64,000 nt of DNA, from the NCBI RefSeq assembly GCF_007097485.1, contig NZ_VKDE01000004.1, positions 248,001 through 312,000 of the forward strand, in the 5' to 3' direction. The notes beneath the pieces were generated by a model, which was not told the DNA's origin, did no database searches, and saw only the letters and a program-made list of their open reading frames with translations. Position numbers and translations under genes: made by a program. Source of the DNA: Carboxylicivirga sp. M1479 (GTDB taxonomy: Bacteria > Bacteroidota > Bacteroidia > Bacteroidales > Marinilabiliaceae). Shown here in pieces: positions 1 to 64,000 of the stretch. Numbering within the stretch: position 1 is the first letter of the stretch; every line of letters starts with the position of its first letter.

Positions 1-578
1 GGTGTCTCATTTTCAATCGCATTCCACGATAGGAAATGTGGTTCTTTTTGCTTATCCCCACATTTGTAGAAGTTCACATTAAATACTTGACCTTTGGTAA
101 GCAGTGATTTGTGTTCTCCAAAAATAGCTTTGGGGATAATAATATCCATGCTCCATTTTGTTGGTGTATTGGCTATGTCGATGCAATTTGTACCTAAACT
201 AGGTTTGGTGGTAATTGTTTTAACCAAATCATCATTAAGCCATTTTCGATCGCTATTGCTAGTGCCATATCCAACAAGTTTATTACCAATACAATTAAAC
301 TCTAGGTTGAAATAGCCTTTGTTATCAAAAGCAATAAAAAACTCAACACACGAATCTTCCCAAACCGGTCCATTTACAACGGTACTTTGCGCTTTAGGAT
401 GATCTTCCATGACTTCGTAACGCAAATAAAGGTTGTTATCGTCGTAGGCAATGCTAAACTTTACATCCATTTTTACAGGATAATTCCAGTTATCATGACT
501 AATAGGATTTGTTGCCTTCGGAAACAGTATGTCTCCTTTGTCTAAGTGTTGAACTTTTGCTACTTCAAGCTTTTTCAT
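1..578 (-). CDS. CBM9-like carbohydrate-binding protein (3' end beyond left edge)
   Basis: The minus strand is open from an ATG at 578 to the left edge (192 codons, no stop). No signal peptide is visible: the start MKKLEVAKVQ is polar. The sequence has the pattern of family 9-like carbohydrate-binding domains that occur as free-standing proteins in Bacteroidota: alternating strands, a VWEDSCVEFFIAFD segment, FNLEFNCIG, and FLSWNAIENETP just before the edge, where relatives continue with a Phe-His-Pro segment. It lies 67 bp after the sulfatase gene on the same strand, so it is probably the third gene of the GH88-sulfatase operon. A role in handling sugars or oligosaccharides from the locus is inference. 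The family call is fairly sure; the location is uncertain. Confidence 0.72.
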   Translation of the reverse strand, partial: MKKLEVAKVQHLDKGDILFPKATNPISHDNWNYPVKMDVKFSIAYDDNNLYLRYEVMEDHPKAQSTVVNGPVWEDSCVEFFIAFDNKGYFNLEFNCIGNKLVGYGTSNSDRKWLNDDLVKTITTKPSLGTNCIDIANTPTKWSMDIIIPKAIFGEHKSLLTKGQVFNVNFYKCGDKQKEPHFLSWNAIENET

Positions 579-645
579 AATATGATGTGGTAATTAATAA
601 ATGACTTCTTGATGGATTAACATTTTAAATGTGCTGTGAATTTGT

Positions 646-2190
646 CTATTTTTTATAGTTAATCCAATCGGCAAGCACTTTATTTTGATACCAAGGGTCA
701 TTGCTTCTCTTTAGTTCAGATGCTAATTCAGCCAATAAATGCTCAACAATTGGGTCGTTTTTATCAACACTCAAATTATTAAGTTGGTATGGGTCAACAT
801 CATCGTTGTATAAACGAGTGCCTTTAAGTTGATAATCTCTATTTATTGTCAATTCCAGAGTGTATTGATGCGTTTTAATGCCACGTGCGATAGGAAAATA
901 GTCTGTTACCAGGCCATCTTCGTTTTTATTACCGTTAACGTTTTTAATGTACAGTGCAGCTGATGGACGTAGTGCGCCTTGTTCGTTATTAAAAGCCTTG
1001 CTATAGTTATTACCTTGCACTTCAGTGGGTATTTTATCTTCAAAACCCATTAAGCCTAAAATGGTTGGCATTATGTCTGGAGTGCCTAGTAATAAGTTGT
1101 CGATACGTGCTAAGGCCATTTGTGGCCATCTGATTAAGAAAGGTACCTCAAAAGCTTCGGTGAAAATATTGTTTTTGGCATCTTTAACACCCTGACTGGT
1201 CATTGTTTCTCCATGATCTGCCGAGAATACTACAATGGTATTGTCATACTCACCCATGGCTTTAAGCTGTTCTACAATGCGCCCGAACTCACGATCAACC
1301 CCCGTTACATTGGCAAAGTAAAATGGTGCAGATTGTGCTTTTTCCATTTCAGTGTCCGCATTTTTACGGTGCAAGAGTTCATTAATCGGAATTTCCTTAT
1401 AAAGGTTATAGTCCTCAACCAAACAGTCATCCAATGAGTTGTAAGGGTTGTGCGGAGGATTCATTGAAACGAATAGGGCAAATGGTTTATCCGTATCACG
1501 CTGGCCATGGTCATTTTTAAGGTAGGAGATTACCATATCGGCTTCATGTTTAGGCGACCACTCTTTCGGATCAAAACGCCTACCATCTGTATCGTAGTAA
1601 TGTGGATCTTTATGTACGTCCCAGGTGCCATAAGAGTACCAATAGTCAAAACCATGGCGTTTTTCTTTGGGTGAATACGTATCCCAGGCCGGTCGGCGAG
1701 GATCAACATAGTTACCTGGGTTAACAGGGTCATTAGGTGTCGGGAAATCAAGGTGCCACTTGCCAAAGTAGGCCAGATTATAACCTTCAGAACTTAATAC
1801 ATCACTAATGCACATGGCATCTTCGCGCAATGAGCTTACCGGGCGATCGGCATTACAGTTTAAAGGAACGCCCGACGAACCAGGATATAAGCCAGTAAAC
1901 AAACTGCCACGGTGAGGGCTGCATAATGGACAATTACTAACAGCATTGGTTAATACTAAAGATTCCTTGGCAAATTTATCCAATTGAGGTGTTTTAACCG
2001 GATCGGCCTCTGTGCGTATAGCGCCCTTAAATTCTGGATCGTTCCAGAAGTTCATAGCTTGCTTGCGCATTTGATCTGGAAAAACGTATACCAGGTTAGG
2101 CTTTTTTTCGACTTTCTTGGGGCTATTGCCACATGCAGTAAATGCCATTACAAGAATAATGGCATTTAGTATGAGTTGGTATTGTTTCAT
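646..2190 (-). CDS. Sulfatase, formylglycine type S1, lipoprotein
   Basis: Predicted type I sulfatase of 514 aa removing sulfate esters from glycan fragments. The N-terminus MKQYQLILNAIILVMAFTAC has a lipobox ending at Cys20, so the enzyme is probably membrane-anchored in the periplasm or at the surface. The modification motif is C90-S-P-H-R94 followed by GSLFTG. Cys90 would be converted to formylglycine, and His replaces the usual Ser/Ala of C-x-P-S-R. The first metal site reads FPDQ rather than the common DDxG, which marks a distinct subfamily; the later metal site FSADHGE is present. It lies 9 bp after the GH88 gene and is surely co-transcribed, so the substrate is probably an unsaturated disaccharide or monosaccharide from lyase action. 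Which position is desulfated cannot be read from sequence. Confidence 0.9.
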   Translation of the reverse strand: MKQYQLILNAIILVMAFTACGNSPKKVEKKPNLVYVFPDQMRKQAMNFWNDPEFKGAIRTEADPVKTPQLDKFAKESLVLTNAVSNCPLCSPHRGSLFTGLYPGSSGVPLNCNADRPVSSLREDAMCISDVLSSEGYNLAYFGKWHLDFPTPNDPVNPGNYVDPRRPAWDTYSPKEKRHGFDYWYSYGTWDVHKDPHYYDTDGRRFDPKEWSPKHEADMVISYLKNDHGQRDTDKPFALFVSMNPPHNPYNSLDDCLVEDYNLYKEIPINELLHRKNADTEMEKAQSAPFYFANVTGVDREFGRIVEQLKAMGEYDNTIVVFSADHGETMTSQGVKDAKNNIFTEAFEVPFLIRWPQMALARIDNLLLGTPDIMPTILGLMGFEDKIPTEVQGNNYSKAFNNEQGALRPSAALYIKNVNGNKNEDGLVTDYFPIARGIKTHQYTLELTINRDYQLKGTRLYNDDVDPYQLNNLSVDKNDPIVEHLLAELASELKRSNDPWYQNKVLADWINYKK

Positions 2191-2199
2191 TGTGCTAAT

Positions 2200-3429
2200 T
2201 TATTTCGATTCTGCAAGGTGTTGCGAAAATAAGTCATCATTTTTTCTTAATCGCATTAAGGCTTCCACATAGTAATAATCGGCATAATTAAGCGGAACAT
2301 CAATTTCGTTATTATGTGGGATACTGCCGACACTGTGTTTAAGTATGAAATGATGGTTTTTACCCTTTTTAGCCAAATAATTGTCCGACGACAGGCTGTT
2401 GATAATCGTGGTGGCTTCTGTCATGTAATCCTTTTGTGAGTAGGTATTAAGTTCAATAAGCGCCGAGGCTGTAATGGCTGCTGCAGATGCATCACGAGGT
2501 TCATTTGGTACTTTCGGAGCATCGTAATCCCAATACGGTATGTGATCGGCAGGCAATGCCGGGTGTTGCATAATGTAATCAGCAATTTTCTCGGCCAGCT
2601 GCAAATATTTTGGATCTTTGGTGTATCGGTAGCAGATCGTGTATCCATAAAGGCCCCAAGCCTGTCCTCGTGCCCACTCCGATTCATGCGCAAATCCCTG
2701 AGCCGTGTGTTTATTTCTCACCTCACCAGTTATGCTATCGTAATCAATTACATGGTACGAGCTTATGTCTTCTCTAAAGTGATTTTTCATAGTCACATTG
2801 GCATGTGAAATAGCCACATCGGCATATTTTCGCTCGCCTGTTATATTCGAAAGCTCAAAAAGCATTTCCAGGTTCATCATGTTGTCGATAATAACCGGGT
2901 ATTGCCATCCTCTCTTCGATTGCCACCCTTTATCAACATCCCATGAGCGAATACATCCCACCTGCGGGTTAAAACGAGTGATAAGCGTGTTGCCCGCATC
3001 AATAAGTACTTGCTTATAAGCTTCCTCACCCGTTAGTCGGTAGGCATGACCATAGGAGCAATTAAAAACAAAGCCCAAATCGTGGTAAAAAGGTAGTAAA
3101 CGATGCGATTCATATTTTTCCTGGAAATGGTCCGCGGCTTTTTTCCATTTTGCGTTATTCGAGTATTCAAATAAATACCAGCAAGTACCCGGAAAAAAGC
3201 CTTCCGTCCAGTCAAAGCCTTCTCTGGTCCAGTGCATATGGCCATCGGCGGTTATTGTTCGTGGTATTTTCTGAGCCTTTTCAGCATCGTTTAATAATAA
3301 ACTGGTTTGTTCGCAGGCAAAGTCTAAGTTATCATCAATCGTTCTGTCAGTGCTATTATTAATATTACAACTGCACAATGAAGCGATGCTGATAATGACT
3401 CCTAGATTTTTAATAAATGAGGTTTTCAT
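2200..3429 (-). CDS. GH88-type unsaturated glucuronyl hydrolase, lipoprotein
   Basis: Probable d-4,5-unsaturated beta-glucuronyl hydrolase (409 aa). In GH88 the vinyl ether of the unsaturated uronic acid left by polysaccharide lyases is hydrated and the disaccharide falls apart. The two aspartates of the family are visible: D117 in FYHDLGF and D182 in IIDNMMNLEML, corresponding to Asp88 and Asp149 of Bacillus GL1 UGL. The SEWARGQAWG segment typical of the alpha/alpha barrel follows. The N-terminus has a lipobox (SLCSC, Cys21), so the enzyme is probably periplasmic. It is the first gene of a minus-strand operon with a sulfatase and a CBM9-like gene and diverges from the regulator gene. GH105 is the main alternative, but the motifs fit GH88 better. 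Confidence 0.9.
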   Translation of the reverse strand: MKTSFIKNLGVIISIASLCSCNINNSTDRTIDDNLDFACEQTSLLLNDAEKAQKIPRTITADGHMHWTREGFDWTEGFFPGTCWYLFEYSNNAKWKKAADHFQEKYESHRLLPFYHDLGFVFNCSYGHAYRLTGEEAYKQVLIDAGNTLITRFNPQVGCIRSWDVDKGWQSKRGWQYPVIIDNMMNLEMLFELSNITGERKYADVAISHANVTMKNHFREDISSYHVIDYDSITGEVRNKHTAQGFAHESEWARGQAWGLYGYTICYRYTKDPKYLQLAEKIADYIMQHPALPADHIPYWDYDAPKVPNEPRDASAAAITASALIELNTYSQKDYMTEATTIINSLSSDNYLAKKGKNHHFILKHSVGSIPHNNEIDVPLNYADYYYVEALMRLRKNDDLFSQHLAESK

Positions 3430-3490
3430 CGTTAATTATTTTATCGTCTATCTGTATGTCTAAATTGAAATTTCCCCAAAGGGATTAATA

Positions 3491-3498
3491 CAAAAATA
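3491..3498 (-). promoter_or_regulatory. -7 promoter element of the GH88-sulfatase operon
   Basis: On the minus strand this reads TATTTTTG, an exact match to the Bacteroidota -7 consensus TAnnTTTG, 62 bp upstream of the GH88 start. No clear TTG -33 element is present, as expected for an activator-dependent promoter. Position-based inference only. Confidence 0.5.
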
Positions 3499-3616
3499 AG
3501 GAACCTAAGGGCTTAAAAAACACCTGCTTAAGAGTCTAATTTTGTCTACAATCGTTCATTTTGCATATTAACATTTGATTATCAGTGCAGAAGAATGCTA
3601 AAAAGACCCTTTGTGC

Positions 3617-3630
3617 GTACAATTATGTCA
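3617..3630 (+). promoter_or_regulatory. Candidate regulator-binding motif, copy 1
   Basis: GTACAATTATGTCA, about 38 bp before the -7 box TATTTTTG (3655-3662) of the hybrid sensor gene. It shares the GTACAAT core and the following TGT with copies at 7877, 24099 and, less exactly, 10488, 17191-17203 (minus) and 17425. Confidence 0.45.
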
Positions 3631-3654
3631 TTATTATGAATTATTTTGGAGTTT

Positions 3655-3662
3655 TATTTTTG
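3655..3662 (+). promoter_or_regulatory. -7 promoter element of the hybrid sensor gene
   Basis: TATTTTTG, exact match to TAnnTTTG, 66 bp upstream of the first possible start of the hybrid two-component gene and about 38 bp downstream of a GTACAAT motif. The same octamer serves as the -7 box of both minus-strand operons of the locus. Confidence 0.5.
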
Positions 3663-3727
3663 AGGGAGCCTGTTCCTTTGTAATAGCGAATTCTTGTTGT
3701 AATTAAAGCTATGTTTTTTTAATAGGA

Positions 3728-6700
3728 ATGTACAATCTTAGTGGGATGATGATAAAGAAAAGGTGGTTAATATGGTGTTTGATAATTAGTGTCTGCGGCC
3801 TTGTGTCTGCTCAAAATGTTGCATTTGAGTATTTAGGATTAAAGGATGGCATATCTCAAGTTTCTGTTACTTCATTAATGCAAGATGAGAGTGGACGAAT
3901 TTGGATTGGAACACGGGATGGTTTAAATGTTTATGATGGTAATCGGGTTAAAACATTCAGACCAGTACAAGGAGATAAAACCTCTATTCTTGGACATAAT
4001 ATTAGAGCATTAAAGTTAGATGGTAAATACATTTGGGCTGCTACCAATAATGGTGTGTCACGCTTAAATACCAAAACACTGGAGTTTGAGCAATTTCCTT
4101 TTGATGGTGCTTTATCCTTATTACCCTATAAAGGTCGACTATTATTAGGTACAAGCCGGGGATTATTTGAGCTTAATCCCGACAATAAAGCCTTTGTACT
4201 AAAAGGTGATGTTTTTGCAAACAACTGTGCTATACGTGCCTTGAAAACCGATAACGCCGGCATGTTATGGATCTGTAGTGATGTTGGCTTGTATAAATAT
4301 AATGCCAATAGCCAGGTAACGACCGAAATATGGAGTGAGAAAGTTAATACGGTTTATACCGACTCACAGAAACGAATATGGGTGGGTACCGAGCACGAAG
4401 GTGTTGTTTTGCTCAACCGTCAACATGATGTTATCAAGCATTTTAAGAATGATAATCACCCTAATAGCCTTGTTAATAACATCATACGTGCTATTGGTGA
4501 GGATTCGAAAGGTAATATTTGGGTCGGCACCTTTCTTGGTTTAAGCATAATCGATGGTCGATCATTGGAACTTGAAAACTACCAACAATCAGACGAACAG
4601 CATGATGCTTTATCGCATAATAGTGTTTACTCCATATTGCACGACCAACAAGGAACCATGTGGGTAGGAACTTATTTTGGAGGGATTAGTTATTACAATC
4701 CTGATTTTCATGTCTACAGGCATTTTTCTGCACGGCCCAATCATCCTCAAGGTGTCAACTACCATGTGGTTGGTAAAATGCTGGAAGATGGGGATAACAA
4801 TTTGTGGATTGGCACCGAGGGAGGCGGCCTGGACTACTTGGATAGGGATAAGAACCTGTTTAAGCATTATTTACGAATTGAAGGTAAGCAAGGCTTGTCA
4901 CATAATAATGTGAAGTCTTTGTGTATGATTGAAAATGAGCACCTTTTAATTGGAATGCACCTGGGAGGACTTAACCGTTTAGATATTAAAACCGGCAAGT
5001 TTATTAACTACGTGCATAACCCAGAGGATAGTACCTCATTGCCATCTAATGTTGTAAATTCCATTATCCCTTACGATAATTATTATCTACTAGGTACACA
5101 TGATGGAATTGTTAAGTATGATGCAGTCGAACAAACCTTTGAGCCATTTATTACCGATAAAGAAGCCAATGCACTTATTGGAGATGTTATTTTCTGTTTG
5201 TTTGAAGATAGTTTCGGTAAACTATGGATAGGAACAGAACGGAATGGTCTGTGTGTATATGATGCCAAAACGAAGAAGCTGAAGCGTTACGTTAACAATG
5301 GTGAGCCCAATTCACTAAGTGCTAATACCATCAATTGTATTTTTGAGGATCATCAATTCAGGTTGTGGGTTGGTACCTTAGGAGGAGGGCTGAATCAGTA
5401 CATCCGGGCTGAAGATCATTTTGTGAACTATTCACGCTTGTCCAATCAGTTACCAAGCGATTTTGTCTATGGGATTCAGGAGTCGCGCTATGGTAACCTG
5501 TGGGTAGCCACCAGTAAGGGTTTAGTACGCTTCGAAATTGAGAAAAATAGGTTTTATAGCTATGAGTCCAGCAATGGCTTTCCCATTGAGGAGCTGAATG
5601 ATGGATCCTTGTACTTAACCAGCGACGGGGAAGTGTTTGTTGGAGGTATCAATGGTTTGGTATCATTTAAGGAAGAGGATTTATTAAAGAAATCGAGTGA
5701 TTTTAGTGTGTTGTTTACAAGCTTGTATGTCAATAATAAGGAGGTTAAGCCAAATGATGAAACACGCATATTAAAGCACGATTTAGTTTTTACTGATAGA
5801 ATAGAGTTGGAGCCTGAGCAAGATGTGTTCACAATTGATTATGCTGCTTGTAATTATATATCCACCAACCAAAGTCGCTACGAATATCAGTTGGAGAATT
5901 TTAATAAAGATTGGGTAAAGGCAGACAACCAAACCTCTGTTACCTATACGAACCTCGATCCGGGAACGTATACTTTAAAAGTGAGAGTGCTCAATAGTGT
6001 TGACGACAGTGTGGTAGATAGTAAGAGCTTAGAAATCATTGTTAATCCACCTTATTACCAAACGTGGTATGCCTATGTTTTTTATGTACTGGTGATGATT
6101 GGTATCATCCTTTGGCTCAATCAAATATATTTAAGTCGTGTACGTTTGGAGGATAGCCTGAAAGGAGAAAAACGAGAGAAGGAGCAAATCAAAGAGATGA
6201 ACCAATCAAAACTTCGCTTTTTCACCAATATATCGCATGAGTTCAGAACGCCTCTGACGCTTATTACCGGTACGCTGGAAGCTATACTGGAAGATACCAA
6301 AACATCGGCGCGTAATTATAAAAAGTTATTGACTATTAACAACAATGCCGTTCGTTTAAATAACCTGATTACCGAACTTCTGGACTTTAGAAAGATGGAG
6401 CAGGGCTACTTAAAGCTTAAGGTCTCGGAATATAAGGTGGCAGGCTTTCTCGATGAGATTTTCCAATCTTTTGTTGAGTATGCGCATTACCATCAGGTTG
6501 AGTACGACTTTAAAACACCACCGCCATCACTAGCTCTTTGGTTTGATGGGCAGCAAATGGAAAAAGTATTTTACAACCTTATATCCAATGCTTTTAAAGT
6601 AGTTGATGAGTTGAAAGGCAAGGTCATTGTAGAAGTCATTGAACAGCCTGCTTTTATTGATGTTGTTATATCGGATAATGGTCCAGGCATGCCACCCGAA

Positions 6701-7822
6701 GGTGTTGATAAGATTTTTGATCGCTTCTATCAAATTGATAAAGTGTCGGGCAAAACAAGTGGACAGGGCAGTGGTATTGGTTTGTCTTTGTGTAAAGGTA
6801 TTATAAAAGAGCATCAGGGAGAGGTTTTAGTTGATAGTGCTGAGGGCGAAGGAACTTCATTTACCGTTCGCTTAAAGAAAGGCAATAAACACTATACCGA
6901 AGATGAGTTGGTACTAGAGAAACCTCAATTGGTAATTGAGCAACCTCAGGTATTGGATACAAAAATGCTTGAAGAGGATGAGGAGTTGCCTGGTGCCGCC
7001 GAAAATGCTCCCAAACTGTTGTTGGTTGAGGATAACACAGAGGCAAGGGCTTTGTTGCACGATATATTTGCATCGCGCTACAAGGTTATTGAGGCCGAAG
7101 ATGGCAGTGTGGGCTTAAATAAAGCATTAGAAGAAGAGCCTGATTTAATCATATCAGATGTAATGATGCCTAACATGTCAGGAACGCAGATGTGTGCCAA
7201 ATTAAAGCGTAATGTTCAAACCTGCCATATTCCTATTGTTTTGTTGACAGCTCGTACTGCCATGGAATACAAGATAGAAGGAGTTGAAACTGGTGCCGAT
7301 GACTATATAACCAAACCATTTAATGTGAAGCTGTTGCGGGCACGTGTTAAAAACTTGCTTCAGAACAGAACCATTGTTAAGCAGAAGTTTAAGCAGGATC
7401 CCAAGGCAGAAGTGAAAGAGTTAGCACATAATTCGATTGATCAAAAGTTATTGGAAAAAGCACAGTCTATTATTGAAGAGCACATTGACGATACCGAATT
7501 TGATGTTAATGATTTTGCCAAGGCATTAAGTTTAGGACGTACACGTCTTTACTCCAAGATAAAAGGAATAACCGGGCAAACACCCAATGATTTTATCTTG
7601 TCAATACGCTTGAAGAAGTCAGCTGAGTTATTGCTGTCAAACCCAGAAATGAACGTGTCGGAAATTGCTTATGCTGTAGGATTTGGTACACCACGTTATT
7701 TTAGTAGATGTTTTCGCGAACACTTTGGAGTAACGCCGTCTAAATATACCGCAAGCAATAGCTCAGGTGCCGAAAATGCTGACTTTACGGAGAGTGCTGA
7801 TCCTTCTGAAGAAGACGTTTAA
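3728..7822 (+). CDS. Hybrid two-component system regulator (HTCS) of the glycan locus
   Basis: One-polypeptide sensor kinase and transcription factor (1364 aa) of the kind that controls Bacteroidota glycan loci. Order: signal peptide (the start may be the Met at 3746 or 3749, giving MMIKKRWLIWCLIISVCGLVSAQ), two-component propeller repeats with recurring WIGT/WVGT segments to about residue 660, a Y_Y_Y domain (about 690-770), a transmembrane helix (about 780-800), HisKA with H837 in ISHEFRTP, HATPase_c, a receiver domain with D1144 in ISDVMMP, and a C-terminal AraC-type helix-turn-helix (about 1240-1340). The periplasmic propeller would bind an oligosaccharide from the locus polymer; the DNA-binding end would activate the operons carrying the GTACAAT motif. 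All catalytic residues appear intact. It diverges from the GH88 operon. Confidence 0.95.
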   Translation: MYNLSGMMIKKRWLIWCLIISVCGLVSAQNVAFEYLGLKDGISQVSVTSLMQDESGRIWIGTRDGLNVYDGNRVKTFRPVQGDKTSILGHNIRALKLDGKYIWAATNNGVSRLNTKTLEFEQFPFDGALSLLPYKGRLLLGTSRGLFELNPDNKAFVLKGDVFANNCAIRALKTDNAGMLWICSDVGLYKYNANSQVTTEIWSEKVNTVYTDSQKRIWVGTEHEGVVLLNRQHDVIKHFKNDNHPNSLVNNIIRAIGEDSKGNIWVGTFLGLSIIDGRSLELENYQQSDEQHDALSHNSVYSILHDQQGTMWVGTYFGGISYYNPDFHVYRHFSARPNHPQGVNYHVVGKMLEDGDNNLWIGTEGGGLDYLDRDKNLFKHYLRIEGKQGLSHNNVKSLCMIENEHLLIGMHLGGLNRLDIKTGKFINYVHNPEDSTSLPSNVVNSIIPYDNYYLLGTHDGIVKYDAVEQTFEPFITDKEANALIGDVIFCLFEDSFGKLWIGTERNGLCVYDAKTKKLKRYVNNGEPNSLSANTINCIFEDHQFRLWVGTLGGGLNQYIRAEDHFVNYSRLSNQLPSDFVYGIQESRYGNLWVATSKGLVRFEIEKNRFYSYESSNGFPIEELNDGSLYLTSDGEVFVGGINGLVSFKEEDLLKKSSDFSVLFTSLYVNNKEVKPNDETRILKHDLVFTDRIELEPEQDVFTIDYAACNYISTNQSRYEYQLENFNKDWVKADNQTSVTYTNLDPGTYTLKVRVLNSVDDSVVDSKSLEIIVNPPYYQTWYAYVFYVLVMIGIILWLNQIYLSRVRLEDSLKGEKREKEQIKEMNQSKLRFFTNISHEFRTPLTLITGTLEAILEDTKTSARNYKKLLTINNNAVRLNNLITELLDFRKMEQGYLKLKVSEYKVAGFLDEIFQSFVEYAHYHQVEYDFKTPPPSLALWFDGQQMEKVFYNLISNAFKVVDELKGKVIVEVIEQPAFIDVVISDNGPGMPPEGVDKIFDRFYQIDKVSGKTSGQGSGIGLSLCKGIIKEHQGEVLVDSAEGEGTSFTVRLKKGNKHYTEDELVLEKPQLVIEQPQVLDTKMLEEDEELPGAAENAPKLLLVEDNTEARALLHDIFASRYKVIEAEDGSVGLNKALEEEPDLIISDVMMPNMSGTQMCAKLKRNVQTCHIPIVLLTARTAMEYKIEGVETGADDYITKPFNVKLLRARVKNLLQNRTIVKQKFKQDPKAEVKELAHNSIDQKLLEKAQSIIEEHIDDTEFDVNDFAKALSLGRTRLYSKIKGITGQTPNDFILSIRLKKSAELLLSNPEMNVSEIAYAVGFGTPRYFSRCFREHFGVTPSKYTASNSSGAENADFTESADPSEEDV

Positions 7823-7876
7823 TCAGCAGGTGAAAAAATAGAAAAGTTACCGAATGTATTATATTGAACGACATGT

Positions 7877-7890
7877 GTACAATATGTACA
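7877..7890 (+). promoter_or_regulatory. Candidate regulator-binding motif, copy 2
   Basis: GTACAATATGTACA, 56 bp upstream of the DUF4955 gene. It is the most palindromic copy (GTACaatatGTAC) and agrees with copy 24099-24112 in the first 11 bases. A TATGCATTTTG stretch near 7908 could be the matching weak -7 region. Confidence 0.5.
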
Positions 7891-7945
7891 TTCCAATTGA
7901 TGGTTTATATGCATTTTGCAAGCGTAAATCAGTACAAATCAATTT

Positions 7946-9502
7946 ATGAAGAATATTAAAAAATACTTGTTGGCTGCTGGGGTATTGGCTCTGACCTCGG
8001 TTGTAAATGGACAAGAGAGTGCACTTTGGAACGAATTTAAAGCTGCACAAACAAGTAATAAAGTAGCAGAGTTACCCGATTTTTCTTATGCCGGATATCA
8101 CCATGGCGAAAAAGGTATTCCTGATGTTACGCACCAGGTTTTTAACGTGAGTGATTATGGTGCAGTGCCCAATGATGGCAAGTCAGATAAAGAAGCCATT
8201 CGAAAAACAGTGGCGGCCGCTGTTAAAAATGGTTCCGGCATCGTTTTCTTTCCCAAAGGTCGATTTTTGGTTAACGAAGATGATGATGATCAAAAACCAA
8301 TTGTTATTAAAGGAAATAACATTGTATTTAAGGGTAGTGGGTCTGGACCGGATGGGACTGAGCTTTACATGAAAAACTACTTGCCGGCAAAAGACCCTAA
8401 AAAACTTTGGACATGCCCTTATATGTTTCAGTTTACCGGCGGTGGAGCTGAAAAAGTATTGGCCGAGGTAACGCAAAGCGCTCATCGTGGTAGTTTTGAA
8501 CTAAAGGTGAATGATGCATCTAAGATTAAAGCAGGAGATTGGGTTGTTGTGCGTGTAAAAAATAATGCACCTGACCTTATAGAGCATGAAATGTGTGGAT
8601 GCCACGTTGATAAGGCATGGACCTCATTGCTAAATAAAGGTGTGTATGTTAATGAATACCACCAGGTGAAATCAGTGAAAGGTAAAAAACTGGTTTTGAA
8701 AGAGCCTTTGATGCGACATGTTAATGCAAAGCATGAGTGGAACATATTAAGTTATGCGCACTACGAAGAAGTAGGTGTTGAAGATTTGGCGTTTATTGGA
8801 AACTGGCAAGACGATTTTGTTCACCATAAAGATTACATTCACGATGGCGGATACTCGTTATTGAAGTTTTCGCGCTTGGCTAATAGTTGGATTCGTAATT
8901 GTCGTTTCGATGATGTTAACCGTGTGGTAAGTGTTAGCTTATCGTCCAATGTGTCGGTTTTAAATTGTTTAGTGACCGGTACCCCAGGTCATAATTCGGT
9001 TAGCTCATCCAGTTCAACACGTGTATTGGTCGGTATTTTAGATGATCAATCATCACAATGGCATGCACCGGGTGTTTCAGGAGCATCCATAGGGTCAGTA
9101 TTTTGGCGAGTTAAGTACAATGAAGATACTAGTTTTGAAACCCATGCTTCTCAGCCACGCGCTAGTTTATTCGACTGTGTGGAAGGTGGATTCTTCCTTG
9201 GTCGTGGAGGCGGTGCGCGTCATAACTTACCCAATCATCTTGAGCATCTTATTTTATGGAACTACAAAGAGTTAGGCGAGCCTGAAACCGATTTTGAATT
9301 CTGGTCATCTAAGACGTGGTTTTGGAAAATTATCCCCCCAATTGTGGTCGGGTTTCATGGTGCCGGAACAACTTTTAAAGAAGATCAGATTAAGGTGTTG
9401 GAATCTTTAGGAACGCCAGTCAATCCTGAATCGCTTTACGAAGCACAGTTGGAACTGCGCTTAGGTAAGCTGCCACAGTGGTTAATTGATATCAAAAAAT
9501 AA
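7946..9502 (+). CDS. Secreted beta-helix protein, Pectate_lyase_3 plus DUF4955; candidate glycosaminoglycan lyase
   Basis: A 518 aa protein with a type I signal peptide (about 1-22, ending VVNGQ). Residues 65-120 (FNVSDYGAVPNDGKSDKEAI, then GIVFFPKGRF) are the start of a right-handed parallel beta-helix of the pectate_lyase_3/GH28-like group. The middle has helix rungs with Asn/Asp-rich turns. The C-terminus (IVVGFHGAGTTFKED, then SLGTPVNPESLYEAQLELR) fits the DUF4955 domain. Such proteins occur in several Bacteroidota glycan loci, and at least one beta-helix chondroitin lyase family (PL29) is known from a comparable locus; membership here is inference. It has its own motif copy 123 bp after the regulator gene. 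A second lyase, an epimerase-like enzyme or a non-catalytic binder are alternatives. Confidence 0.7.
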   Translation: MKNIKKYLLAAGVLALTSVVNGQESALWNEFKAAQTSNKVAELPDFSYAGYHHGEKGIPDVTHQVFNVSDYGAVPNDGKSDKEAIRKTVAAAVKNGSGIVFFPKGRFLVNEDDDDQKPIVIKGNNIVFKGSGSGPDGTELYMKNYLPAKDPKKLWTCPYMFQFTGGGAEKVLAEVTQSAHRGSFELKVNDASKIKAGDWVVVRVKNNAPDLIEHEMCGCHVDKAWTSLLNKGVYVNEYHQVKSVKGKKLVLKEPLMRHVNAKHEWNILSYAHYEEVGVEDLAFIGNWQDDFVHHKDYIHDGGYSLLKFSRLANSWIRNCRFDDVNRVVSVSLSSNVSVLNCLVTGTPGHNSVSSSSSTRVLVGILDDQSSQWHAPGVSGASIGSVFWRVKYNEDTSFETHASQPRASLFDCVEGGFFLGRGGGARHNLPNHLEHLILWNYKELGEPETDFEFWSSKTWFWKIIPPIVVGFHGAGTTFKEDQIKVLESLGTPVNPESLYEAQLELRLGKLPQWLIDIKK

Positions 9503-9819
9503 TAGTTAAGTATCAATGGCACCTAAGCGTTTTGCTTGAATGTATGTAAAACTTGGATTTTGAATGGCCTCAGCTGGTGAGCCAAAAAACAAGGTTGATC
9601 TGACGTTTAAAAATTGATTATTGTTTGAGCCTTTTGAAGGAACGAAAAAGAGCGAGTTTAATCAATTTCAGTCAATCAAGTGTAGCTTTTTTGAGCGAAG
9701 CAGGTGCAGCCTTGATGTTTTTTCCTTAGTTTTTGTCATCAAGAACAAAAAGTAAGTCGGGTTTGGGCGAAGCGCCAAATTAATTAGTACAACATTATTA
9801 ACATATAAAAGATAATATC
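9503..9819. other. 317 bp intergenic region with hairpin, possible dispersed repeat
   Basis: No convincing gene. It contains an imperfect inverted repeat at 9725-9756 (12 bp arms, one mismatch, 8 nt loop) flanked by two GCGAAGC heptamers (about 9697 and 9768), in sequence more GC-rich than the rest. This is the look of an intergenic repeat family rather than of a promoter. A GTACAACATTATTA stretch at 9787 lies too near the next start to be read as an operator. Confidence 0.45.
9725..9756. repeat. Inverted repeat, 12 bp arms
   Basis: CTTAGTTTTTGT (9725-9736), loop CATCAAGA, then ACAAAAAGTAAG (9745-9756): 11 of 12 positions pair. The element is not followed by a T-run and is 248 bp from the upstream stop, so it does not look like a terminator. 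Confidence 0.6.
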
Positions 9820-10428
9820 ATGAGGTTATTAACAATATTCACGCTCTTATTATTCGTTAGTGCTGGTGTTTATGCCAATAAGCCAGTAAAAGTTAAGGTA
9901 TGGCAAGATGCTTTTGTTCAGGGAGGAGAATCAGCTGACGAAGCTATGGGCACTACTACTGATGGACGTTTGCGTGTAATGAACTCTAAGGAAGATACCA
10001 AGTATGCACGTACGGCTTTTTTGCAGTTTAATCTTAAAAAAGTGGAAAGCTTCGAAAGCGTTGATTTGAATATATGTGTAAGAGTTTACCGCAGTAAAAA
10101 GGATGATGCCACACAGTTTGCCCTGAATGTTTACGGATGCGACAATAACAAGTGGAGTGAGTCGAGCATTACTTTTAATTCTCAACCCGAAAAGGGAGAG
10201 TTGTTAGCTACTCAAACTTTGGAGGCCAATGAAGATAACCAGTGGATGACGATTTCCTTGCCGAAGGAAAAAGTGATGGACCTAATGAAAGCGAGTAAGA
10301 AAGGAAAGTTAACACTGGTATTAGCCAATGATGATTTTAACCGCACCAGTATTGAGATTGTATCAAAAGAACGAACTTGGAGTAATGGCATGCCAGCCAA
10401 GCGCGATGCGTATTTGAAGTTTAAGTAA
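9820..10428 (+). CDS. Secreted DNRLRE-domain (CBM96-like) protein
   Basis: A 202 aa protein with a signal peptide (1-19, cleavage after VYA) followed by a single DNRLRE domain. The DNRLRE pattern is visible in DAFVQGG, DGRLRVMNSKEDTKYARTAF and LQFNL, and in the closing TLVLANDD segment. DNRLRE modules, classed in part as CBM96, are beta-sandwiches that bind acidic glycans and are usually attached to lyases; here the module stands alone. A soluble periplasmic or surface role in presenting the polymer to the PL8 lyase encoded next is inference. A strong terminator follows (10453-10483). Confidence 0.75.
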   Translation: MRLLTIFTLLLFVSAGVYANKPVKVKVWQDAFVQGGESADEAMGTTTDGRLRVMNSKEDTKYARTAFLQFNLKKVESFESVDLNICVRVYRSKKDDATQFALNVYGCDNNKWSESSITFNSQPEKGELLATQTLEANEDNQWMTISLPKEKVMDLMKASKKGKLTLVLANDDFNRTSIEIVSKERTWSNGMPAKRDAYLKFK

Positions 10429-10452
10429 ATCAGTATACAAACCATCGAATTT

Positions 10453-10483
10453 AAGGCTTATCCGCAAGGGTAGGCCTTTTTTT
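10453..10483 (+). terminator. Intrinsic terminator after the DNRLRE gene
   Basis: An 11 bp stem AAGGCTTATCC / GGGTAGGCCTT with a GCAA tetraloop, followed by seven T. It ends 25 bp after the stop codon, and its T-run runs almost directly into motif copy 3. Confidence 0.85.
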
Positions 10484-10487
10484 ATTT

Positions 10488-10500
10488 GTACAATGTCTAA
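10488..10500 (+). promoter_or_regulatory. Candidate regulator-binding motif, copy 3
   Basis: GTACAATGTCTAA, 104 bp upstream of the first PL8 gene. The GTACAAT core is exact; the second half diverges (TGTCTAATC). TCTATTTG at 10508-10515 may be the -7 box. Confidence 0.35.
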
Positions 10501-10604
10501 TCATCGTTCTATTTGAATAAATTTAGCTGCTCGATGTACAGATGTGACCATGTATTGACCTGATGGCTCTTACTTTTAAGCCAAATTATTAAAGAAGCGT
10601 AAAA

Positions 10605-13600
10605 ATGAAAATTAATCAGCTAGCAAATCGTTTAAATCTATTTGTTTTAATCGTATTTCTGATGGGCACAAATATGTCCATTATAGCTCAAGAGTTTGAG
10701 CACGAAAAATTGTGGTCGTTTGAAGATGTCAAGCAGAAACAGTGGACTTTATCAAAAGGAAATACAATATCATCAAGCGAATCCCATTACAAACATGGCG
10801 AAAAGTCACTACGATGGTCGTGGAAAAAAAATGGCAATATCACCTTGCATCAGGCAATTGGTTTTGAACCGTTTAATCCTGATGGTGAGAATAAATCCAT
10901 CCCCTCATTCGCAGTTTGGATTTACAACGAGCAAGCTGTAGACGATCATATTACCTTTGTTTTTGGTACCGATGAAACAGATAACTGCCAATTCTCATTT
11001 GGACTAAATTATAAAGGCTGGCGTGCTGCCTGGGTATCTTATGAACGCGATATGGAGGGAATGCCCGTTAGTTCAATGAACAGAATGCGCATCGAAGGGC
11101 CTAAGAGTATTCAGAAAGGGCAGTTGTTTATCGATCACATGTTTCTATGTCAGGCGATCGATAGTCGTCATCATACACCCGATCAGCAAGTGCCATTTGT
11201 GAACAAGGGTACCACCAGTAATTGGCTGATTCAGCAGGCTGCCAGTTTAGCCGAGCCAGATATGGACTTGCCATCTGGTATTTCCAAGGCAGATCAAAAA
11301 GCTTTTAAAAATATCGAGAAGCGTTTTCAGGACGACATACTAAAAAAGCAGACTGTGAGTGATAAGACAGTCGCTTCTTTGCAAAAGCAATTTGAGAGCT
11401 ACGGCATACAACGTAAAGGGAAACACATTATAGGTTTGCCAATTTGGTTTGGCCGTAATGCTGAACTTTACCTGCCCTACATTACGCATAAACAGGCAAA
11501 AACATTCTATAATGCCACGCATCAGAATGTTAAAAGCTACTTCGATTTTATGATGAAAGTAGCAAGCGCACATGCAAATAGTTCAGACGTAAATCAACAG
11601 CAAGCATTGGAAAATATGTTCATTGATCTTTATGATCACATGATTGACCAGGGCTTTGCAGCAGGAAGTGGTTTCGGTACGATTCACCATTATGGTTATA
11701 ACTGGCGAAATTATTACAGATCCTTATTTATTATGCGCGATGTGCTGGCCCGAAATAAACGCTTATCGGAAGCTGTTGAAGGCATGCAGTGGTTTGCAGC
11801 CCTGGGTGAAGTGTTTGAAAAACCTGTAGGTTATGGCATGGATATGGATGCTTTTAATACCCAGGTTATGGGGCGTTTGGCTAGTGTTTTAATTATGGAT
11901 GATAGTCCTCAAAAGGTTCAATATTTAAATTGCTTTTCACGATGGATTGATAATGGGCTGATGCCGGCACCCGGCTTAAATGATGCCTTTAAGATTGATG
12001 GTTCGGCTTACCACCATGCCAATCATTACCCGTCCTATGCAACAGGCGGATTGACTGGTGCTGTTCGCATGGTTTATTTTTTGAATTCAACTCCTTTTCA
12101 GGTGAGTGAAACGGCACATGACAACCTTAAAAAGGCCCTTTTAACCATGCGTTTTTATTGTAATAAATTGCATTGGCCAACATCCATGTCGGGGCGACAT
12201 CCCGAGGGAAAAGGAAAATTGGTGCCTGATCATTATGCTATATTGGCCAATGCAGGTTCTCCCGATGGGCAGGATGCAATCGATCATGAATTGGCATCGG
12301 CATTCCTGCGTTTATCAGCAGGTAAAAAAAGTAAATACGCCAAGGCGTTTATAAAAGAAGGAATTGAATCAGAAGCTACGCCAACCGGCCACATTACCAT
12401 GCCATACGCTTGTTCTTCTGTTCACCGTCGTAACAATTGGTCGGTATCAGTACGCGGACATTCGCGGTACCTGTGGGCTTCGGAGCAATACTTAGGGGCC
12501 AACTTATATGGCCGCTACCTGGCACATGGACAGCTGCAGGTGATGGGTGCTGGCGACCCTGTAACGCAAACCTCTAGCGGTTTTGTGCAAAAAGGTTGGG
12601 ACTGGAACCGTTTTCCTGGTACTACCGTTATTAATTTACCTCTTGATGACTTAAGAGCAGATATTCGTAATGTTGATCAGTTCTCGGGATATGAAGAGAT
12701 GTTATTCTCCGATGAGGCTTTTGCCGGTGGTGTTCATGCCAAAAATAACAATGGTGTTTATGCTTTTATTTTGCACGAACACGATAAATACCAGGGGAGT
12801 TTAAGAGCACGCAAGTCCTACTTCTTTTTCGATGATTTAATTGTTTGTTTAGGTTCAGGAATTGAAAATGCCAACGCTGAGCGCCCAACTGAAACTGTTT
12901 TATTTCAGAATCATATGGCAGAAAATGATCCTGCGATACTGATTAATGGCGAAGTGTTCAAAAGAGATGATGAGCAGTTTAAGGCACAATCATCATGGAT
13001 GATGGATAATAAGGGCAATGGTTATTTGTTACCTGAGGGCACAATTTATGTGAAACAAGGCCTTCAACAGTCGCGTGATGAAAGCAGCGAAAAGCCTACT
13101 GAAGGAAGTTTTGCTGCTGCGGTTATTGAACACGGTAAAGCACCTAAAAATGCCAGCTATCAGTATTGTGTGCTACCAGCAACGAGTGTTGAAACCCTTA
13201 GAGAAAGATCGAAAAACCCATCGTATGAGGTAATAAACCAAACATCTGACAAGCATATCGTTTATAACAAAGAAAGCAATGAAACTGGTTATGTTTTTTA
13301 TGAAGCAGCCCAAAATAATGCGGATGGCCTTATAAAAAATACGAACCTGCCATGTATAGCTATGGCGCAGCAAACTGATGACGAACTGGAGCTTAACCTT
13401 GTTAACCCTGACTTAGCTTTGTATTCTGGTCCGGCTGATGAAATTTATAAAGATGGCAAAAGGGTGGAACGTAGTATTTATTCGCGTCCATGGCGTCCAA
13501 GTCCAAGTCAGGAAACTGTATTAGAACTTGAGATAGTGGGTAAGTGGAAAACAACAGACAAAGCTGTTCAAGTGAAACTACTGGAGAATGGGAACACATG

Positions 13601-13661
13601 GCTTAGTGTTGTTTGCCAGCATGGTTTAAGCGAGCAAGTTCGCTTGAAAGAAATGAAGTAA
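10605..13661 (+). CDS. Polysaccharide lyase family 8, chondroitinase ABC-like
   Basis: Lyase of 1018 aa that should cleave hexosaminidic bonds next to uronic acid in chondroitin/dermatan sulfate or hyaluronan by beta-elimination, leaving 4,5-unsaturated ends. A signal peptide ends around SIIAQ (residue 29). Layout: N-terminal jelly-roll (about 30-200), alpha/alpha toroid (about 210-590), then beta-sandwich domains. Catalytic residues align with Proteus ABC lyase by motif and spacing: H471 and Y478 in DGSAYHHANHYPSY, R531 in SMSGRHP, E627 in ASEQYLGANLYG. The GWDWNRFPGTT segment (about 664) is typical of this branch. It has no T9SS sorting domain, so it is probably periplasmic or exported another way, unlike the PL8 at 25841. 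The exact substrate range cannot be read. Confidence 0.92.
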   Translation: MKINQLANRLNLFVLIVFLMGTNMSIIAQEFEHEKLWSFEDVKQKQWTLSKGNTISSSESHYKHGEKSLRWSWKKNGNITLHQAIGFEPFNPDGENKSIPSFAVWIYNEQAVDDHITFVFGTDETDNCQFSFGLNYKGWRAAWVSYERDMEGMPVSSMNRMRIEGPKSIQKGQLFIDHMFLCQAIDSRHHTPDQQVPFVNKGTTSNWLIQQAASLAEPDMDLPSGISKADQKAFKNIEKRFQDDILKKQTVSDKTVASLQKQFESYGIQRKGKHIIGLPIWFGRNAELYLPYITHKQAKTFYNATHQNVKSYFDFMMKVASAHANSSDVNQQQALENMFIDLYDHMIDQGFAAGSGFGTIHHYGYNWRNYYRSLFIMRDVLARNKRLSEAVEGMQWFAALGEVFEKPVGYGMDMDAFNTQVMGRLASVLIMDDSPQKVQYLNCFSRWIDNGLMPAPGLNDAFKIDGSAYHHANHYPSYATGGLTGAVRMVYFLNSTPFQVSETAHDNLKKALLTMRFYCNKLHWPTSMSGRHPEGKGKLVPDHYAILANAGSPDGQDAIDHELASAFLRLSAGKKSKYAKAFIKEGIESEATPTGHITMPYACSSVHRRNNWSVSVRGHSRYLWASEQYLGANLYGRYLAHGQLQVMGAGDPVTQTSSGFVQKGWDWNRFPGTTVINLPLDDLRADIRNVDQFSGYEEMLFSDEAFAGGVHAKNNNGVYAFILHEHDKYQGSLRARKSYFFFDDLIVCLGSGIENANAERPTETVLFQNHMAENDPAILINGEVFKRDDEQFKAQSSWMMDNKGNGYLLPEGTIYVKQGLQQSRDESSEKPTEGSFAAAVIEHGKAPKNASYQYCVLPATSVETLRERSKNPSYEVINQTSDKHIVYNKESNETGYVFYEAAQNNADGLIKNTNLPCIAMAQQTDDELELNLVNPDLALYSGPADEIYKDGKRVERSIYSRPWRPSPSQETVLELEIVGKWKTTDKAVQVKLLENGNTWLSVVCQHGLSEQVRLKEMK

Positions 13662-13681
13662 TTGAATCGAATGTTTTTAAC

Positions 13682-13718
13682 AGGGCTGATCAAACATCAC
13701 TTGGTCAGCCCTTTTTTT
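13682..13718 (+). terminator. Intrinsic terminator of the first PL8 gene
   Basis: Arms AGGGCTGATCAA (13682-13693) and TTGGTCAGCCCT (13701-13712), a 12 bp stem with one wobble pair and a 7 nt loop, followed by seven T. Confidence 0.85.
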
Positions 13719-13833
13719 GTGACAATCCATTGTGATGTACTTCTTTTAGCGAGATAAAAATACGGAATGATTAATCTTTGGGAGTATTACTCCTAAAAGC
13801 GAATGAAATTTAGAACAGAGAATAAGTATTGCT

Positions 13834-14014
13834 GACAGGAGGACTTAAATTGTAACAGGAATACTTGATTTAGTAACAGGAGCTCTAAATCACGAACAGG
13901 AACTCCAAATCGTGAACAGGAGCATTAAATCACGAGAATTCAAACTTCCTGTTCAATATCTATACTCCCTGTTGACTGCAATGATGTTCCTGTTAATAAT
14001 TTAATAGTCCTGTT
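13834..14014. repeat. Array of five direct and four inverted 20-21 bp units (core AACAGGA)
   Basis: ACAGG begins at 13835, 13855, 13876, 13896 and 13916 (periods 20, 21, 20, 20). The best units read AACAGGAGCTCTAAATCACG. The opposite orientation follows: CCTGTT at 13948, 13968, 13989 and 14009 (periods 20, 21, 20). The units converge on a centre near 13934. The core is well kept; the 13 bp between cores is looser but often TAAAT-rich. The period equals two DNA turns, so the cores would lie on one face of the helix. Confidence 0.85.
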
Positions 14015-14030
14015 AAGTTTAATCTACATA

Positions 14031-14068
14031 AAAAGGGCTGGTCAATATTTGCATTGGCCAGCCCTTTT
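14031..14068 (-). terminator. Intrinsic terminator of the sulfatase operon (bidirectional)
   Basis: Arms AAAAGGGCTGGTCAA (14031-14045) and TTGGCCAGCCCTTTT (14054-14068), a 15 bp stem with one wobble. A-run on one side and T-run on the other allow function in both directions. It is close in sequence to the terminator at 13682. Confidence 0.85.
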
Positions 14069-14091
14069 ATTTAGCAGATAGGTATTGTTAT

Positions 14092-15630
14092 TTAAAACTC
14101 ACTTGACTCGGGTAATTCATAATTCTTATGGTCTTTCTTAATTTCTTCGTGCCACTCAAAAAAGCGTTTGGTCATTTTTGTCACTAACTCAGGGTGTTGC
14201 TGAGCCAGATTAACTTGTTCGCTGATGTCATTTTCCAAATTGTATAATTCGTATGCATCGCTGCGGCCCTGGTAGCGCAATTTCCAGTTTTGATAACGTA
14301 CTGCCCATCCGGTATTATCGCCATTGTAGGTTCGGTCGTGTCTGGCTAATGCACCATTCGGATCATCATAAACCAATGGTTTACCTGTTAAATGAAAGCC
14401 GGTCCAAAAAAGCCATTCGTGTGGATTATCGGTGTTTTCACCAGTGATGTACGGAAGTATATTTTTACCATCTAAGTGTTTTTGAGGCAGCTCAATGTTT
14501 AAAGCGGCATGTAGCGTTGGAAAAATGTCCATGCCACTCACTGTTGGCTCATAAACTTTACCTTCTGGTAGGTGATTTGGCCAGCTCAATACAAATGGCA
14601 CACGAATACCACCTTCTTCAAGTATGTATTTATTTCCTTTTAAAGGCGCATTGTCAGCATAGGTTCGTGGTGATCCGCCATTATCAGAGATGAAAAGTAC
14701 AATGGTGTTATCGTCAAGGCCCAGTTCTTTTAATTGACTGTTTAACGCGCCAATAGCATCATCTAATTTGTTGAGGTGGTACAAGTAACGTGGTCGTCCT
14801 TGAGGCGTATTGGGGCCAACGGTATTAACGTACCACTCCAGATATTCGTCCCAGTCACCAGTTGATGGATCCCAGTCTGGTACCTTATCTAAGCCCATAG
14901 CTGTTAAGTCATCCTCAGGTATTTGGTGGGTAAATAAATGCACAGCATTAAACGATACCATTAGGAAGAACGGATTGTCTTTGTGCTCATCAATATACTG
15001 CAAGGACTTATCCAATATTATATCTGTTGAATAACCTTCCATATCCACCTGTTGGTCGTTATCCCAAAACGGACCAATGCCCAGGTGGTTGGCCATTTTT
15101 GTGGTGAAGCCATCCCTATCGCTTTGTTTGTGTCGGTTATAATCCATGGTGCCACCCTCTTTACCAAAGAAATAGTCAAAACCATGCGATGTGGGAAATC
15201 CTTTATGTCCGGGACCAGTAACAGGGCCATAGTGTGTTTTACCAACCATGCCTGTTTGGTAACCATTGGCTCGCAGCTGTTCGGCCAGCGTTATCTCACT
15301 ATCAGGAAAGTTAGCACCGTAATTATACACGCCCCAACGCTGTTGCTGACGACCCGTTAACATAGCCATGCGCGAGGGACTGCAAACCGACATGGATACA
15401 TAGGCATTCGTGAAACGGGTACCTTTTGATGCCAGTTCATCCAAATGTGGCGTTTGTACATCCTCAGAACCTCCATATGCGCTGAAATCAGCATATCCCT
15501 GATCGTCGGTGACAATCATTAATATATTGGGTCTAGAGACTTTCTTTTTGCTGGTATGGATGCATCCATTTAATACCTGTAACAGTAAACAGCTTAAAAT
15601 AAATAGGTGACTAATGTATTTTCGTTGCAT
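14092..15630 (-). CDS. Sulfatase, formylglycine type S1, lipoprotein
   Basis: A 512 aa sulfatase with lipobox LNGC (Cys23). The metal site is TDDQG (D42, D43), and the modification motif is C83-S-P-S-R87 followed by MAMLTGR. A second metal-binding stretch, FISDNGG, lies near residue 310. These are all the core elements of an active arylsulfatase-type enzyme. It is the last gene of a minus-strand operon, after two jelly-roll proteins (gaps 3 and 83 bp), and ends at a strong terminator. In this setting a GalNAc or uronic acid O-sulfate of chondroitin/dermatan fragments is the likely substrate; position 2, 4 or 6 cannot be assigned from the sequence alone. Confidence 0.9.
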   Translation of the reverse strand: MQRKYISHLFILSCLLLQVLNGCIHTSKKKVSRPNILMIVTDDQGYADFSAYGGSEDVQTPHLDELASKGTRFTNAYVSMSVCSPSRMAMLTGRQQQRWGVYNYGANFPDSEITLAEQLRANGYQTGMVGKTHYGPVTGPGHKGFPTSHGFDYFFGKEGGTMDYNRHKQSDRDGFTTKMANHLGIGPFWDNDQQVDMEGYSTDIILDKSLQYIDEHKDNPFFLMVSFNAVHLFTHQIPEDDLTAMGLDKVPDWDPSTGDWDEYLEWYVNTVGPNTPQGRPRYLYHLNKLDDAIGALNSQLKELGLDDNTIVLFISDNGGSPRTYADNAPLKGNKYILEEGGIRVPFVLSWPNHLPEGKVYEPTVSGMDIFPTLHAALNIELPQKHLDGKNILPYITGENTDNPHEWLFWTGFHLTGKPLVYDDPNGALARHDRTYNGDNTGWAVRYQNWKLRYQGRSDAYELYNLENDISEQVNLAQQHPELVTKMTKRFFEWHEEIKKDHKNYELPESSEF

Positions 15631-15713
15631 ATAAATAGGTTTTTAATTATCGTATTGAAATAAGCTGTCTGATGGACAAAATAGCAGCTAATGCCTGTGG
15701 AATGAATTCGTAT

Positions 15714-16373
15714 TTAATCAGTAACAATCTCAAAATCTTTAATCAGGCAGGCTGCATATTCACCACCAGTACCTCTTATGCGTAAGCCCAGGTGACCTCC
15801 GCTATAAGGTTTCGGATCTTTATATTTTAGAATTGTCTTGCCATCAATTTTTAACCAGATGGTGTTCTTCTTTCGCCCAACTTCTATGGCGTAATACTTG
15901 CCCACATGCATTACATTATTCTTGGCAATGTCAAGCATCATACGCTCATCGTCAAAGCGTCGTACAAAGGGAGGATAATTATGTGCGGCATTGTGAAAAG
16001 CAAAAAAGTAATTGTCGCATCCGCCCGACCAGAATTTGATGGTTCCATCATAGTCATCCGCTATTCTTAGGTCGGATGATGCACCATGGTCCGACGCTGA
16101 TAATATGGCCACTAGCACGGTGGCAGGTGTTAAGGCCATAGCTTTGTAACGCATCATCACATTTTCAGAGTAACTGACAGGGCTGATAAGACCTACGCCT
16201 TTGCTACCCTTCGGATTTTCTTTTAGCAGGTACTGTCCATGCCCTTCTAGTAGTTTGGTGCCCTCACCATAAAATGTCCACTCATCTAGTTGTTTAACCG
16301 ATTCTTTGTCTTGGGCCTTTGTTAACGATAAAAAGAGTAAGGTGATGGATATGAGTAATAGTGATTTTGTCAT
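15714..16373 (-). CDS. Secreted jelly-roll (concanavalin-like) protein, function unknown
   Basis: A 219 aa protein with a type I signal peptide (about 1-20, ending LTKAQ). The rest is predicted all-beta, with segments typical of concanavalin/LamG-like jelly-rolls: VMMRYKAMALTPATV, the Gly-rich FWSGGCDNYFFAF, and TIWLKIDGKTILKYKDPKPYSGGHLGLR near the end. It resembles DUF1961/DUF6250-type proteins of glycan loci, but the family is not certain. It is the middle gene of the operon and begins 3 bp after its paralogue-like neighbour. A glycan-binding role is likely; a lyase or hydrolase activity on this fold is possible and cannot be excluded. Conserved acidic and aromatic residues (W, Y, F-rich) would fit a binding groove. 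Confidence 0.6.
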   Translation of the reverse strand: MTKSLLLISITLLFLSLTKAQDKESVKQLDEWTFYGEGTKLLEGHGQYLLKENPKGSKGVGLISPVSYSENVMMRYKAMALTPATVLVAILSASDHGASSDLRIADDYDGTIKFWSGGCDNYFFAFHNAAHNYPPFVRRFDDERMMLDIAKNNVMHVGKYYAIEVGRKKNTIWLKIDGKTILKYKDPKPYSGGHLGLRIRGTGGEYAACLIKDFEIVTD

Positions 16374-16376
16374 GAT

Positions 16377-17105
16377 TTATTGGCTTAGTTGGTATACTTT
16401 GAAATTATCAATACTCATATGGTTCTTATAGGTTCGAATACCAAAGTAACCCTCGGTATAAGGCGTGTCATCCCTATAATTGTAGATTAACTGCTCGTTA
16501 CGGTAATATTGTATTTGACCATTATATACAAGCAAGCGAATGGTATTGGTTTGATTGGCGGTAATCAGGTATTTTTGATCACTCAGATCATGCTCTGGAA
16601 GACAGGGCCGGTCACCACCTCCTGCATATTTACGAAAACGGGTTTTGCTGTTGTCATGTCCACCCAAGCCTACATAATATAATTGCATATCATGATAATT
16701 TTGGAATTTTCCTCCGCGCAACTCTGAGTTATCAAAGAAATTTACAGAGTTGAGATCCTTGGCCATCCAAAAACAATTAAGATCTGACACTCGGTCATTA
16801 GCACCTCCCTTATCAATAACAATGGCATCATATTCAATTAAAACGTTGCCTTTCAGTTTAGTGTTGAACCAAACCGTACAGCCATTGACATCATCAATGT
16901 CCATGCTATTATTAACTAGTTGTACAGTGCCACCCTCTCGTTGCTCCACCGTCCAGTTATCAAGCTTACTATTGAAATTGTCGTGGTAGAGTAGATCGGC
17001 ATGGTAATCATCATTTCCTAAACGGATGTTCTTTTTTTGATGATTGGCACATGAGCTGATAAGAAGCAGCAAGGCCATACATATGAAGCTAGTTGTTGTT
17101 TGCAT
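16377..17105 (-). CDS. Jelly-roll lipoprotein, DUF6250-like
   Basis: A 242 aa protein with lipobox ISSC (Cys19). After a short linker it forms one beta-sandwich: LLYHDNFNSKLDNWTVEQ, then VLIEYDAIVIDKG, LQLYYVGLGGHDN-like and TRFRKYAGGG segments, and a closing TEGYFGIRTYKNHMSIDNFKVY. The VGLGGHDNSKTRFRKY stretch is what suggests the DUF6250 group seen in Bacteroidota glycan loci. It is the first gene of the minus-strand operon with a second jelly-roll protein and a sulfatase, with a -7 box TATTTTTG 35 bp upstream and a GTACAAT motif further up. A surface binder or an uncharacterised enzyme acting on the locus glycan are the options. Confidence 0.6.
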   Translation of the reverse strand: MQTTTSFICMALLLLISSCANHQKKNIRLGNDDYHADLLYHDNFNSKLDNWTVEQREGGTVQLVNNSMDIDDVNGCTVWFNTKLKGNVLIEYDAIVIDKGGANDRVSDLNCFWMAKDLNSVNFFDNSELRGGKFQNYHDMQLYYVGLGGHDNSKTRFRKYAGGGDRPCLPEHDLSDQKYLITANQTNTIRLLVYNGQIQYYRNEQLIYNYRDDTPYTEGYFGIRTYKNHMSIDNFKVYQLSQ

Positions 17106-17139
17106 GATAGCGTAATTTTATCAATGATTGAACTAGGGG

Positions 17140-17147
17140 CAAAAATA
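17140..17147 (-). promoter_or_regulatory. -7 promoter element of the jelly-roll/sulfatase operon
   Basis: Minus strand TATTTTTG, exact match to TAnnTTTG, 35 bp upstream of the first gene; the same octamer as at 3491-3498 and 3655-3662. Confidence 0.5.
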
Positions 17148-17190
17148 CGTTTACACAATAAATAGCCATACTCTAATAATTCAATGAGTG

Positions 17191-17203
17191 GTTAATATTG
17201 TAC
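17191..17203 (-). promoter_or_regulatory. Candidate regulator-binding motif, copy 4
   Basis: Minus strand GTACAATATTAAC, about 45 bp upstream of the -7 box of the minus-strand operon. It matches copy 24099-24112 in the first nine bases and in the closing AC. Confidence 0.4.
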
Positions 17204-17413
17204 TCCGGTCATGATTTTTAGAAAAATAGCCCAAATACAGTCCATGTAGATATTGTTTTTTTTTGTACGTTTGAGCATTCCTATCCCCGGTAATATTGTT
17301 GCGATTCTACACCTGCTATTCTAAGCAAAAGGTTCATGTTGTTATTTCAGATTATAGCATATTTATCTGAGTTTATTTGTGTAACTAATAGACTTACAGT
17401 GATTAGTGGTCGT

Positions 17414-17466
17414 GTGTTTCAATTGTTCAATGTATGATATTAAACCTATTACGGACAATTGAACAC
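17414..17466. promoter_or_regulatory. Inverted repeat and motif copy 5 upstream of the SusCD operon
   Basis: Arms GTGTTTCAATTGTTC (17414-17428) and GGACAATTGAACAC (17453-17466) pair over about 13 positions across a 24 bp spacer. Overlapping it, GTTCAATGTATGAT (17425-17438) is a relaxed copy of the GTACAAT motif. The element ends 21 bp before the -7 box TACTTTTG at 17488, a suitable place for an activator. Confidence 0.45.
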
Positions 17467-17487
17467 CTTAGAATAAGATGTCACCTC

Positions 17488-17495
17488 TACTTTTG
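17488..17495 (+). promoter_or_regulatory. -7 promoter element of the SGBP-SusC-SusD operon
   Basis: TACTTTTG, exact TAnnTTTG match, 80 bp upstream of the first gene; no TTG at the expected -33 distance, suggesting activator dependence. Confidence 0.45.
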
Positions 17496-17575
17496 TGATG
17501 TTGATAATTGTTAATTGACGTTAAAAATTATCAAGGTTAGAAAGCAGTTAATCGTAACAAATAAATCTAAGCGTA

Positions 17576-19084
17576 ATGAAAAAAGTAACATTCCTGTCGT
17601 TGTTAGTATCGTTAAGTTTATTCTTAGCATGCCAAGAAGACACGTTTATGGAAGATTCGGAGATGGCCTATTTGCCACCAACTGAATTAGAATACCTTGA
17701 AGTTTTGGAGGCCCGCGATGGTCAACGAGTAATCACTTTTCCACCAGCGGTTAATACTGGCGGTTTAATTCCTTACTTTGAGTTAGTGCGAATAACCAAT
17801 GCCGAGGGAGCTGAGTTAGGTGAGGAGCATCTTAAATTTGTTTCTATAGCTAACCCCGAGAATGATACAATCACAGTGAACGATGAAGGTGATAGAGTGC
17901 CGATTGTAAAATATAAAGATGCAGGAACTATTACTATTGAGGGAGACAATCCTTTTACTTTTGGCGATTACTATTTTGACATAAAAGTGATCACCTCACC
18001 GGATGATGCCGTGAACAAAAGAGAGACCACTTTTGAAAAGGGATTTCATTTAAAGGTGGGTCCAGCATTGGTAACAGCATTAAACTATCGTCCGGTAATG
18101 CAAAATCTATTGTTAGATGGATCAAAGCAAACAACTGCACCGTATGTATCACAAGGAAGTAATCCTGATATACGTTATGAGTTAGGCACGCACTCCGATA
18201 TTTTTACCATTGATGCTGCTACAGGTATTATTAAGTTAGTAGCAGGCGTTACACCGGCCGAGGATACCTACTATCCACAGATTAATGTGATTAGTAACAT
18301 TAGTGAAGAAGTGGTTTCTTATCAAGGAGAAAGCACCATTGCCATTGTGGTTTCAGAAGAACCAGCAGAATTAGAATTGCAAACCATCAATCTGTTTTAT
18401 GCCACTTTAGAAGCGCCAAGTCCAGTTTACGGATTCCAAAAGTTTATCACTCAGCAAGGAGCTATTTCAGAAAGTGCGACATGGATTGCAGGTGCACCTT
18501 GTAACTTAGCTGGAGATGATCGATTAGAAAGTGCTGCTTCAGCCAAATCAATTATGACCAATATTGTGGTGAGTAAAAAGTCACAACCACATACTTCATG
18601 GGCGGTTATTAATCCTCAAAATTTAGCTAATTACAACCAAGGTTATGAGTTAACAGCTACTTTCTGGACCAAAAACCAGTACGTTGAATACATGACAGAT
18701 AAAGAAGGACGAACACCAACCAATCTTGAGATATATGTATCAACCGACTTTACTAATGATGTTGAAGCGGCTACGTGGACACAAGTGAATGATGTGCTGA
18801 AATGTGAGATTAATAATTCGGGTAACACATTTATTGGTACTCCATATCCTGGAGATCAAAAAGGTGATAACCCTGATGGGCTAAAGGATTTGACTAGAAA
18901 TGCCGATAGCAAATGGGTGAAGAACGTACTTGATTTGGAGGCCTATAAAAACGAAAAGAACTTAACCGTTGCTTTCAAATTCGCTTCTTATTTTGAGGGT
19001 GAAATTGTAGGAGCCACTGGTAGAGGTGGACGTTATTACATCTCAGATGTTCGTTTTGATGCTAAAGAACAAGCGCAAGAATAA
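17576..19084 (+). CDS. Candidate surface glycan-binding lipoprotein (SGBP)
   Basis: A 502 aa lipoprotein (lipobox FLAC, Cys19, followed by QEDTFMED, an acidic stretch of the kind that directs lipoproteins to the surface in Bacteroidota). After an N-terminal beta domain comes a cadherin-like segment (about 165-265, with FTIDAATGIIKLVAGVTPAE). The C-terminal part (about 280-495) is a jelly-roll resembling the repeated domains of the protein at 24197 (WAVINPQNL, LEIYVSTDFT, ATWTQVNDVL). Its place directly before SusC, 84 bp apart, and its anchor point to an SGBP that captures the polymer at the cell surface. SGBPs more often follow SusD, so the order here is less usual. The family name is not recognised with certainty. 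Confidence 0.7.
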   Translation: MKKVTFLSLLVSLSLFLACQEDTFMEDSEMAYLPPTELEYLEVLEARDGQRVITFPPAVNTGGLIPYFELVRITNAEGAELGEEHLKFVSIANPENDTITVNDEGDRVPIVKYKDAGTITIEGDNPFTFGDYYFDIKVITSPDDAVNKRETTFEKGFHLKVGPALVTALNYRPVMQNLLLDGSKQTTAPYVSQGSNPDIRYELGTHSDIFTIDAATGIIKLVAGVTPAEDTYYPQINVISNISEEVVSYQGESTIAIVVSEEPAELELQTINLFYATLEAPSPVYGFQKFITQQGAISESATWIAGAPCNLAGDDRLESAASAKSIMTNIVVSKKSQPHTSWAVINPQNLANYNQGYELTATFWTKNQYVEYMTDKEGRTPTNLEIYVSTDFTNDVEAATWTQVNDVLKCEINNSGNTFIGTPYPGDQKGDNPDGLKDLTRNADSKWVKNVLDLEAYKNEKNLTVAFKFASYFEGEIVGATGRGGRYYISDVRFDAKEQAQE

Positions 19085-19168
19085 GCAGTATTCATAATTC
19101 AACAATTGCATTATTCAAAAGGAGATGCTTGGTAGAACCAGCGTGTCAAAAAATTAAAGAAGAATAAA

Positions 19169-22100
19169 ATGAAAAATATACTTTCAATATTAATAATACT
19201 ATGCGTTTCTATGTCGCTAATGGCACAAAAACGCATCACAGGTGTTGTCTTAGACGACACCGGATTACCTTTGCCAGGGGTCAATATCATGATCAAAAAC
19301 ACTTCTACAGGTACCATTAGTAATATGGATGGTGAGTTCGTGTTGAGTGGAGTAAAAAATACCGATATCATCGTTTTCTCATTCATCAGTTTTAAAGATG
19401 TTGAGCTAAGTGCTGAGGGTAAAAGTAAGATATTCGTAACGATGGAGCCCGAGTCAATAGGCTTAGATGAAGTTGTGGCAATCGGGTACGGAACAACCAC
19501 CAAGCGCGATGTAACGGGTGCTGTTGCTAAAGTAACACCCAGCGACCTTACTAAGTCGCCAACAGCCAACTACGACCAGGCATTAGCTGGTCGTGTAGCA
19601 GGTGTGCAAGTGTCAGCTGCCGATGGTACACCCGGTGAGGGCTTAAACATTGTGATACGTGGAGGTAACTCCATCACGGGCGATAACTCACCATTGTATG
19701 TGGTAGATGGTATTCCTTTGGAAGACTTTGATCCTGCAAGTATTAGTTCCAACGATATTCAGGATTTTGATATCCTGAAAGATGCTTCTGCAACGGCGAT
19801 TTACGGTTCTCGTGGTGCCAATGGTGTTATCATCATCACCACTAAAAGTGGTCGTTCCGATGGTAAAACGGATGTGTCAGTTAATGCTTCGGCAGGTATT
19901 CAGTGGATACCATCACGTTTAGAGGTGATGTCGCCATACGAGTATGTGAATTATCAAAAAGAAGTTGCTTATGCCAAAGATGGTTATAACCCATCAGACA
20001 ATGTGAGGCAATTTTACAAGCACTGGGAAGATCCTGAATTATACCGCGATGTGGAAGGTACAAGCTGGCAGGATGAGATATTCCAAGCCTCTACTATTCA
20101 AAACTACAACGTGTCATTAAGTACCGGTAATAAAACCACTACTTTATATTACTCGGGTGAATTTCTTGATCAGGAAGGTACACTTATCCATACTGGTTTT
20201 ACCAAGTTGATTAACCGTTTAAAATTTAGCCATAAGATTAATTCGAAGGCCACAGTAGGAGGTACCATGCAATACTCTTATAATAACCGTGAGGGTATTA
20301 ATATTGCTGGTAATAACTATACCAGTATCATTAAAGATGCCATTACGTTCCGTCCAGTAGAACCAAATGTAAGCGATGGTTTAGACGGTGGTGTTGATTT
20401 AACTGATCCAAACGACAGACGCTTTAATCCGGTTAAAACACTGACCAATACCGAGCGTAGTCGTCGTCAGGATGTGGTGCGCAGTGATTTATACTTGAAT
20501 TATAAAATCACCAAAGACTTAACATTGCGTTTAAGCGGAAACTATCAGATTGACAATAGAAAAGAAACATTATTCTTTGGTAAAGATACCCGTGAGGGAA
20601 CAAGAGGAAATGACGGTATTAACGGTAGTGTTACTAATCGTCGTTACCAAACCATGTCAACCTCTAACACTTTAAACTACCAGAAAACACTTAATAAAAG
20701 TCATAAAATTGGAGCACTTGCCGGAATGGAAATTCAGGACCGTGCTTATGGTTATGGCAAAATGAAGAACTCGCAGATTCCAACGGATGCCTTTGGTATT
20801 GATAAATTAAATATTGGTACGGCACCATCAATCCCGGAAACCTACAAATCAGGAAATAGCTTATTATCATATTTCGGACGTGTTAACTATAGTTATAAGC
20901 AGCGTTATTTGTTAACAGCTAACTTCCGTGCCGATGGATCATCCAAATTTACGAAAGAAAACAGATGGGGTTACTTTCCATCGTTCTCGGCCGCGTGGCG
21001 TATTGGCGAAGAGGGTTTCGTGAAAAACCTGGGTGTCTTCTCTAATTTAAAAGTCCGAGGTGGTTGGGGTTTAACAGGTAACAACCGTATTGGTGATTTT
21101 GCTGCCTACAACCTCCTAGATGTTAGTTCGTCAAGTGGATACACATTTAACGAACAATATATTCCTGGTGCCTACCAAAGCAACATGGGTGTGCCTGATT
21201 TACGTTGGGAAACAACATCACAAATGAACGTAGGTATTGACATGGGCTTCTTCAACCAGCGTATTCAAGCGGTAGTTGATTACTACAAAAAGAATACAAG
21301 TGATTTATTACTGTATGCCGAGATGGCATTAAGTACAGGTTTTAACCGAGTGCAACAGAATGTTGGTGAAGTAGAGAATCAAGGACTTGAGGTAAGCTTG
21401 AACACGGTGAATGTTAAGAATCGTAATTTTACATGGAGAACATCGTTCAATATCTCGTTCAATAAAAACAGAACGGTAAAGCTTAACAGTGGGCAAGACG
21501 CCATTTATACCAACCCTGATTGGTCAAGCAGCTACAACGAGTATCAATACATTACGCGAGTTGGTGAACCGGTAGGTATGATCTATGGACTTCAGTTTGA
21601 ACGCTTGTACCAGTTCGAAGATTTTAATTGGGACAACCAAACGCAAACCTACATACTAAAAGATGGTGTTGGCGATAATGGTGCCATGCCTGTTGCTCCT
21701 GGTAGTATCATGTTCAAAGATCAGAATGGCGATGGAACGATCAATGAGAAAGATCGTGTGATTATTGGTAACCCTCACCCAGATCACTTTGGTGGTTTAA
21801 CCAACGATTTTAAATGGAAAAATATTGATTGTCAAATATTTTTGCAGTGGTCGGTAGGTCATGACATTTTAAATGCCAACCGTATTGAATTTGAACAGCC
21901 ACAAGCCAAAACCAATAATGGTTTAGCAGGGATGGCCGATTTATGGACACCTTACAATACTGATACAGATGTTAACACCATTCGTTACCAAACAGTATAT
22001 GGTAAGCCACCAAAAGGAAACCAGGTTGATGATCGTTATATTGAAGATGGAAGTTACCTGAAATTAAAGACTGTTTCCTTAGGATATACATTGCCGCAAT

Positions 22101-22294
22101 CACTTCTTTCTCGTTGGGGATTCAAAAAGTGTAGAGTGTTTGTATCAGGACAGAATTTGTTGACATGGACCAATTACTCGGGTTATGATCCTGATGTGTC
22201 TGTTGGTAAATATGGTGCTTTAACACCTAACTTGGATTATTCTGCTTATCCACAGAGCACAACTGTTTCAGGTGGTATTGAGTTAGTATTTTAA
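19169..22294 (+). CDS. SusC-like TonB-dependent outer-membrane transporter
   Basis: Imports oligosaccharides across the outer membrane with TonB energy, together with the SusD lid encoded next. It has 1041 aa: signal peptide (1-19, ending LMAQ), carboxypeptidase-like regulatory domain (about 22-95, RITGVVLDDTGLPLPGVNI), TonB box region and plug (LYVVDGIPL near 175, then YGSRGANGVIIITTKSG near 212-228), and a long C-terminal beta-barrel ending in a short strand ISGGIELVF-like terminus (SGGIELVF). It is the second gene of a three-gene operon, with SusD following directly after the stop. Length and motifs are ordinary for the family. Confidence 0.95.
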   Translation: MKNILSILIILCVSMSLMAQKRITGVVLDDTGLPLPGVNIMIKNTSTGTISNMDGEFVLSGVKNTDIIVFSFISFKDVELSAEGKSKIFVTMEPESIGLDEVVAIGYGTTTKRDVTGAVAKVTPSDLTKSPTANYDQALAGRVAGVQVSAADGTPGEGLNIVIRGGNSITGDNSPLYVVDGIPLEDFDPASISSNDIQDFDILKDASATAIYGSRGANGVIIITTKSGRSDGKTDVSVNASAGIQWIPSRLEVMSPYEYVNYQKEVAYAKDGYNPSDNVRQFYKHWEDPELYRDVEGTSWQDEIFQASTIQNYNVSLSTGNKTTTLYYSGEFLDQEGTLIHTGFTKLINRLKFSHKINSKATVGGTMQYSYNNREGINIAGNNYTSIIKDAITFRPVEPNVSDGLDGGVDLTDPNDRRFNPVKTLTNTERSRRQDVVRSDLYLNYKITKDLTLRLSGNYQIDNRKETLFFGKDTREGTRGNDGINGSVTNRRYQTMSTSNTLNYQKTLNKSHKIGALAGMEIQDRAYGYGKMKNSQIPTDAFGIDKLNIGTAPSIPETYKSGNSLLSYFGRVNYSYKQRYLLTANFRADGSSKFTKENRWGYFPSFSAAWRIGEEGFVKNLGVFSNLKVRGGWGLTGNNRIGDFAAYNLLDVSSSSGYTFNEQYIPGAYQSNMGVPDLRWETTSQMNVGIDMGFFNQRIQAVVDYYKKNTSDLLLYAEMALSTGFNRVQQNVGEVENQGLEVSLNTVNVKNRNFTWRTSFNISFNKNRTVKLNSGQDAIYTNPDWSSSYNEYQYITRVGEPVGMIYGLQFERLYQFEDFNWDNQTQTYILKDGVGDNGAMPVAPGSIMFKDQNGDGTINEKDRVIIGNPHPDHFGGLTNDFKWKNIDCQIFLQWSVGHDILNANRIEFEQPQAKTNNGLAGMADLWTPYNTDTDVNTIRYQTVYGKPPKGNQVDDRYIEDGSYLKLKTVSLGYTLPQSLLSRWGFKKCRVFVSGQNLLTWTNYSGYDPDVSVGKYGALTPNLDYSAYPQSTTVSGGIELVF

Positions 22295-22321
22295 TTGATG
22301 AATAGCTTTAAAAATAAAGAT

Positions 22322-23989
22322 ATGCGAACAAATAATATAAATAAGGTAATATTAGGCTTACTGGTACTTGTGGGTTTTGCCTGTTCCGACATTTTGGATA
22401 AAACACCAGACTCAAACTGGATGGTGGATGATTTTTATTCTGATGATACAGAGGCACAGTTAGGCATGGCCGGTATCTATTCATACCTGGGTGATAAAGC
22501 GGTGTATGGTTCTGATTTCCCTACCGTTTTTGATGCGGGTTCTGATGAAGGGTACTATAACCGCCGTTATAATGAAAACTGGACAGTGGCTCTTTATCGC
22601 CATACGGCAGCTGACTTAATGGTTGAGAAATTATGGACACAACTTTATGCTTGTGTTAATGCGTCTAATATGTTTATCGAGAAATTGGATAAAGAGGCTT
22701 TTGAAGAGGATGCTTATAACCGCTACATTGCTGAGGCTAGATTTTTGCGCGCCTTTGCTTATTCACAGCTTGTGAGCTGGTATGGGCCTATTCCTTTGCG
22801 TTTAACCTATTCTAGGGATCAAACATCCAACCATGTGGCGGCTTCAACCGAAGCGCAGGTGTATGAGCAAATAATCAAAGATTTTACTTATGCCTACGAG
22901 AAATTACCACATGCGCAAGATGCCGATTATGTACCAGGGCATGCCAACAAAATGGCGGCACATGGTTTATTAGCGCGTGTTTACCTGAAAATGGCCGGCT
23001 ATCCTCTATTAGACACCGAGAAGTTTGAATTGGCGAAAGCGCATTGCGACTCTGTTATTTTAGATGATTGGCATGCATTAAACGTGTCGTCTGATGATCA
23101 GGGATACCGCGACGTGTTCATGACATATATTCAAAATACCTATGATTTGGAAGAGTCTATTTTTGAAATCTCATTTACGAATCTTCGCGATTTAGGCTTG
23201 CAAGTAGGTGGTAAAGTAGGAAATATCAATGGCGTAGCCTGGAATTATGGTGGTGAGGGTTACCCTTTTGCCTATGCCATGCTTAATGCCTCACCAGTGG
23301 TGAAAAATAGCTATGCAGCTGAAGATGCCCGCGCTCAATGGAACGTGAGAGCTTATCGTAATAAAGGTGGAAATATCGACACGGTAAAAACAACCATGGA
23401 TGCCGCTTATTGTCCAACTAAGTTCCGCCGTTGGGAACCTACCGACTGGAGTGTGTTAAACACGAAGCCTGATAATGGACAGATCGAATCGTATGTGGTC
23501 TTAGAGCCAATCGCCTCACCTAATAAAAACTATACGGGGATTAATTTTCCAATTCTGCGTTATTCCGATGTCTTATTAATGCATGCAGAAGCCAGTAATG
23601 AAGTAAATGGAATGCCAACCACAGAGGGAATTGCCAACCTGAATAAGGTACGCTTAAGAGCGGGACTTGAGTTAATTGAGATTGCTTCACCAGAGGCTAT
23701 CGCCACTAAGGAGGCCTTTCTGACCGAGTTGCAAAATGAACGTTTGCGCGAGTTCTGTTTCGAGGGCCTACGTAAGCAAGACCTAATTCGCTGGGGTTTA
23801 TTAGGCAAGCGTTTAGAGTTTTTAAATGCCACCATAGAGGGAGATCCTAATTTTGATGCTAAGAATGAGCAGCACGTAAGTTACATGCGCGCCGGTTTGA
23901 ATTACGATGAAACGAAACACAACACATTACCATATCCATTGCAAGAAGTGAGTATTAATAACTTGCTCGACCAAAAGGACAACTGGTAA
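22322..23989 (+). CDS. SusD-like outer-membrane glycan-binding lipoprotein
   Basis: Surface lipoprotein (555 aa) that closes over the SusC pore and binds the oligosaccharide. The lipobox GFAC (Cys21 from this start) is followed by SDILDKTPDSNW, the usual SusD beginning. TPR-like helices carry FLRAFAYSQLVSWYGPIPL (about 140), and the C-terminus has the RagB/SusD hallmarks ELQNERLREFCFEGLRKQDLIRWG. The frame also has ATG at 22298, but the Met at 22322 gives a normal short charged n-region. It follows SusC closely and is the last gene before a strong terminator (24013-24047). Confidence 0.93.
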   Translation: MRTNNINKVILGLLVLVGFACSDILDKTPDSNWMVDDFYSDDTEAQLGMAGIYSYLGDKAVYGSDFPTVFDAGSDEGYYNRRYNENWTVALYRHTAADLMVEKLWTQLYACVNASNMFIEKLDKEAFEEDAYNRYIAEARFLRAFAYSQLVSWYGPIPLRLTYSRDQTSNHVAASTEAQVYEQIIKDFTYAYEKLPHAQDADYVPGHANKMAAHGLLARVYLKMAGYPLLDTEKFELAKAHCDSVILDDWHALNVSSDDQGYRDVFMTYIQNTYDLEESIFEISFTNLRDLGLQVGGKVGNINGVAWNYGGEGYPFAYAMLNASPVVKNSYAAEDARAQWNVRAYRNKGGNIDTVKTTMDAAYCPTKFRRWEPTDWSVLNTKPDNGQIESYVVLEPIASPNKNYTGINFPILRYSDVLLMHAEASNEVNGMPTTEGIANLNKVRLRAGLELIEIASPEAIATKEAFLTELQNERLREFCFEGLRKQDLIRWGLLGKRLEFLNATIEGDPNFDAKNEQHVSYMRAGLNYDETKHNTLPYPLQEVSINNLLDQKDNW

Positions 23990-24012
23990 TATTGTTATTT
24001 GATTGATAAACG

Positions 24013-24047
24013 AACCGAAGCTTATGTGTATAAGCTTCGGTTTTTTT
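24013..24047 (+). terminator. Intrinsic terminator of the SusCD operon
   Basis: Arms AACCGAAGCTTA (24013-24024) and TAAGCTTCGGTT (24031-24042): 12 perfect pairs, 6 nt loop, then a run of seven T. Confidence 0.9.
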
Positions 24048-24098
24048 ATGTACTATTTTGTAATAGTCATGCTCTAAGGTAGTTGTGGAATGTTGACT

Positions 24099-24112
24099 GT
24101 ACAATATGTTAC
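24099..24112 (+). promoter_or_regulatory. Candidate regulator-binding motif, copy 6
   Basis: GTACAATATGTTAC, 84 bp upstream of the next gene and about 28 bp before a TATTCTTG -7-like box (24140-24147). It shares GTACAATATGT with copy 7877-7890. Confidence 0.5.
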
Positions 24113-24196
24113 CCTAGTTTGTACAAATCAACCCTTAACTATTCTTGATGTCCAGTAGTTTAGCAGCTATTAAATCAACAATAAATCTATCGTATT

Positions 24197-25735
24197 ATGA
24201 AAAAACAATTACTCTTAATTACAGCCTTGTTTTTAGCTGTAGTTTTTAAAGTTTCAGCTCAAGAAACAGTTATTTTTTATCCCGATTTTAGATATGACTC
24301 AAATAGAGGATTTACCAAGCACAACATTACAGTTGGTTCGGTTGAGAGTAATCTCTGGAGCAGAACAACCAACCTAGCTAAATTACCTGAAGACGCAGAA
24401 CTGGGATATACCCGAAATGCTGAAGCAACAAGTATAACAGCCAAGGGGTATGATGGTGTTGGAGATGCTTATGGTGTTACAGATACCTATGCAGTTATTG
24501 ATGGTGTTGATTTGTCGGCTTACCCTCAGCATCAGGATTTCCAAGTGACTTTCTTCAATTTAGCAGAATATGGTTTGGCTAACTTTTCTAAGTTCTCCGT
24601 CCTTATTTCTGATAATTATACCGATGACCCCACAACAACAGTTTGGGAGGATGTAACGTCTCAATTAGACCAAATTGATGATGAGGTTAATTACAATGGT
24701 AAATGGACCAAGTCGACATTAAATTTAAATGCCTGGCGGGGAGCTGCAAATTTAGTTTTAGCATTTCGTTACCAGGTCCTAAAGGCTGGTGTCGTTGATA
24801 AGGAAACAGATGTGACACCTGAAGTAGATCGTCCTGGAGCATGGCGCGTTTGCGAAGTACGCTTTACGACCACGGCCAAAGATTTAACGCCTGTAGCTGA
24901 GTGGCAATTCGATAATTTTAATTTATTTGAAATGGTTGATGTTGTCAGCACCAATACGCAGGGTTGGAAAAGAACAGAGAACCTTAGAACTGACCTAGTA
25001 GAACCACAGGGAGAAGATTATAAGTCAATTCAGGCCAGTGCTGTATACGGCAATGGAAGTGAGAAAGATGTATCACCAACAGAAGCATGGACTGTTTTAA
25101 ATGCAGTAGACTTTACTGGTTATTCAAAAGCCTATTTATCGTTTTGGGGAATTAGTCAATACAAAAAAGGTGGTGATTCTGAACTAAGAATTAAAATGTC
25201 AACGAATTATACCATTAATCAGGCTGATCAATTAGGTGCTTTATCCGCCGCCACATGGGTTGATATTACAGATGCTTTTAATTTAGATGAATCTCTGGGC
25301 TATGACCAAACATGGGTTAACAGTATTGGTGAAGTGGATGTTGATCCTTTAAACCCAAACATTTCATTCGCATTTGTTTATACCTGTTCAGATACTTATG
25401 CCGATGTTAATGGTACGAATTCTTCTTTAAGAGCGTCTACATGGAAAATAGGGGATATAAAAGCGTCTATTGATCCGAAGGCAACCAGTATTGCAGGTGA
25501 AGCTATACCTGAGTCACAAGCACCTTTATTTTACCCTAACCCGGCACAAGATTATTTAATGTTACGTAACGATGTGCAGCAGGTAGAGCTATTTAATCTA
25601 GGTGGTCAGAAAGTAAATGTTAACTATAATGGTGGCTCACGTGTTGACGTATCATATTGCTCACCAGGTGTTTATTTGGTGCGCATGGTGTTAGACTCTA
25701 AGGAAGTGAAATCAAGTAAAGTAATTATAAAATAA
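24197..25735 (+). CDS. T9SS-sorted protein with two jelly-roll domains
   Basis: A 512 aa protein with a signal peptide (1-21, ending KVSAQ), then two jelly-roll domains of the choice-of-anchor J type (about 25-235 and 240-430; each has a DTYAVIDGVDL or AWTVLNAVDF segment and a LRIKMSTNYT-like strand). A C-terminal type A sorting domain (about 440-512) reads FYPNPAQDYLMLRN, VELFNLGGQKV, GVYLVRMVLDSKEVKSSKVIIK. The tail sends the protein through the type IX system to the surface or medium. The jelly-rolls resemble the C-terminal domain of the SGBP at 17576, so a secreted glycan binder for the same polymer is likely. A catalytic role is not indicated. It is followed 105 bp later by a T9SS-sorted lyase. 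Confidence 0.72.
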   Translation: MKKQLLLITALFLAVVFKVSAQETVIFYPDFRYDSNRGFTKHNITVGSVESNLWSRTTNLAKLPEDAELGYTRNAEATSITAKGYDGVGDAYGVTDTYAVIDGVDLSAYPQHQDFQVTFFNLAEYGLANFSKFSVLISDNYTDDPTTTVWEDVTSQLDQIDDEVNYNGKWTKSTLNLNAWRGAANLVLAFRYQVLKAGVVDKETDVTPEVDRPGAWRVCEVRFTTTAKDLTPVAEWQFDNFNLFEMVDVVSTNTQGWKRTENLRTDLVEPQGEDYKSIQASAVYGNGSEKDVSPTEAWTVLNAVDFTGYSKAYLSFWGISQYKKGGDSELRIKMSTNYTINQADQLGALSAATWVDITDAFNLDESLGYDQTWVNSIGEVDVDPLNPNISFAFVYTCSDTYADVNGTNSSLRASTWKIGDIKASIDPKATSIAGEAIPESQAPLFYPNPAQDYLMLRNDVQQVELFNLGGQKVNVNYNGGSRVDVSYCSPGVYLVRMVLDSKEVKSSKVIIK

Positions 25736-25768
25736 TAGCAGGTAATTATTAAACTGCTAAAAATTTAC

Positions 25769-25810
25769 AGAACGATTCTTAGCGTGAGTATGCACGATGA
25801 GGATCGTTCT
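25769..25810. repeat. Inverted repeat in the leader of the second PL8 gene
   Basis: AGAACGAT (25769-25776) and ATCGTTCT (25803-25810), perfect 8 bp arms with 26 bp between. It lies 31 bp before the chosen start at 25841 and covers two in-frame alternative starts (GTG/ATG near 25784-25792). Confidence 0.6.
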
Positions 25811-25840
25811 TCATATACAATAACTGTAAATACTAACTGG

Positions 25841-28800
25841 ATGCGTTTAGGATTAATCTTTCTTTTTATTATTGCCTCATGCAGCATAAAGGCTCAAAAC
25901 TACTTGGGACTTGAAGCGAGTGTACCAAATAACTGGTCGGCTACCGATAATGGTTTAAGTATCTCTTCTCGCCATTATAAATTGGGCTCTAGTTCTGTTA
26001 TGTGGAACTGGAGTGAGGGAGCTCAGATAAATATTGAATCACCAGCAGGCATGACCAATGCTCTTCAAGAGTATAAGGGTGGTATGATGTTGTGGGTATA
26101 TAATGAGGATGCTAAAAACGCCGATTTACAGTTTCAATTTAAAAATGCAGCAGGGCAGGTACATTACCATTTTAATTACCACATCAATTTTACCGGTTGG
26201 CGCGCTTGTTGGCTCCGTTTTGATGAAGATATGTTTGGTAGCAAGGCTGATAAAGACCTGACTAGGATAAGCATAACGGCTCCTGAAGGACATGGTGGCG
26301 GTACTTTATTTTTCGATCGTATGAAGTTTCCGGATGAACGTGTCAATGACCGTGTAACACCCGATGCTCAGTTGGATTATATCAACCCCGATATGAACCA
26401 TAACCATTGGGCGGCATTGTGGTACTGGCAAGCAAACTACCAATATGATATGCCCTTACCTGCTTCATTAAGTGCCGAAGAAATATCCGACTTAGATGAT
26501 ATTAGGCAGCGTATTACTGTTGCTATTGAAGGAAGCGCACCCACATCTACCCGCATTAACCAACTACGCGATGAATACGACGATTTGCAGATTCAAAGAA
26601 CAGAATATGGCATAGTAGGAACGGCGTTTGTTTCGGAAGATGAGCACGAAGCAAGTAACAACGACAGGTATTTCGATGAGATTGATGATTTACTATATGA
26701 TATAGCCAAAGCATGGCACCACAATCAGGAGGTGGGTTTTGATCAACTATTTATTAATATACTCGATTGGTTATATGATCAAGGGCTGACAGTAGGAAGT
26801 GGATTGGGAACCAACCATCATTATGGATACCAGTTTCGTGGTTTTCCAAAGGCTATTTGGTTAATGCAAGATGCTCTTAAGGATGCAGGAAAATTCAATG
26901 AGGCCTTTGAGATGATTCAATATTGGACGGGTGTGCCAGAAATAAGACAAGCTCCTGATGCCTCAAATTTCCAGGGTATTGTAGATGCCTGGAATACCAT
27001 TATAAATGGTCGCTTAATGGCCATTATGCTGCGTGATAATTCGCCTGAATTGTTGCGTGACATGCAATCTTTTGCTCGGTGGATGAACGCCAGTATGCAG
27101 CACAGTGTTGGTGTGATGGGTGGTTTTAAACCCGATGGGGCTGGTTTCCATCATGGTATGATATATGCCGGATATATGAATGGTGGTTACGGTGGTTTAA
27201 GTGAACTGCTCAGTTATGTTGGGAATACAATTTATAATTTGTCGGATGAAGCACGAGCTAACTTCAGGCAGGCACTCGATGTGCACGCCTGGTATGCCAA
27301 TCATCGTTCAATAGTGAATAGTGTGTGCGGCCGCAAGCCCATGGATCAGGAATTGGGCACGGGTGCCATCAATGGCTATGCCTACCTGGCAAAAGCAACA
27401 GATCCAATTGATGCCGATGCCGCGTCTCAATACATGCGCCTTACCAAGTATAAAAAAGACTTGTACAATGAGTTTAATGCCCTGGGCATAAAAGCCGCAA
27501 GTGCACCAACAGGTAATATGAGTATTAATTATGGCGCGCTTAACTTACACCGTCGCGATAACTGGCTGGTAGCTATCAAAGGCTTTAATAAAATAGTGAC
27601 AGGAACAGAAATCTATTCATCAAACAACCGCTATGGGCGCTACCAAAGCTACGGAACTGTACAAATATTAGCATCAGGCAGTACAGTGAGCGCTGTTAAG
27701 AGTGGTTTTGTTATGGAAGGGTGGGACTGGAGCCGTTTTCCTGGCGCCACAACAATTCACCTGCCATATGATTTATTGGATTTGGCAAGTAGTAAAATTA
27801 ATGAACGTTCATTAGAGTCTGATTTTGCAGGTGCGTGTTCTCAAGATGGGAATGGGGCCTTTGGCATGCTTCTCAATGAGAATGGTCATACTAATTATAC
27901 AGATGACTTTGTGGCTCGTAAATCAGTATTTGCTTTCGATAAATGCATTATTTGCCTGGGTAGCAATATTACCAACAGTAATGCAACTTATAACACTGAA
28001 ACAACACTTTTTCAGGCTGCCCTAACAAATACATCGGAGAGCATAGTAATTGATGCCAATACCATTACTCAGTTTCCTTTTAGTCAAACATACCATATCA
28101 ATAATCCAATAACAGTAATGGATACGAAGGGGCAGGGTTATTATGTGCCCGAGGGAACGCTTAAAATTAGTAAAAGCAATCAAGAGTCGAGAAATGACAA
28201 AAACAGGAGCATTAATAATGGTGACTTTGCCACAGCTTGGATTGATCATGGTAAAGCACCGGGAAATGCCGGCTATGAGTTTGCCATACTAGTGCAAACG
28301 AACAATGCAGAATTGACACAGTTTAAGAACGATATGGACTCTGACAATGCACCATACGAAGTGATTCAGAAAGACCGTGTGGCACATGTAGTTAAAGACC
28401 ACGCTACCTCTACTACTGCACATGTCATTTTTGAAGCCAACACGCCTCTTTCATCTCAGTACATAGCAAGCAGCAATTTCCCTTGCATTATAATGGTTAA
28501 AAATGATGCCAATGGTGAGCTCAAGCTTAGTTTTGCCGATCCATCGATCAACATGCCCGTGCCCGATGGTTTAATTAGTGATGATGAGGTAAAAGAGCGT
28601 TTGGTGCAAGTGACACTCAACGGTAACTTCTCTTTATCTAATCCGGCCAGTAATTGTCGAGTTATTGATAACATCAATAATACAACTATTCTCGAGTTTA
28701 CTGCCATCCATGGATTAGCCATTGATATTAATTTGCAAAAGAACACCTCTGCAACGCTTGCTGGAGAAGATGATTCAACAGGTAGTAGAATAAATGTTTA

Positions 28801-29002
28801 TCCTAACCCTGTTTCCGATTATTTAAATTATAACCAGGTTGTAGGTGCAAGTAGCGTGTCGGTTTTATCACTCGATGGTCAGTCAATGCTACATTGTGAG
28901 CCCAACGAGCCCATATATGTTGGCGTATTAAAGCCAGGTATGTATGTTTTACAGGTGAACTATAAGAATAAAAAGGAGTTTGTCCGCTTTGTAAAAGCAT
29001 AG
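25841..29002 (+). CDS. Polysaccharide lyase family 8 with T9SS sorting domain
   Basis: Second chondroitinase-like lyase (1053 aa). The start at 25841 gives a proper signal peptide (MRLGLIFLFIIASCSIKAQ); the frame is open further up but would bury it behind 19 polar residues. IASC could also be read as a lipobox. Catalytic residues by motif and spacing: H438 and Y445 in DGAGFHHGMIYAGY, R498 in SVCGRKP, E590 in GTEIYSSNNRYG; GWDWSRFPGATTIHLP follows near 630. The C-terminus (about 985-1053: VYPNPVSDYLNYN, GVLKPGMYVLQVNYKNKKEFVRFVKA) is a type A sorting domain, so this lyase should act outside the cell while the PL8 at 10605 should not take that route. Jelly-roll, toroid and beta-sandwich order as in ABC lyases. 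Confidence 0.92.
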   Translation: MRLGLIFLFIIASCSIKAQNYLGLEASVPNNWSATDNGLSISSRHYKLGSSSVMWNWSEGAQINIESPAGMTNALQEYKGGMMLWVYNEDAKNADLQFQFKNAAGQVHYHFNYHINFTGWRACWLRFDEDMFGSKADKDLTRISITAPEGHGGGTLFFDRMKFPDERVNDRVTPDAQLDYINPDMNHNHWAALWYWQANYQYDMPLPASLSAEEISDLDDIRQRITVAIEGSAPTSTRINQLRDEYDDLQIQRTEYGIVGTAFVSEDEHEASNNDRYFDEIDDLLYDIAKAWHHNQEVGFDQLFINILDWLYDQGLTVGSGLGTNHHYGYQFRGFPKAIWLMQDALKDAGKFNEAFEMIQYWTGVPEIRQAPDASNFQGIVDAWNTIINGRLMAIMLRDNSPELLRDMQSFARWMNASMQHSVGVMGGFKPDGAGFHHGMIYAGYMNGGYGGLSELLSYVGNTIYNLSDEARANFRQALDVHAWYANHRSIVNSVCGRKPMDQELGTGAINGYAYLAKATDPIDADAASQYMRLTKYKKDLYNEFNALGIKAASAPTGNMSINYGALNLHRRDNWLVAIKGFNKIVTGTEIYSSNNRYGRYQSYGTVQILASGSTVSAVKSGFVMEGWDWSRFPGATTIHLPYDLLDLASSKINERSLESDFAGACSQDGNGAFGMLLNENGHTNYTDDFVARKSVFAFDKCIICLGSNITNSNATYNTETTLFQAALTNTSESIVIDANTITQFPFSQTYHINNPITVMDTKGQGYYVPEGTLKISKSNQESRNDKNRSINNGDFATAWIDHGKAPGNAGYEFAILVQTNNAELTQFKNDMDSDNAPYEVIQKDRVAHVVKDHATSTTAHVIFEANTPLSSQYIASSNFPCIIMVKNDANGELKLSFADPSINMPVPDGLISDDEVKERLVQVTLNGNFSLSNPASNCRVIDNINNTTILEFTAIHGLAIDINLQKNTSATLAGEDDSTGSRINVYPNPVSDYLNYNQVVGASSVSVLSLDGQSMLHCEPNEPIYVGVLKPGMYVLQVNYKNKKEFVRFVKA

Positions 29003-29080
29003 CTAAAATTACACAAAGTAAACCCAGTTAATAGAACTCAGTATTCCCAAATACATAGTCCGATTATTTTTACAGGTTAA

Positions 29081-29111
29081 AAGAGGGTGTCTGCTAGTTG
29101 GACGCCCTCTT
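29081..29111 (+). other. Hairpin between PL8 and sulfatase genes, weak terminator or attenuator
   Basis: Arms AAGAGGGTGTC (29081-29091) and GACGCCCTCTT (29101-29111), 11 pairs with one wobble, 9 nt loop. No T-run follows, so termination is likely partial, with read-through into the sulfatase gene. Confidence 0.55.
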
Positions 29112-29145
29112 ACCAAAGTTTGAAACTATCACAAGAATATATAAT

Positions 29146-30696
29146 ATGAAGAAAATACTATTACAAGCAATTGGAATGATTCTTCTTTTGGCAACGTTAG
29201 TGAGTTGTCTTAAGGGAGAAAAAAAACTGAATGCTAAGCCAAACATTATTTTCATCTATTTGGATGATTTGGGCTATGGCGATATTGGTGCCTATGGTGC
29301 CACCGAGTTAAATACACCAGCAATGGATGAATTAGCGAATGGTGGTGTCCGTTTTACAAATGGATATGCAACTTCGGCAACTTGCACACCAAGTCGTTAT
29401 GCCTTGTTGACAGGTGTTTATCCATGGCGCAATAAAGATGCTGCAATTTTACCAGGTACAGCTCCTTTGATTATTGGAACTGAGCAAATGACAGTGCCAA
29501 AAATGCTTAAGGAGCAAGGGTATGAAACGGCTGTTGTTGGCAAATGGCACTTAGGACTTGGAGCAGGAATTGTTAACTGGAACGAACGCGTATCACCAGG
29601 ACCTAATGAGGTGGGATTTGATTATGCTTATATTATGGCAGCCACTCAGGATAGAGTACCAACTGTATACATTGATAATGGCTATGTTGATGGATTGGAT
29701 AAAAATGATCCAATTGAGATTAGCTATCAAAATAATTTTGAAGGAGAACCAACAGGCAAAGAAAATCCGGAATTGTTAACGATGAATTGGCATCATGGGC
29801 ATAACAATAGCATTGTTAATGGCATTCCGCGCATTGGGTTTATGAAAGGTGGCGAATCTGCTAAGTGGAGTGATGTGGATATGGCCGATCATTTCTTGTC
29901 AAAAGCTAAGAGCTATGTAAAAAGGAGTGCTAACCGGAAAAAACCATTTTTCTTGTATTATGCACTTCAGCAACCACATGTGCCTCGCACTCCGCATCCG
30001 CGTTTTGAAGGTGCATCGGGTATGGGACCACGAGGAGATGTAATCGTAGAGGCCGATTGGTGTATCGGTGAGTTTTTTGAAACCCTTGAGAAAGAGGGTT
30101 TAATGGAGAATACACTTATCATTCTATCGAGTGATAATGGTCCTGTATTAAATGACGGTTATTATGATGATGCTGTTGATAAACTAGGTAAACATATGCC
30201 AGCAGGAAAACTTCGCGGTGGTAAGTATAGTTTGTTCGAAGCAGGAACACGTGTGCCTTTTATTACTTATTGGAAAGGAATAATTGAACCTGGAATATCA
30301 GATGCTTTGGTGTGTCAGATGGATTTATTCGCATCTTTAGCGGCATTAACAGGTAGTGATAAGAAAGTACAAGATAGTGAAAATGTAATGCCTGCATTAT
30401 TAGGTCATTCACCAATAGGACGTGAAGAACTGGTTATTGAAGCTACTTCGCGAACAGCTTTTAGAAAGGGGGATTGGGCATTGATTCCTCCTTACAAAGG
30501 TCCTGAAAGTAATACGCTGGTAAATATTGAATTAGGTAATCATTCCGATTATCAGTTGTATAATTTGAAGCATGATATTGGTCAAACGAATAATCTAGCA
30601 GAAAGTAATCCAGATAAGTTAAATGAAATGAAAGCTGCATTTGAAATCATTAGAGGCGGAGACTATACTAAGATTAAGCAATTAGAGTTGAAGTAA
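29146..30696 (+). CDS. Sulfatase, formylglycine type S1, lipoprotein
   Basis: A 516 aa sulfatase resembling GalNAc-6-sulfatase/arylsulfatase A-type enzymes. The start at 29146 gives the lipoprotein signal MKKILLQAIGMILLLATLVSC (Cys21); an upstream TTG in frame would place 16 polar residues in front. Metal site YLDDLGYGD (D40, D41), modification motif C80-T-P-S-R84 followed by YALLTG, VVGKWHLG near 150, second metal site SSDNGP near 340. No second operator motif is seen upstream; it sits 143 bp after the T9SS-sorted PL8 and may be read with it through the hairpin at 29081. The motif pattern hints at 6-O-sulfated GalNAc, but this is a guess from general similarity. Confidence 0.9.
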   Translation: MKKILLQAIGMILLLATLVSCLKGEKKLNAKPNIIFIYLDDLGYGDIGAYGATELNTPAMDELANGGVRFTNGYATSATCTPSRYALLTGVYPWRNKDAAILPGTAPLIIGTEQMTVPKMLKEQGYETAVVGKWHLGLGAGIVNWNERVSPGPNEVGFDYAYIMAATQDRVPTVYIDNGYVDGLDKNDPIEISYQNNFEGEPTGKENPELLTMNWHHGHNNSIVNGIPRIGFMKGGESAKWSDVDMADHFLSKAKSYVKRSANRKKPFFLYYALQQPHVPRTPHPRFEGASGMGPRGDVIVEADWCIGEFFETLEKEGLMENTLIILSSDNGPVLNDGYYDDAVDKLGKHMPAGKLRGGKYSLFEAGTRVPFITYWKGIIEPGISDALVCQMDLFASLAALTGSDKKVQDSENVMPALLGHSPIGREELVIEATSRTAFRKGDWALIPPYKGPESNTLVNIELGNHSDYQLYNLKHDIGQTNNLAESNPDKLNEMKAAFEIIRGGDYTKIKQLELK

Positions 30697-30852
30697 AAGC
30701 TTTGCTTAGAAATCGGCAAAACCACTTTACATACATTGCAGAAATGCGAGTTAACTACGTGATTGCAATACTCATGTTTCGTTACACTTTTTTGTATAAA
30801 TAGATAGTGAAACTCAATTGATATCTAATTTTTAGGAACTGTATAATGCTAA

Positions 30853-30881
30853 AAATCCCGGTAAAAAACTTACCGGGATTT
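30853..30881. terminator. Bidirectional terminator between sulfatase and dnaK
   Basis: Arms AAATCCCGGTAA (30853-30864) and TTACCGGGATTT (30870-30881), 12 perfect pairs, 5 nt loop, A-rich before and T-rich after; it can serve both convergent genes. Confidence 0.85.
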
Positions 30882-30911
30882 CTTTATCGTGGACTATCCT
30901 AGGATAGTAGC

Positions 30912-32831
30912 TTACTTCACTTCTTCAAAGTCAACATCAGTCACTTCGTCGTCTTTACCACCTTGCTGAGCTCCAGCGTCTGGTCCTGGTTGTGCACCAG
31001 CATCAGGTCCTGGCTGACCACCTGCCTGCTGGCTGGCGTTGTACATCTCTTGAGATGCAGCCTGGAATACTGTGTTTAACTCAGTTGTTGCAGCTTCAAT
31101 TGCTTCAAGATCTTGAGCTTTGTGAGCTTCTTTCAACTTCTCAAGAGCCGCTTCGATAGGTTGTTTTTTGTCTGCTGGCAATTTGTCACCAAACTCTTTC
31201 AACTGCTTCTCAGTTTGGAAAATCAAACTATCAGCACCATTCAACTTATCAATCTTCTCTTTTTCAGCTTTATCAGCATCAGCATTAGCTTCAGCTTCAT
31301 CTTTCATGCGCTTGATTTCTTCGTCAGATAAACCTGAAGAAGCTTCAATACGAATGCTTTGCTCTTTGTTAGTTGCTTTATCTTTAGCTGTTACATGAAG
31401 AATACCATTGGCATCAATGTCAAATGTAACTTCAATTTGAGGCGTTGCACGTGGTGCTGGTGGAATACCATCTAAGTGGAAACGACCAATGGTTTTGTTA
31501 TCTTTTGCCATTGAACGCTCACCTTGCAATACGTGAATCTCAACCGATGGCTGGTTATCTACAGCAGTTGTAAATGTCTCTGACTTTTTAGTTGGAATCG
31601 TCGTATTAGCTTCGATCAACTTAGTCATTACACTACCCATTGTTTCAATACCTAAAGAAAGAGGCGTAACATCTAAAAGAAGAACGTCTTTTACTTCACC
31701 AGTTAAAACACCACCTTGGATAGCAGCTCCAACAGCTACTACTTCATCAGGGTTAACACCTTTTGATGGTGCTTTTCCGAAGAAATCTTTAACTATATTT
31801 TGGATAGCCGGGATACGAGTAGAACCACCAACTAAAATTACTTCATCAATATCTGACGGTGTTAAGCCAGCATCGTTAAGAGCTACTTTACAAGGCTCCA
31901 AAGTACGTTGGATTAAGCGGTCACAAATTTGCTCGAATTGAGCACGTGATAAAGTGCGAACCAAGTGTTTTGGAATACCGTCAACTGGCATAATGTATGG
32001 CAAGTTGATTTCAGTATTTGTTGAAGATGATAACTCAATCTTCGCTTTTTCAGCAGCATCTTTTAAACGCTGAAGAGCCATTGGATCTTTGCGTAAGTCA
32101 ATGTTTTCGTCTTTGATAAACTCATCAGCCAACCAGTTAATGATTGCATCATCAAAGTCATCACCACCTAAGTGAGTATCACCGTTAGTCGATTTTACCT
32201 CAAATACGCCGTCTCCTAATTCTAACACAGAGATGTCAAAAGTACCACCACCAAGGTCAAAAACAGCCACTTTCATGTCGCGGTCCATTTTGTCTAAACC
32301 ATAAGCTAATGAAGCTGCAGTTGGCTCGTTAATGATACGGCTCACTTTAAGTCCTGCAATTTCACCTGCTTCTTTAGTAGCCTGACGCTGAGCATCGTTA
32401 AAGTAAGCAGGTACTGTTACTACAGCCTCAGTTACTTCCTGACCCAAATAATCTTCAGCTGTTTTCTTCATTTTCTGAAGTGTCATTGCTGAAATTTCCT
32501 GAGCCGAATACATGCGGTCATCGATCTTAACACGAGGTGTGTTGTTGTCTCCTTTTACCACTTCGTAAGGTACACGAGTTACTTCGTTAGGAATCTCGTC
32601 GTACATAGAACCCATAAAACGTTTAATTGAATAAATCGTTTTTTGTGGATTTGTGATTGCCTGACGTTTTGCAGGGTCACCTACTTTGCGTTCTCCACCT
32701 TCAACAAAAGCTACGATTGATGGCGTAGTTCTTTTACCTTCACTGTTTGGAATCACAACCGGTTCGTTTCCTTCCATTACAGAAACACATGAGTTGGTTG
32801 TTCCTAAGTCGATACCAATAATTTTTCCCAT
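30912..32831 (-). CDS. dnaK: Chaperone DnaK (Hsp70)
   Basis: ATP-dependent Hsp70 chaperone, 639 aa, cytoplasmic. The ATPase domain begins [17 protein letters not shown], with the phosphate-binding [15 protein letters not shown] near 195 and [13 protein letters not shown] near 335. The linker [17 protein letters not shown] (about 385-400) leads into the substrate-binding domain, and the lid ends in the conserved DVDFEEVK. Just before the end is a Gly/Gln/Pro-rich tail with a doubled AQPGPDAG unit. The gene is alone on its strand, with no grpE or dnaJ near. Several TGTCA/TGACA pentamers lie upstream (32936-33025). Confidence 0.98.
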
Positions 32832-32935
32832 TGCTATATTATTATCTTGTTGTTCTTAATTAATATTCATTTTTAACGATGAGCTATTAATCAAATGGTG
32901 TGCCAATAGTATATGAGCTGAAATTTGTGCAAAAT

Positions 32936-33025
32936 TGACAGCATAGTGAAGAAATTACTGAAGAAGATGTCATGTTTAATGACAGAATGACAACTGTAGC
33001 AAGAAGAATTTGAAGTTAGTTGACA
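32936..33025 (-). promoter_or_regulatory. Cluster of TGTCA/TGACA pentamers upstream of dnaK
   Basis: On the plus strand TGACA at 32936, 32980, 32988 and 33021 and TGTCA at 32968. The pair TGTCAT-GTTTA-ATGACA (32968-32984) is a perfect inverted repeat, and a further ATGACA follows at 32987. The cluster is 105-194 bp before the dnaK start and could be an operator, or could belong to the 3' end of the efflux operon. Confidence 0.35.
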
Positions 33026-33044
33026 AATTTCAAAATATGGATGA

Positions 33045-34286
33045 CTACAATTTGATGATTTCTAGTTTGTCAGCATTGTCAGGTAGATGAGATAATACTT
33101 TGTCATTCTCCATTAAACCTTTTGTAACCTGAAAAAACTTATCATTTTCAAGGCCCAACTTAACCTCCTGTTTAATTAATTTGAAACCATCCTTTTTAAT
33201 AACATAGTTGATGGAATCTTGGTTGAATATAGCAGATTTATCCACCATCAATGTTGTTTCTATGCGATTTGTAATGATGGAGTTGTTTGTGGTCATGCCA
33301 GGGAGAAGAGTTTCTTTATAATCTAACAGCTCTACTTTTACTTTAAAGCCATTTTGGAATTCGCCAGGTATTTCCTGCCCAATATTGGCAATGGAGATGA
33401 TGGTGCCATCAAATGCTACTTTTGGAAATGCATCAATTTTTATCTTAACCACTTGGCCAACCTTAATTTTAGCAATGTCAATTTCTTTAACATGCATTTC
33501 AGAGATAAGGGTGCTCAGGTCGGGTAGAGTAGCAATAAGTGGCGACCAACGACCGACGCGCGAACCAACTTTTATTTTCTGACTACTATATCCATTGCCA
33601 TAAATAACCATGCCATCGGCAGGAGATTTAACAATTAATTCGCTACGTAGCTGTTCCAAGAGTGCTTTTTTATACTCATAGCGGTCAACACGTCTTTGAC
33701 CTCTGGCAATTTTACTTTTGTGTTTCTGGGTTTTGGTAATTAAATCGCGTTGAGCCTTGGATAGTGCGCGTTTTGCTTTATCAAGCTCTATGGTTGCTTG
33801 CCTTTGTACCGCTTTTGACTCATATGAAGATTGTTCGACTTTAATATTCGCATCTAATAACCTGTCGCGTACCTTTTCAATTGATTCGCGTTGAGCTGAT
33901 AGAGCCAGGCTCGAATCTATTTTAGCATCTTCAACAATGGTGTATTGCTCGTTTAAACGATCGTTTACAGAGTTCAGGTTTTCTTCTACTTCAGTTGGTT
34001 CAAGTTGTGCAATTTCATCACCTTTCTTTACAATTTTACCTTCCTCAACCAGACTCAATATTTTCATGGCCCAAATATCAACTTCCTCATTAAAGCTCAC
34101 TTCAGGCACCATTATATCCACCGCTTTTTCTGCTTTTAACTCGCCTGTTACACTAATTGTTGTCTCAAACTCGCTGCTTATAACTGTCGTAGTCGGGTTT
34201 TTCTGAAAGATGAAACTCCAAGGCTGCCAGATGAGTAGGATAACAATGATAACTGTAGCCGATATGCCTAGTTTAGTTTTGTTCAT
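33045..34286 (-). CDS. HlyD-type membrane-fusion protein of the efflux operon (second copy)
   Basis: Periplasmic adaptor subunit (413 aa) linking an inner-membrane permease with a TolC-like channel. It has an N-terminal membrane anchor (residues about 4-23), split lipoyl-like halves (EEGKIVKKGDEIAQLEP near 75; KSPADGMVIYGNG near 215), a long helical hairpin between them, and beta-barrel segments (KIKVGQVVKIKIDAFPKVAFDGTI). The start ATG at 34286 lies 4 bp after the TolC-like stop. It is clearly paralogous to the protein at 37198: both share EVEENL/VEELK-type hairpins, RWSPLIATLPDL against RWRPKIAELPDL, and IGQEIPG against IGQVIPN. Last gene of the four-gene operon. Confidence 0.85.
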   Translation of the reverse strand: MNKTKLGISATVIIVILLIWQPWSFIFQKNPTTTVISSEFETTISVTGELKAEKAVDIMVPEVSFNEEVDIWAMKILSLVEEGKIVKKGDEIAQLEPTEVEENLNSVNDRLNEQYTIVEDAKIDSSLALSAQRESIEKVRDRLLDANIKVEQSSYESKAVQRQATIELDKAKRALSKAQRDLITKTQKHKSKIARGQRRVDRYEYKKALLEQLRSELIVKSPADGMVIYGNGYSSQKIKVGSRVGRWSPLIATLPDLSTLISEMHVKEIDIAKIKVGQVVKIKIDAFPKVAFDGTIISIANIGQEIPGEFQNGFKVKVELLDYKETLLPGMTTNNSIITNRIETTLMVDKSAIFNQDSINYVIKKDGFKLIKQEVKLGLENDKFFQVTKGLMENDKVLSHLPDNADKLEIIKL

Positions 34287-34290
34287 AGCA

Positions 34291-35790
34291 CTATTGTTCA
34301 AGCAGGTAGTCCAGCGATTTAATTAAGGATTGATTTTGTTCGAAGTCGAATAGGGTAATCTGTCTAATGTTATAGTAACCACGCCAGTATTCCGATAAGG
34401 CATCGATGTACCTTCTTTTAGCTCCATCCAATGAGTTACGGGCAGCATTTAACCTGATTACATCTACTTTGTCAATCATAAAACGTTGCTTAGTCACATT
34501 ATAGCCTAGTTGAGCTACGTTGTCGGCTTTCGATGATATAAGCACTTGCTCTTCCTGCAAATTAAATTGTAGAACTTGCATGATGATATCTTGCTCAAAA
34601 TCTATCATAGCCTGTTTTACTTCTGCTTCAGCAACCTGTTTATTTGATTTAGCCATTTGAATTTGGCCTCGTCGTGTGCCCCAGTCAATAATTGGCGCAT
34701 TAAGCGTTACACCCAACCCTCTGTCGTCGCCAAAAGGAGGAGCATACACATTTTGCAATTCATCCGATTGCTTATTGATACCTAAATTGGCATTTAAGTC
34801 GGCACTGAGTCCACTTGTTGATTTCGTTTTGGCAATGTTCTCGTTTGCCCTTATCATTTTTGATTCTAACTCCAGCACTTGTGGGTTGTTTGACTTGGCA
34901 AGTTCTAATGCCTTGTCAGAATTAACTTTTAGTTCAGGTATCTCATCAGGAATTAATGGGATAATCACAATGTCTTTATCAAATCCTAGGAATGAGTTAA
35001 GCAGGTTGCGTGCCTGTTGTAGGTTCACTTGCGATTTGGTTTTTGCCATTTTGGCATTGAGATAGGTTAGCTCCAAATCAAGTAATTCATCTTGCGTAAC
35101 TGTACCTATTTGAAAGCGGCCTTTCCCTATGTTGAATAGTGTATCAGCATTAGCAAGGTTGGTCTCAGCAATTTTCAAGTCAATTTCGGCACCAATTGAA
35201 TTGAAAAATATGCGTACAGCTTGTTCCGACAGGGCTTCCATTTCAGCTAAGAACGTTTTCTTGGCTTTTTCAAATTCTAAAGGTTTAAGTTTTGATTGCC
35301 ACTTGAACTTGTTGTAACCATTTAAGGGCTGACTCAAGCGTATACTAATGGGAACTGTTGTAAAGCTAATGTTATCTGAACCCATGTTTTCCAGGCGTCG
35401 TATGTTGGATGCTACACTTAATTGACCACCTGTTATTGTTAGATTTTGATCAACTGATACACCTAAGTTGGACGAAAGCGTTTCATTACTAATGAATTCG
35501 TAGGTATTGGTGTTGGAATTGTATTCTCTTGAAATTGAGCGATTATAGTTGATTGGAGTGGTACTTAGTCGCATACCAGGCAGTTGCGATGCTTTGTAGC
35601 TTCTAAAGTCCCAATAGCTTGCAATGTACATGTTCTTTGATCGAAAGCTGGATAGCGATTGAAGCTTAGCCATTTGAATAGCCTCTTTTAAATTAAGACG
35701 TATTATTTGCTTTGACGAATCAGGGACAGACTGAGCTTGACTAATCAGGCTAAAAAAGCAAAAGAGGATAGTGATTTTTATTTGGTGCAT
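34291..35790 (-). CDS. TolC-like outer-membrane efflux protein
   Basis: Outer-membrane channel of a tripartite exporter, 499 aa. It has a signal peptide (1-19, ending ISQAQ) and two tandem OEP halves with long amphipathic helices and short strands (about 30-250 and 265-485); LNAPIIDWGTRRGQIQMAKSNKQVA-like strand-helix junction near 365-390 and a matching LSQPLNGYNKFKWQSKLKPLEFEKAKK-like junction in the first half show the internal duplication. It sits between the permease (3 bp) and the second membrane-fusion gene (4 bp), which fixes its role in the same export complex. Confidence 0.88.
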   Translation of the reverse strand: MHQIKITILFCFFSLISQAQSVPDSSKQIIRLNLKEAIQMAKLQSLSSFRSKNMYIASYWDFRSYKASQLPGMRLSTTPINYNRSISREYNSNTNTYEFISNETLSSNLGVSVDQNLTITGGQLSVASNIRRLENMGSDNISFTTVPISIRLSQPLNGYNKFKWQSKLKPLEFEKAKKTFLAEMEALSEQAVRIFFNSIGAEIDLKIAETNLANADTLFNIGKGRFQIGTVTQDELLDLELTYLNAKMAKTKSQVNLQQARNLLNSFLGFDKDIVIIPLIPDEIPELKVNSDKALELAKSNNPQVLELESKMIRANENIAKTKSTSGLSADLNANLGINKQSDELQNVYAPPFGDDRGLGVTLNAPIIDWGTRRGQIQMAKSNKQVAEAEVKQAMIDFEQDIIMQVLQFNLQEEQVLISSKADNVAQLGYNVTKQRFMIDKVDVIRLNAARNSLDGAKRRYIDALSEYWRGYYNIRQITLFDFEQNQSLIKSLDYLLEQ

Positions 35791-35793
35791 GGT

Positions 35794-37173
35794 TTAATGT
35801 CTTAATGATTCAACAGGGTCTTGACTAGCCGCTCTTTTTGCTGGAATATACCCAAAGACTATTCCTACCGTTGCCGATACACTAAAAGCTATAAGTACCG
35901 AAAACATAGAAACGATTGTTTTAATATCAGCTGTTAGATGAATAATATGCGCTAATACAACGCCTAATACTATACCAATTAAGCCACCTGATATGCTAAT
36001 GAGTGTCGATTCAGCCAAAAACTGGACAATAATATCTATACGCGATGCGCCAATGGCTTGTCGGGTACCAATCTCTCGTATACGTTCCCAAACCGAAGCC
36101 AGCATAATATTCATAATGCCAATTCCTCCAACAATTAACGAGATACCGGCAATAGCTCCCAAAACAATGTTGAAAATTTCGTTGGTTTTCTGCTGTTGTT
36201 TTAATAATAACTCAGGTACTGTAACCTCAAAATCATAGGTGTTAGAGTGACGGCGCAGTATCATTCGATTGATAACATCTGCAGTGGCAGATAGTTGCTC
36301 AGTATCTTCAACTTGTACAATTATTTTGTCCAACTGGTGTAAGGTGGGATTGCTTTCTTTGGGTGCTTCCTCCTCATCGTTACCACCCATAAAAAAGACA
36401 AAGCCACCGCCTGCCATATTGTCCATCACTTCAGGCTTAATAGCCCCTTTGTCTTTAAAACGCATAAGCATGGTTTTAATCGGGATGATAATTTTATTAT
36501 CACTGGAACTGATACCCATTTCGTCTGAGGCAGAAGTTGTGAAGTCTCGTTTTTCAATAACTCCAATTACCTGCAGCCACACCTGCCCACATTTGATGTA
36601 TTGACCAATCGGATCAAGCTGATTGAAAAATTGATGGCGTATATTATCGCCAATCACACAAACGGGAACGCCTTTTTCTGATTGTTGGGGACTGAAAATT
36701 TTACCATTATCGATGCCCATGTTAAGCATGTCAAAATAATCGCTCGAAACACCTTCCAAGGTAACCGGATAACTTTTCCCTTGTTTGATAGCATGGTAAT
36801 TAAGCGACACCACAGGACTAACTTTTTTAACCGATTCAAGGGTTTGTAATATGGCTTGTGCATCTAAAAGATGAAGTCCTCTTGAGAATTTCTTTTTTTT
36901 AGTGTCGCCATTACTCGCGCTATTGCCATTGGCTTCAATGGCTTGGTCTACTGGCGTAACAATAATGTTATTAACTCCTACTAGTTTTATTTGCTCAAGT
37001 ACTTCCTGTTGCGCTCCTTTTCCTATTGCCAGCATGCTAATAACGGCTGCAACTCCAAACATTATACCCAGGGCCGTTAAAAATGATTTAACCTTATTGG
37101 ATAAAATGGCTTCAATAGCAATTGTAATATTGTGCGCGTAACGTAAATATAATTGGTGTGGTGATTTTCTCAT
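35794..37173 (-). CDS. MacB/FtsX-type ABC permease without ATPase domain
   Basis: Inner-membrane permease (459 aa) of the MacB type: one helix near 28-50 (KSFLTALGIMFGVAAVISML), a large periplasmic MacB_PCD domain (about 55-320), then three helices in the FtsX domain (FNIVLGAIAGISLIVGGIGI near 335 to the end). The characteristic SVWERIREIGTRQAIGA coupling segment and the PVESLRH terminus are present. True MacB carries an ATPase in front; here there is none, and no ATP-binding protein is encoded in the operon. The ATPase must come from elsewhere. The complex probably exports a small molecule or peptide; the substrate is unknown. Confidence 0.88.
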   Translation of the reverse strand: MRKSPHQLYLRYAHNITIAIEAILSNKVKSFLTALGIMFGVAAVISMLAIGKGAQQEVLEQIKLVGVNNIIVTPVDQAIEANGNSASNGDTKKKKFSRGLHLLDAQAILQTLESVKKVSPVVSLNYHAIKQGKSYPVTLEGVSSDYFDMLNMGIDNGKIFSPQQSEKGVPVCVIGDNIRHQFFNQLDPIGQYIKCGQVWLQVIGVIEKRDFTTSASDEMGISSSDNKIIIPIKTMLMRFKDKGAIKPEVMDNMAGGGFVFFMGGNDEEEAPKESNPTLHQLDKIIVQVEDTEQLSATADVINRMILRRHSNTYDFEVTVPELLLKQQQKTNEIFNIVLGAIAGISLIVGGIGIMNIMLASVWERIREIGTRQAIGASRIDIIVQFLAESTLISISGGLIGIVLGVVLAHIIHLTADIKTIVSMFSVLIAFSVSATVGIVFGYIPAKRAASQDPVESLRH

Positions 37174-37197
37174 GTATACGTATGTTGCTGCCTAAAA

Positions 37198-38496
37198 TTA
37201 ATTGGTACTGGTGCTGTCTGACTCCATTGTTTTCATCTGATTATAGATGTCTATTCCATCAAAATTCACTTTATCAGCATCGGTGGGTTTATTCAATAAA
37301 AGAATATCTCCTTCTTCAACTCCATCCATAACCTGAATGTGATTTTCGTTGCTAATGCCTGGTTTTATAATTTGTTTGACATATTTACTTCCATCCTCAA
37401 TAAATACAAAGCTTAAGGAATCATTTGTAAACATGGCCTCCAAAGGAATGAAAAGAGCTTCATTCAAAACTGCTGTGCTGATAATATTACTGGTGGTCAT
37501 GGCTGGGCGCAGGTCTTTGTCTGTACCGTTAATTTTAACAATTACTTCAAAAACCTTGGCGTCACCATTAGGAATGACTTGCCCTATGTTGGCAACGGAA
37601 ATTACCTCTCCATTAAATTGCTTTTCCGGAAAGGCATCAATGCCTACCGTTACCTTTTGTCCAGCTTTGATTCTGGATATGTCAATTTCGTTTATAAAAG
37701 TCTTCGAAATCATTGAAGTTAAGTCTGGCAATTCTGCAATTTTGGGTCGCCAGCGGCTAATGGTTGATCCGGCTTTTATTTTTTTACCATATCGATCGTA
37801 ACTGTAAATGACCAAACCGGGTTTTGGCGCTTTAACCTCTAATACTTTAAATAACTTTTCTATATCGTCAACTTTACTTTGTCGCTTTTTAACCTTTTCC
37901 CAAGCTCTGTATACCTGGTGTTCGTCTTGTTTTTGCTTTAAGGTATAGTTGCGTTTTTTTTGCTCCAAGTCGCGTTTCGCTCTTTCTACATCTAGGTTGG
38001 CCTGCCTTTTTACAGCAGGAGATTCGTATAGCGATTGATCAAGAATGAGCATTTTTTCTTCTAAATCAACATCGGCATTTAATAACTCATCGCGTAGAGT
38101 GCTTAAATTAAGGTTAGTATCAATTTTAGCATCTTCATAGGCGTTAAGGGCTGTTTCTAGTTCGTCAGATGCCTTCGTTTTGAGTTCTTCAACCGCAGCA
38201 TGATCCAGACTCGCCACATAACTCCCCGAATCAACAACGCTGCCTTCCTCAATAATATGGCTTACCTTAATTTCATACAAGTCTATGTTACGACTCGACA
38301 TTTCTTTGGGTAGTACAATAAGTTCCGAGTTTTCAGTTTGCAATTGCCCGGTTGAATAAACCATCGATGAAAAAGGGCCATTTTGAACTTTGGTGGTAAG
38401 GTAGGTTTTGGTTTGCTGGGTTTGCGGTATTAGGATGACAAGTAATACAATAGCTACTAATACGCAACTTGTAATGATAATAATCTTTCTATTCAT
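37198..38496 (-). CDS. HlyD-type membrane-fusion protein of the efflux operon (first copy)
   Basis: Periplasmic adaptor (432 aa), first gene of the operon. N-terminal anchor (residues 4-24, IIIITSCVLVAIVLLVILIP), lipoyl-like halves split by a helical hairpin rich in Lys/Glu (about 100-210, coiled coil), then beta-barrel (KIKAGSTISRWRPKIAELPDL) and membrane-proximal parts. It begins 113 bp downstream of the glmM stop and is separated from the permease gene by 24 bp. Two different adaptors in one operon suggest a mixed adaptor ring or alternative assemblies. No promoter with a clear TAnnTTTG box was found in front. Confidence 0.85.
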   Translation of the reverse strand: MNRKIIIITSCVLVAIVLLVILIPQTQQTKTYLTTKVQNGPFSSMVYSTGQLQTENSELIVLPKEMSSRNIDLYEIKVSHIIEEGSVVDSGSYVASLDHAAVEELKTKASDELETALNAYEDAKIDTNLNLSTLRDELLNADVDLEEKMLILDQSLYESPAVKRQANLDVERAKRDLEQKKRNYTLKQKQDEHQVYRAWEKVKKRQSKVDDIEKLFKVLEVKAPKPGLVIYSYDRYGKKIKAGSTISRWRPKIAELPDLTSMISKTFINEIDISRIKAGQKVTVGIDAFPEKQFNGEVISVANIGQVIPNGDAKVFEVIVKINGTDKDLRPAMTTSNIISTAVLNEALFIPLEAMFTNDSLSFVFIEDGSKYVKQIIKPGISNENHIQVMDGVEEGDILLLNKPTDADKVNFDGIDIYNQMKTMESDSTSTN

Positions 38497-38555
38497 GCTT
38501 TCTTAGTGGGGTTTAGATAGCACGATATTACTTAAAATCTTGTAGATATAAATAA

Positions 38556-38585
38556 AAATGGCTCGTTTATTTAAACGAGCCATTT
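38556..38585 (-). terminator. Intrinsic terminator of glmM
   Basis: Arms AAATGGCTCGTTTA (38556-38569) and TAAACGAGCCATTT (38572-38585), 14 perfect pairs with a 2-4 nt loop. On the minus strand it is followed by a T-rich run, 24 bp after the glmM stop. Confidence 0.85.
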
Positions 38586-38609
38586 GTTAAATATTGTTAA
38601 GTGACGATG

Positions 38610-39992
38610 TTAAATAAGCGCTTTAATATCCTCAATTATTGTTTGTGCAAGTTGACTTGCCTCATCCATAGATTGTGCTTCTGCATATATACGGATGATT
38701 GGTTCAGTATTAGATTTTCGTAGCTGTACCCACTTTTCCGGGAAGTCAATTTTTAAACCATCAATAGTGTTGATGTTCTCGTTTTTGTACTTCTCTTCGA
38801 TGCTTTTTAAAATGCCATCTACATCAATTCCGGCAGTTAGTTCTATTTTGTTTTTTGAGATATGATATTCAGGGTACTTGGCTCGTAATTCAGAACACTT
38901 CATTCCACTTTTTGCCAAATGGCTTAAGAACAGTCCAATGCCAACCAGTGAGTCGCGTCCATAATGGCTTTCAGGATATATAACGCCGCCATTTCCTTCA
39001 CCACCTATCACAGCGTTGGTCTCTTTCATTTTAGCAACAACATTTACCTCGCCTACTGCTGCAGGTTCATATTTGCCACCAAAGCTATGGGTTACATCTG
39101 CCAAAGCTCTCGACGATGAAAGGTTAGAAACCGTATTACCCACTTTGTTAGATAATAAATAATCTGCTACCGCTACTAGAGTGTATTCCTCGCCAAACAT
39201 AGAGCCATCTTCATTGATGATTGCCAAGCGATCCACATCCGGATCAACGACAAAACCAACGTCAGCTTTCTTATCTTTTATAAGTTGCGAGATTTCAGTA
39301 AGATTCTCAGGTAATGGTTCAGGGTTGTGTGGGAAGTGTCCATTTGGCTCACAGTATAATTCTAAAGTGTTTTTTACACCTAGTTTATTTAATAAAGCAG
39401 GTATGGCAATACCACCAACGCTATTTACACAATCAATCGCAACCGTAAAGTTGGCTTTCTTAATTGCTTCTACATCTACCATTTTTAGGTTTAGTACATG
39501 CTCAACATGCAAATCGGTATAGTTGTCTTTTTCGGTAACAGTACCTAAATCGTCTACCTCAGCAAATTGAAAACTTTCGTCTTCAGCAATTTTCAGAACT
39601 TCAGCTCCGTCTGCAGCTGTTAAAAATTCACCATTTTCATTCAAAAGCTTAAGTGCATTCCATTGCTTTGGGTTATGACTTGCCGTTAGTATTATTCCAC
39701 CGTGAGCTTTTCCTTCTGTAACAGCAATTTCAGTAGTTGGAGTAGTGGCAAGGCCAATATTTATAACATCAATGCCCAAGCCTTGAAGACTGCCAATTAC
39801 TAGGTTTTTAACCATGTCACCCGATATGCGAGCGTCGCGGCCAACAACTATTTTTAACCGTCCTTGATGACGATGTTTAGCCCATTGGCCATATGCCGAT
39901 GAAAATTTAACAACATCTAAGGGAGAAAGACCTTCTCCTACTTTACCTCCGATAGTTCCTCTAATTCCTGAAATGGATTTAATTAAGGTCAT
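38610..39992 (-). CDS. glmM: Phosphoglucosamine mutase
   Basis: Alpha-D-phosphohexomutase, 460 aa; most likely converts glucosamine 6-phosphate to glucosamine 1-phosphate for peptidoglycan and lipid A precursor synthesis. It has the phosphoserine loop LTASHNP (S105), the metal-binding FVVDPDVDRLAII (about 240-250), the sugar-binding loop GGEGNGGVIYPE (about 325) and the phosphate-binding RKSNTEPIIRIYAEA near 430. Phosphomannomutase or phosphoglucomutase activity cannot be excluded, since Bacteroidota members of this group are close to each other. It is a single gene with a terminator, divergent from the pseudouridine synthase gene. Confidence 0.87.
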   Translation of the reverse strand: MTLIKSISGIRGTIGGKVGEGLSPLDVVKFSSAYGQWAKHRHQGRLKIVVGRDARISGDMVKNLVIGSLQGLGIDVINIGLATTPTTEIAVTEGKAHGGIILTASHNPKQWNALKLLNENGEFLTAADGAEVLKIAEDESFQFAEVDDLGTVTEKDNYTDLHVEHVLNLKMVDVEAIKKANFTVAIDCVNSVGGIAIPALLNKLGVKNTLELYCEPNGHFPHNPEPLPENLTEISQLIKDKKADVGFVVDPDVDRLAIINEDGSMFGEEYTLVAVADYLLSNKVGNTVSNLSSSRALADVTHSFGGKYEPAAVGEVNVVAKMKETNAVIGGEGNGGVIYPESHYGRDSLVGIGLFLSHLAKSGMKCSELRAKYPEYHISKNKIELTAGIDVDGILKSIEEKYKNENINTIDGLKIDFPEKWVQLRKSNTEPIIRIYAEAQSMDEASQLAQTIIEDIKALI

Positions 39993-40230
39993 ATTAAATT
40001 GCGTTTAATGATGAATGTGCAAAATTGGTGGTAATTTTTTTAAAAGCCAACAGTTTCTTACGAAACATTTTATATTGATGCAATATTCATTTAATTTGGT
40101 TGCGTATCCTTACGAATTGCAATATTGCGTTATGAAGAATAAGTTATTATCCTTTAAAGAATATTTAGTTTGTGTATTAGGCCTTTTTTAAACTCTTTTT
40201 TATCAACTTTGCAAAAATATTTATTATTAC

Positions 40231-40250
40231 TTGCAAGTGCTTGCAAGTGA
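40231..40250 (+). repeat. Two tandem copies of a 10 bp unit
   Basis: TTGCAAGTGC followed at once by TTGCAAGTGA, ending 19 bp before the start of the pseudouridine synthase gene. It lies downstream of a CAACTTTG -7-like box (40204-40211), so it would be in the untranslated leader. Confidence 0.7.
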
Positions 40251-40269
40251 GTATAGTGATTGTACGACA

Positions 40270-41160
40270 ATGAAACGAGAACAAAATAAAAGAGGCGGAA
40301 GACAACGTCGTGAAGACGCCCCGTTCAATAACAAGGAAAAGAAATCTTTTGGTAACAAAAGGGCTGAGGAGCGTGAATCTGATTTTCCGAATAGGAAAAC
40401 AGTTAAGAAAACAGAAAAAAGCAAAGATATTGCTGATTCATCAGGTAAAATTCGACTTAATAAATATGTCGCAAATGCCGGTGTTTGCAGTCGCCGAGAG
40501 GCCGACAAGTTAATTGAAAAGGGTGAGGTAAGTGTAAATGGTAAAGTTGTAACCCAGCTTGGTACAAGTGTTGAATTAACAGATAATGTTAGTTTTAATG
40601 GTAAGCGTCTTAATCCTGAAACAAAAGTTTATGTATTGCTTAATAAACCCAAAGGCTACGTAACGACAGTTGAGGATAAGCATGCCAAGCAAACCGTAAT
40701 GGATTTGGTGCAAGATGCGTGTGATGAACGAATTTATCCGGTAGGACGTTTGGATAAGCAAACTACGGGTTTATTGTTGTTAACTAACGATGGGGATTTA
40801 ACCAAGCAGTTAACGCATCCTAAATACAATGCAAAAAAAATCTATCACGTCTTTACTGATAAACCTGTTTTTGCGAATCATGTAGATCAACTTGCTTCCG
40901 GTATAACACTTGAAGATGGACCTATTCATGCCGATGCTGTTAGCTATGTTGAGAAAGACGATAAAACGCAAGTCGGCATAGAAATTCACTCAGGCCGTAA
41001 CCGAATCGTTCGACGTATGTTTGAACATTTTGGTTATAAGGTGATGAAGTTAGACCGCGTTTTCTTTGCGGGTTTAACCAAACGAAATGTTCCTCGTGGT
41101 AAATGGAGATATCTTTCGGATAAAGAAGTAACGCGTCTAAAAGCAGGAATGCTTAAGTAA
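40270..41160 (+). CDS. rRNA pseudouridine synthase, RluB/RsuA family
   Basis: Makes a pseudouridine in ribosomal RNA; 296 aa. A Lys/Arg/Glu-rich N-terminal extension (about 1-65, KREQNKRGGRQRRED) is followed by an S4 RNA-binding domain (IRLNKYVANAGVCSRREADKLI) and the catalytic domain with the conserved YPVGRLDKQTTGLLLLTNDGDL, where Asp is the nucleophile, and GRNRIVRRMFEHFGY near 245. The start at 40270 is preferred to an in-frame TTG at 40231 that lies in a 10 bp repeat. RluB is likelier than RsuA or RluF by length and extension, but not settled. A terminator follows. Confidence 0.88.
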   Translation: MKREQNKRGGRQRREDAPFNNKEKKSFGNKRAEERESDFPNRKTVKKTEKSKDIADSSGKIRLNKYVANAGVCSRREADKLIEKGEVSVNGKVVTQLGTSVELTDNVSFNGKRLNPETKVYVLLNKPKGYVTTVEDKHAKQTVMDLVQDACDERIYPVGRLDKQTTGLLLLTNDGDLTKQLTHPKYNAKKIYHVFTDKPVFANHVDQLASGITLEDGPIHADAVSYVEKDDKTQVGIEIHSGRNRIVRRMFEHFGYKVMKLDRVFFAGLTKRNVPRGKWRYLSDKEVTRLKAGMLK

Positions 41161-41181
41161 GATGCTCAAATGATATTATGT

Positions 41182-41225
41182 AATCCCTTGTCAAACTTAA
41201 AAGATGACAAGGGATTTCTTTTTAT
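41182..41225 (+). terminator. Intrinsic terminator of the pseudouridine synthase gene
   Basis: Arms AATCCCTTGTCA (41182-41193) and TGACAAGGGATT (41205-41216), 12 perfect pairs, 11 nt loop, followed by a T-rich stretch. Confidence 0.88.
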
Positions 41226-41279
41226 ATTACATGGTGTTTCTTAATTTCGAAGAGCGAATCAAGCTTAACCTAATATCAA

Positions 41280-43652
41280 ATGAACTTTATGTCTCGCTTC
41301 TTTTTTATAATACTAATTTGTTTTGTGAGTCTGTCGCATGTAAAAGCGCAGAATGTAAAAGGGCAAGTTGTTGATGCTGAAACATTACTTCCGATTGCTT
41401 TTGTGAACGTGGTTTATAGCGAAGGAGCTGGTACCGTAACTGATATTGATGGCAAGTTTGAAATACGTACAAATGTTGCCATTCAAGAGTTGCGCTTTAG
41501 TTGCTTAGGCTACGAGTCGCAAGCGCTTGCTATAGATAATTTTGTTGGTGGTAAAGTTCTGTTACATCCATTAAAATATAGATTGCCAACTGTAAATGTA
41601 CTGCCCAGTGAAAACCCAGCCGTAGCCATTATGAAAAGGGTAGTGGATCAAAAAGTTAAACACGATCCAAGTCATTACAATCCATTTAGTTGTATTATTT
41701 ATCATAAAATGACATTAGATTTTGATTGGCCCGCCGATTTAAATGCCGAAGAAAGAAGAGAATTAAAGGATTCCTTAGGATTAAAAGATGATAGTTATTT
41801 ATTTCTATTTGAGTCGGTTTCAGAAAAAAAGCATTTGAAAAAAGGAGTTGAAAAGGAAAAAGTAATTTCTGGAAGAGTTAGTGGCTTGAAAGATCCGATG
41901 TTGGCTTCATTTCCAGCCATGTTGCAGCCATTCTCATTTTACGATCAGTATATTAAATTACTGGGATATGCCTATTTGAATCCTGCATCAAAACCAGGTT
42001 TATCGGCGTATCAATTTATTTTAGAAGATACCTATGTTAATTTAGAAGGTGACTCTGTTTATTATATTTCTTACCGCCCAGGTAAAGGTAAAAACTTTAG
42101 AGGGCTTACTGGCGCTTTTCATATTCACGGTAGTTCATTGGCTATTCAAACTGTTTCGGCTACTACAACGGGTACTGAAAATGGCATGCGTTTATTTATT
42201 AAGCAAAAATATCAACCATTGCAGAATGGCCTTTGGTTTCCAAAACAGTTAGAAAGTAGCTTAGAGTTTGGGAGGATTGGTGTAGCTCGCCAGTTTCCAT
42301 TGCCCATGATAGGCAAAGGGAAGAGTTATGTAACTGCGATAAACACCCAAGCGCAGTTCAATCCTAAAGATTTTGATAATGTTGTTATGGAAGATGTGGC
42401 TATTTCCAAATCGTCGCCTGATGTTGGCGTGTATAGGTATGAGCCATTGACGGCTAAGGATTCTTTAACCTATCAATTGTTGGATAGTATAGGGCGTAAA
42501 AATCATTTAGATGCCTTGATAAAAACACAAGTATCATTAATTAAGGGTTATGTGCCTATTGGTGTGCTACAATTTGATTTATCTAAATTGATAGACTATA
42601 ACGACTACGAAGGATTAAAGTTAGGGGCTGGGCTTTATACTGGAAATCAGCTTTCGAATAAATTTACAGCTGGTGGTTATTATACCTATGGTTTTGGTGA
42701 CAAAGCCAGCAAGTACGGCTTTAACTTATCTGTTACACCTTTCGACGAAAAGTACAATCGTTTTTATATCAATTATAAAGATGATGTATTTGCAACTGGA
42801 TCTTTCGAATTTCTTGACGGCGTTAAAGAAATGTCAAGCGAGCGTTTTAGTCGATTTCTAACCGAAACAATGGATTTGAGTGCGGGTGTAACAACTGGTG
42901 TTAATTTTAAATTCTTGAAATACTTCAAAGCAGGTCTTTATTTTAAAAAGCACTCTATTGAGCCTTTAAAACCATATTTATTTGAGGGGAGCGATGTGCT
43001 TGCGCCAATGTTTGATTTGCAAGAAACAGGTGTAAAACTAAAATGGGCTCATAAAGAAACGTTTAATCATACACCATTGGGAATGATTTCCAATGGAACG
43101 AATTGGCCGACAGTATGGGTTAATGCAGCAGTTGGACAGCAAGAGTTTGAGGAGATGTTTCGCTACAGTAGTTTTGAAACTCGCTTGCATAAGCGCTTTA
43201 ATTATTCTAATTCGATGTATACAACATTGAGGGTAGAGGGTGGTATTTTAAGTGGAAAGTATAGCAATACAATGTTATATAGTGCACTAGGGAGTTATAA
43301 ATCTTTCACTATTTTGGTGCCCTATACCTTTGGAACCATGCGCTTGAATGAGTTTGGTTTGGAGCGATTTGGAGCTTTGTATTTATCACATGGTATTCCT
43401 TTGTCTTTAAATACGGATAAGCGTATAAAGCCAGAAATAGTATTAGGAACCAATGTGGTTTATGGAGAGGCTCCCGATGGTATTTCAGGGCTTGAAAATG
43501 GTTATTATGAGTCGGGTTTATACCTTAAGAATCTGTTTTCTAATTTTATTTTCCAATATGGCTTGTCAGTGCACTATCGATATGGAGCTTATCAGTTGCC
43601 TGATGCAATGGATAATTGGGCATTTAAGTTGGGTTTGGAGTTTGCATTTTAA
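41280..43652 (+). CDS. DUF5686 outer-membrane protein with carboxypeptidase-like N-domain
   Basis: A 790 aa protein with a signal peptide (about 1-24, ending HVKAQ; the Met at 41289 is an alternative start). The N-terminal carboxypeptidase-regulatory-like beta domain is NVKGQVVDAETLLPIAFVNV (about 25-100). A long DUF5686 part follows: a middle globular segment and a C-terminal beta-barrel (about 430-790) ending in the aromatic terminus WAFKLGLEFAF, typical of outer-membrane barrels. No plug or TonB box is seen. The function is unknown; Bacteroidota have several copies of this family. Its TAA overlaps the stop of the opposite-strand gene in a shared TTAA. Confidence 0.82.
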   Translation: MNFMSRFFFIILICFVSLSHVKAQNVKGQVVDAETLLPIAFVNVVYSEGAGTVTDIDGKFEIRTNVAIQELRFSCLGYESQALAIDNFVGGKVLLHPLKYRLPTVNVLPSENPAVAIMKRVVDQKVKHDPSHYNPFSCIIYHKMTLDFDWPADLNAEERRELKDSLGLKDDSYLFLFESVSEKKHLKKGVEKEKVISGRVSGLKDPMLASFPAMLQPFSFYDQYIKLLGYAYLNPASKPGLSAYQFILEDTYVNLEGDSVYYISYRPGKGKNFRGLTGAFHIHGSSLAIQTVSATTTGTENGMRLFIKQKYQPLQNGLWFPKQLESSLEFGRIGVARQFPLPMIGKGKSYVTAINTQAQFNPKDFDNVVMEDVAISKSSPDVGVYRYEPLTAKDSLTYQLLDSIGRKNHLDALIKTQVSLIKGYVPIGVLQFDLSKLIDYNDYEGLKLGAGLYTGNQLSNKFTAGGYYTYGFGDKASKYGFNLSVTPFDEKYNRFYINYKDDVFATGSFEFLDGVKEMSSERFSRFLTETMDLSAGVTTGVNFKFLKYFKAGLYFKKHSIEPLKPYLFEGSDVLAPMFDLQETGVKLKWAHKETFNHTPLGMISNGTNWPTVWVNAAVGQQEFEEMFRYSSFETRLHKRFNYSNSMYTTLRVEGGILSGKYSNTMLYSALGSYKSFTILVPYTFGTMRLNEFGLERFGALYLSHGIPLSLNTDKRIKPEIVLGTNVVYGEAPDGISGLENGYYESGLYLKNLFSNFIFQYGLSVHYRYGAYQLPDAMDNWAFKLGLEFAF

Positions 43653-44407
43653 AACATATATGAAGTACAGATAAGTATGATCCATAAAATTGGTAAACCT
43701 TCAATATAAAAGTTGATGTATGCTTGGGTTTTGTTTTTCTTAACTTTTTCGAGTGCTATCAATCCAACAAGCGCAAATATGGTGGATGCGATGACAGTAT
43801 TAGGCTTGATGGTAGTGTATGCTATAACTGATAGAAGTAGACATAACTGTGCAAGCCTAATTGATTGTATTGAGCCAATCAATTGTGGTATTGTTCTTAA
43901 ATCTAATCCATCTGATTCTAAATCCCTTATATCAAAAGGCAAGGTAATGGCAAAAACAAATAGCCAGATTATAAGTGGTGTAATTGGGTAATCAAGCGGA
44001 GTCTCAATTAACGACAAACATAATAGTGACCATGAAGTACAAATGATGAATATTTTAATCGAGGGGATCCATCTTAGGCCAAATTCTTTTTTTATTGGGA
44101 GAATATAGAACAGCGAAAGTAGAGCAAGGATTATAAACTTTAGATTAAGGTAAAGTTGGCTATGTATAATAAAAGTAATAGTTGCAAAGCTTATTAGGCC
44201 AGTAACTATGAGCATTATTACTTTGTTTTTTCTCATCCATAAGTAGCGTTCGTATTGTAAATTACTCGATGATATAAAGTATACTGACCAATAAATATAA
44301 TTATACCCAATAAAGCCAATTCCAAAACACACTAAGAAATTATTGAAACTGGTATCATTAGTGGTAAAAGATATAAGCTTGTAATTACATGCCAAAGCCA
44401 AGGCCAC
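43649..44407 (-). CDS. UbiA-like prenyltransferase family membrane protein with uncertain 5' end
   Basis: An integral membrane protein with seven to eight hydrophobic helices. The FDIRDLESDGLDLRTIPQLIG loop resembles the second Asp-rich motif (DxxD) of UbiA-type prenyltransferases; the first motif (NDxxD) is not evident, as in the divergent UbiA-like proteins of Bacteroidota. The only possible start is GTG at 44407. Reading upstream, the frame continues with plausible family sequence (LTYSSTWVALALA) for 18 more codons to a TAA that is also the stop codon of the upstream regulator gene, with no ATG. So the gene is either started at GTG with a shortened first helix or has lost its start. It is divergent in function from UbiA proper; the substrate is unknown. 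Confidence 0.6.
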   Translation of the reverse strand: MALALACNYKLISFTTNDTSFNNFLVCFGIGFIGYNYIYWSVYFISSSNLQYERYLWMRKNKVIMLIVTGLISFATITFIIHSQLYLNLKFIILALLSLFYILPIKKEFGLRWIPSIKIFIICTSWSLLCLSLIETPLDYPITPLIIWLFVFAITLPFDIRDLESDGLDLRTIPQLIGSIQSIRLAQLCLLLSVIAYTTIKPNTVIASTIFALVGLIALEKVKKNKTQAYINFYIEGLPILWIILICTSYMF

Positions 44408-44458
44408 CCATGTGCTAGAATATGTGAGGTGATTTTTTGAGGTTGTTAAAAAGGCCTG

Positions 44459-45157
44459 TTAACCTACCCGACATATGTCATGTAAGGTTTTTGATGAGTT
44501 TATTTCAATGTGGTTTCCGTTAATTGCAATGATGTTACTTTCCTTAAAATCTTTTAATACACGGATTAGGCTTTCCTTTGAAACGCTTGATAAATCAGCT
44601 ATATCTTGACGGCTTAATGTGGTGTGGAAATTTTTGGAGTTGTATATCTTTTCAGACAAATAAATGATGGTACTAGCAATTCTACCAGTCATTTTTTTAT
44701 GTGAAAAATTTATTAATTGATTATACAAATCTTGTGTAATATGATGATTAAGCTGAAGGATTTGTTCTGCAAAACGATTGTTGTTGCGAAAGGCTGAAGT
44801 AAAGGCCTCAATACTAATCAAGCAGGTGTCAACCTCCGTTATGGCGCTAACTGAGAAATGATTAAGATCGTCTGTGAATAGCCCTGGACTAACAATGAAA
44901 TCACCTTCCTTTAGTATTTTTATAATTATTTTTTTGTTTTCTAGCCCATTGATGTAAAGTTTTGCAAAACCTTTTTTAATGCAAATGATACTAGTGCATC
45001 TAGTACCTTCCTTAATAATAGTCTCGCCCTTTTGGTAAATGACCTTGCAATGTGACTTCTTAAATGAAGTTAATTCATCTTCACTTAAGGTGTCAAAGCC
45101 ATTGAATTTTACATGGCATAAACTGCAATCGTTTGAAATATCTCTTGTTATACTCAT
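44459..45157 (-). CDS. Crp/Fnr-family transcription regulator
   Basis: A 232 aa regulator: N-terminal cyclic-nucleotide-binding-like domain (about 20-140, QKGETIIKEGTRCTSIICIKKG, then LKEGDFIVSPGLF) and a C-terminal winged helix (about 160-225, LSRQDIADLSSVSKESLIRVLKDFKE). Cysteines at 11, 14 and 37 (DCSLCHVKF, SHCK) near the start could bind an Fe-S cluster, as in FNR, but the fourth ligand is unclear. The Met at 45157 is chosen; an earlier one adds 19 hydrophobic residues without homology. It diverges from the cytochrome cluster and an FNR-like box lies between, so it probably controls that cluster in response to oxygen or redox state. Confidence 0.85.
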   Translation of the reverse strand: MSITRDISNDCSLCHVKFNGFDTLSEDELTSFKKSHCKVIYQKGETIIKEGTRCTSIICIKKGFAKLYINGLENKKIIIKILKEGDFIVSPGLFTDDLNHFSVSAITEVDTCLISIEAFTSAFRNNNRFAEQILQLNHHITQDLYNQLINFSHKKMTGRIASTIIYLSEKIYNSKNFHTTLSRQDIADLSSVSKESLIRVLKDFKESNIIAINGNHIEINSSKTLHDICRVG

Positions 45158-45504
45158 TTGGTTTTTTGAGATGCGTGTAAAATTAAAAATAGTAAGAATA
45201 AGTGATATAACCAAAGCTTCTAACGTCGCCGGGTATATGTTAGTTTTGTGTGGAGTTGGTTTAATGTTCAGGCATACAGTGTGTCAGCATAAAGCTTAGT
45301 TGGATTGAATTTAAATAAGGAATTACTTCTTTAAATATTATTAATTCATAAGTTCCACATAGTGAGGAGTATAAGTGTTTTGTATTGATATTTGTCAATT
45401 TTTGTGAGTATAACTTACATCGTGTTAGTTCACTTGTAAATGTTTAAAATTGTATTGATAATTAAAATGAAGAATTAGCAGTAATGTTTTTAAGTCCATA
45501 CGTT
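45158..45504. promoter_or_regulatory. 347 bp divergent control region of regulator and cytochrome cluster
   Basis: AT-rich, without a gene. The one clear element is an FNR-like dyad at 45385-45398; GATATTTG, one base off the -7 consensus, overlaps it. The remainder shows nothing distinct. Confidence 0.5.
45385..45398. promoter_or_regulatory. FNR-like operator box
   Basis: TTGATATTTGTCAA: half sites TTGAT and GTCAA with 4 bp between, one base off the TTGAT-N4-ATCAA consensus of Crp/Fnr proteins sensing oxygen. It lies 107 bp before the first cytochrome gene and 228 bp before the regulator gene, in the right place for either. Confidence 0.5.
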
Positions 45505-46623
45505 ATGAAAAAAATTAATCAAGTTCTTTTACTTATAGTTGTAGCTGTTGCTACGGTGTTATCTAGCTGTACAAAAGAAGGTCCTCAAGGCCCTCCTGGA
45601 GCTGATGGTACCAACGGTTTAGATGGTACTAATGGTATTGATGGAACATCAGGTTGTATTACTTGTCATACAAATGATACTGATCTGGCAATGAAGACTA
45701 CACAATTTAAGAAGTCTTTACACTATACAGGAGGAGCTGAACACGTAGGATACGCCAATTATGCCGGTGGATCATGTTCAATGTGTCACTCACACAATGG
45801 ATTTATGCAAGCTGTTGAAGACGGTACTAACTCTGGAGGTTTACATCCTGAGGCTGCAGCCATGTCTTGTTATACATGTCACGAAATTCACACAAGTTAC
45901 ACTCGAGAAGATTATGGAATGCACTATACAGATGCAGTGAACTTTTATTTGAATGAAAATGATAATGGTGTATTTACCGGTTTAGAAGTAGATGCCACTA
46001 GTCAGTATAGTGATCCTGAAGGAATGAGTAATACATGTATCAAATGTCACCAACCACGACATAGAGGTACGACACAGCCTGATCCATCATTGGATGGAAC
46101 TATTGTTATATCAGATGGAGCCGCTGCTCACTGGGGGCCTCATTATGGTGCACAAGGTGCTATTTTCGGAGGCGTTGGTGGTTATATAGGTACAACAGAT
46201 CCAACTGCGCCGTCAGGAACGAAAGGGCACCATAGTTGTAAGAGTTGTCATATGTCTTTTAATTCATTAACTGGAAACTATGGATCTTATGTAGGTGGCC
46301 ACTCAATGAATATGTCAGGTAGCGATGGAGAGCCTGTATTTACTGCTTGTGACGAGTGTCATACTGATAGAGGTGCCACAATAGATTTACCTGGTAAAAT
46401 GGCTTCGAATAAGATCTTAATTGATGCATTACATGCTGATTTATTAGGATTGCAAATTATTGATGCTGATGGACACTTATTAGGTGGTACTTGGACTCAC
46501 AAACAATTGTCAGCATACTGGAATTATGCCTTAGTTAAAAATGATCATAGTTATGGTATTCATAACGAGCAGTATACTCAAGATTTAATTAATGCTGCAA
46601 GAACGTATTTAGGAACAAACTAA
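45505..46623 (+). CDS. Hexaheme c-type cytochrome lipoprotein with collagen-like stalk
   Basis: A 372 aa protein: lipobox LSSC (Cys22), then eight Gly-X-Y triplets (GPQGPPGADGTNG, continuing to SGCITCH), then a domain with six CxxCH heme c motifs: CITCH, CSMCH, CYTCH, CIKCH, CKSCH and CDECH. Many further His residues could be distal ligands. No CxxCK or other catalytic motif of nitrite or hydroxylamine reductases was found. Lipid anchor plus stalk suggests an exposed electron-transfer protein at the outer membrane. The start at 45505 is preferred to an in-frame ATG at 45484. It is the first gene of the cluster and is followed by a terminator-like hairpin, so it may be made in excess. No known family was recognised for the whole protein. 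Confidence 0.85.
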   Translation: MKKINQVLLLIVVAVATVLSSCTKEGPQGPPGADGTNGLDGTNGIDGTSGCITCHTNDTDLAMKTTQFKKSLHYTGGAEHVGYANYAGGSCSMCHSHNGFMQAVEDGTNSGGLHPEAAAMSCYTCHEIHTSYTREDYGMHYTDAVNFYLNENDNGVFTGLEVDATSQYSDPEGMSNTCIKCHQPRHRGTTQPDPSLDGTIVISDGAAAHWGPHYGAQGAIFGGVGGYIGTTDPTAPSGTKGHHSCKSCHMSFNSLTGNYGSYVGGHSMNMSGSDGEPVFTACDECHTDRGATIDLPGKMASNKILIDALHADLLGLQIIDADGHLLGGTWTHKQLSAYWNYALVKNDHSYGIHNEQYTQDLINAARTYLGTN

Positions 46624-46635
46624 AAAAAGTCTAAT

Positions 46636-46665
46636 GGGTGGCTTGTTTTATAGTCACCCTTTTTT
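46636..46665 (+). terminator. Short intrinsic terminator after the hexaheme gene
   Basis: Arms GGGTGGCT (46636-46643) and AGTCACCC (46652-46659), 8 pairs with one wobble, 8 nt loop, then six T. Probably partial, since the next genes lack another visible promoter. Confidence 0.7.
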
Positions 46666-46688
46666 GTTCAACTAACTAATTAAGTCAT

Positions 46689-47063
46689 ATGAAAGCATTA
46701 CAAACAGTAATCGTTAGTTTATTGCTCGTTTTGGCAATAGGTTGCGATTATAAGTATATAACGCCCGATACAGGCGCTCCAGTAGATCCTGATGATCCAA
46801 TTAGTTTCTCTGCTGAAGTAGAACCAATATGGACAAGTCAAAGTTGTGTAAACTGCCATAGCGGAAATGGTCTATTTAGCTTAAAACAAGGTGAAGCTTA
46901 TCAATCATTAATAGACAATAGTTTATTGGATTTGGAAAATTCTGCAAATAGTAAGATTGTTACAGTTCCGGGATCCAGTGGATTGCATAGTGGTTATACG
47001 TATTCTGGTAATCAAGAGCTTATAATTACTACTTGGATTGATCAAGGGGCAGAGGATAACTAA
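46689..47063 (+). CDS. Monoheme cytochrome c-like lipoprotein
   Basis: A small lipoprotein (124 aa) with lipobox AIGC (Cys19) and one heme site CVNCH near residue 56, in the context FSAEVEPIWTSQSCVNCH. The rest (about 60-124, ending ITTWIDQGAEDN) has the short helix pattern of planctomycete-type or class I cytochromes. This N-terminal pattern is widespread in Bacteroidota as small electron carriers. The gene lies 65 bp after the hexaheme gene and 11 bp before the DUF5777 barrel. It would shuttle electrons at the inner face of the outer membrane or at the surface; the sidedness is unknown. Confidence 0.8.
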   Translation: MKALQTVIVSLLLVLAIGCDYKYITPDTGAPVDPDDPISFSAEVEPIWTSQSCVNCHSGNGLFSLKQGEAYQSLIDNSLLDLENSANSKIVTVPGSSGLHSGYTYSGNQELIITTWIDQGAEDN

Positions 47064-47074
47064 AAACGATTAAC

Positions 47075-47953
47075 ATGAAAAAAATAATATATCTGATTGT
47101 TTTGGTTCTGTTTTCTGGTCAATTAATTTGGGCTCAGGAAGAAGCACCAGTAGAAAAGAAAGTTGATAAGCCGGTTCGCTCACCATGGGAATCTGGTACA
47201 CTGGTTAATCACCAAACAAGTGTAACGCAATATAAAAATACATTAGAAATGGTGATTAGTCACCGTTTTGGACCGGTTGAAAATGGTATTAGTGATGTTT
47301 TTGGAATTATGGCTCCAGGAGCTAATATTCGAATCGGATTTAACTATACTATTCTTGATGATTTGAGTGTTGGTTTTGGTACTAATAGTCAAAAAAAATA
47401 TCAGGATTTTCAGGCTAAGTATACGCCTTTTCAACAAACAAGAGAAAATACAATACCTGTTAGCTTAACTATTTATGGTAATGCAGCTATTGATGCACGT
47501 GCTGAGGAAACTTTTGGCGTTAATTATGAATTTACTGATCGTCTATCGTACTTCTCAGAAGTAATAGTTGGTCGTAAGGTAAATGATTGGCTGTCGGTAC
47601 AGGCAAGTGCTAACTTTACACATTATAACGCTGTCGATACTTTGTTGGATAATGATAAGATGGGACTTGGTTTTGGCGGACGTGTCAAGTTCAGTCCACA
47701 ATCATCACTAACTTTGGAAGTTGGTGTGCCACTTAAAATTGAGAGTTTGTCTCAGTACTCGTCTTTTACAGATCACCCAAAGCCACATTTTTCTATTGGT
47801 TATGAAGTTTCGACAAGTACACACGCATTTCAAATTTTTGTAACAAATGGTTTAGGAATATTGCCTCAAGAGTTATATATGTTTAACTTGAGCGAGTTCG
47901 ATGCGAAGAGTATACGCTTCGGATTTAATATAACTCGATTGTGGAATTTCTAA
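47075..47953 (+). CDS. DUF5777 outer-membrane beta-barrel protein
   Basis: A 292 aa protein with a signal peptide (about 1-20, ending LIWAQ) and a sequence of alternating amphipathic strands typical of an outer-membrane barrel, ending in the C-terminal aromatic signature FGFNITRLWNF. The NTLEMVISHRFG and GANIRIGFNYTILDDLSVGFG segments fit the DUF5777 family, which is often encoded beside c-type cytochromes in Bacteroidota. A barrel between lipid-anchored and periplasmic hemes suggests a porin-cytochrome conduit. That role is inference; no heme site is in the barrel itself, and 12-16 strands are expected from its length. Confidence 0.78.
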   Translation: MKKIIYLIVLVLFSGQLIWAQEEAPVEKKVDKPVRSPWESGTLVNHQTSVTQYKNTLEMVISHRFGPVENGISDVFGIMAPGANIRIGFNYTILDDLSVGFGTNSQKKYQDFQAKYTPFQQTRENTIPVSLTIYGNAAIDARAEETFGVNYEFTDRLSYFSEVIVGRKVNDWLSVQASANFTHYNAVDTLLDNDKMGLGFGGRVKFSPQSSLTLEVGVPLKIESLSQYSSFTDHPKPHFSIGYEVSTSTHAFQIFVTNGLGILPQELYMFNLSEFDAKSIRFGFNITRLWNF

Positions 47954-47976
47954 TTGATTAAAGTAAATCTGGTATT

Positions 47977-48390
47977 ATGAGAAAGTTAAAAATGACAGTT
48001 TTTATGAGTTGCGCAATGCTAATGCTTAGTATTGTTTTAATGTCGTTTACGCAAGAAAAGAAGCCGTGGGATATACCTGCTAAGTATAAGGCGATGACTA
48101 ATCCTCAATCGGCTGATGATGCAGACATGATTAAAATTGGTAAGATGAATTACTCTCGCCACTGTAAATCATGCCATGGTAACATTGGTCAGGGTAATGG
48201 TCCAAAGGCGCGCAGTATTGATGCTGATTTAGGCGATTTTACAACAGCTGAATTCCAAGCTCAAAAAGATGGTGTGATTTATTATCAGTCTTTTATTGGA
48301 CGTGATGAGATGCCGAACTTTGAAAAGAAAATTCCTGATGATGAAGATCGTTGGGCAATAGTGACGTATATGCGTACTCTTAAGAAGTAA
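47977..48390 (+). CDS. Small c-type cytochrome, class I-like
   Basis: A 137 aa protein with an N-terminal hydrophobic segment (about 6-26) that is a signal peptide or anchor. One heme site CKSCHGNIGQGNGPKARS near residue 65, and a Met-bearing YQSFIGRDEMPNF segment near 110 that gives the likely sixth ligand. The C-terminal helix DRWAIVTYMRTLKK is typical of class I/CBB3-type cytochrome c. This is a soluble or tethered periplasmic one-electron carrier, 23 bp after the barrel gene and before a hairpin that precedes the heptaheme gene. Confidence 0.88.
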   Translation: MRKLKMTVFMSCAMLMLSIVLMSFTQEKKPWDIPAKYKAMTNPQSADDADMIKIGKMNYSRHCKSCHGNIGQGNGPKARSIDADLGDFTTAEFQAQKDGVIYYQSFIGRDEMPNFEKKIPDDEDRWAIVTYMRTLKK

Positions 48391-48406
48391 AGAAATAACC
48401 ATTATT

Positions 48407-48457
48407 AAAAAACTGCCCGTGAAAAAGAATTGATTCTTTTCTGCCGGCAGTTTTTTT
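48407..48457 (+). terminator. Terminator after the small cytochrome gene, with nested inner stem
   Basis: Outer arms AAAACTGCC (48409-48417) and GGCAGTTTT (48446-48454) enclose a second pairing GAAAAAGAAT / ATTCTTTTC (48421-48441). A run of seven T follows. Strong, so the downstream heptaheme-cytochrome b part may depend on read-through or another promoter. Confidence 0.75.
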
Positions 48458-48480
48458 GTTCTATTTTCAAACATATTACA

Positions 48481-49428
48481 ATGGTAAATAAATACAAATT
48501 AGTAATTCTATGTCTTTTTGCCTGCTTGTTTTTAGGTGGTTCTCAAAGTATAGCTCAAGATGTTGCCGATAATGGCAAATGCCTGAAGTGTCATGGTCAG
48601 GTGTTTTACGAGTATGATAATGAATGGACCGGTCAAGTAGATCGTAAACCACTAAATCCATTTCATCATATTGACAGTGTGAAGATGCATCAGTCTGTTC
48701 ATAAGATGTTTGCATGTATCGATTGTCATTCGATGGATTATGAAACGTTTCCGCACGATGGAGAGTTAAGGTTAGAAGCTAAATACACGTGTATGGATTG
48801 CCATGGAGGAGACGATACCTATGCTAAATATAATTTTGAGGGTATTGAAGAAGCTTTTATGGAAAGTGTGCATTTTCAAGCCTCAGAAGAGCGCTTTAAC
48901 TGTTGGAGCTGTCATGATGCACATGGTTATGAATTAGCATTGCGAAATGATAAAAGCATTGTTGAGGTTGTTGAATTAAGCAATAATATGTGCTTAAGCT
49001 GCCACGATAATAAGTTTAAATATGGCTTAATTTCCGATGATCAACCAAAGCAGATCAACGAAATACACGCTTGGTTACCTAATCAGGATAGTCACTTTAA
49101 AAAGGTTCGTTGTGTTGACTGCCACACAAACGTTCAGAAGGATGTGTTGGTATCACACAACATCTTGCCAAAAGAAAAAGCTTTAAAAAATTGTGTGCAA
49201 TGCCATAGTGCTAATTCTGTTTTAATGGAGTCATTGTATGCGTATCGTGCTAAAGAAAGTAGGGAGTCTTCAGGATTTTTAAATGCCGTTATACTTAATG
49301 AGGGCTATATGATTGGAGCCAATCGTAATCAAACCCTCAATAATATTAGTATTGGAATATTCTCATTAATGATTTTGGGTTTATTGGTTCATTTGATTTT
49401 ACGTTTTATCCTGATAAAAAAGAAATAA
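48481..49428 (+). CDS. Heptaheme c-type cytochrome with C-terminal membrane anchor
   Basis: A 315 aa protein: signal peptide (about 1-25, ending SIAQ), seven heme motifs in order CLKCH, CIDCH, CMDCH, CWSCH, CLSCH, CVDCH and CVQCH, and a C-terminal helix (about 287-310, ISIGIFSLMILGLLVHLILRF) followed by positive residues. The heme domain is thus periplasmic and tied to the inner membrane by its tail. The last CVQCH lies close to the helix. It is followed after 1 bp by the cytochrome b gene, which suggests the pair forms a quinol-oxidising module passing electrons to periplasmic carriers, much as NrfH- or NapC-like units do by another fold. The earlier in-frame start at 48430 was not chosen. 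Confidence 0.88.
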   Translation: MVNKYKLVILCLFACLFLGGSQSIAQDVADNGKCLKCHGQVFYEYDNEWTGQVDRKPLNPFHHIDSVKMHQSVHKMFACIDCHSMDYETFPHDGELRLEAKYTCMDCHGGDDTYAKYNFEGIEEAFMESVHFQASEERFNCWSCHDAHGYELALRNDKSIVEVVELSNNMCLSCHDNKFKYGLISDDQPKQINEIHAWLPNQDSHFKKVRCVDCHTNVQKDVLVSHNILPKEKALKNCVQCHSANSVLMESLYAYRAKESRESSGFLNAVILNEGYMIGANRNQTLNNISIGIFSLMILGLLVHLILRFILIKKK

Positions 49429-49429
49429 G

Positions 49430-50047
49430 ATGAGTGATAAATTATATTTATATCCAGTATGGATTCGTATTTGGCATATTTTTAATGCCGTTTTCTTTCT
49501 TGTGTTATTATTGTCAGGTATAAGTATGCAATACGCAAGTCCTGATTTTATGTTAATGCCTTTTGATGTTGCAGTAACAAGTCATAATGTGGCTGGAATT
49601 GGCATATCCATTGCTTATTTTATTTATTTGATTGGATTTGTATTTACTAGCAATAAAAAGCATTACAAGATCGAATGCAAAGGCTTAATAGGTCAATTGA
49701 TAACACAAATGAGGTATTACCTATTTGGTGTTTTTAAAGGCGAAGAATCGCCATATCCCTCTACTGAAGAGAGTAAGTTTAATCCACTTCAGAAAGTTAC
49801 TTATGTTGGCGTACTGTTCGTGCTGTTTCCTGTATTGATATTTACTGGTTTGCCTTTGATGTTTCCAGAAGTAATCATCGATGATTTTTTCGGAATAGGA
49901 GGTACCTTATTAACTGCGCTCGTGCATGCCAGTGCCGGATTTTTTGCTAGTCTATTTTTGGTAATCCACCTGTATTTTGCAACGATGGGTGCCAGTTTTA
50001 GCTCTAATTTTAAAAGTATTATTAACGGATATCACGAATCTCATTAA
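49430..50047 (+). CDS. Four-helix diheme cytochrome b (FdnI/PhsC/HupC-like)
   Basis: Integral membrane protein (205 aa) with four helices and His in the places of quinone-reactive cytochromes b: H16 in WIRIWHIFNAVFFL, H52 in TSHNVAGIG, and H166 and H180 in ALVHASAGFFASLFLVIHLY, the last two 14 residues apart. It resembles the gamma subunits of formate dehydrogenase and thiosulfate reductase. With its partner, the heptaheme protein one base upstream, it would oxidise menaquinol and feed electrons to the periplasm. No molybdenum enzyme, hydrogenase or other catalytic subunit is encoded in the cluster. Confidence 0.88.
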   Translation: MSDKLYLYPVWIRIWHIFNAVFFLVLLLSGISMQYASPDFMLMPFDVAVTSHNVAGIGISIAYFIYLIGFVFTSNKKHYKIECKGLIGQLITQMRYYLFGVFKGEESPYPSTEESKFNPLQKVTYVGVLFVLFPVLIFTGLPLMFPEVIIDDFFGIGGTLLTALVHASAGFFASLFLVIHLYFATMGASFSSNFKSIINGYHESH

Positions 50048-50049
50048 AT

Positions 50050-50913
50050 ATGGAAGAAATATCGATTAAAAGAGAGTACTTAAAAGGTACTCTCATTCTG
50101 GTGGCGATTGTGTTGCTAGGTTTGTTTTTAAACTCTACGATTGGCCTGTTTGGATTTGTGAAAATGTTATGGCCTCAAAACTTAATCGTGATTTCTATTG
50201 CCTTGGTCCTTGGTTTATGTATTGGTTTTATTGCTAATTCTCAACGATTATGGTTTTTTAAAAGTGTTGCTTTCATATTGCCAACGCTAATGTTTTTAAT
50301 GGTCATTGGTGCATGGTTAATGCTTCATCCCGATGCTGTTGGTAAGGAGTGGCTTAGTCCATTGCTTCAGGTGCCTGCTTTTTTAGCTGCTGTATATGTT
50401 TTTTTGAGTAGTGGTATTTATGTGGCATTAAATGTTTCATCCTTCAAAAATAGGTGGTCGAGTATTGTTTTATCGCTTGTGTCTCTTGTTTTTATTTTTG
50501 GAACTGTTGTGGGAAAAAACGACTACTATCAATTAGCGATGAGAATTGGTTCTGAACGTGCTATTTTTGAAGCTAATGAGGTCGACGGAGACGAATATTA
50601 CCAACTGCCATTTGCTGTTAAGTTGATTACTAGTATTGTGGATGAGTCTATTGAATCGCAGATTAGTAAAGCGAGTGTGAGGGTTTTTAATACCGTTGAA
50701 GACTTTGAGGATGTGGAATTAAGTCTGGATAATAATTTTAAGATAAAAGGTTGGGTTATTGCGTTATCCCAGACTCAATACTACGGAAGTGTTGCAGATG
50801 ATCTTGTGGATATTGATCTGGTTTTCGATCGTTGGATTGAGTTAAAGTACTTTAGTCTGGGCTTTTTATTAATTGGTTTAATATTGCGTCGACGCAGTAT
50901 TAAAGTTGAGTGA
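50050..50913 (+). CDS. ResB/Ccs1-like membrane protein
   Basis: A 287 aa protein with about four N-terminal helices (residues 13-155), one soluble segment (about 160-262) and a C-terminal helix (about 265-282). The soluble segment ends NNFKIKGWVIALSQTQYYG, then DIDLVFDRWIELKYFSLGFLLIGL: a Gly-Trp-x-Ile core followed by an Asp-x-Trp before the last helix, as in ResB/Ccs1 cytochrome c assembly proteins. It is shorter than usual ResB and has no CcsA partner beside it. It may help with heme delivery for the 15 c-type hemes of the cluster, or may be a structural subunit. It is 2 bp from the cytochrome b gene, and the operon ends after it. Confidence 0.6.
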   Translation: MEEISIKREYLKGTLILVAIVLLGLFLNSTIGLFGFVKMLWPQNLIVISIALVLGLCIGFIANSQRLWFFKSVAFILPTLMFLMVIGAWLMLHPDAVGKEWLSPLLQVPAFLAAVYVFLSSGIYVALNVSSFKNRWSSIVLSLVSLVFIFGTVVGKNDYYQLAMRIGSERAIFEANEVDGDEYYQLPFAVKLITSIVDESIESQISKASVRVFNTVEDFEDVELSLDNNFKIKGWVIALSQTQYYGSVADDLVDIDLVFDRWIELKYFSLGFLLIGLILRRRSIKVE

Positions 50914-50937
50914 TTATTAGTGTTGAGTTTATTATAT

Positions 50938-50973
50938 AAAAAGAGGGTAATCCGTTATGGATTACCCTCTTTT
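50938..50973. terminator. Bidirectional terminator between cytochrome cluster and SPT-like gene
   Basis: Arms AAAAGAGGGTAATCC (50939-50953) and GGATTACCCTCTTTT (50959-50973), 15 perfect pairs with a GTTAT loop; A-run and T-run on the two sides. Confidence 0.92.
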
Positions 50974-50991
50974 ATAATATTCTGAAATGGA

Positions 50992-52245
50992 TTAAATTAC
51001 ACTAGCAATTTTATCACTCTTGTATTTTCCTTCTTTTAGTTTTTCTTGAACCTCACGGAATGCTTTAATCGTATAATCCACATCTTCCATTGTGTGAACT
51101 GCTGTTGGTATTATACGAAGCATAATTTGATCTTTAGGTATAACAGGATAGATGACAATAGAACAGAAAATATTATAATTTTCACGTAAATCCATTGTTA
51201 ACTGAGTTGCTTCACCAACATTACCCTCTAAGAATACTGGTGTAACTGGCGATTCCGTTTTTCCTAAGTTAAAACCTGCATCTTTCAAGCCTTTCTGAAG
51301 CGCGTTAACAACTTTCCAAAGGTTTTCTTTGTGTTCAGGTTGGTCGCGTAACATCTCTAGTCGTTTAAGAGCACCAAATACCATCGGCATTGGAAGAGAC
51401 TTCGCGAAGATTTGTGAACGTAGGTTGTATCGTAAGAAGCTAACAACTTCCTCATTACTGGCTACAAAGCCACCAATGCCTGCCATTGATTTTGCAAATG
51501 TGTTAAATACAACATCAATCTGGTCGGCTACATCAAAATGTTCTGCAACACCAGCACCAGTTTTACCCATTGTACCAAATCCGTGTGCATCGTCAACCAA
51601 AATACGGAAATCGTATTTCTCCTTTAAAGCAACAATGTCTTTTAAGTTTCCAAGGTCTCCAGCCATGCCAAATACACCTTCAGTAATCAAAAGGATACCT
51701 CCGCCAGTTTCTTTCACGCGCTTAGTGGCGAACTGAAGCATCTTTTCACACTTGTCCATTTCATTGTGAGCAAAAACGAAGCTTTTACCACCTTTAGCTT
51801 TGTGAATGAAAATACCATCCATGATACAAGCATGTGACTCAGAATCATAAACGATAACATCATTTCTAGTTGCTAATGCATCAATGATAGAAACCATTCC
51901 CTGATAGCCGAAGTTTAGTAGGTAAGAATCTTCTTTTCCAACAAATTCAGCAAGTTTAGCTTCTAGCTCTTCGTGCTTACTAGTCTGTCCTGACATCATA
52001 CGAGCACCCATAGGGTACGCCATACCGTAATCGGCAGCGGCATCAGCATCTGCTTTTCTTACGTCAGGATGGTTAGCCAATCCTAGGTAGTTATTTAAAC
52101 TCCAGGTCAAAACTTCTTTACCACGGAATTTCATTTTTGGGCTAATTTCACCTTCTAATTTTGGGAATGTGAAATATCCATGAGCCTCTTTGCCATATTG
52201 TCCTAAAGGACCCATATGTTCTTTTATTCTATCGAAAATGTCCAC
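50992..52245 (-). CDS. spt: Alpha-oxoamine synthase, probable serine palmitoyltransferase
   Basis: PLP-dependent enzyme of the alpha-oxoamine synthase family (417 aa), which joins an amino acid to an acyl-CoA. In Bacteroidota the member with this TFAKSMAGIGG active site is the serine palmitoyltransferase that starts sphingolipid synthesis. The PLP lysine is K252 in NTFAKSMAG, the cofactor-binding VDDAHGFGTMG is at 218-227 (D219, H221), and NNYLGLANHP near 51-60 is shared by the family. Alternatives are 2-amino-3-ketobutyrate CoA ligase and 8-amino-7-oxononanoate synthase, but the N-terminal length and context do not suggest biotin genes. A TACATTTG -7 box lies at 52273-52280 on the minus strand. 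Confidence 0.82.
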   Translation of the reverse strand: MDIFDRIKEHMGPLGQYGKEAHGYFTFPKLEGEISPKMKFRGKEVLTWSLNNYLGLANHPDVRKADADAAADYGMAYPMGARMMSGQTSKHEELEAKLAEFVGKEDSYLLNFGYQGMVSIIDALATRNDVIVYDSESHACIMDGIFIHKAKGGKSFVFAHNEMDKCEKMLQFATKRVKETGGGILLITEGVFGMAGDLGNLKDIVALKEKYDFRILVDDAHGFGTMGKTGAGVAEHFDVADQIDVVFNTFAKSMAGIGGFVASNEEVVSFLRYNLRSQIFAKSLPMPMVFGALKRLEMLRDQPEHKENLWKVVNALQKGLKDAGFNLGKTESPVTPVFLEGNVGEATQLTMDLRENYNIFCSIVIYPVIPKDQIMLRIIPTAVHTMEDVDYTIKAFREVQEKLKEGKYKSDKIASVI

Positions 52246-52620
52246 TATACTGAGCTTTTAAAATTTTCCGTGCAAATGTAGTGTTTTTACTTATCTTTAT
52301 AAAGGAAACCTTATTAAAAAAGAATGTAGCTTGAGTTAAGGATGGGTGTAAGTGTCTGGTAGAGTGTGTGGTTGATTGCTAAGTAGCGCTTGTGTTCGTA
52401 GCTTGGCTTGATGTAGTACCTGTTCTTAAAATATGCTAATACTCGTGATTTTTTGATTGATAAATTACTGACGATGATAGATGCAAATTATTGTGCTTGT
52501 TGAATATATCAAATTGGGTGTTGTGAGGTTGAATACTAAAGTTTATCTTTGCATGTTGTAAAAATGGTGGTAATTAGTGCTGTTTTTATTTAATAATTGA
52601 ATCTTGTTAAGATTAAATAT
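52246..52620. promoter_or_regulatory. 375 bp divergent intergenic region
   Basis: Between the serine palmitoyltransferase-like gene (-) and bamD (+). Holds a -7 box for each side (52273-52280 minus, 52544-52551 plus). The middle (about 52320-52500) shows no gene, RNA or repeat I can name. Confidence 0.55.
52521..52551 (+). promoter_or_regulatory. Promoter of the bamD operon
   Basis: TTG (52521-52523), 20 bp, then TATCTTTG (52544-52551), close to the Bacteroidota TTG-N19-TAnnTTTG form; 69 bp before the bamD start. Confidence 0.65.
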
Positions 52621-53454
52621 ATGAAGTTGAAGCACTTGGTTTTTGTTTTTGCCTTAATAGGGCTTGTTTTTTCTGGCTGTAGTAAATATCAAAAACTGCT
52701 TAAGAGTCAGGATTATGAGCAGTGGTATACCGAAGCAATGAGGTATTACGAAAAGGAAGACTACACACGTGCAGCAACTTTATTAAATCAATTGGTTAAC
52801 ATATATCGTGGTACAGATAAGGCCGAAGAAGTGAACTATGTTTATGCTAACTGTTTGTATGGATTAAATGATTTTATGACTGCAGGTCATTTTTATCGTG
52901 AGTATGTAAAAAGTTTTCCAGCTGGGGATTATGCTGAGGAATGTCAGTACATGAGTGCGTATTGCTATTATATGCGATCGCCAAAGCCACGTCTTGACCA
53001 AACGACAACTGAGGAAGCAATTCAGGAGTTTCAGTTGTTTATTAATATGTACCCCAATAGTGCGCGGGTTGAGGAATCAACACGATTGATGGATGAATTG
53101 AGGGATAAGTTGGTTTATAAGTCATACCTAAGTGCTAAGTTGTATTACAACCTGGGTGATTATTTAGGTAATAACTACAAGTCAGCGGTTATCGCTGCTC
53201 AAAACAGTTTGCGTGATTTTCCAGACACCAAATATCGAGAAGAATTATCATTTTTGATTTTGGAATCAAAATATATCCAGGCTGTAAACAGTGTGGAGGA
53301 GAAAAAAGAAGAGCGTGTTCGTGATACATTAGATGAATATTACTCCTTTGTTAATGAGTTTCCTGAAGGGAAAATGAGACGCAAAGCAGAGCGTATTTTC
53401 GAAGATTCAGATCGAATGCTTAAAGAGTATAATAAAGAAGTTGCAGTAAATTAA
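52621..53454 (+). CDS. bamD: Outer-membrane assembly lipoprotein BamD
   Basis: BAM complex subunit (277 aa), periplasmic face of the outer membrane. Lipobox VFSGC with Cys20, then SKYQKLLKSQDYEQWYTEAMRYY, the first of about five TPR-like helix pairs (YTRAATLLNQLVN; TAGHFYREYVKSFP; AIQEFQLFINMYP; YKSAVIAAQNSLRDFP). The order bamD - omega subunit - coaBC - porD-like - recN is seen across Bacteroidota and supports the call. The Met at 52621 is chosen over one 8 codons upstream because it starts the signal peptide MKLKHLVFVFALIG. It leads the operon from the promoter at 52521. Confidence 0.92.
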   Translation: MKLKHLVFVFALIGLVFSGCSKYQKLLKSQDYEQWYTEAMRYYEKEDYTRAATLLNQLVNIYRGTDKAEEVNYVYANCLYGLNDFMTAGHFYREYVKSFPAGDYAEECQYMSAYCYYMRSPKPRLDQTTTEEAIQEFQLFINMYPNSARVEESTRLMDELRDKLVYKSYLSAKLYYNLGDYLGNNYKSAVIAAQNSLRDFPDTKYREELSFLILESKYIQAVNSVEEKKEERVRDTLDEYYSFVNEFPEGKMRRKAERIFEDSDRMLKEYNKEVAVN

Positions 53455-53464
53455 AAATTATCAT

Positions 53465-53803
53465 ATGTCAATCGACTACAAGAAAACAAATGCACCGGTT
53501 TCAACAGTAACTTGGGATAAGAACGAATTATCTGAACCAACCGGGAATCTTTATGAATCACTTGTTGTGATGGGTAAAAGAGCCAATCAGATAAGTTCAG
53601 AAATGAAGGAAGAGTTGAATAAGAAGCTACAAGAATTCGCTTCTTACACGGATAATTTAGAGGAAGTTTTTGAAAACCGTGAGCAGATTGAGATTTCGCG
53701 CTTTTATGAGCGTTTGCCAAAATCGGTTTGTATTGCAACCCAAGAATTTGTTGAGGGTAAGGTTTACCACCGTAATCCTGATAGAGAAGGTTCTGAAGAG
53801 TAA
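53465..53803 (+). CDS. rpoZ: RNA polymerase omega subunit (Rpb6-like)
   Basis: A small subunit (112 aa) that helps assemble RNA polymerase. The NLYESLVVMGKRANQI segment (about 28-43) is the omega/Rpb6 motif that grips the beta' subunit. The remainder, KEELNKKLQEF and VEGKVYHRNPDREGSEE, fits the longer Bacteroidota form of omega. It begins 10 bp after bamD and precedes coaBC by 102 bp. The family is assigned from motif and gene order together. Confidence 0.83.
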   Translation: MSIDYKKTNAPVSTVTWDKNELSEPTGNLYESLVVMGKRANQISSEMKEELNKKLQEFASYTDNLEEVFENREQIEISRFYERLPKSVCIATQEFVEGKVYHRNPDREGSEE

Positions 53804-53905
53804 AAAGGTTAGGTTTCTATTATTTTAATAAAACCTTTCTGATTTAAAAATATAAAGGTAAAGGGGAATGGTGTATTCTCTTTTATCTTTTTTTATTTTT
53901 GGGAT

Positions 53906-55123
53906 ATGCTAAAAGGAAAAAAGTTTATACTTGGAATAGCTGGTGGTATTGCAGCTTATAAATGTGCTCAACTAACTCGTTTGCTGGTTAAAGAAGGGGC
54001 AGAGGTGCAGGTGATTATGACTAAGTTGGCCAAGGAGTTTATAACTCCCTTAACCATGGCAACTTTATCGAAGCGTCCTATTTTAGTTGAGTTTTTTAAT
54101 CCTGAAAATGGCGATTGGAACAGTCATGTTGATAGTGGCCTTTGGGCCGATGCTATGATTGTTGCTCCAGCTACAGCTAATACCATGGGCAAAATGGCCA
54201 ATGGTGTAGCAGATAATTTATTGATCACAACTTATTTGTCTGCTCGTTGTCCTGTATTTGTTGCGCCAACTATGGATTTGGATATGTATCAGCATCCGTC
54301 TACCCAGCGCAATATGCAAACACTTCTATCATACGGTAACCATTTAATTGAACCCAATGCTGGAGAATTGGCGAGTGGTTTAGTTGGAAAGGGTAGAATG
54401 GCAGAACCGGAAGAGATCGTTGGTGAGTTAAAGAATTTTTTTCAAAATCAGGATAAACAAGAGTTACTAGGGAAGAAAGTACTAGTATCCGCTGGTCCAA
54501 CACACGAAAAAATTGATCCGGTAAGGTTTATTGGTAACTACTCATCGGGTAAAATGGGATATGCTATTGCAGAAGAATTAGCGGAGCGTGGAGCAGAAGT
54601 GTCGTTGGTAAGTGGTCCAAGTCAATTGAGTGTTATTCATAAAAATATTAAACGCATTGATGTGCAAAGTTCGGCGGAAATGCACGATGCTTGTGTTAAG
54701 GAGTACGAAGGTGCCGATGCTGCCATTATGTCGGCTGCAGTAGCAGATTATACGCCTGAAATTGTGGAAGGGCAAAAAGTAAAGCGAAAGGCGCCCAAAG
54801 TATCCATAGAATTGAAGGCAACAGTTGATATTGCTGCGACGCTTGGTGCCACAAAAACAAAGAATCAGTTACTTGTTGGTTTTGCTTTGGAAACGCAAAA
54901 TGCTGAAGAGAATGCACGTAAGAAATTAGAAAAGAAAAATCTAGATTTTATTGTTTTAAACAGTCTGGAAGATGCAGGTGCAGGTTTTAATTCTGATACT
55001 AATAAAATCACAATTATCGATAAGGATAATAAGACGCAGAATTTTCCGTTAAAGAGTAAAGTGGAAGTAGCCAAGGATATTGTTAATGAATTGCTTACTC
55101 GCATAAATGGTGTCGCACCATAA
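53906..55123 (+). CDS. coaBC: Bifunctional phosphopantothenoylcysteine decarboxylase/synthetase
   Basis: Two coenzyme A steps in one protein of 405 aa: CoaB adds cysteine to phosphopantothenate, CoaC decarboxylates the product. The N-terminal flavoprotein CoaC domain starts LGIAGGIAAYKCAQL, has the catalytic His in WNSHVDSGLWADAMIVAPATANT-like context (SHVDSGLWAD near 72-81), and APTMDLDMYQHP in the substrate loop, with Asp where many have Asn. The C-terminal CoaB domain begins VLVSAGPTHEKIDPVRFIGN near 190 and has AAVADYTP and KTKNQLLVGFALET. Full length. It is 15 bp before the next gene. Confidence 0.95.
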   Translation: MLKGKKFILGIAGGIAAYKCAQLTRLLVKEGAEVQVIMTKLAKEFITPLTMATLSKRPILVEFFNPENGDWNSHVDSGLWADAMIVAPATANTMGKMANGVADNLLITTYLSARCPVFVAPTMDLDMYQHPSTQRNMQTLLSYGNHLIEPNAGELASGLVGKGRMAEPEEIVGELKNFFQNQDKQELLGKKVLVSAGPTHEKIDPVRFIGNYSSGKMGYAIAEELAERGAEVSLVSGPSQLSVIHKNIKRIDVQSSAEMHDACVKEYEGADAAIMSAAVADYTPEIVEGQKVKRKAPKVSIELKATVDIAATLGATKTKNQLLVGFALETQNAEENARKKLEKKNLDFIVLNSLEDAGAGFNSDTNKITIIDKDNKTQNFPLKSKVEVAKDIVNELLTRINGVAP

Positions 55124-55138
55124 CCTTACAAGATCGCT

Positions 55139-56035
55139 ATGAAATACGTATTGATTATTCTATTTGTTTTTTTGGGGATGAGAGCTCAAGCGCAAGAGTT
55201 TCAGTGTGCTGTGCAGGTTGTTTCTTCACAAATTCAAAGTTCTAATAAAAAGGTGTTCGAAACTCTTCAAACATCTATTATGGAGTTTATGAATAATCAG
55301 AAATGGACAAATGATAAGTTTGCGCCTGAAGAGAGAATTGATTGTAATATAATGATCAACATCTCTGAAATGATTTCCATTGATGAGTTTAGAGGAACGT
55401 TTCAAATACAGGCACGTCGTCCGGTATATAACACTAACTACTATACGGTATTGTTCAATCATCAAGATCAGGATTTTCATTTTAAGTACGTGGAGTTCGA
55501 ACCATTGATTTATAATCCTAATAACTTTGATTCTAATCTTATTGCTGTATTAGCCTACTATGCTAATATCGTACTGGGTTTAGATTACGACTCCTTTAAA
55601 AATAATGGAGGTACACCTTATTTCCAAGAAGCAGAAAGAATTGTAAATAGGGCGCAGAGTGCTCGTGAGGGTGGCTGGAAGTCATTTGAGGGCCAAAGGA
55701 ATAGGTATTGGTTAGTCGAGAATATTTTAAATGAGTACCACCGTCCGCTACGTCAATGCATGTATCAGTATCATCGAAAAGGTTTAGATCGCATGGGTGA
55801 TAAAGTAGAAGAAGGACGTGCGGAAGTCGTCAAGGCATTGGAGTTGACTCGAAAGGTGCATAGGCAGCGACCGAGTTCATTTTTCACTCAAGTTTTTTTT
55901 ACTGCCAAAGCCGATGAGCTAGTCAAGATATTTGAGGAGTCTTTTTCTATGGAAAAAGGTCGTGTAGTTGAAATTTTACTGGAGGTGGATCCTCCAAATA
56001 GTAAGAAATACGAAAAGATTTTATCGTCAAAATAA
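55139..56035 (+). CDS. porD: DUF4835 family protein, PorD-like T9SS-associated
   Basis: A 298 aa protein with a signal peptide (about 1-19, ending RAQAQ). The EFQCAVQVVSSQIQSSNKKV start, the RRPVYNTNYYTVLFNHQD middle and the AYYANIVLGLDYDSFK segment fit DUF4835, a family restricted to Bacteroidota and annotated as PorD in relation to type IX secretion. The gene is placed between coaBC and recN, as in relatives. The presence of T9SS-sorted proteins at 24197 and 25841 makes a working system plausible. The symbol rests on family and order, not on a proven role. Confidence 0.75.
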   Translation: MKYVLIILFVFLGMRAQAQEFQCAVQVVSSQIQSSNKKVFETLQTSIMEFMNNQKWTNDKFAPEERIDCNIMINISEMISIDEFRGTFQIQARRPVYNTNYYTVLFNHQDQDFHFKYVEFEPLIYNPNNFDSNLIAVLAYYANIVLGLDYDSFKNNGGTPYFQEAERIVNRAQSAREGGWKSFEGQRNRYWLVENILNEYHRPLRQCMYQYHRKGLDRMGDKVEEGRAEVVKALELTRKVHRQRPSSFFTQVFFTAKADELVKIFEESFSMEKGRVVEILLEVDPPNSKKYEKILSSK

Positions 56036-56036
56036 T

Positions 56037-57692
56037 ATGCTCAAGTCATTATCTATATCTAATTACGCTTTAATTGATAAGGTAGAAGTTGCCTTTGAAG
56101 GTGGTTTAACTGTTATTACTGGAGAAACAGGGGCTGGAAAGTCGGTTTTGCTTGGTGCTATGTCCTTAATTTTAGGTCAGCGCAGCGATGTTAATGCATT
56201 GCTTAGTAAAGAACAGAAGTGCATTGTAGAAGGAGAGTTTTTTATTGGTAATTATGGTTTGATTGATTTTTTCGAAGCAAATGATGTTGATTACGAAGAG
56301 GTAACAATCATCAGACGTGAATTATTGCCATCGGGGAAGTCAAGAGCTTTTGTTAATGATACGCCCGTGAATTTGGGCTTTCTTAAAGGTATCAGTGCCC
56401 AGTTAATCGATGTTCACTCGCAACATCAAAACTTATTGCTTGACGATAGTGGTTTTCATATGACCGTTATTGACACCCTAGCCGACAATAATAAGCTTCG
56501 GGATCAATACAAAAATGAGTATAAGAATTATAAATCTTTGAGTAAAGAAATTGAGATTATGATTGCTGAAAATGATAAGCAAAAAGCAGATCTTGATTAT
56601 ATGCAATTTCAATATGAGCAACTCAAAGATGCTAATTTAAAAGAGGGGCAACAGGCAGAATTAGAGCAGGAATTAGAGCAATTAACGCATGCCGAGGAAA
56701 TAAAAACATCCTTAGTAGATGTGGTAAATAATCTAAATCACGAACCATCGCCTGTTCTAGAGCTCTTAGTTGATTCGGTTAATAAGTTAGAACGAATCAG
56801 TGGTTTTATAGATGGTGGTGAAGAGTTGATTCAACGAATAGAGTCAGCTCGCATTGATCTTAAGGATTTGGCTGAGGATTTAGAAGCGCGTTCTGAGAAT
56901 TTGGAGTATAATCCAGAGGTGGTTTCTAAGATGCAGCAAAAGCTAAATGATATATACAGTCTTCAGCAGAAACACCGTGTTTCGTCTGTTGAAGAATTAA
57001 TTGAATTAAGGAATGATTTTGAGCAACGTATTCATAAGGTCAATTTCTTTGACGATGAACTGCAACTAAAACAAAAAAACTTAATAGGCATCGAAAAAAA
57101 GCTGGCTAAGGCATGTGCTGATTTAAGTAAAACACGAAGCAAGGTTTTTAGCAAGGTTAAGAGTAATATTGAAAAACAATTACAGGTGCTGGGAATTCCC
57201 CATGCCAATTTTGTTATACAACATCATATAAGTGATGAGTATGGTGTCAATGGTAAAGACGAGATAGAATTTCTATTCTCGGGTAATAAAGGAGGTCAGC
57301 CATCTTCTATTAATAAAGTAGCATCTGGTGGCGAAATTTCTAGAGTGATGTTGTCAATTAAATCGTTGTTATCGTCAAGTAAAGGTTTGCCAACCATAAT
57401 TTTTGATGAAATTGATACGGGTGTTTCTGGTGAAGTGGCCGATCAAATGGGTGGAATAATGGCTCACATGAGTAGTTCTATGCAAGTAATCAGCATTTCA
57501 CATTTGCCACAAATTGCGGTTAAGGGGGATCATCATTTTAAAGTGTATAAAACAGATGATGCGGATAAAACAATCTCAAATATCCGGAAATTAAACCACG
57601 AAGATCGTGTTGTAGAGGTTGCAAAGATGCTAAGTGGCTCAACTTTATCAGAAGCTGCTATCGAGAATGCAAGGTCGCTATTGAATAACTAA
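56037..57692 (+). CDS. recN: DNA repair protein RecN
   Basis: SMC-like ATPase in double-strand break repair, 551 aa, cytoplasmic. Walker A GETGAGKSVLLG (29-40), then a central coiled-coil region (about 155-380, with many Gln/Glu/Lys heptads), then the signature ASGGEISRVMLSIKSLL and Walker B PTIIFDEIDTGVSGEVADQMGG. The closing part, ISHLPQIAVKGDHHFKVYK, is as in other RecN. The start at 56037 begins MLKSLSISNYALIDKVEV, one base after the preceding stop; a longer frame would overlap that gene by 68 bp. Confidence 0.95.
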   Translation: MLKSLSISNYALIDKVEVAFEGGLTVITGETGAGKSVLLGAMSLILGQRSDVNALLSKEQKCIVEGEFFIGNYGLIDFFEANDVDYEEVTIIRRELLPSGKSRAFVNDTPVNLGFLKGISAQLIDVHSQHQNLLLDDSGFHMTVIDTLADNNKLRDQYKNEYKNYKSLSKEIEIMIAENDKQKADLDYMQFQYEQLKDANLKEGQQAELEQELEQLTHAEEIKTSLVDVVNNLNHEPSPVLELLVDSVNKLERISGFIDGGEELIQRIESARIDLKDLAEDLEARSENLEYNPEVVSKMQQKLNDIYSLQQKHRVSSVEELIELRNDFEQRIHKVNFFDDELQLKQKNLIGIEKKLAKACADLSKTRSKVFSKVKSNIEKQLQVLGIPHANFVIQHHISDEYGVNGKDEIEFLFSGNKGGQPSSINKVASGGEISRVMLSIKSLLSSSKGLPTIIFDEIDTGVSGEVADQMGGIMAHMSSSMQVISISHLPQIAVKGDHHFKVYKTDDADKTISNIRKLNHEDRVVEVAKMLSGSTLSEAAIENARSLLNN

Positions 57693-57771
57693 TCAGGTAT
57701 TTATAACTTACAAAACCTTTTTGCCTATTGCTTGTTGTAATAGGTTAGGTATATAATATTAATGTTGAAAC

Positions 57772-57801
57772 TTGTGTTGTGCAACATATGATGTATATTT
57801 G
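57772..57801 (+). promoter_or_regulatory. Promoter of fabI
   Basis: TTG (57772-57774), exactly 19 bp, then TATATTTG (57794-57801): a perfect Bacteroidota housekeeping promoter, 21 bp before the start codon. Confidence 0.75.
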
Positions 57802-57822
57802 TGCGCTCAAAAATAAATTGAT

Positions 57823-58668
57823 ATGGGATTTGATCTTTTAAAAGGAAAAAGAGGGATTATTTTTGGAGCCCTTAATGACATGTCTATTGCATGGAAAGTA
57901 GCTGAAAGAGCTTACGAAGAAGGGGCCCGATTTACATTGTCTAATACGCCGGTTGCTTGCCGTATGGGTGAGGTAGTTGAACTGGGTAAGAAGTGTGAGG
58001 CTGAAATTATTCCTGCTGACGCTACAAATGTAGCCGACCTGGAGAATGTTTTCGATAAATCAATGGAGGTGCTTGGCGGAAAAGTGGATTTCGTTTTGCA
58101 TTCAATCGGAATGTCATTAAATGTTCGTAAAAAGAGGGTTTATCATGACTTGGACTACAATTATCTAAACAAAACTTTAGATATTTCTGCAGTTTCTTTT
58201 CATAAAATGTTACAGGTAGCTTTCAAAAAGGACGCTGTTAGTGAATGGGGATCTGTTTTAGGTTTAAGCTATATTGCTGCCCAACGTACCCTTTACGGAT
58301 ATAACGATATGGCAGATGCGAAAGCATTATTAGAGTCTATCGCGCGTAGCTTTGGATATATTTATGGTCGCGAACGTAAAGTAAGAATCAATACTATTTC
58401 ACAATCACCAACTGTAACAACAGCTGGTAGTGGTGTAAAAGGTATCGATGGCTTAATTGACTTTTCTGATCGTATGTCGCCCTTGGGTAATGCTGATGCT
58501 GCTGATTGTGCCGACTATTGTATTACAATGTTCTCCGATCTTACGAAAAAAGTAACCATGCAGAATCTGTTTCACGATGGTGGGTTCTCTAATGTGGGAA
58601 TGAGTTTAAGGGCCATGACTCAGTATAATAAGAGTTTTGACCAAGATGACTTGGAAACAAAATACTAA
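57823..58668 (+). CDS. fabI: Enoyl-ACP reductase FabI
   Basis: Last step of the fatty acid elongation cycle: NADH-dependent reduction of enoyl-ACP; 281 aa. SDR fold with the FabI-type start GKRGIIFGALNDMSIAWKVAERA and catalytic Y150 in SYIAAQ, Y160 and K167 in the YNDMADAK pattern (Tyr-x6-Lys). ADATNVADLENVF is the adenine-side strand, and RINTISQSPTVTTAGSGVKG the late loop. Length is a little over E. coli FabI. It stands alone between a housekeeping promoter and a terminator. Confidence 0.94.
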   Translation: MGFDLLKGKRGIIFGALNDMSIAWKVAERAYEEGARFTLSNTPVACRMGEVVELGKKCEAEIIPADATNVADLENVFDKSMEVLGGKVDFVLHSIGMSLNVRKKRVYHDLDYNYLNKTLDISAVSFHKMLQVAFKKDAVSEWGSVLGLSYIAAQRTLYGYNDMADAKALLESIARSFGYIYGRERKVRINTISQSPTVTTAGSGVKGIDGLIDFSDRMSPLGNADAADCADYCITMFSDLTKKVTMQNLFHDGGFSNVGMSLRAMTQYNKSFDQDDLETKY

Positions 58669-58675
58669 AATTGAG

Positions 58676-58701
58676 AAAGGGTGCTGAAAGCACCCTTTTT
58701 T
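58676..58701 (+). terminator. Intrinsic terminator of fabI
   Basis: Arms AAAGGGTGCT (58676-58685) and AGCACCCTTT (58689-58698), 10 perfect pairs, GAA loop, six T. Confidence 0.9.
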
Positions 58702-58841
58702 GATAGGTTTAATTAACTTAAAAGCACTGCTCTAAATATTTTTATTGTCGTGTTTTAATCATTAAATTTGGCCACGTTTTTATTGAGAATATGGCAGTTT
58801 TAACGTAATGCCGAAATATATTGTTGACAAATAAAGTAATC

Positions 58842-59747
58842 ATGGATCAATACCGAATAAATCACCTTAAGGAACTAGAAGCAGAGTCTATCTATGTTAT
58901 TCGAGAGGTTGCTGCTCAATTTGAAAATCCGGTGATGTTATTCTCTGGAGGAAAAGACTCGATTGTTATGTTTCACTTGGCCCGTAAGGCTTTTTGGCCT
59001 GCTAAAGTGCCATTCCCTTTGATGCATATCGATACAGGGCATAATTTTCCTGAAGCAATAGAATACCGTGACCGTGTAATGGAAGAAACCGGAACAAAAT
59101 GCATTGTGGCAATGGTTCAGGATTCCATCGATCAAGGTAGGGTAGTAGAAGAAAAAGGTATTACTGCTAGCCGTAATAAATTGCAAACAACAACTTTGCT
59201 CGATGCTATTGAGGGCAATAAGTTTGATGCTGCCATGGGTGGCGGACGTCGTGATGAAGAAAAAGCACGTGCCAAAGAACGTTTTTTCTCACATAGAGAT
59301 GAGTTTGGGCAGTGGGATCCTAAGAATCAACGTCCTGAACTTTGGAACATCTTCAACGGTCGTAAGAATATGGGAGAGCATTTTCGTGTATTCCCAATCA
59401 GTAACTGGACAGAGATGGATGTTTGGCAATACATCTACATGGAGCAGATTGAACTACCAAGTTTGTATTTTACACACAAGCGCGAGGTTTTCAATCGTGA
59501 TGGTGTATGGATGGCTAAACTACCATTTATGCAATTGAAAGAGAACGAAAAGTTAGAGACTTTAGATGTGCGTTGCCGTACAATTGGTGATGTTACATGT
59601 ACGGGCTTAACGCTTTCAAAAGCCAACACTTTAGAAGATATTATACACGAAGTAGCAGCTACACGCACAACCGAGCGTGGCGGAAGAGCAGATGATAAAA
59701 GATCTGAGTCAGCCATGGAAGATCGTAAACGCGAAGGCTATTTTTAA
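58842..59747 (+). CDS. cysD: Sulfate adenylyltransferase subunit 2 (CysD)
   Basis: Small subunit of ATP sulfurylase, which activates sulfate to adenosine 5'-phosphosulfate; 301 aa. Signature LFSGGKDSIVMFHLARKAF near residue 30-50 (PP-loop), then MHIDTGHNFPEAIEYRD near 65 and GGRRDEEKARAKERFFS near 130. The C-terminal RGGRADDKRSESAMEDRKREGYF is well kept. The ATG at 58842 is chosen; an upstream TTG in frame is not needed. The TAAATTTG box at 58763-58770 is a likely -7 element, but TTG lies only 15 bp upstream. It is 29 bp from cysN. Confidence 0.94.
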   Translation: MDQYRINHLKELEAESIYVIREVAAQFENPVMLFSGGKDSIVMFHLARKAFWPAKVPFPLMHIDTGHNFPEAIEYRDRVMEETGTKCIVAMVQDSIDQGRVVEEKGITASRNKLQTTTLLDAIEGNKFDAAMGGGRRDEEKARAKERFFSHRDEFGQWDPKNQRPELWNIFNGRKNMGEHFRVFPISNWTEMDVWQYIYMEQIELPSLYFTHKREVFNRDGVWMAKLPFMQLKENEKLETLDVRCRTIGDVTCTGLTLSKANTLEDIIHEVAATRTTERGGRADDKRSESAMEDRKREGYF

Positions 59748-59776
59748 ACTTTTGTCAAATCAGAAAAATCAATAAT

Positions 59777-61054
59777 ATGTCCGGAAAAGAATCAGGATAT
59801 TTAGATATGGAGCTTTTACGCTTCACCACAGCAGGAAGTGTAGATGATGGTAAAAGTACATTGATTGGTCGCTTGCTGTATGATAGCAAAGCCATCTTTG
59901 AAGATCAGATGGAGGCTATTGAGCGTGTGAGTGAGCGATCGGGGCACGAAGAAGTTAATTTAGCTCTTCTTACCGATGGTTTACGATCAGAGCGCGAGCA
60001 GGGAATTACCATTGATGTTGCTTATCGTTACTTTGCTACACCAAAACGTAAATTCATTATTGCCGATACCCCAGGACACATTCAATATACCCGTAATATG
60101 GTTACTGGTGCCAGTACGGCTAATGTGGCTTTAATATTGGTTGATGCACGTCATGGTGTGCTTGAGCAGACATTGCGCCACGCCTATATTGCATCTCTAT
60201 TGCAGATTCCGCACGTTATTTTTTGTATTAACAAAATGGACTTGGTGGACTATAGCCAGGAGCGTTTTGAGCAAATTAAAGCTGATATCGATGCTGTATC
60301 GTCTAAGTTATCTGTAAAAGATATCCGTTTTGTGCCGATTAGTGCCTTGAAAGGTGATAACGTGGTTGATCGTTCAGAGCCAATGGCATGGTACGATGGT
60401 CCTACCTTAATGTATTTGTTGGAAAATATTCATATTAGTAGCGATATTAATCATGATGATTTCCGTTTTCCAGTACAGAATGTAATTCGTCCTCAATCAG
60501 CCGAATGGCCTGATTACAGAGGTTATGGTGGTCGTATTGCAAGTGGCGCTATTCAGGTAGGCGACGAAGTGAGCGTATTGCCAAGTGGTTTTACTTCTAA
60601 GGTGAAAACCATTGATATGATGGAAGAACCATTAGAGATTGGTTTTGCACCTCAGTCGGTATCTATTACGTTGGAAGATGAAATAGATATTAGTCGTGGC
60701 GATATGTTGGTGAAGAAAAACAACGGAACAGAGCCTAAAAACAGTCAGGATATTGAGGCGATGGTTTGTTGGTTTAACGAGCGTAAATTAATGCCGAGAG
60801 GTAAATACGTTATTCGTCATACATCATCAGAAGCACGTTGTATGGTTACTGAGATTCAATATAAAATGAATATCAATACCCTTGAAAAAGACGAAGAAAA
60901 CAATGATGTAAACATGAATGATATAGCTCGAATTAAAATTCGTTCAACTAAACCATTGTTTTTTGATTCATACAATCGTAACCGTATTACTGGTAGTATT
61001 ATTTTGGTCGATGAGGCTACCAATGAAACTGTTGCTGCTGGTATGATTATTTAA
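59777..61054 (+). CDS. cysN: Sulfate adenylyltransferase subunit 1 (CysN)
   Basis: GTPase subunit of ATP sulfurylase (425 aa); GTP hydrolysis drives APS formation by CysD. P-loop AGSVDDGKSTLIGRLLYD (residues 16-34), EREQGITIDVAYRYF (switch I), DTPGHIQYTRNM (switch II), FCINKMDLVD (NKxD), then EF-Tu-like beta-barrel domains 2 and 3. There is no CysC (APS kinase) fusion at the C-terminus, which ends GMII. No APS kinase or reductase gene is in the window, so the path after APS (assimilation or sulfation) is not visible. The operon ends at the terminator at 61077. Confidence 0.94.
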   Translation: MSGKESGYLDMELLRFTTAGSVDDGKSTLIGRLLYDSKAIFEDQMEAIERVSERSGHEEVNLALLTDGLRSEREQGITIDVAYRYFATPKRKFIIADTPGHIQYTRNMVTGASTANVALILVDARHGVLEQTLRHAYIASLLQIPHVIFCINKMDLVDYSQERFEQIKADIDAVSSKLSVKDIRFVPISALKGDNVVDRSEPMAWYDGPTLMYLLENIHISSDINHDDFRFPVQNVIRPQSAEWPDYRGYGGRIASGAIQVGDEVSVLPSGFTSKVKTIDMMEEPLEIGFAPQSVSITLEDEIDISRGDMLVKKNNGTEPKNSQDIEAMVCWFNERKLMPRGKYVIRHTSSEARCMVTEIQYKMNINTLEKDEENNDVNMNDIARIKIRSTKPLFFDSYNRNRITGSIILVDEATNETVAAGMII

Positions 61055-61076
61055 GAATAGAATTATATCACATATA

Positions 61077-61115
61077 AAAGGCCGCTTTTCATATTGAGAA
61101 GCGGCCTTTCTGTTT
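61077..61115 (+). terminator. Intrinsic terminator of cysDN
   Basis: Arms AAAGGCCGCTTTTC (61077-61090) and GAGAAGCGGCCTTT (61095-61108), 13-14 pairs with one wobble, short loop, T-rich tail. Confidence 0.88.
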
Positions 61116-61205
61116 TTAAGCTTTAGGTAACTACGATTTGAGTGCGTAAGGTATGGTTGAGTGTCCATTTTATTCGCATGCTCAACACTTTCTGTTAAAG
61201 TTTCT

Positions 61206-61271
61206 TCGTATCCTCTTTGGGGTGTCGTCGTATCTTCTTCGGGTTTGCATCGTACCTGCATCGGTTCAACC
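61206..61271. repeat. Three degenerate 22 bp tandem units
   Basis: TCGTA at 61206, 61228 and 61250, exactly 22 bp apart, each followed by a pyrimidine-rich stretch and TTYGG or ATCGG (for instance TCGTATCTTCTTCGGGTTTG). More GC-rich than the neighbourhood. Confidence 0.65.
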
Positions 61272-61515
61272 ACGCTCCTAGCGAGCTTGAACCAATGTAA
61301 GCTCATTGTTGGGACGATGATGGTAGCGTGTAGTCTCGAACATCTTTTTTTTATGGACTGAATTTAAAACTAAGTTGTGATTTCAGTTCTAACCGACTTT
61401 ACTGGGCATGGAGGTACTAATTGATAGGATGTAACTTGCGACTTAGTTTAATGATAGTCCACTACCAAACCTGTAAACGCTTAAAAAAGTTGTTTGAGGA
61501 GTCGCTCTTCATTGC

Positions 61516-61548
61516 AAAAAAAAAAGGAGCCTTGGTTAGAGGCTCCTT
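61516..61548 (-). terminator. Intrinsic terminator of the FadL-like gene
   Basis: Arms AAGGAGCCT (61524-61532) and AGGCTCCTT (61540-61548); on the minus strand the stem is followed by a run of ten T (61516-61525 on the plus strand is all A). Confidence 0.88.
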
Positions 61549-61576
61549 CGGACGGTTAAGAATAGGTTGGAGAAGG

Positions 61577-63193
61577 TTAAAACTTCCAACCAAAGGTAAA
61601 ACTAGCCTGATGGTTACGATACTCTAATGAAATTGGATCAGCAAAACTTAATCCTTCAAGCATTGAGCCGTCACTTGTATTCGGGTAGTAATTATCTTCA
61701 TTGAACTTATAGGCATAGGCAACGTCAAAAAAGAAGCTTTTATTACGAATGCCAATACCTGTTGTGGCCATCCACTTAACAAGTTCAACATCTGTGTATT
61801 CTTCCTTAATTGGCGTATCGAAATAGGCAGCACCAGCTCTAAAAGCCAGGTATGGTACAGGTTTTATTTCAATACCAGCCCTAAGGTCATGTGATATTTT
61901 CATTTGGTTTTTAATATCTGTATTTATTTGATTGAATAAGGTGGCATAGCTACTATTAGAAGTGAACTTGGCTGATGTGTGGTCAGTCATTTCATAATCG
62001 GCAGACAGTAAAGCGAATTTTCCTAATACAATGGCTAAACTGCCTTGTACCCGATAAGGGGTTCTGTATTTATACTTGTATTCTCCTCTGTTTGATGGTT
62101 GATTGTATTGATCGTAGTTAACAAGGTATGATGTAATGCCAGAATAATACTCCTCTTCTACTTCCATAAAAGTAGGTGTGTGAACAGATCCTCCTAATCG
62201 TATGGGGTGGAGGTTAAGGATTAGACCAAACTTACCGTTAATGCCAAATCCTTTTTGCTCTAATTTATTGTAGGCATCGAAATAGTCAACATCCAATGGC
62301 CCTGATGGATCAAAGCTATTAACATTAATTTCTCTAAAACTTTCTTTCTGTTCGTATCGAAATGTTTGAAAGTTTAAAGATGTTCCAATTAATAGTATGT
62401 GGCTGATGTTTGCTCCAAATGTTAGTCCGTATTCACCCGAATAACCATCTCTTTCAATAATGTTGTATTGAGTTATACCATTCACATTTCTATTATAAAC
62501 TTCACTGGTTCCGTCGTCATAGTCTATTACATCTTCGTACTGACTAAAATATTGTGTGCTCCCATCAAAAAGAGGATCCAACAAGTATGTTTCATAAGCC
62601 CAGTGGGCTCTGCCTTCTAAATTCCCCGGAGTTGCATTAATGGGCACGAAGTTGCCATTTTGATCGTAGTATCCATGTGCTTCATTTCTGATGGTACTTA
62701 GTAATGTACGCACATCTGTAATCTGACCATCTTCGTTGTAAAGGCCATCTTTCACGCCTGTACCGATTAGCATGGATGTATTCTCGTTAAAATCAGCTGT
62801 TCTGTTGTAGGTAAAACCAAAGTGTGTGCTAATCATGCCCTTGTCCTTTTCTCTCAGTGGACGATTGGTTGTGACGGCACCCGCTTGGTTAAAAATAAAC
62901 GAGTATTTATCATCCTGGCTGTTATAATTTTGATAGTTAGCCTTTGACTGGTTAAATGAAATCGAAGGCGTAAATGCAAATTCAGAAGTTCGATACACAG
63001 CAATACCTGCTGGATTGATACTGATGGCGCTCAAGTCACCACCAAGTGCACCAAATGCGTTGGCCATTGCTAAAGAGCGTGATGTACCACTTAGTTCTTT
63101 CTTGTTAAATCGTATTACATCATCCAGATTTTGTGAATGACCTATGTTGATAATAGCAAATGCTATCAATAGAGTATATAGAGCTTTTTTCAT
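61577..63193 (-). CDS. FadL/OmpP1-type outer-membrane transport protein
   Basis: A 538 aa protein with a signal peptide (about 1-20, ending GHSQ) and beta-barrel sequence. The N-terminal hatch pattern GTSRSLAMANAFGALGGDLSAISINPAGIAVYR is a strong sign of the OmpP1/FadL/TodX family; members pass hydrophobic molecules across the outer membrane. The C-terminus HQASFTFGWKF has the aromatic end of barrels. The substrate cannot be read, but long-chain fatty acids or aromatic compounds are usual. It is 36 bp downstream of the serine-rich gene and ends at a strong terminator. Confidence 0.87.
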   Translation of the reverse strand: MKKALYTLLIAFAIINIGHSQNLDDVIRFNKKELSGTSRSLAMANAFGALGGDLSAISINPAGIAVYRTSEFAFTPSISFNQSKANYQNYNSQDDKYSFIFNQAGAVTTNRPLREKDKGMISTHFGFTYNRTADFNENTSMLIGTGVKDGLYNEDGQITDVRTLLSTIRNEAHGYYDQNGNFVPINATPGNLEGRAHWAYETYLLDPLFDGSTQYFSQYEDVIDYDDGTSEVYNRNVNGITQYNIIERDGYSGEYGLTFGANISHILLIGTSLNFQTFRYEQKESFREINVNSFDPSGPLDVDYFDAYNKLEQKGFGINGKFGLILNLHPIRLGGSVHTPTFMEVEEEYYSGITSYLVNYDQYNQPSNRGEYKYKYRTPYRVQGSLAIVLGKFALLSADYEMTDHTSAKFTSNSSYATLFNQINTDIKNQMKISHDLRAGIEIKPVPYLAFRAGAAYFDTPIKEEYTDVELVKWMATTGIGIRNKSFFFDVAYAYKFNEDNYYPNTSDGSMLEGLSFADPISLEYRNHQASFTFGWKF

Positions 63194-63229
63194 TGTACAA
63201 GTTTTTATAGGGTGAAAAAGGTTAGGTGC

Positions 63230-64000
63230 TTATCTACGCCCACCACCGCTTCGGCTACTTCCACTTGATGAACCGGAAGAACCTGATGACCGGGAGGAGC
63301 CTGAGCTAGTTGAAGAACTTCTACTGCTGCTTGAGCTGCCGGATGATCGGCTGGGTGTATAAGAACTTTTACTCGAACTGCTCGATCGACTAGGCGAATA
63401 GGTGCTTTTAGTGCTACTCCCTGAGGATCTGCTAGGTGTATATGTTGAACGGGAGCTAGATGAGTTATTGCTGCTTCTACTTGTACTGCTTCTTGAACTT
63501 GAAGATGGCCGTGTATAGCTTGCATTTTTGTTATAACTCGATCTGCTCGATGAACTTCTTGAATTAGAATAGCTTGGTGTGTATGCCCTTCGGCTGGTTC
63601 CGGTTCTATTACTTGTGCTACTAACGTTTGTTTTATTATTCGATGTATTACTTACCTTATTGTTTTGTTGATTGCTGTAAGTGTAAGTTCTACCGGTATT
63701 GGAATTGGTAATCGTTCGTTGTTTGTTGTTATTGTACGATATATTGCTATTACCTACAGAATAAGCTTCTTTGTTGTTAGATGTTGATATGTAGGGGTTT
63801 TGAACAGAACCTGTTCTTCCTCCAGATGTGCGGTCTGTTGGGGCAACTCTACTTCCGCCGGGACGAACCGATGTCGCTTGTCCACCTCTTGGTCTATAAT
63901 CAGTTGCATACCCAATGCCTCCACCTCCACTTGGTGGATAATAAGGTGGATAGTAACCTCCGCCTCCATAATATGGGTAGCAATGATGGTAACTGTAATA
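63230..64000 (-). CDS. Ser/Tyr/Gly-rich low-complexity protein (5' end beyond right edge)
   Basis: The frame ending in TAA at 63230-63232 is open on the minus strand to the right edge (256 codons). From the edge inward it reads a Tyr/Pro/Gly-rich stretch (CYPYYGGGGYYPPYYPP), then an Asn/Thr/Arg-rich stretch, then about 100 residues of Ser/Arg repeats with recurring YTPSRSS and YSPSRSS units, ending SSRSGGGRR. Other frames are open here by low complexity; this one is chosen for its length and composition. It is directly upstream of the FadL-like gene. Without the N-terminus, location is open; secreted or surface-exposed is likely. No known family was recognised. Confidence 0.65.
   Translation of the reverse strand, partial: YYSYHHCYPYYGGGGYYPPYYPPSGGGGIGYATDYRPRGGQATSVRPGGSRVAPTDRTSGGRTGSVQNPYISTSNNKEAYSVGNSNISYNNNKQRTITNSNTGRTYTYSNQQNNKVSNTSNNKTNVSSTSNRTGTSRRAYTPSYSNSRSSSSRSSYNKNASYTRPSSSSRSSTSRSSNNSSSSRSTYTPSRSSGSSTKSTYSPSRSSSSSKSSYTPSRSSGSSSSSRSSSTSSGSSRSSGSSGSSSGSSRSGGGRR

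Follow-up and report, generated by a model that had tools for sequence, protein, structure and literature searches.

The window analyzed here is a 64,000-nt stretch of the Carboxylicivirga sp. M1479 genome, and all coordinates are positions in it. A gene set at 44459..50913 comprises a divergent regulator and seven consecutive genes. The original prediction described all seven as encoding c-type heme proteins, a barrel or a cytochrome b. All seven are present, but only six fit that description; the seventh (50050..50913) is ResB-like. The expected 15 heme motifs are there, with CxxCH counts of 6, 1, 1, and 7, as are the outer-membrane barrel (PF19089, E 1.5e-71), the four-histidine, putatively quinone-reactive cytochrome b (PF01292, E 7.9e-21), and the divergent Crp/Fnr gene (PF00027, E 4e-14; PF13545, E 4.1e-11).

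Conservation, regulation, and transcript structure

Every heme motif keeps its Cys and His without exception across the sequences compared (hexaheme, n = 52; heptaheme, n = 47; cytochrome c, n = 45; monoheme, n = 56), which include those of the window. Some sequences, such as L050 and L118, have CX4CH spacing at one motif, and a hexaheme with a stop in frame and five motifs (L122) lies outside the 52-sequence set. A search of other Bacteroidota found the gene order again in many families. Because the motif residues are invariant and the order recurs so widely, the heme-motif pattern is beyond chance.

Within the taxonomic order, the heptaheme gene occurs in 65 of 295 genomes, about a fifth, and in 45 of 184 genera (genome tallies include the genome studied here). 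DUF5777, the barrel family, is present in 64 of these 65 (Fisher 6e-30) and the hexaheme in 56 (Fisher 3e-35), with relatedness ignored in both tests. The hexaheme is found without the heptaheme in 17 of 73 genomes, some of the 73 resting on weaker matches in longer frames (about 450-660 aa), and the heptaheme without the hexaheme in 9 of 65. DUF5777 lies within 8 kb of the heptaheme in at least 48 of 66 heptaheme matches, the 67th listed, a fragment in G484, being left out. We also inspected 49 heptaheme loci, a non-random set chosen for having a match, with eleven from the same genus and some ending at contig edges. Within 9 kb, these carry cytochrome b (45), DUF5777 (44), the monoheme (44), the hexaheme (39), Crp (37), and cytochrome c (36). 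The cluster is thus conserved as a gene set across the order. No hexaheme relative was detected in the viral contigs searched, and a search of genome contigs gave six loci, one of them (L031) weak at 31%.

The regulator gene (44459..45157, minus strand) sits in an open reading frame that reaches 45214 if read from a TTG codon; its likely start is the ATG at 45157 (residue 20 of the frame, 91% conserved). Cys30, Cys33, and Cys131 are conserved at 95-98% (n = 44 sequences), the position of a fourth Cys is variable, and the recognition helix carries Glu and Arg. An FNR-type box, TTGATATTTGTCAA (45385..45398, no strand assigned), lies between the regulator and the operon, one mismatch from TTGATNNNNATCAA. 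A box with at most one mismatch is found in 27 of 34 divergent intergenic regions, 13 of them exact and close relatives included; from single-base shuffles one would expect 0.06 exact sites and 1.96 one-mismatch sites. By its conserved cysteines and the box at its target, the regulator is classed as FNR-type.

Two terminator-like hairpins, both on the plus strand, were predicted within the operon. One, with a T-run, is at the hexaheme/monoheme junction (46636..46659) and recurs in 19 of 31 such junctions versus 0-2 in 15 shuffles; the other is at the cytochrome c/heptaheme junction (48407..48456) and recurs in 20 of 26 versus 0-1 in 15 shuffles. These counts omit junctions with gaps shorter than 35 bases (two and one, respectively) and include close relatives. 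Given hairpins at two junctions, we set aside a single uniform operon: there may not be one uniform transcript, and the pattern suggests graded expression in which the hairpins may set the supply of the operon's parts.

The inner membrane and the periplasm

The heptaheme cytochrome (48481..49428, plus strand; likely start ATG at 48481) has a signal and a predicted C-terminal membrane helix. Its seven CxxCH motifs and seven further periplasmic His are all invariant (n = 47); with seven candidate distal His for seven hemes, the protein would act as a wire. Its best NCBIfam match is NrfH, at 32.3 bits far below the cutoff of 134.2. The adjacent gene (49430..50047, plus strand) encodes a b-type cytochrome of the b561/FdnI/PhsC kind with four His at 98-100% (n = 47), likely the quinol oxidase partner of the heptaheme. 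An identity as thiosulfate reductase PhsC was set aside, since the match to the PhsC model NF011582 (167.6 bits) is under the cutoff of 204 and no molybdopterin domain turned up in the nine proteins scanned. Nor was a molybdenum reductase found among ten flanking proteins scanned, so a molybdenum-enzyme partner was likewise discarded; two of the ten are ResB-CcsA fusions.

The seventh gene (50050..50913, plus strand) encodes a short membrane protein without CcsA. Neither it nor its nearer relative L037 has a Pfam match, and we infer a ResB-like role in cytochrome c assembly from a further relative, L106. L106 is recovered at 3e-32 by a profile built from proteins of the genus; it matches PF05140 itself (E 1.8e-13) and adjoins a CcsA gene.

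An ImcH-like protein, with three N-terminal transmembrane segments, a NapC domain, and seven CX2-4CH motifs, neighbors 12 of the 49 heptaheme loci. Like it, two further kinds of neighbor count as quinol modules: 4Fe4S plus NrfD (9 of 49) and a 19-heme b-type fusion (4 of 49). Some relatives also have neighboring proteins of 19 to 26 hemes. Such ImcH-like and 19- to 26-heme proteins are familiar from extracellular transfer systems. No ImcH-like match was found in the M1479 genome by a search that lacked a positive control. The likeness to Geobacter ImcH is by description, as is that to CbcL, given in excerpts of the literature as a multiheme joined to a HydC/FdnI-like cytochrome b, with nine c-hemes (PMC6295460). 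By analogy, the adjacent heptaheme and HydC/FdnI-like cytochrome b genes look like a split CbcL, with two separate genes and seven c-hemes rather than nine.

The operon also encodes a monoheme cytochrome c of the His/Met type (47977..48390, plus strand; PF13442, E 5.3e-10), which was not found in 13 of the 49 heptaheme loci. Met112 is 100% conserved in 45 sequences, suggesting a high-potential carrier. Such a carrier would suit an inward flow, in which the hexaheme oxidizes a donor outside the cell (Fe(II), an electrode, or a partner cell) and cytochrome c delivers the electrons to a nitrite reductase, an oxidase, or the quinone pool. The genome would offer partners in what we take to be alternative complex III and NrfHA, and members of the CbcL/MtrH/MtoC group are thought, in the excerpted account, to be bidirectional (PMC6295460). 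However, FNR-type control and quinol-oxidase-like neighbors are better suited to anaerobic reduction, and members of the genus are known to live in sediment, use polysaccharides, and contain MK-7 (PMC12325347). We consider inward flow very unlikely.

The hexaheme lipoprotein and the DUF5777 barrel

The first gene of the operon (45505..46623, plus strand; likely start ATG at 45505, residue 8, 100% conserved) encodes a lipoprotein with lipobox LSSC followed by TKEG, a Gly-X-Y stretch, six CxxCH motifs, and predicted C-terminal helices of the NrfA/OcwA type. The lipobox Cys is invariant in the 52 sequences. The proposed collagen stalk holds as to repeat, with nine glycines in register forming eight full triplets and at least five in register in 49 of 52 hexahemes, but the Pfam Collagen match (PF01391) scores 19.3 bits, under the 27.2 cutoff. 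A surface-export signal after the lipobox has been given as C-X-K-(D/E)2-X in an excerpted report (PMC5080379); the C-T-K-E-G of this protein fits it only in part, and the K-E form is missing from 14 of the 52 hexahemes.

Against PDB sequences, the hexaheme profile matched 6qvm (E 1.5e-14), OcwA 6i5b (E 1.6e-13), NrfA 1oah (E 8.1e-13), ONR (E 4.6e-6), and HAO (E 2.8e-4). A profile of the C-terminal tail alone, built from 14 of the 52 hexahemes and containing no heme motif, ranks OcwA 6i5b first (E 1.3e-6), with the next match at 0.01 and no NrfA among those listed. In these profile matches, the order of its hemes and its C-terminal helix region place the protein in the NrfA/ONR/HAO/OcwA multiheme superfamily. 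An AlphaFold2 model from a six-row alignment (pLDDT 43.8) is fairly confident only at the C terminus, from about residue 301 (block means 54-88).

Local alignment to NrfA from the same genome (E 3e-12, three proteins searched) equates hexaheme hemes 3-6 with NrfA hemes 2-5. Global alignment disagrees, placing heme 1 at the catalytic position and leaving heme 4 unmatched; our first reading, that heme 2 corresponds to the catalytic heme, is permitted by the local alignment and was dropped given the global one. With six hemes but five conserved candidate distal His, the protein may have one open heme, a high-spin candidate.

The original prediction found no terminal reductase, but the hexaheme is itself the natural candidate, given its superfamily and a heme-free tail that finds the surface reductase OcwA, and it is probably the "missing" reductase. 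OcwA is described as a terminal reductase of the cell surface whose three-helix bundle resembles that of NrfA (PMC6703420). The likeness to OcwA of Thermincola (6I5B) lies in the superfamily by profile, the C-terminal helix region, a nearby C-x-x-C-H-M heme, and the candidate open heme. In contrast, the protein here has six hemes rather than nine, a lipid anchor with a Gly-X-Y tether, and a Gram-negative setting with an outer membrane.

By our reading, the genome encodes NrfA together with NrfH, as well as an octaheme reductase of the tetrathionate type that has a cytochrome b of its own. As NrfHA lies elsewhere in the genome, we do not take the hexaheme for the main nitrite reductase of the cell. 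It could nevertheless be an enzyme of the NrfA kind, sitting on the periplasmic side of the outer membrane and acting on a soluble N, S, or other oxyanion that enters through DUF5777 as a substrate pore. Its NrfA-family match, a barrel of solute-pore size, and the partial surface signal (PMC5080379) all fit, and OcwA itself reduces nitrite, slowly (PMC6703420). Yet the cell would already have the two reductases named above; the hexaheme has an extra heme relative to NrfA and no CxxCK, as each of its six motifs ends in His in every one of the 52 sequences; its tail ranks OcwA first and lists no NrfA; and some relatives have the ImcH-like and 19- to 26-heme neighbors. We judge this reading, the main alternative named in the original prediction, somewhat unlikely.

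Next in the operon is a monoheme lipoprotein (CVNCH; 46689..47063, plus strand) with no Pfam match. Its lipobox Cys and heme Cys and His are invariant in 56 sequences, and CX4CH variants exist in relatives. It is a frequent partner of DUF5777, the barrel encoded downstream (47075..47953, plus strand; 240.9 bits versus a cutoff of 23.1), present in single copy in this genome and compared across 53 sequences. The barrel has about 270 residues and roughly 12 strands, counted by eye with weak strand calls in the AlphaFold2 model (pLDDT 38.6, six-row alignment). At 12 strands the radius would be about 11 Å, so the barrel looks too narrow to sheath a folded cytochrome. The DUF5777 profile had no match among PDB sequences at E 10, and our literature search found no paper on the family. 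Of 395 genomes in the phylum, 153 carry DUF5777 and nine the heptaheme (E<=1e-20). We examined 37 phylum DUF5777 contexts, chosen non-randomly from the match list (40 regions minus a ten-base filler and two without a DUF5777 call). A small heme protein and/or YceI is nearby in 33, the hexaheme in one, and the heptaheme in none. Both its size and its separation from hexaheme and heptaheme in 36 of 37 contexts speak against the barrel as a cytochrome-sheathing porin.

The same two observations would fit a barrel without a protein wire, DUF5777 passing a small shuttle (flavin or quinone) reduced by periplasmic or outer-membrane cytochromes. Against this, each of the 44 heptaheme loci (of 49) that carry DUF5777 has the monoheme close to it, which suggests heme contact, and we regard the shuttle as unlikely.

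Proposed electron flow and its significance

We propose an FNR-controlled anaerobic respiratory chain that starts at menaquinol and reaches the outer membrane. Quinol would be oxidized at the inner membrane by the b-type cytochrome, which would in turn reduce the heptaheme anchored there, the two polypeptides forming a CbcL-like pair. From the heptaheme, electrons would pass to the small His/Met cytochrome c, then to the monoheme lipoprotein docked at the DUF5777 barrel, and finally to the hexaheme lipoprotein. On its Gly-X-Y tether, the hexaheme would be the terminal reductase, most likely at the cell surface, with a metal oxide, humic quinone, or soluble extracellular acceptor as oxidant. 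We give the whole proposal, ending on a surface hexaheme reductase, a probability of roughly 55%. A respiratory chain from inner to outer membrane is in itself highly probable; the FNR boxes in 27 of 34 regions and a lipoprotein hexaheme of the OcwA superfamily support the original prediction of a quinol-linked chain under an Fnr-type regulator. Whether the acceptor is extracellular we judge an even call.

The chain resembles MtrCAB and other porin-cytochrome systems at the level of how it would work, with an inner-membrane quinol oxidase, periplasmic heme, a barrel gene, and a lipoprotein multiheme. The build is different, as had been predicted: PF11854 (MtrB/PioB porin) has 0 matches in the genome, the barrel is the much smaller DUF5777, the cluster has no decaheme, and the terminal protein is closest among PDB sequences to the NrfA/OcwA side. 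An anode cluster, "Bacteroidetes_1," also has seven genes with one beta barrel and best matches in Bacteroidetes/Ignavibacteriae; by its description in part of the source (PMC8258643), it encodes six multiheme cytochromes, whereas there are two here.

More tentatively, and against the odds, the cluster may represent an undescribed, widespread Bacteroidota export system in which a small DUF5777 barrel and a one-heme lipoprotein replace the large-porin sheath, ending on a trimerized, Gly-X-Y-tethered hexaheme reductase of the NrfA/OcwA line. If so, a nitrite-reductase fold would serve as a surface reductase in both Gram-negative and Gram-positive cells, and DUF5777 becomes a testable electron-transfer partner. 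The group containing Carboxylicivirga includes sediment polysaccharide degraders, according to excerpts of PMC12325347. Marine Bacteroidota with this gene set may breathe on something extracellular by a route so far undescribed. If electrons are exported, a large anoxic guild would have an extracellular respiratory outlet that searches with Mtr and Pcc porins would miss.

Gene content and distribution of the cluster

Positions 44459-50913 hold a divergent Crp/Fnr gene (44459-45157, minus strand) and seven forward genes, encoding in order a hexaheme lipoprotein (45505-46623), a monoheme lipoprotein (46689-47063), a DUF5777 barrel (47075-47953), a small cytochrome c (47977-48390), a heptaheme protein (48481-49428), a cytochrome b (49430-50047) and a ResB-like protein (50050-50913). 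The original prediction, a quinol-to-surface electron conduit, included the divergent regulator, which is present, and 15 CxxCH motifs, which our recount reproduced (6, 1, 1 and 7 in the hexaheme, monoheme, cytochrome c and heptaheme genes). Its six heme, barrel and cytochrome b genes stand, but the seventh is ResB-like.

A search of other Bacteroidota for the gene order hexaheme-DUF5777-heptaheme-cytochrome b found it again in many families. The full order, with Crp divergent from hexaheme, monoheme, DUF5777, cytochrome c, heptaheme and cytochrome b, recurs with losses and moves, such as a hexaheme gene located elsewhere. Within 9 kb of the heptaheme gene in 49 loci picked from match lists, we identified cytochrome b (45), DUF5777 (44), monoheme (44), hexaheme (39), Crp (37), cytochrome c (36), ResB (15), ImcH-like (12), 4Fe4S and NrfD (9), CcsA (8) and a 19-heme b-type fusion (4).

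Within the genus, DUF5777 is present in 13 of 14 genomes, this one included (the exception is genome G002). In a set of 60 genomes that includes this one, 21 gave a hexaheme match. Among 295 genomes of the same order, 65 have the heptaheme, 120 DUF5777 and 73 the hexaheme, some of the last resting on weaker matches within longer frames. Nearly all heptaheme genomes also have DUF5777 (64/65) and most the hexaheme (56/65), with Fisher values for this co-occurrence that take no account of relatedness. Across 395 genomes of the phylum, DUF5777 occurs in 153 and the heptaheme, at E<=1e-20, in 9. Seven of the nine come from one family and are matched mainly in the C-terminal part of longer frames (~480-510 aa); two of their loci show 13 motifs each on reading.

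MtrB/PioB had no match in this genome, in line with the predicted contrast to Mtr. Elsewhere the genome encodes, as named from reading the sequences, NrfHA and alternative complex III, along with a tetrathionate-type octaheme reductase that has a cytochrome b to itself. By eye, at locus L104 (4417-6635) the octaheme gene adjoins this cytochrome, which is b561-like, with rhodanese-like and Crp-like genes nearby. The start of 29098-30696 (plus strand) resembles a sulfatase lipoprotein by eye, ordinary in this group.

The open-licence literature searched yielded no paper on DUF5777, on a collagen-like multiheme cytochrome lipoprotein, or describing this cluster. An anode cluster of similar make-up is reported, with no gene names given (PMC8258643; PRJNA573876). 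A large survey of heme-rich clusters requires at least 15 hemes per cluster, a threshold just reached here; Bacteroidota are not named in its main text, and a supplementary list may contain the present cluster (PMC11475568). Bacteroidetes multiheme cytochromes and extracellular electron transfer are also treated in PMC7399161.

Outer-membrane components

After its lipobox Cys the hexaheme protein continues with Gly-X-Y; at least five glycines hold this register in 49 of 52 hexahemes, and K-E follows at +3/+4 in 38 (hand counts). A profile built from 14 relatives matched the PDB sequences 6qvm (a 681-aa multiheme protein, presumably OmhA of Carboxydothermus ferrireducens), 6i5b, NrfA, ONR and HAO. 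Of these, 6i5b is OcwA (PMC6703420); the code 6qvm is absent from PMC7829351. CxxCH composition alone does not explain the superfamily match, because the equally CxxCH-rich heptaheme profile reached no further than 5.3e-7, and the heme-free hexaheme tail beyond the final motif matches OcwA at 1.3e-6, ahead of an unrelated protein at 0.01. The original prediction reported no catalytic subunit of a known terminal reductase, but the hexaheme itself is of OcwA/NrfA type and a candidate for that role.

Local alignment to the NrfA of this genome sets hexaheme hemes 3-6 opposite NrfA hemes 2-5, so that heme 2 would occupy the catalytic place; global alignment disagrees, setting hemes 1, 2, 3, 5 and 6 opposite NrfA 1-5. 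Five non-motif histidines (80, 136, 220, 273 and 360) for six hemes are 98-100% conserved in the 52 hexahemes.

Around DUF5777 in 37 contexts across the phylum, similarly picked, a small CX2-4CH protein lies within 3.5 kb in 23, a YceI-like gene occurs in 23, and four have neither. The hexaheme occurs in one (L086) and the heptaheme in none; DUF5777 is therefore not specific to the cluster. The barrel has about 12 strands by eye, giving a radius of ~11 A, versus ~25 A computed for the 26 strands of MtrB. This looks too narrow to take in a folded cytochrome, and we therefore read the barrel as a docking site or pore serving the monoheme lipoprotein rather than as a sheath.

In some lineages the monoheme lipoprotein carries a CX4CH motif (L076, 5660-6040; L077, 5847-6248), and two-motif proteins lie near DUF5777 in L063, L074, L075 and L085. 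A second arrangement (L086, 3019-10992) comprises monoheme, DUF5777, 4Fe4S, NrfD, an unknown protein and cytochrome c; L076, L077, L080 and L089 appear similar from size and start. An ethylbenzene-dehydrogenase-type lipoprotein accompanies it in L086 and L077, and L086 additionally has the hexaheme. In L129 (1540-7446), a hexaheme-DUF5777-monoheme set adjoins a gene for a protein of 1968 aa that has 26 CX2-4CH motifs and ends in a beta-helix.

Inner-membrane components

Seven periplasmic His of the heptaheme are candidate distal ligands; these and one His in its membrane helix are all invariant (n=47), and cytochrome b has four His conserved at 98-100% (n=47). The pair looks like the plan described for CbcL (PMC6295460), here divided between two genes. 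Some relatives encode, next to heptaheme/cytochrome b, an ImcH-like protein (three TM segments at the N-terminus by hydropathy, a NapC/NirT domain and seven CX2-4CH) or a 4Fe4S/NrfD pair. This fits a shared wire, with input modules swapped or added around one constant outer part.

Proteins with 19 hemes fused to a b-type cytochrome adjoin the cluster in L043 (14366-17167) and L116 (9507-12302), the latter with a DmsE-like decaheme part below the cut-off. A ~300-aa protein without family assignment (L115, 6931-7827, and relatives) accompanies the 4Fe4S/NrfD pair in 9/9 loci.

Regulation and proposed role

Between Crp and the operon, TTGATNNNNATCAA is exact in 13 of 34 intergenic regions and has one mismatch in 14 more, versus 0.06 and 1.96 sites expected from single-base shuffles. 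A count of 5-4-5 palindromes, made with no pattern supplied, again placed TTGAT first (13/34). The window site lies at 45385-45398; we take box and regulator cysteines to be FNR type from the known FNR box and cysteines. The minus-strand gene at 43649-44407, adjoining Crp in 10 of 12 genus loci, encodes a membrane protein with seven predicted helices, no Pfam match and a UbiA-like appearance by eye.

Terminator-like hairpins lie at the hexaheme/monoheme (19/31) and cytochrome c/heptaheme (20/26) junctions, where 15 dinucleotide shuffles gave 0-2 per junction set. The junctions on either side of DUF5777, with the monoheme and cytochrome c genes, gave no hairpin in a laxer scan; most of them lack the length for one. 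The hairpins suggest graded supply, with most hexaheme and least of the inner-membrane pair.

Overall, we conclude that the cluster is a real, conserved, Fnr-linked electron chain toward the outer membrane, ending in an OcwA/NrfA-type hexaheme, and we propose electron export to the cell exterior as its likely role.
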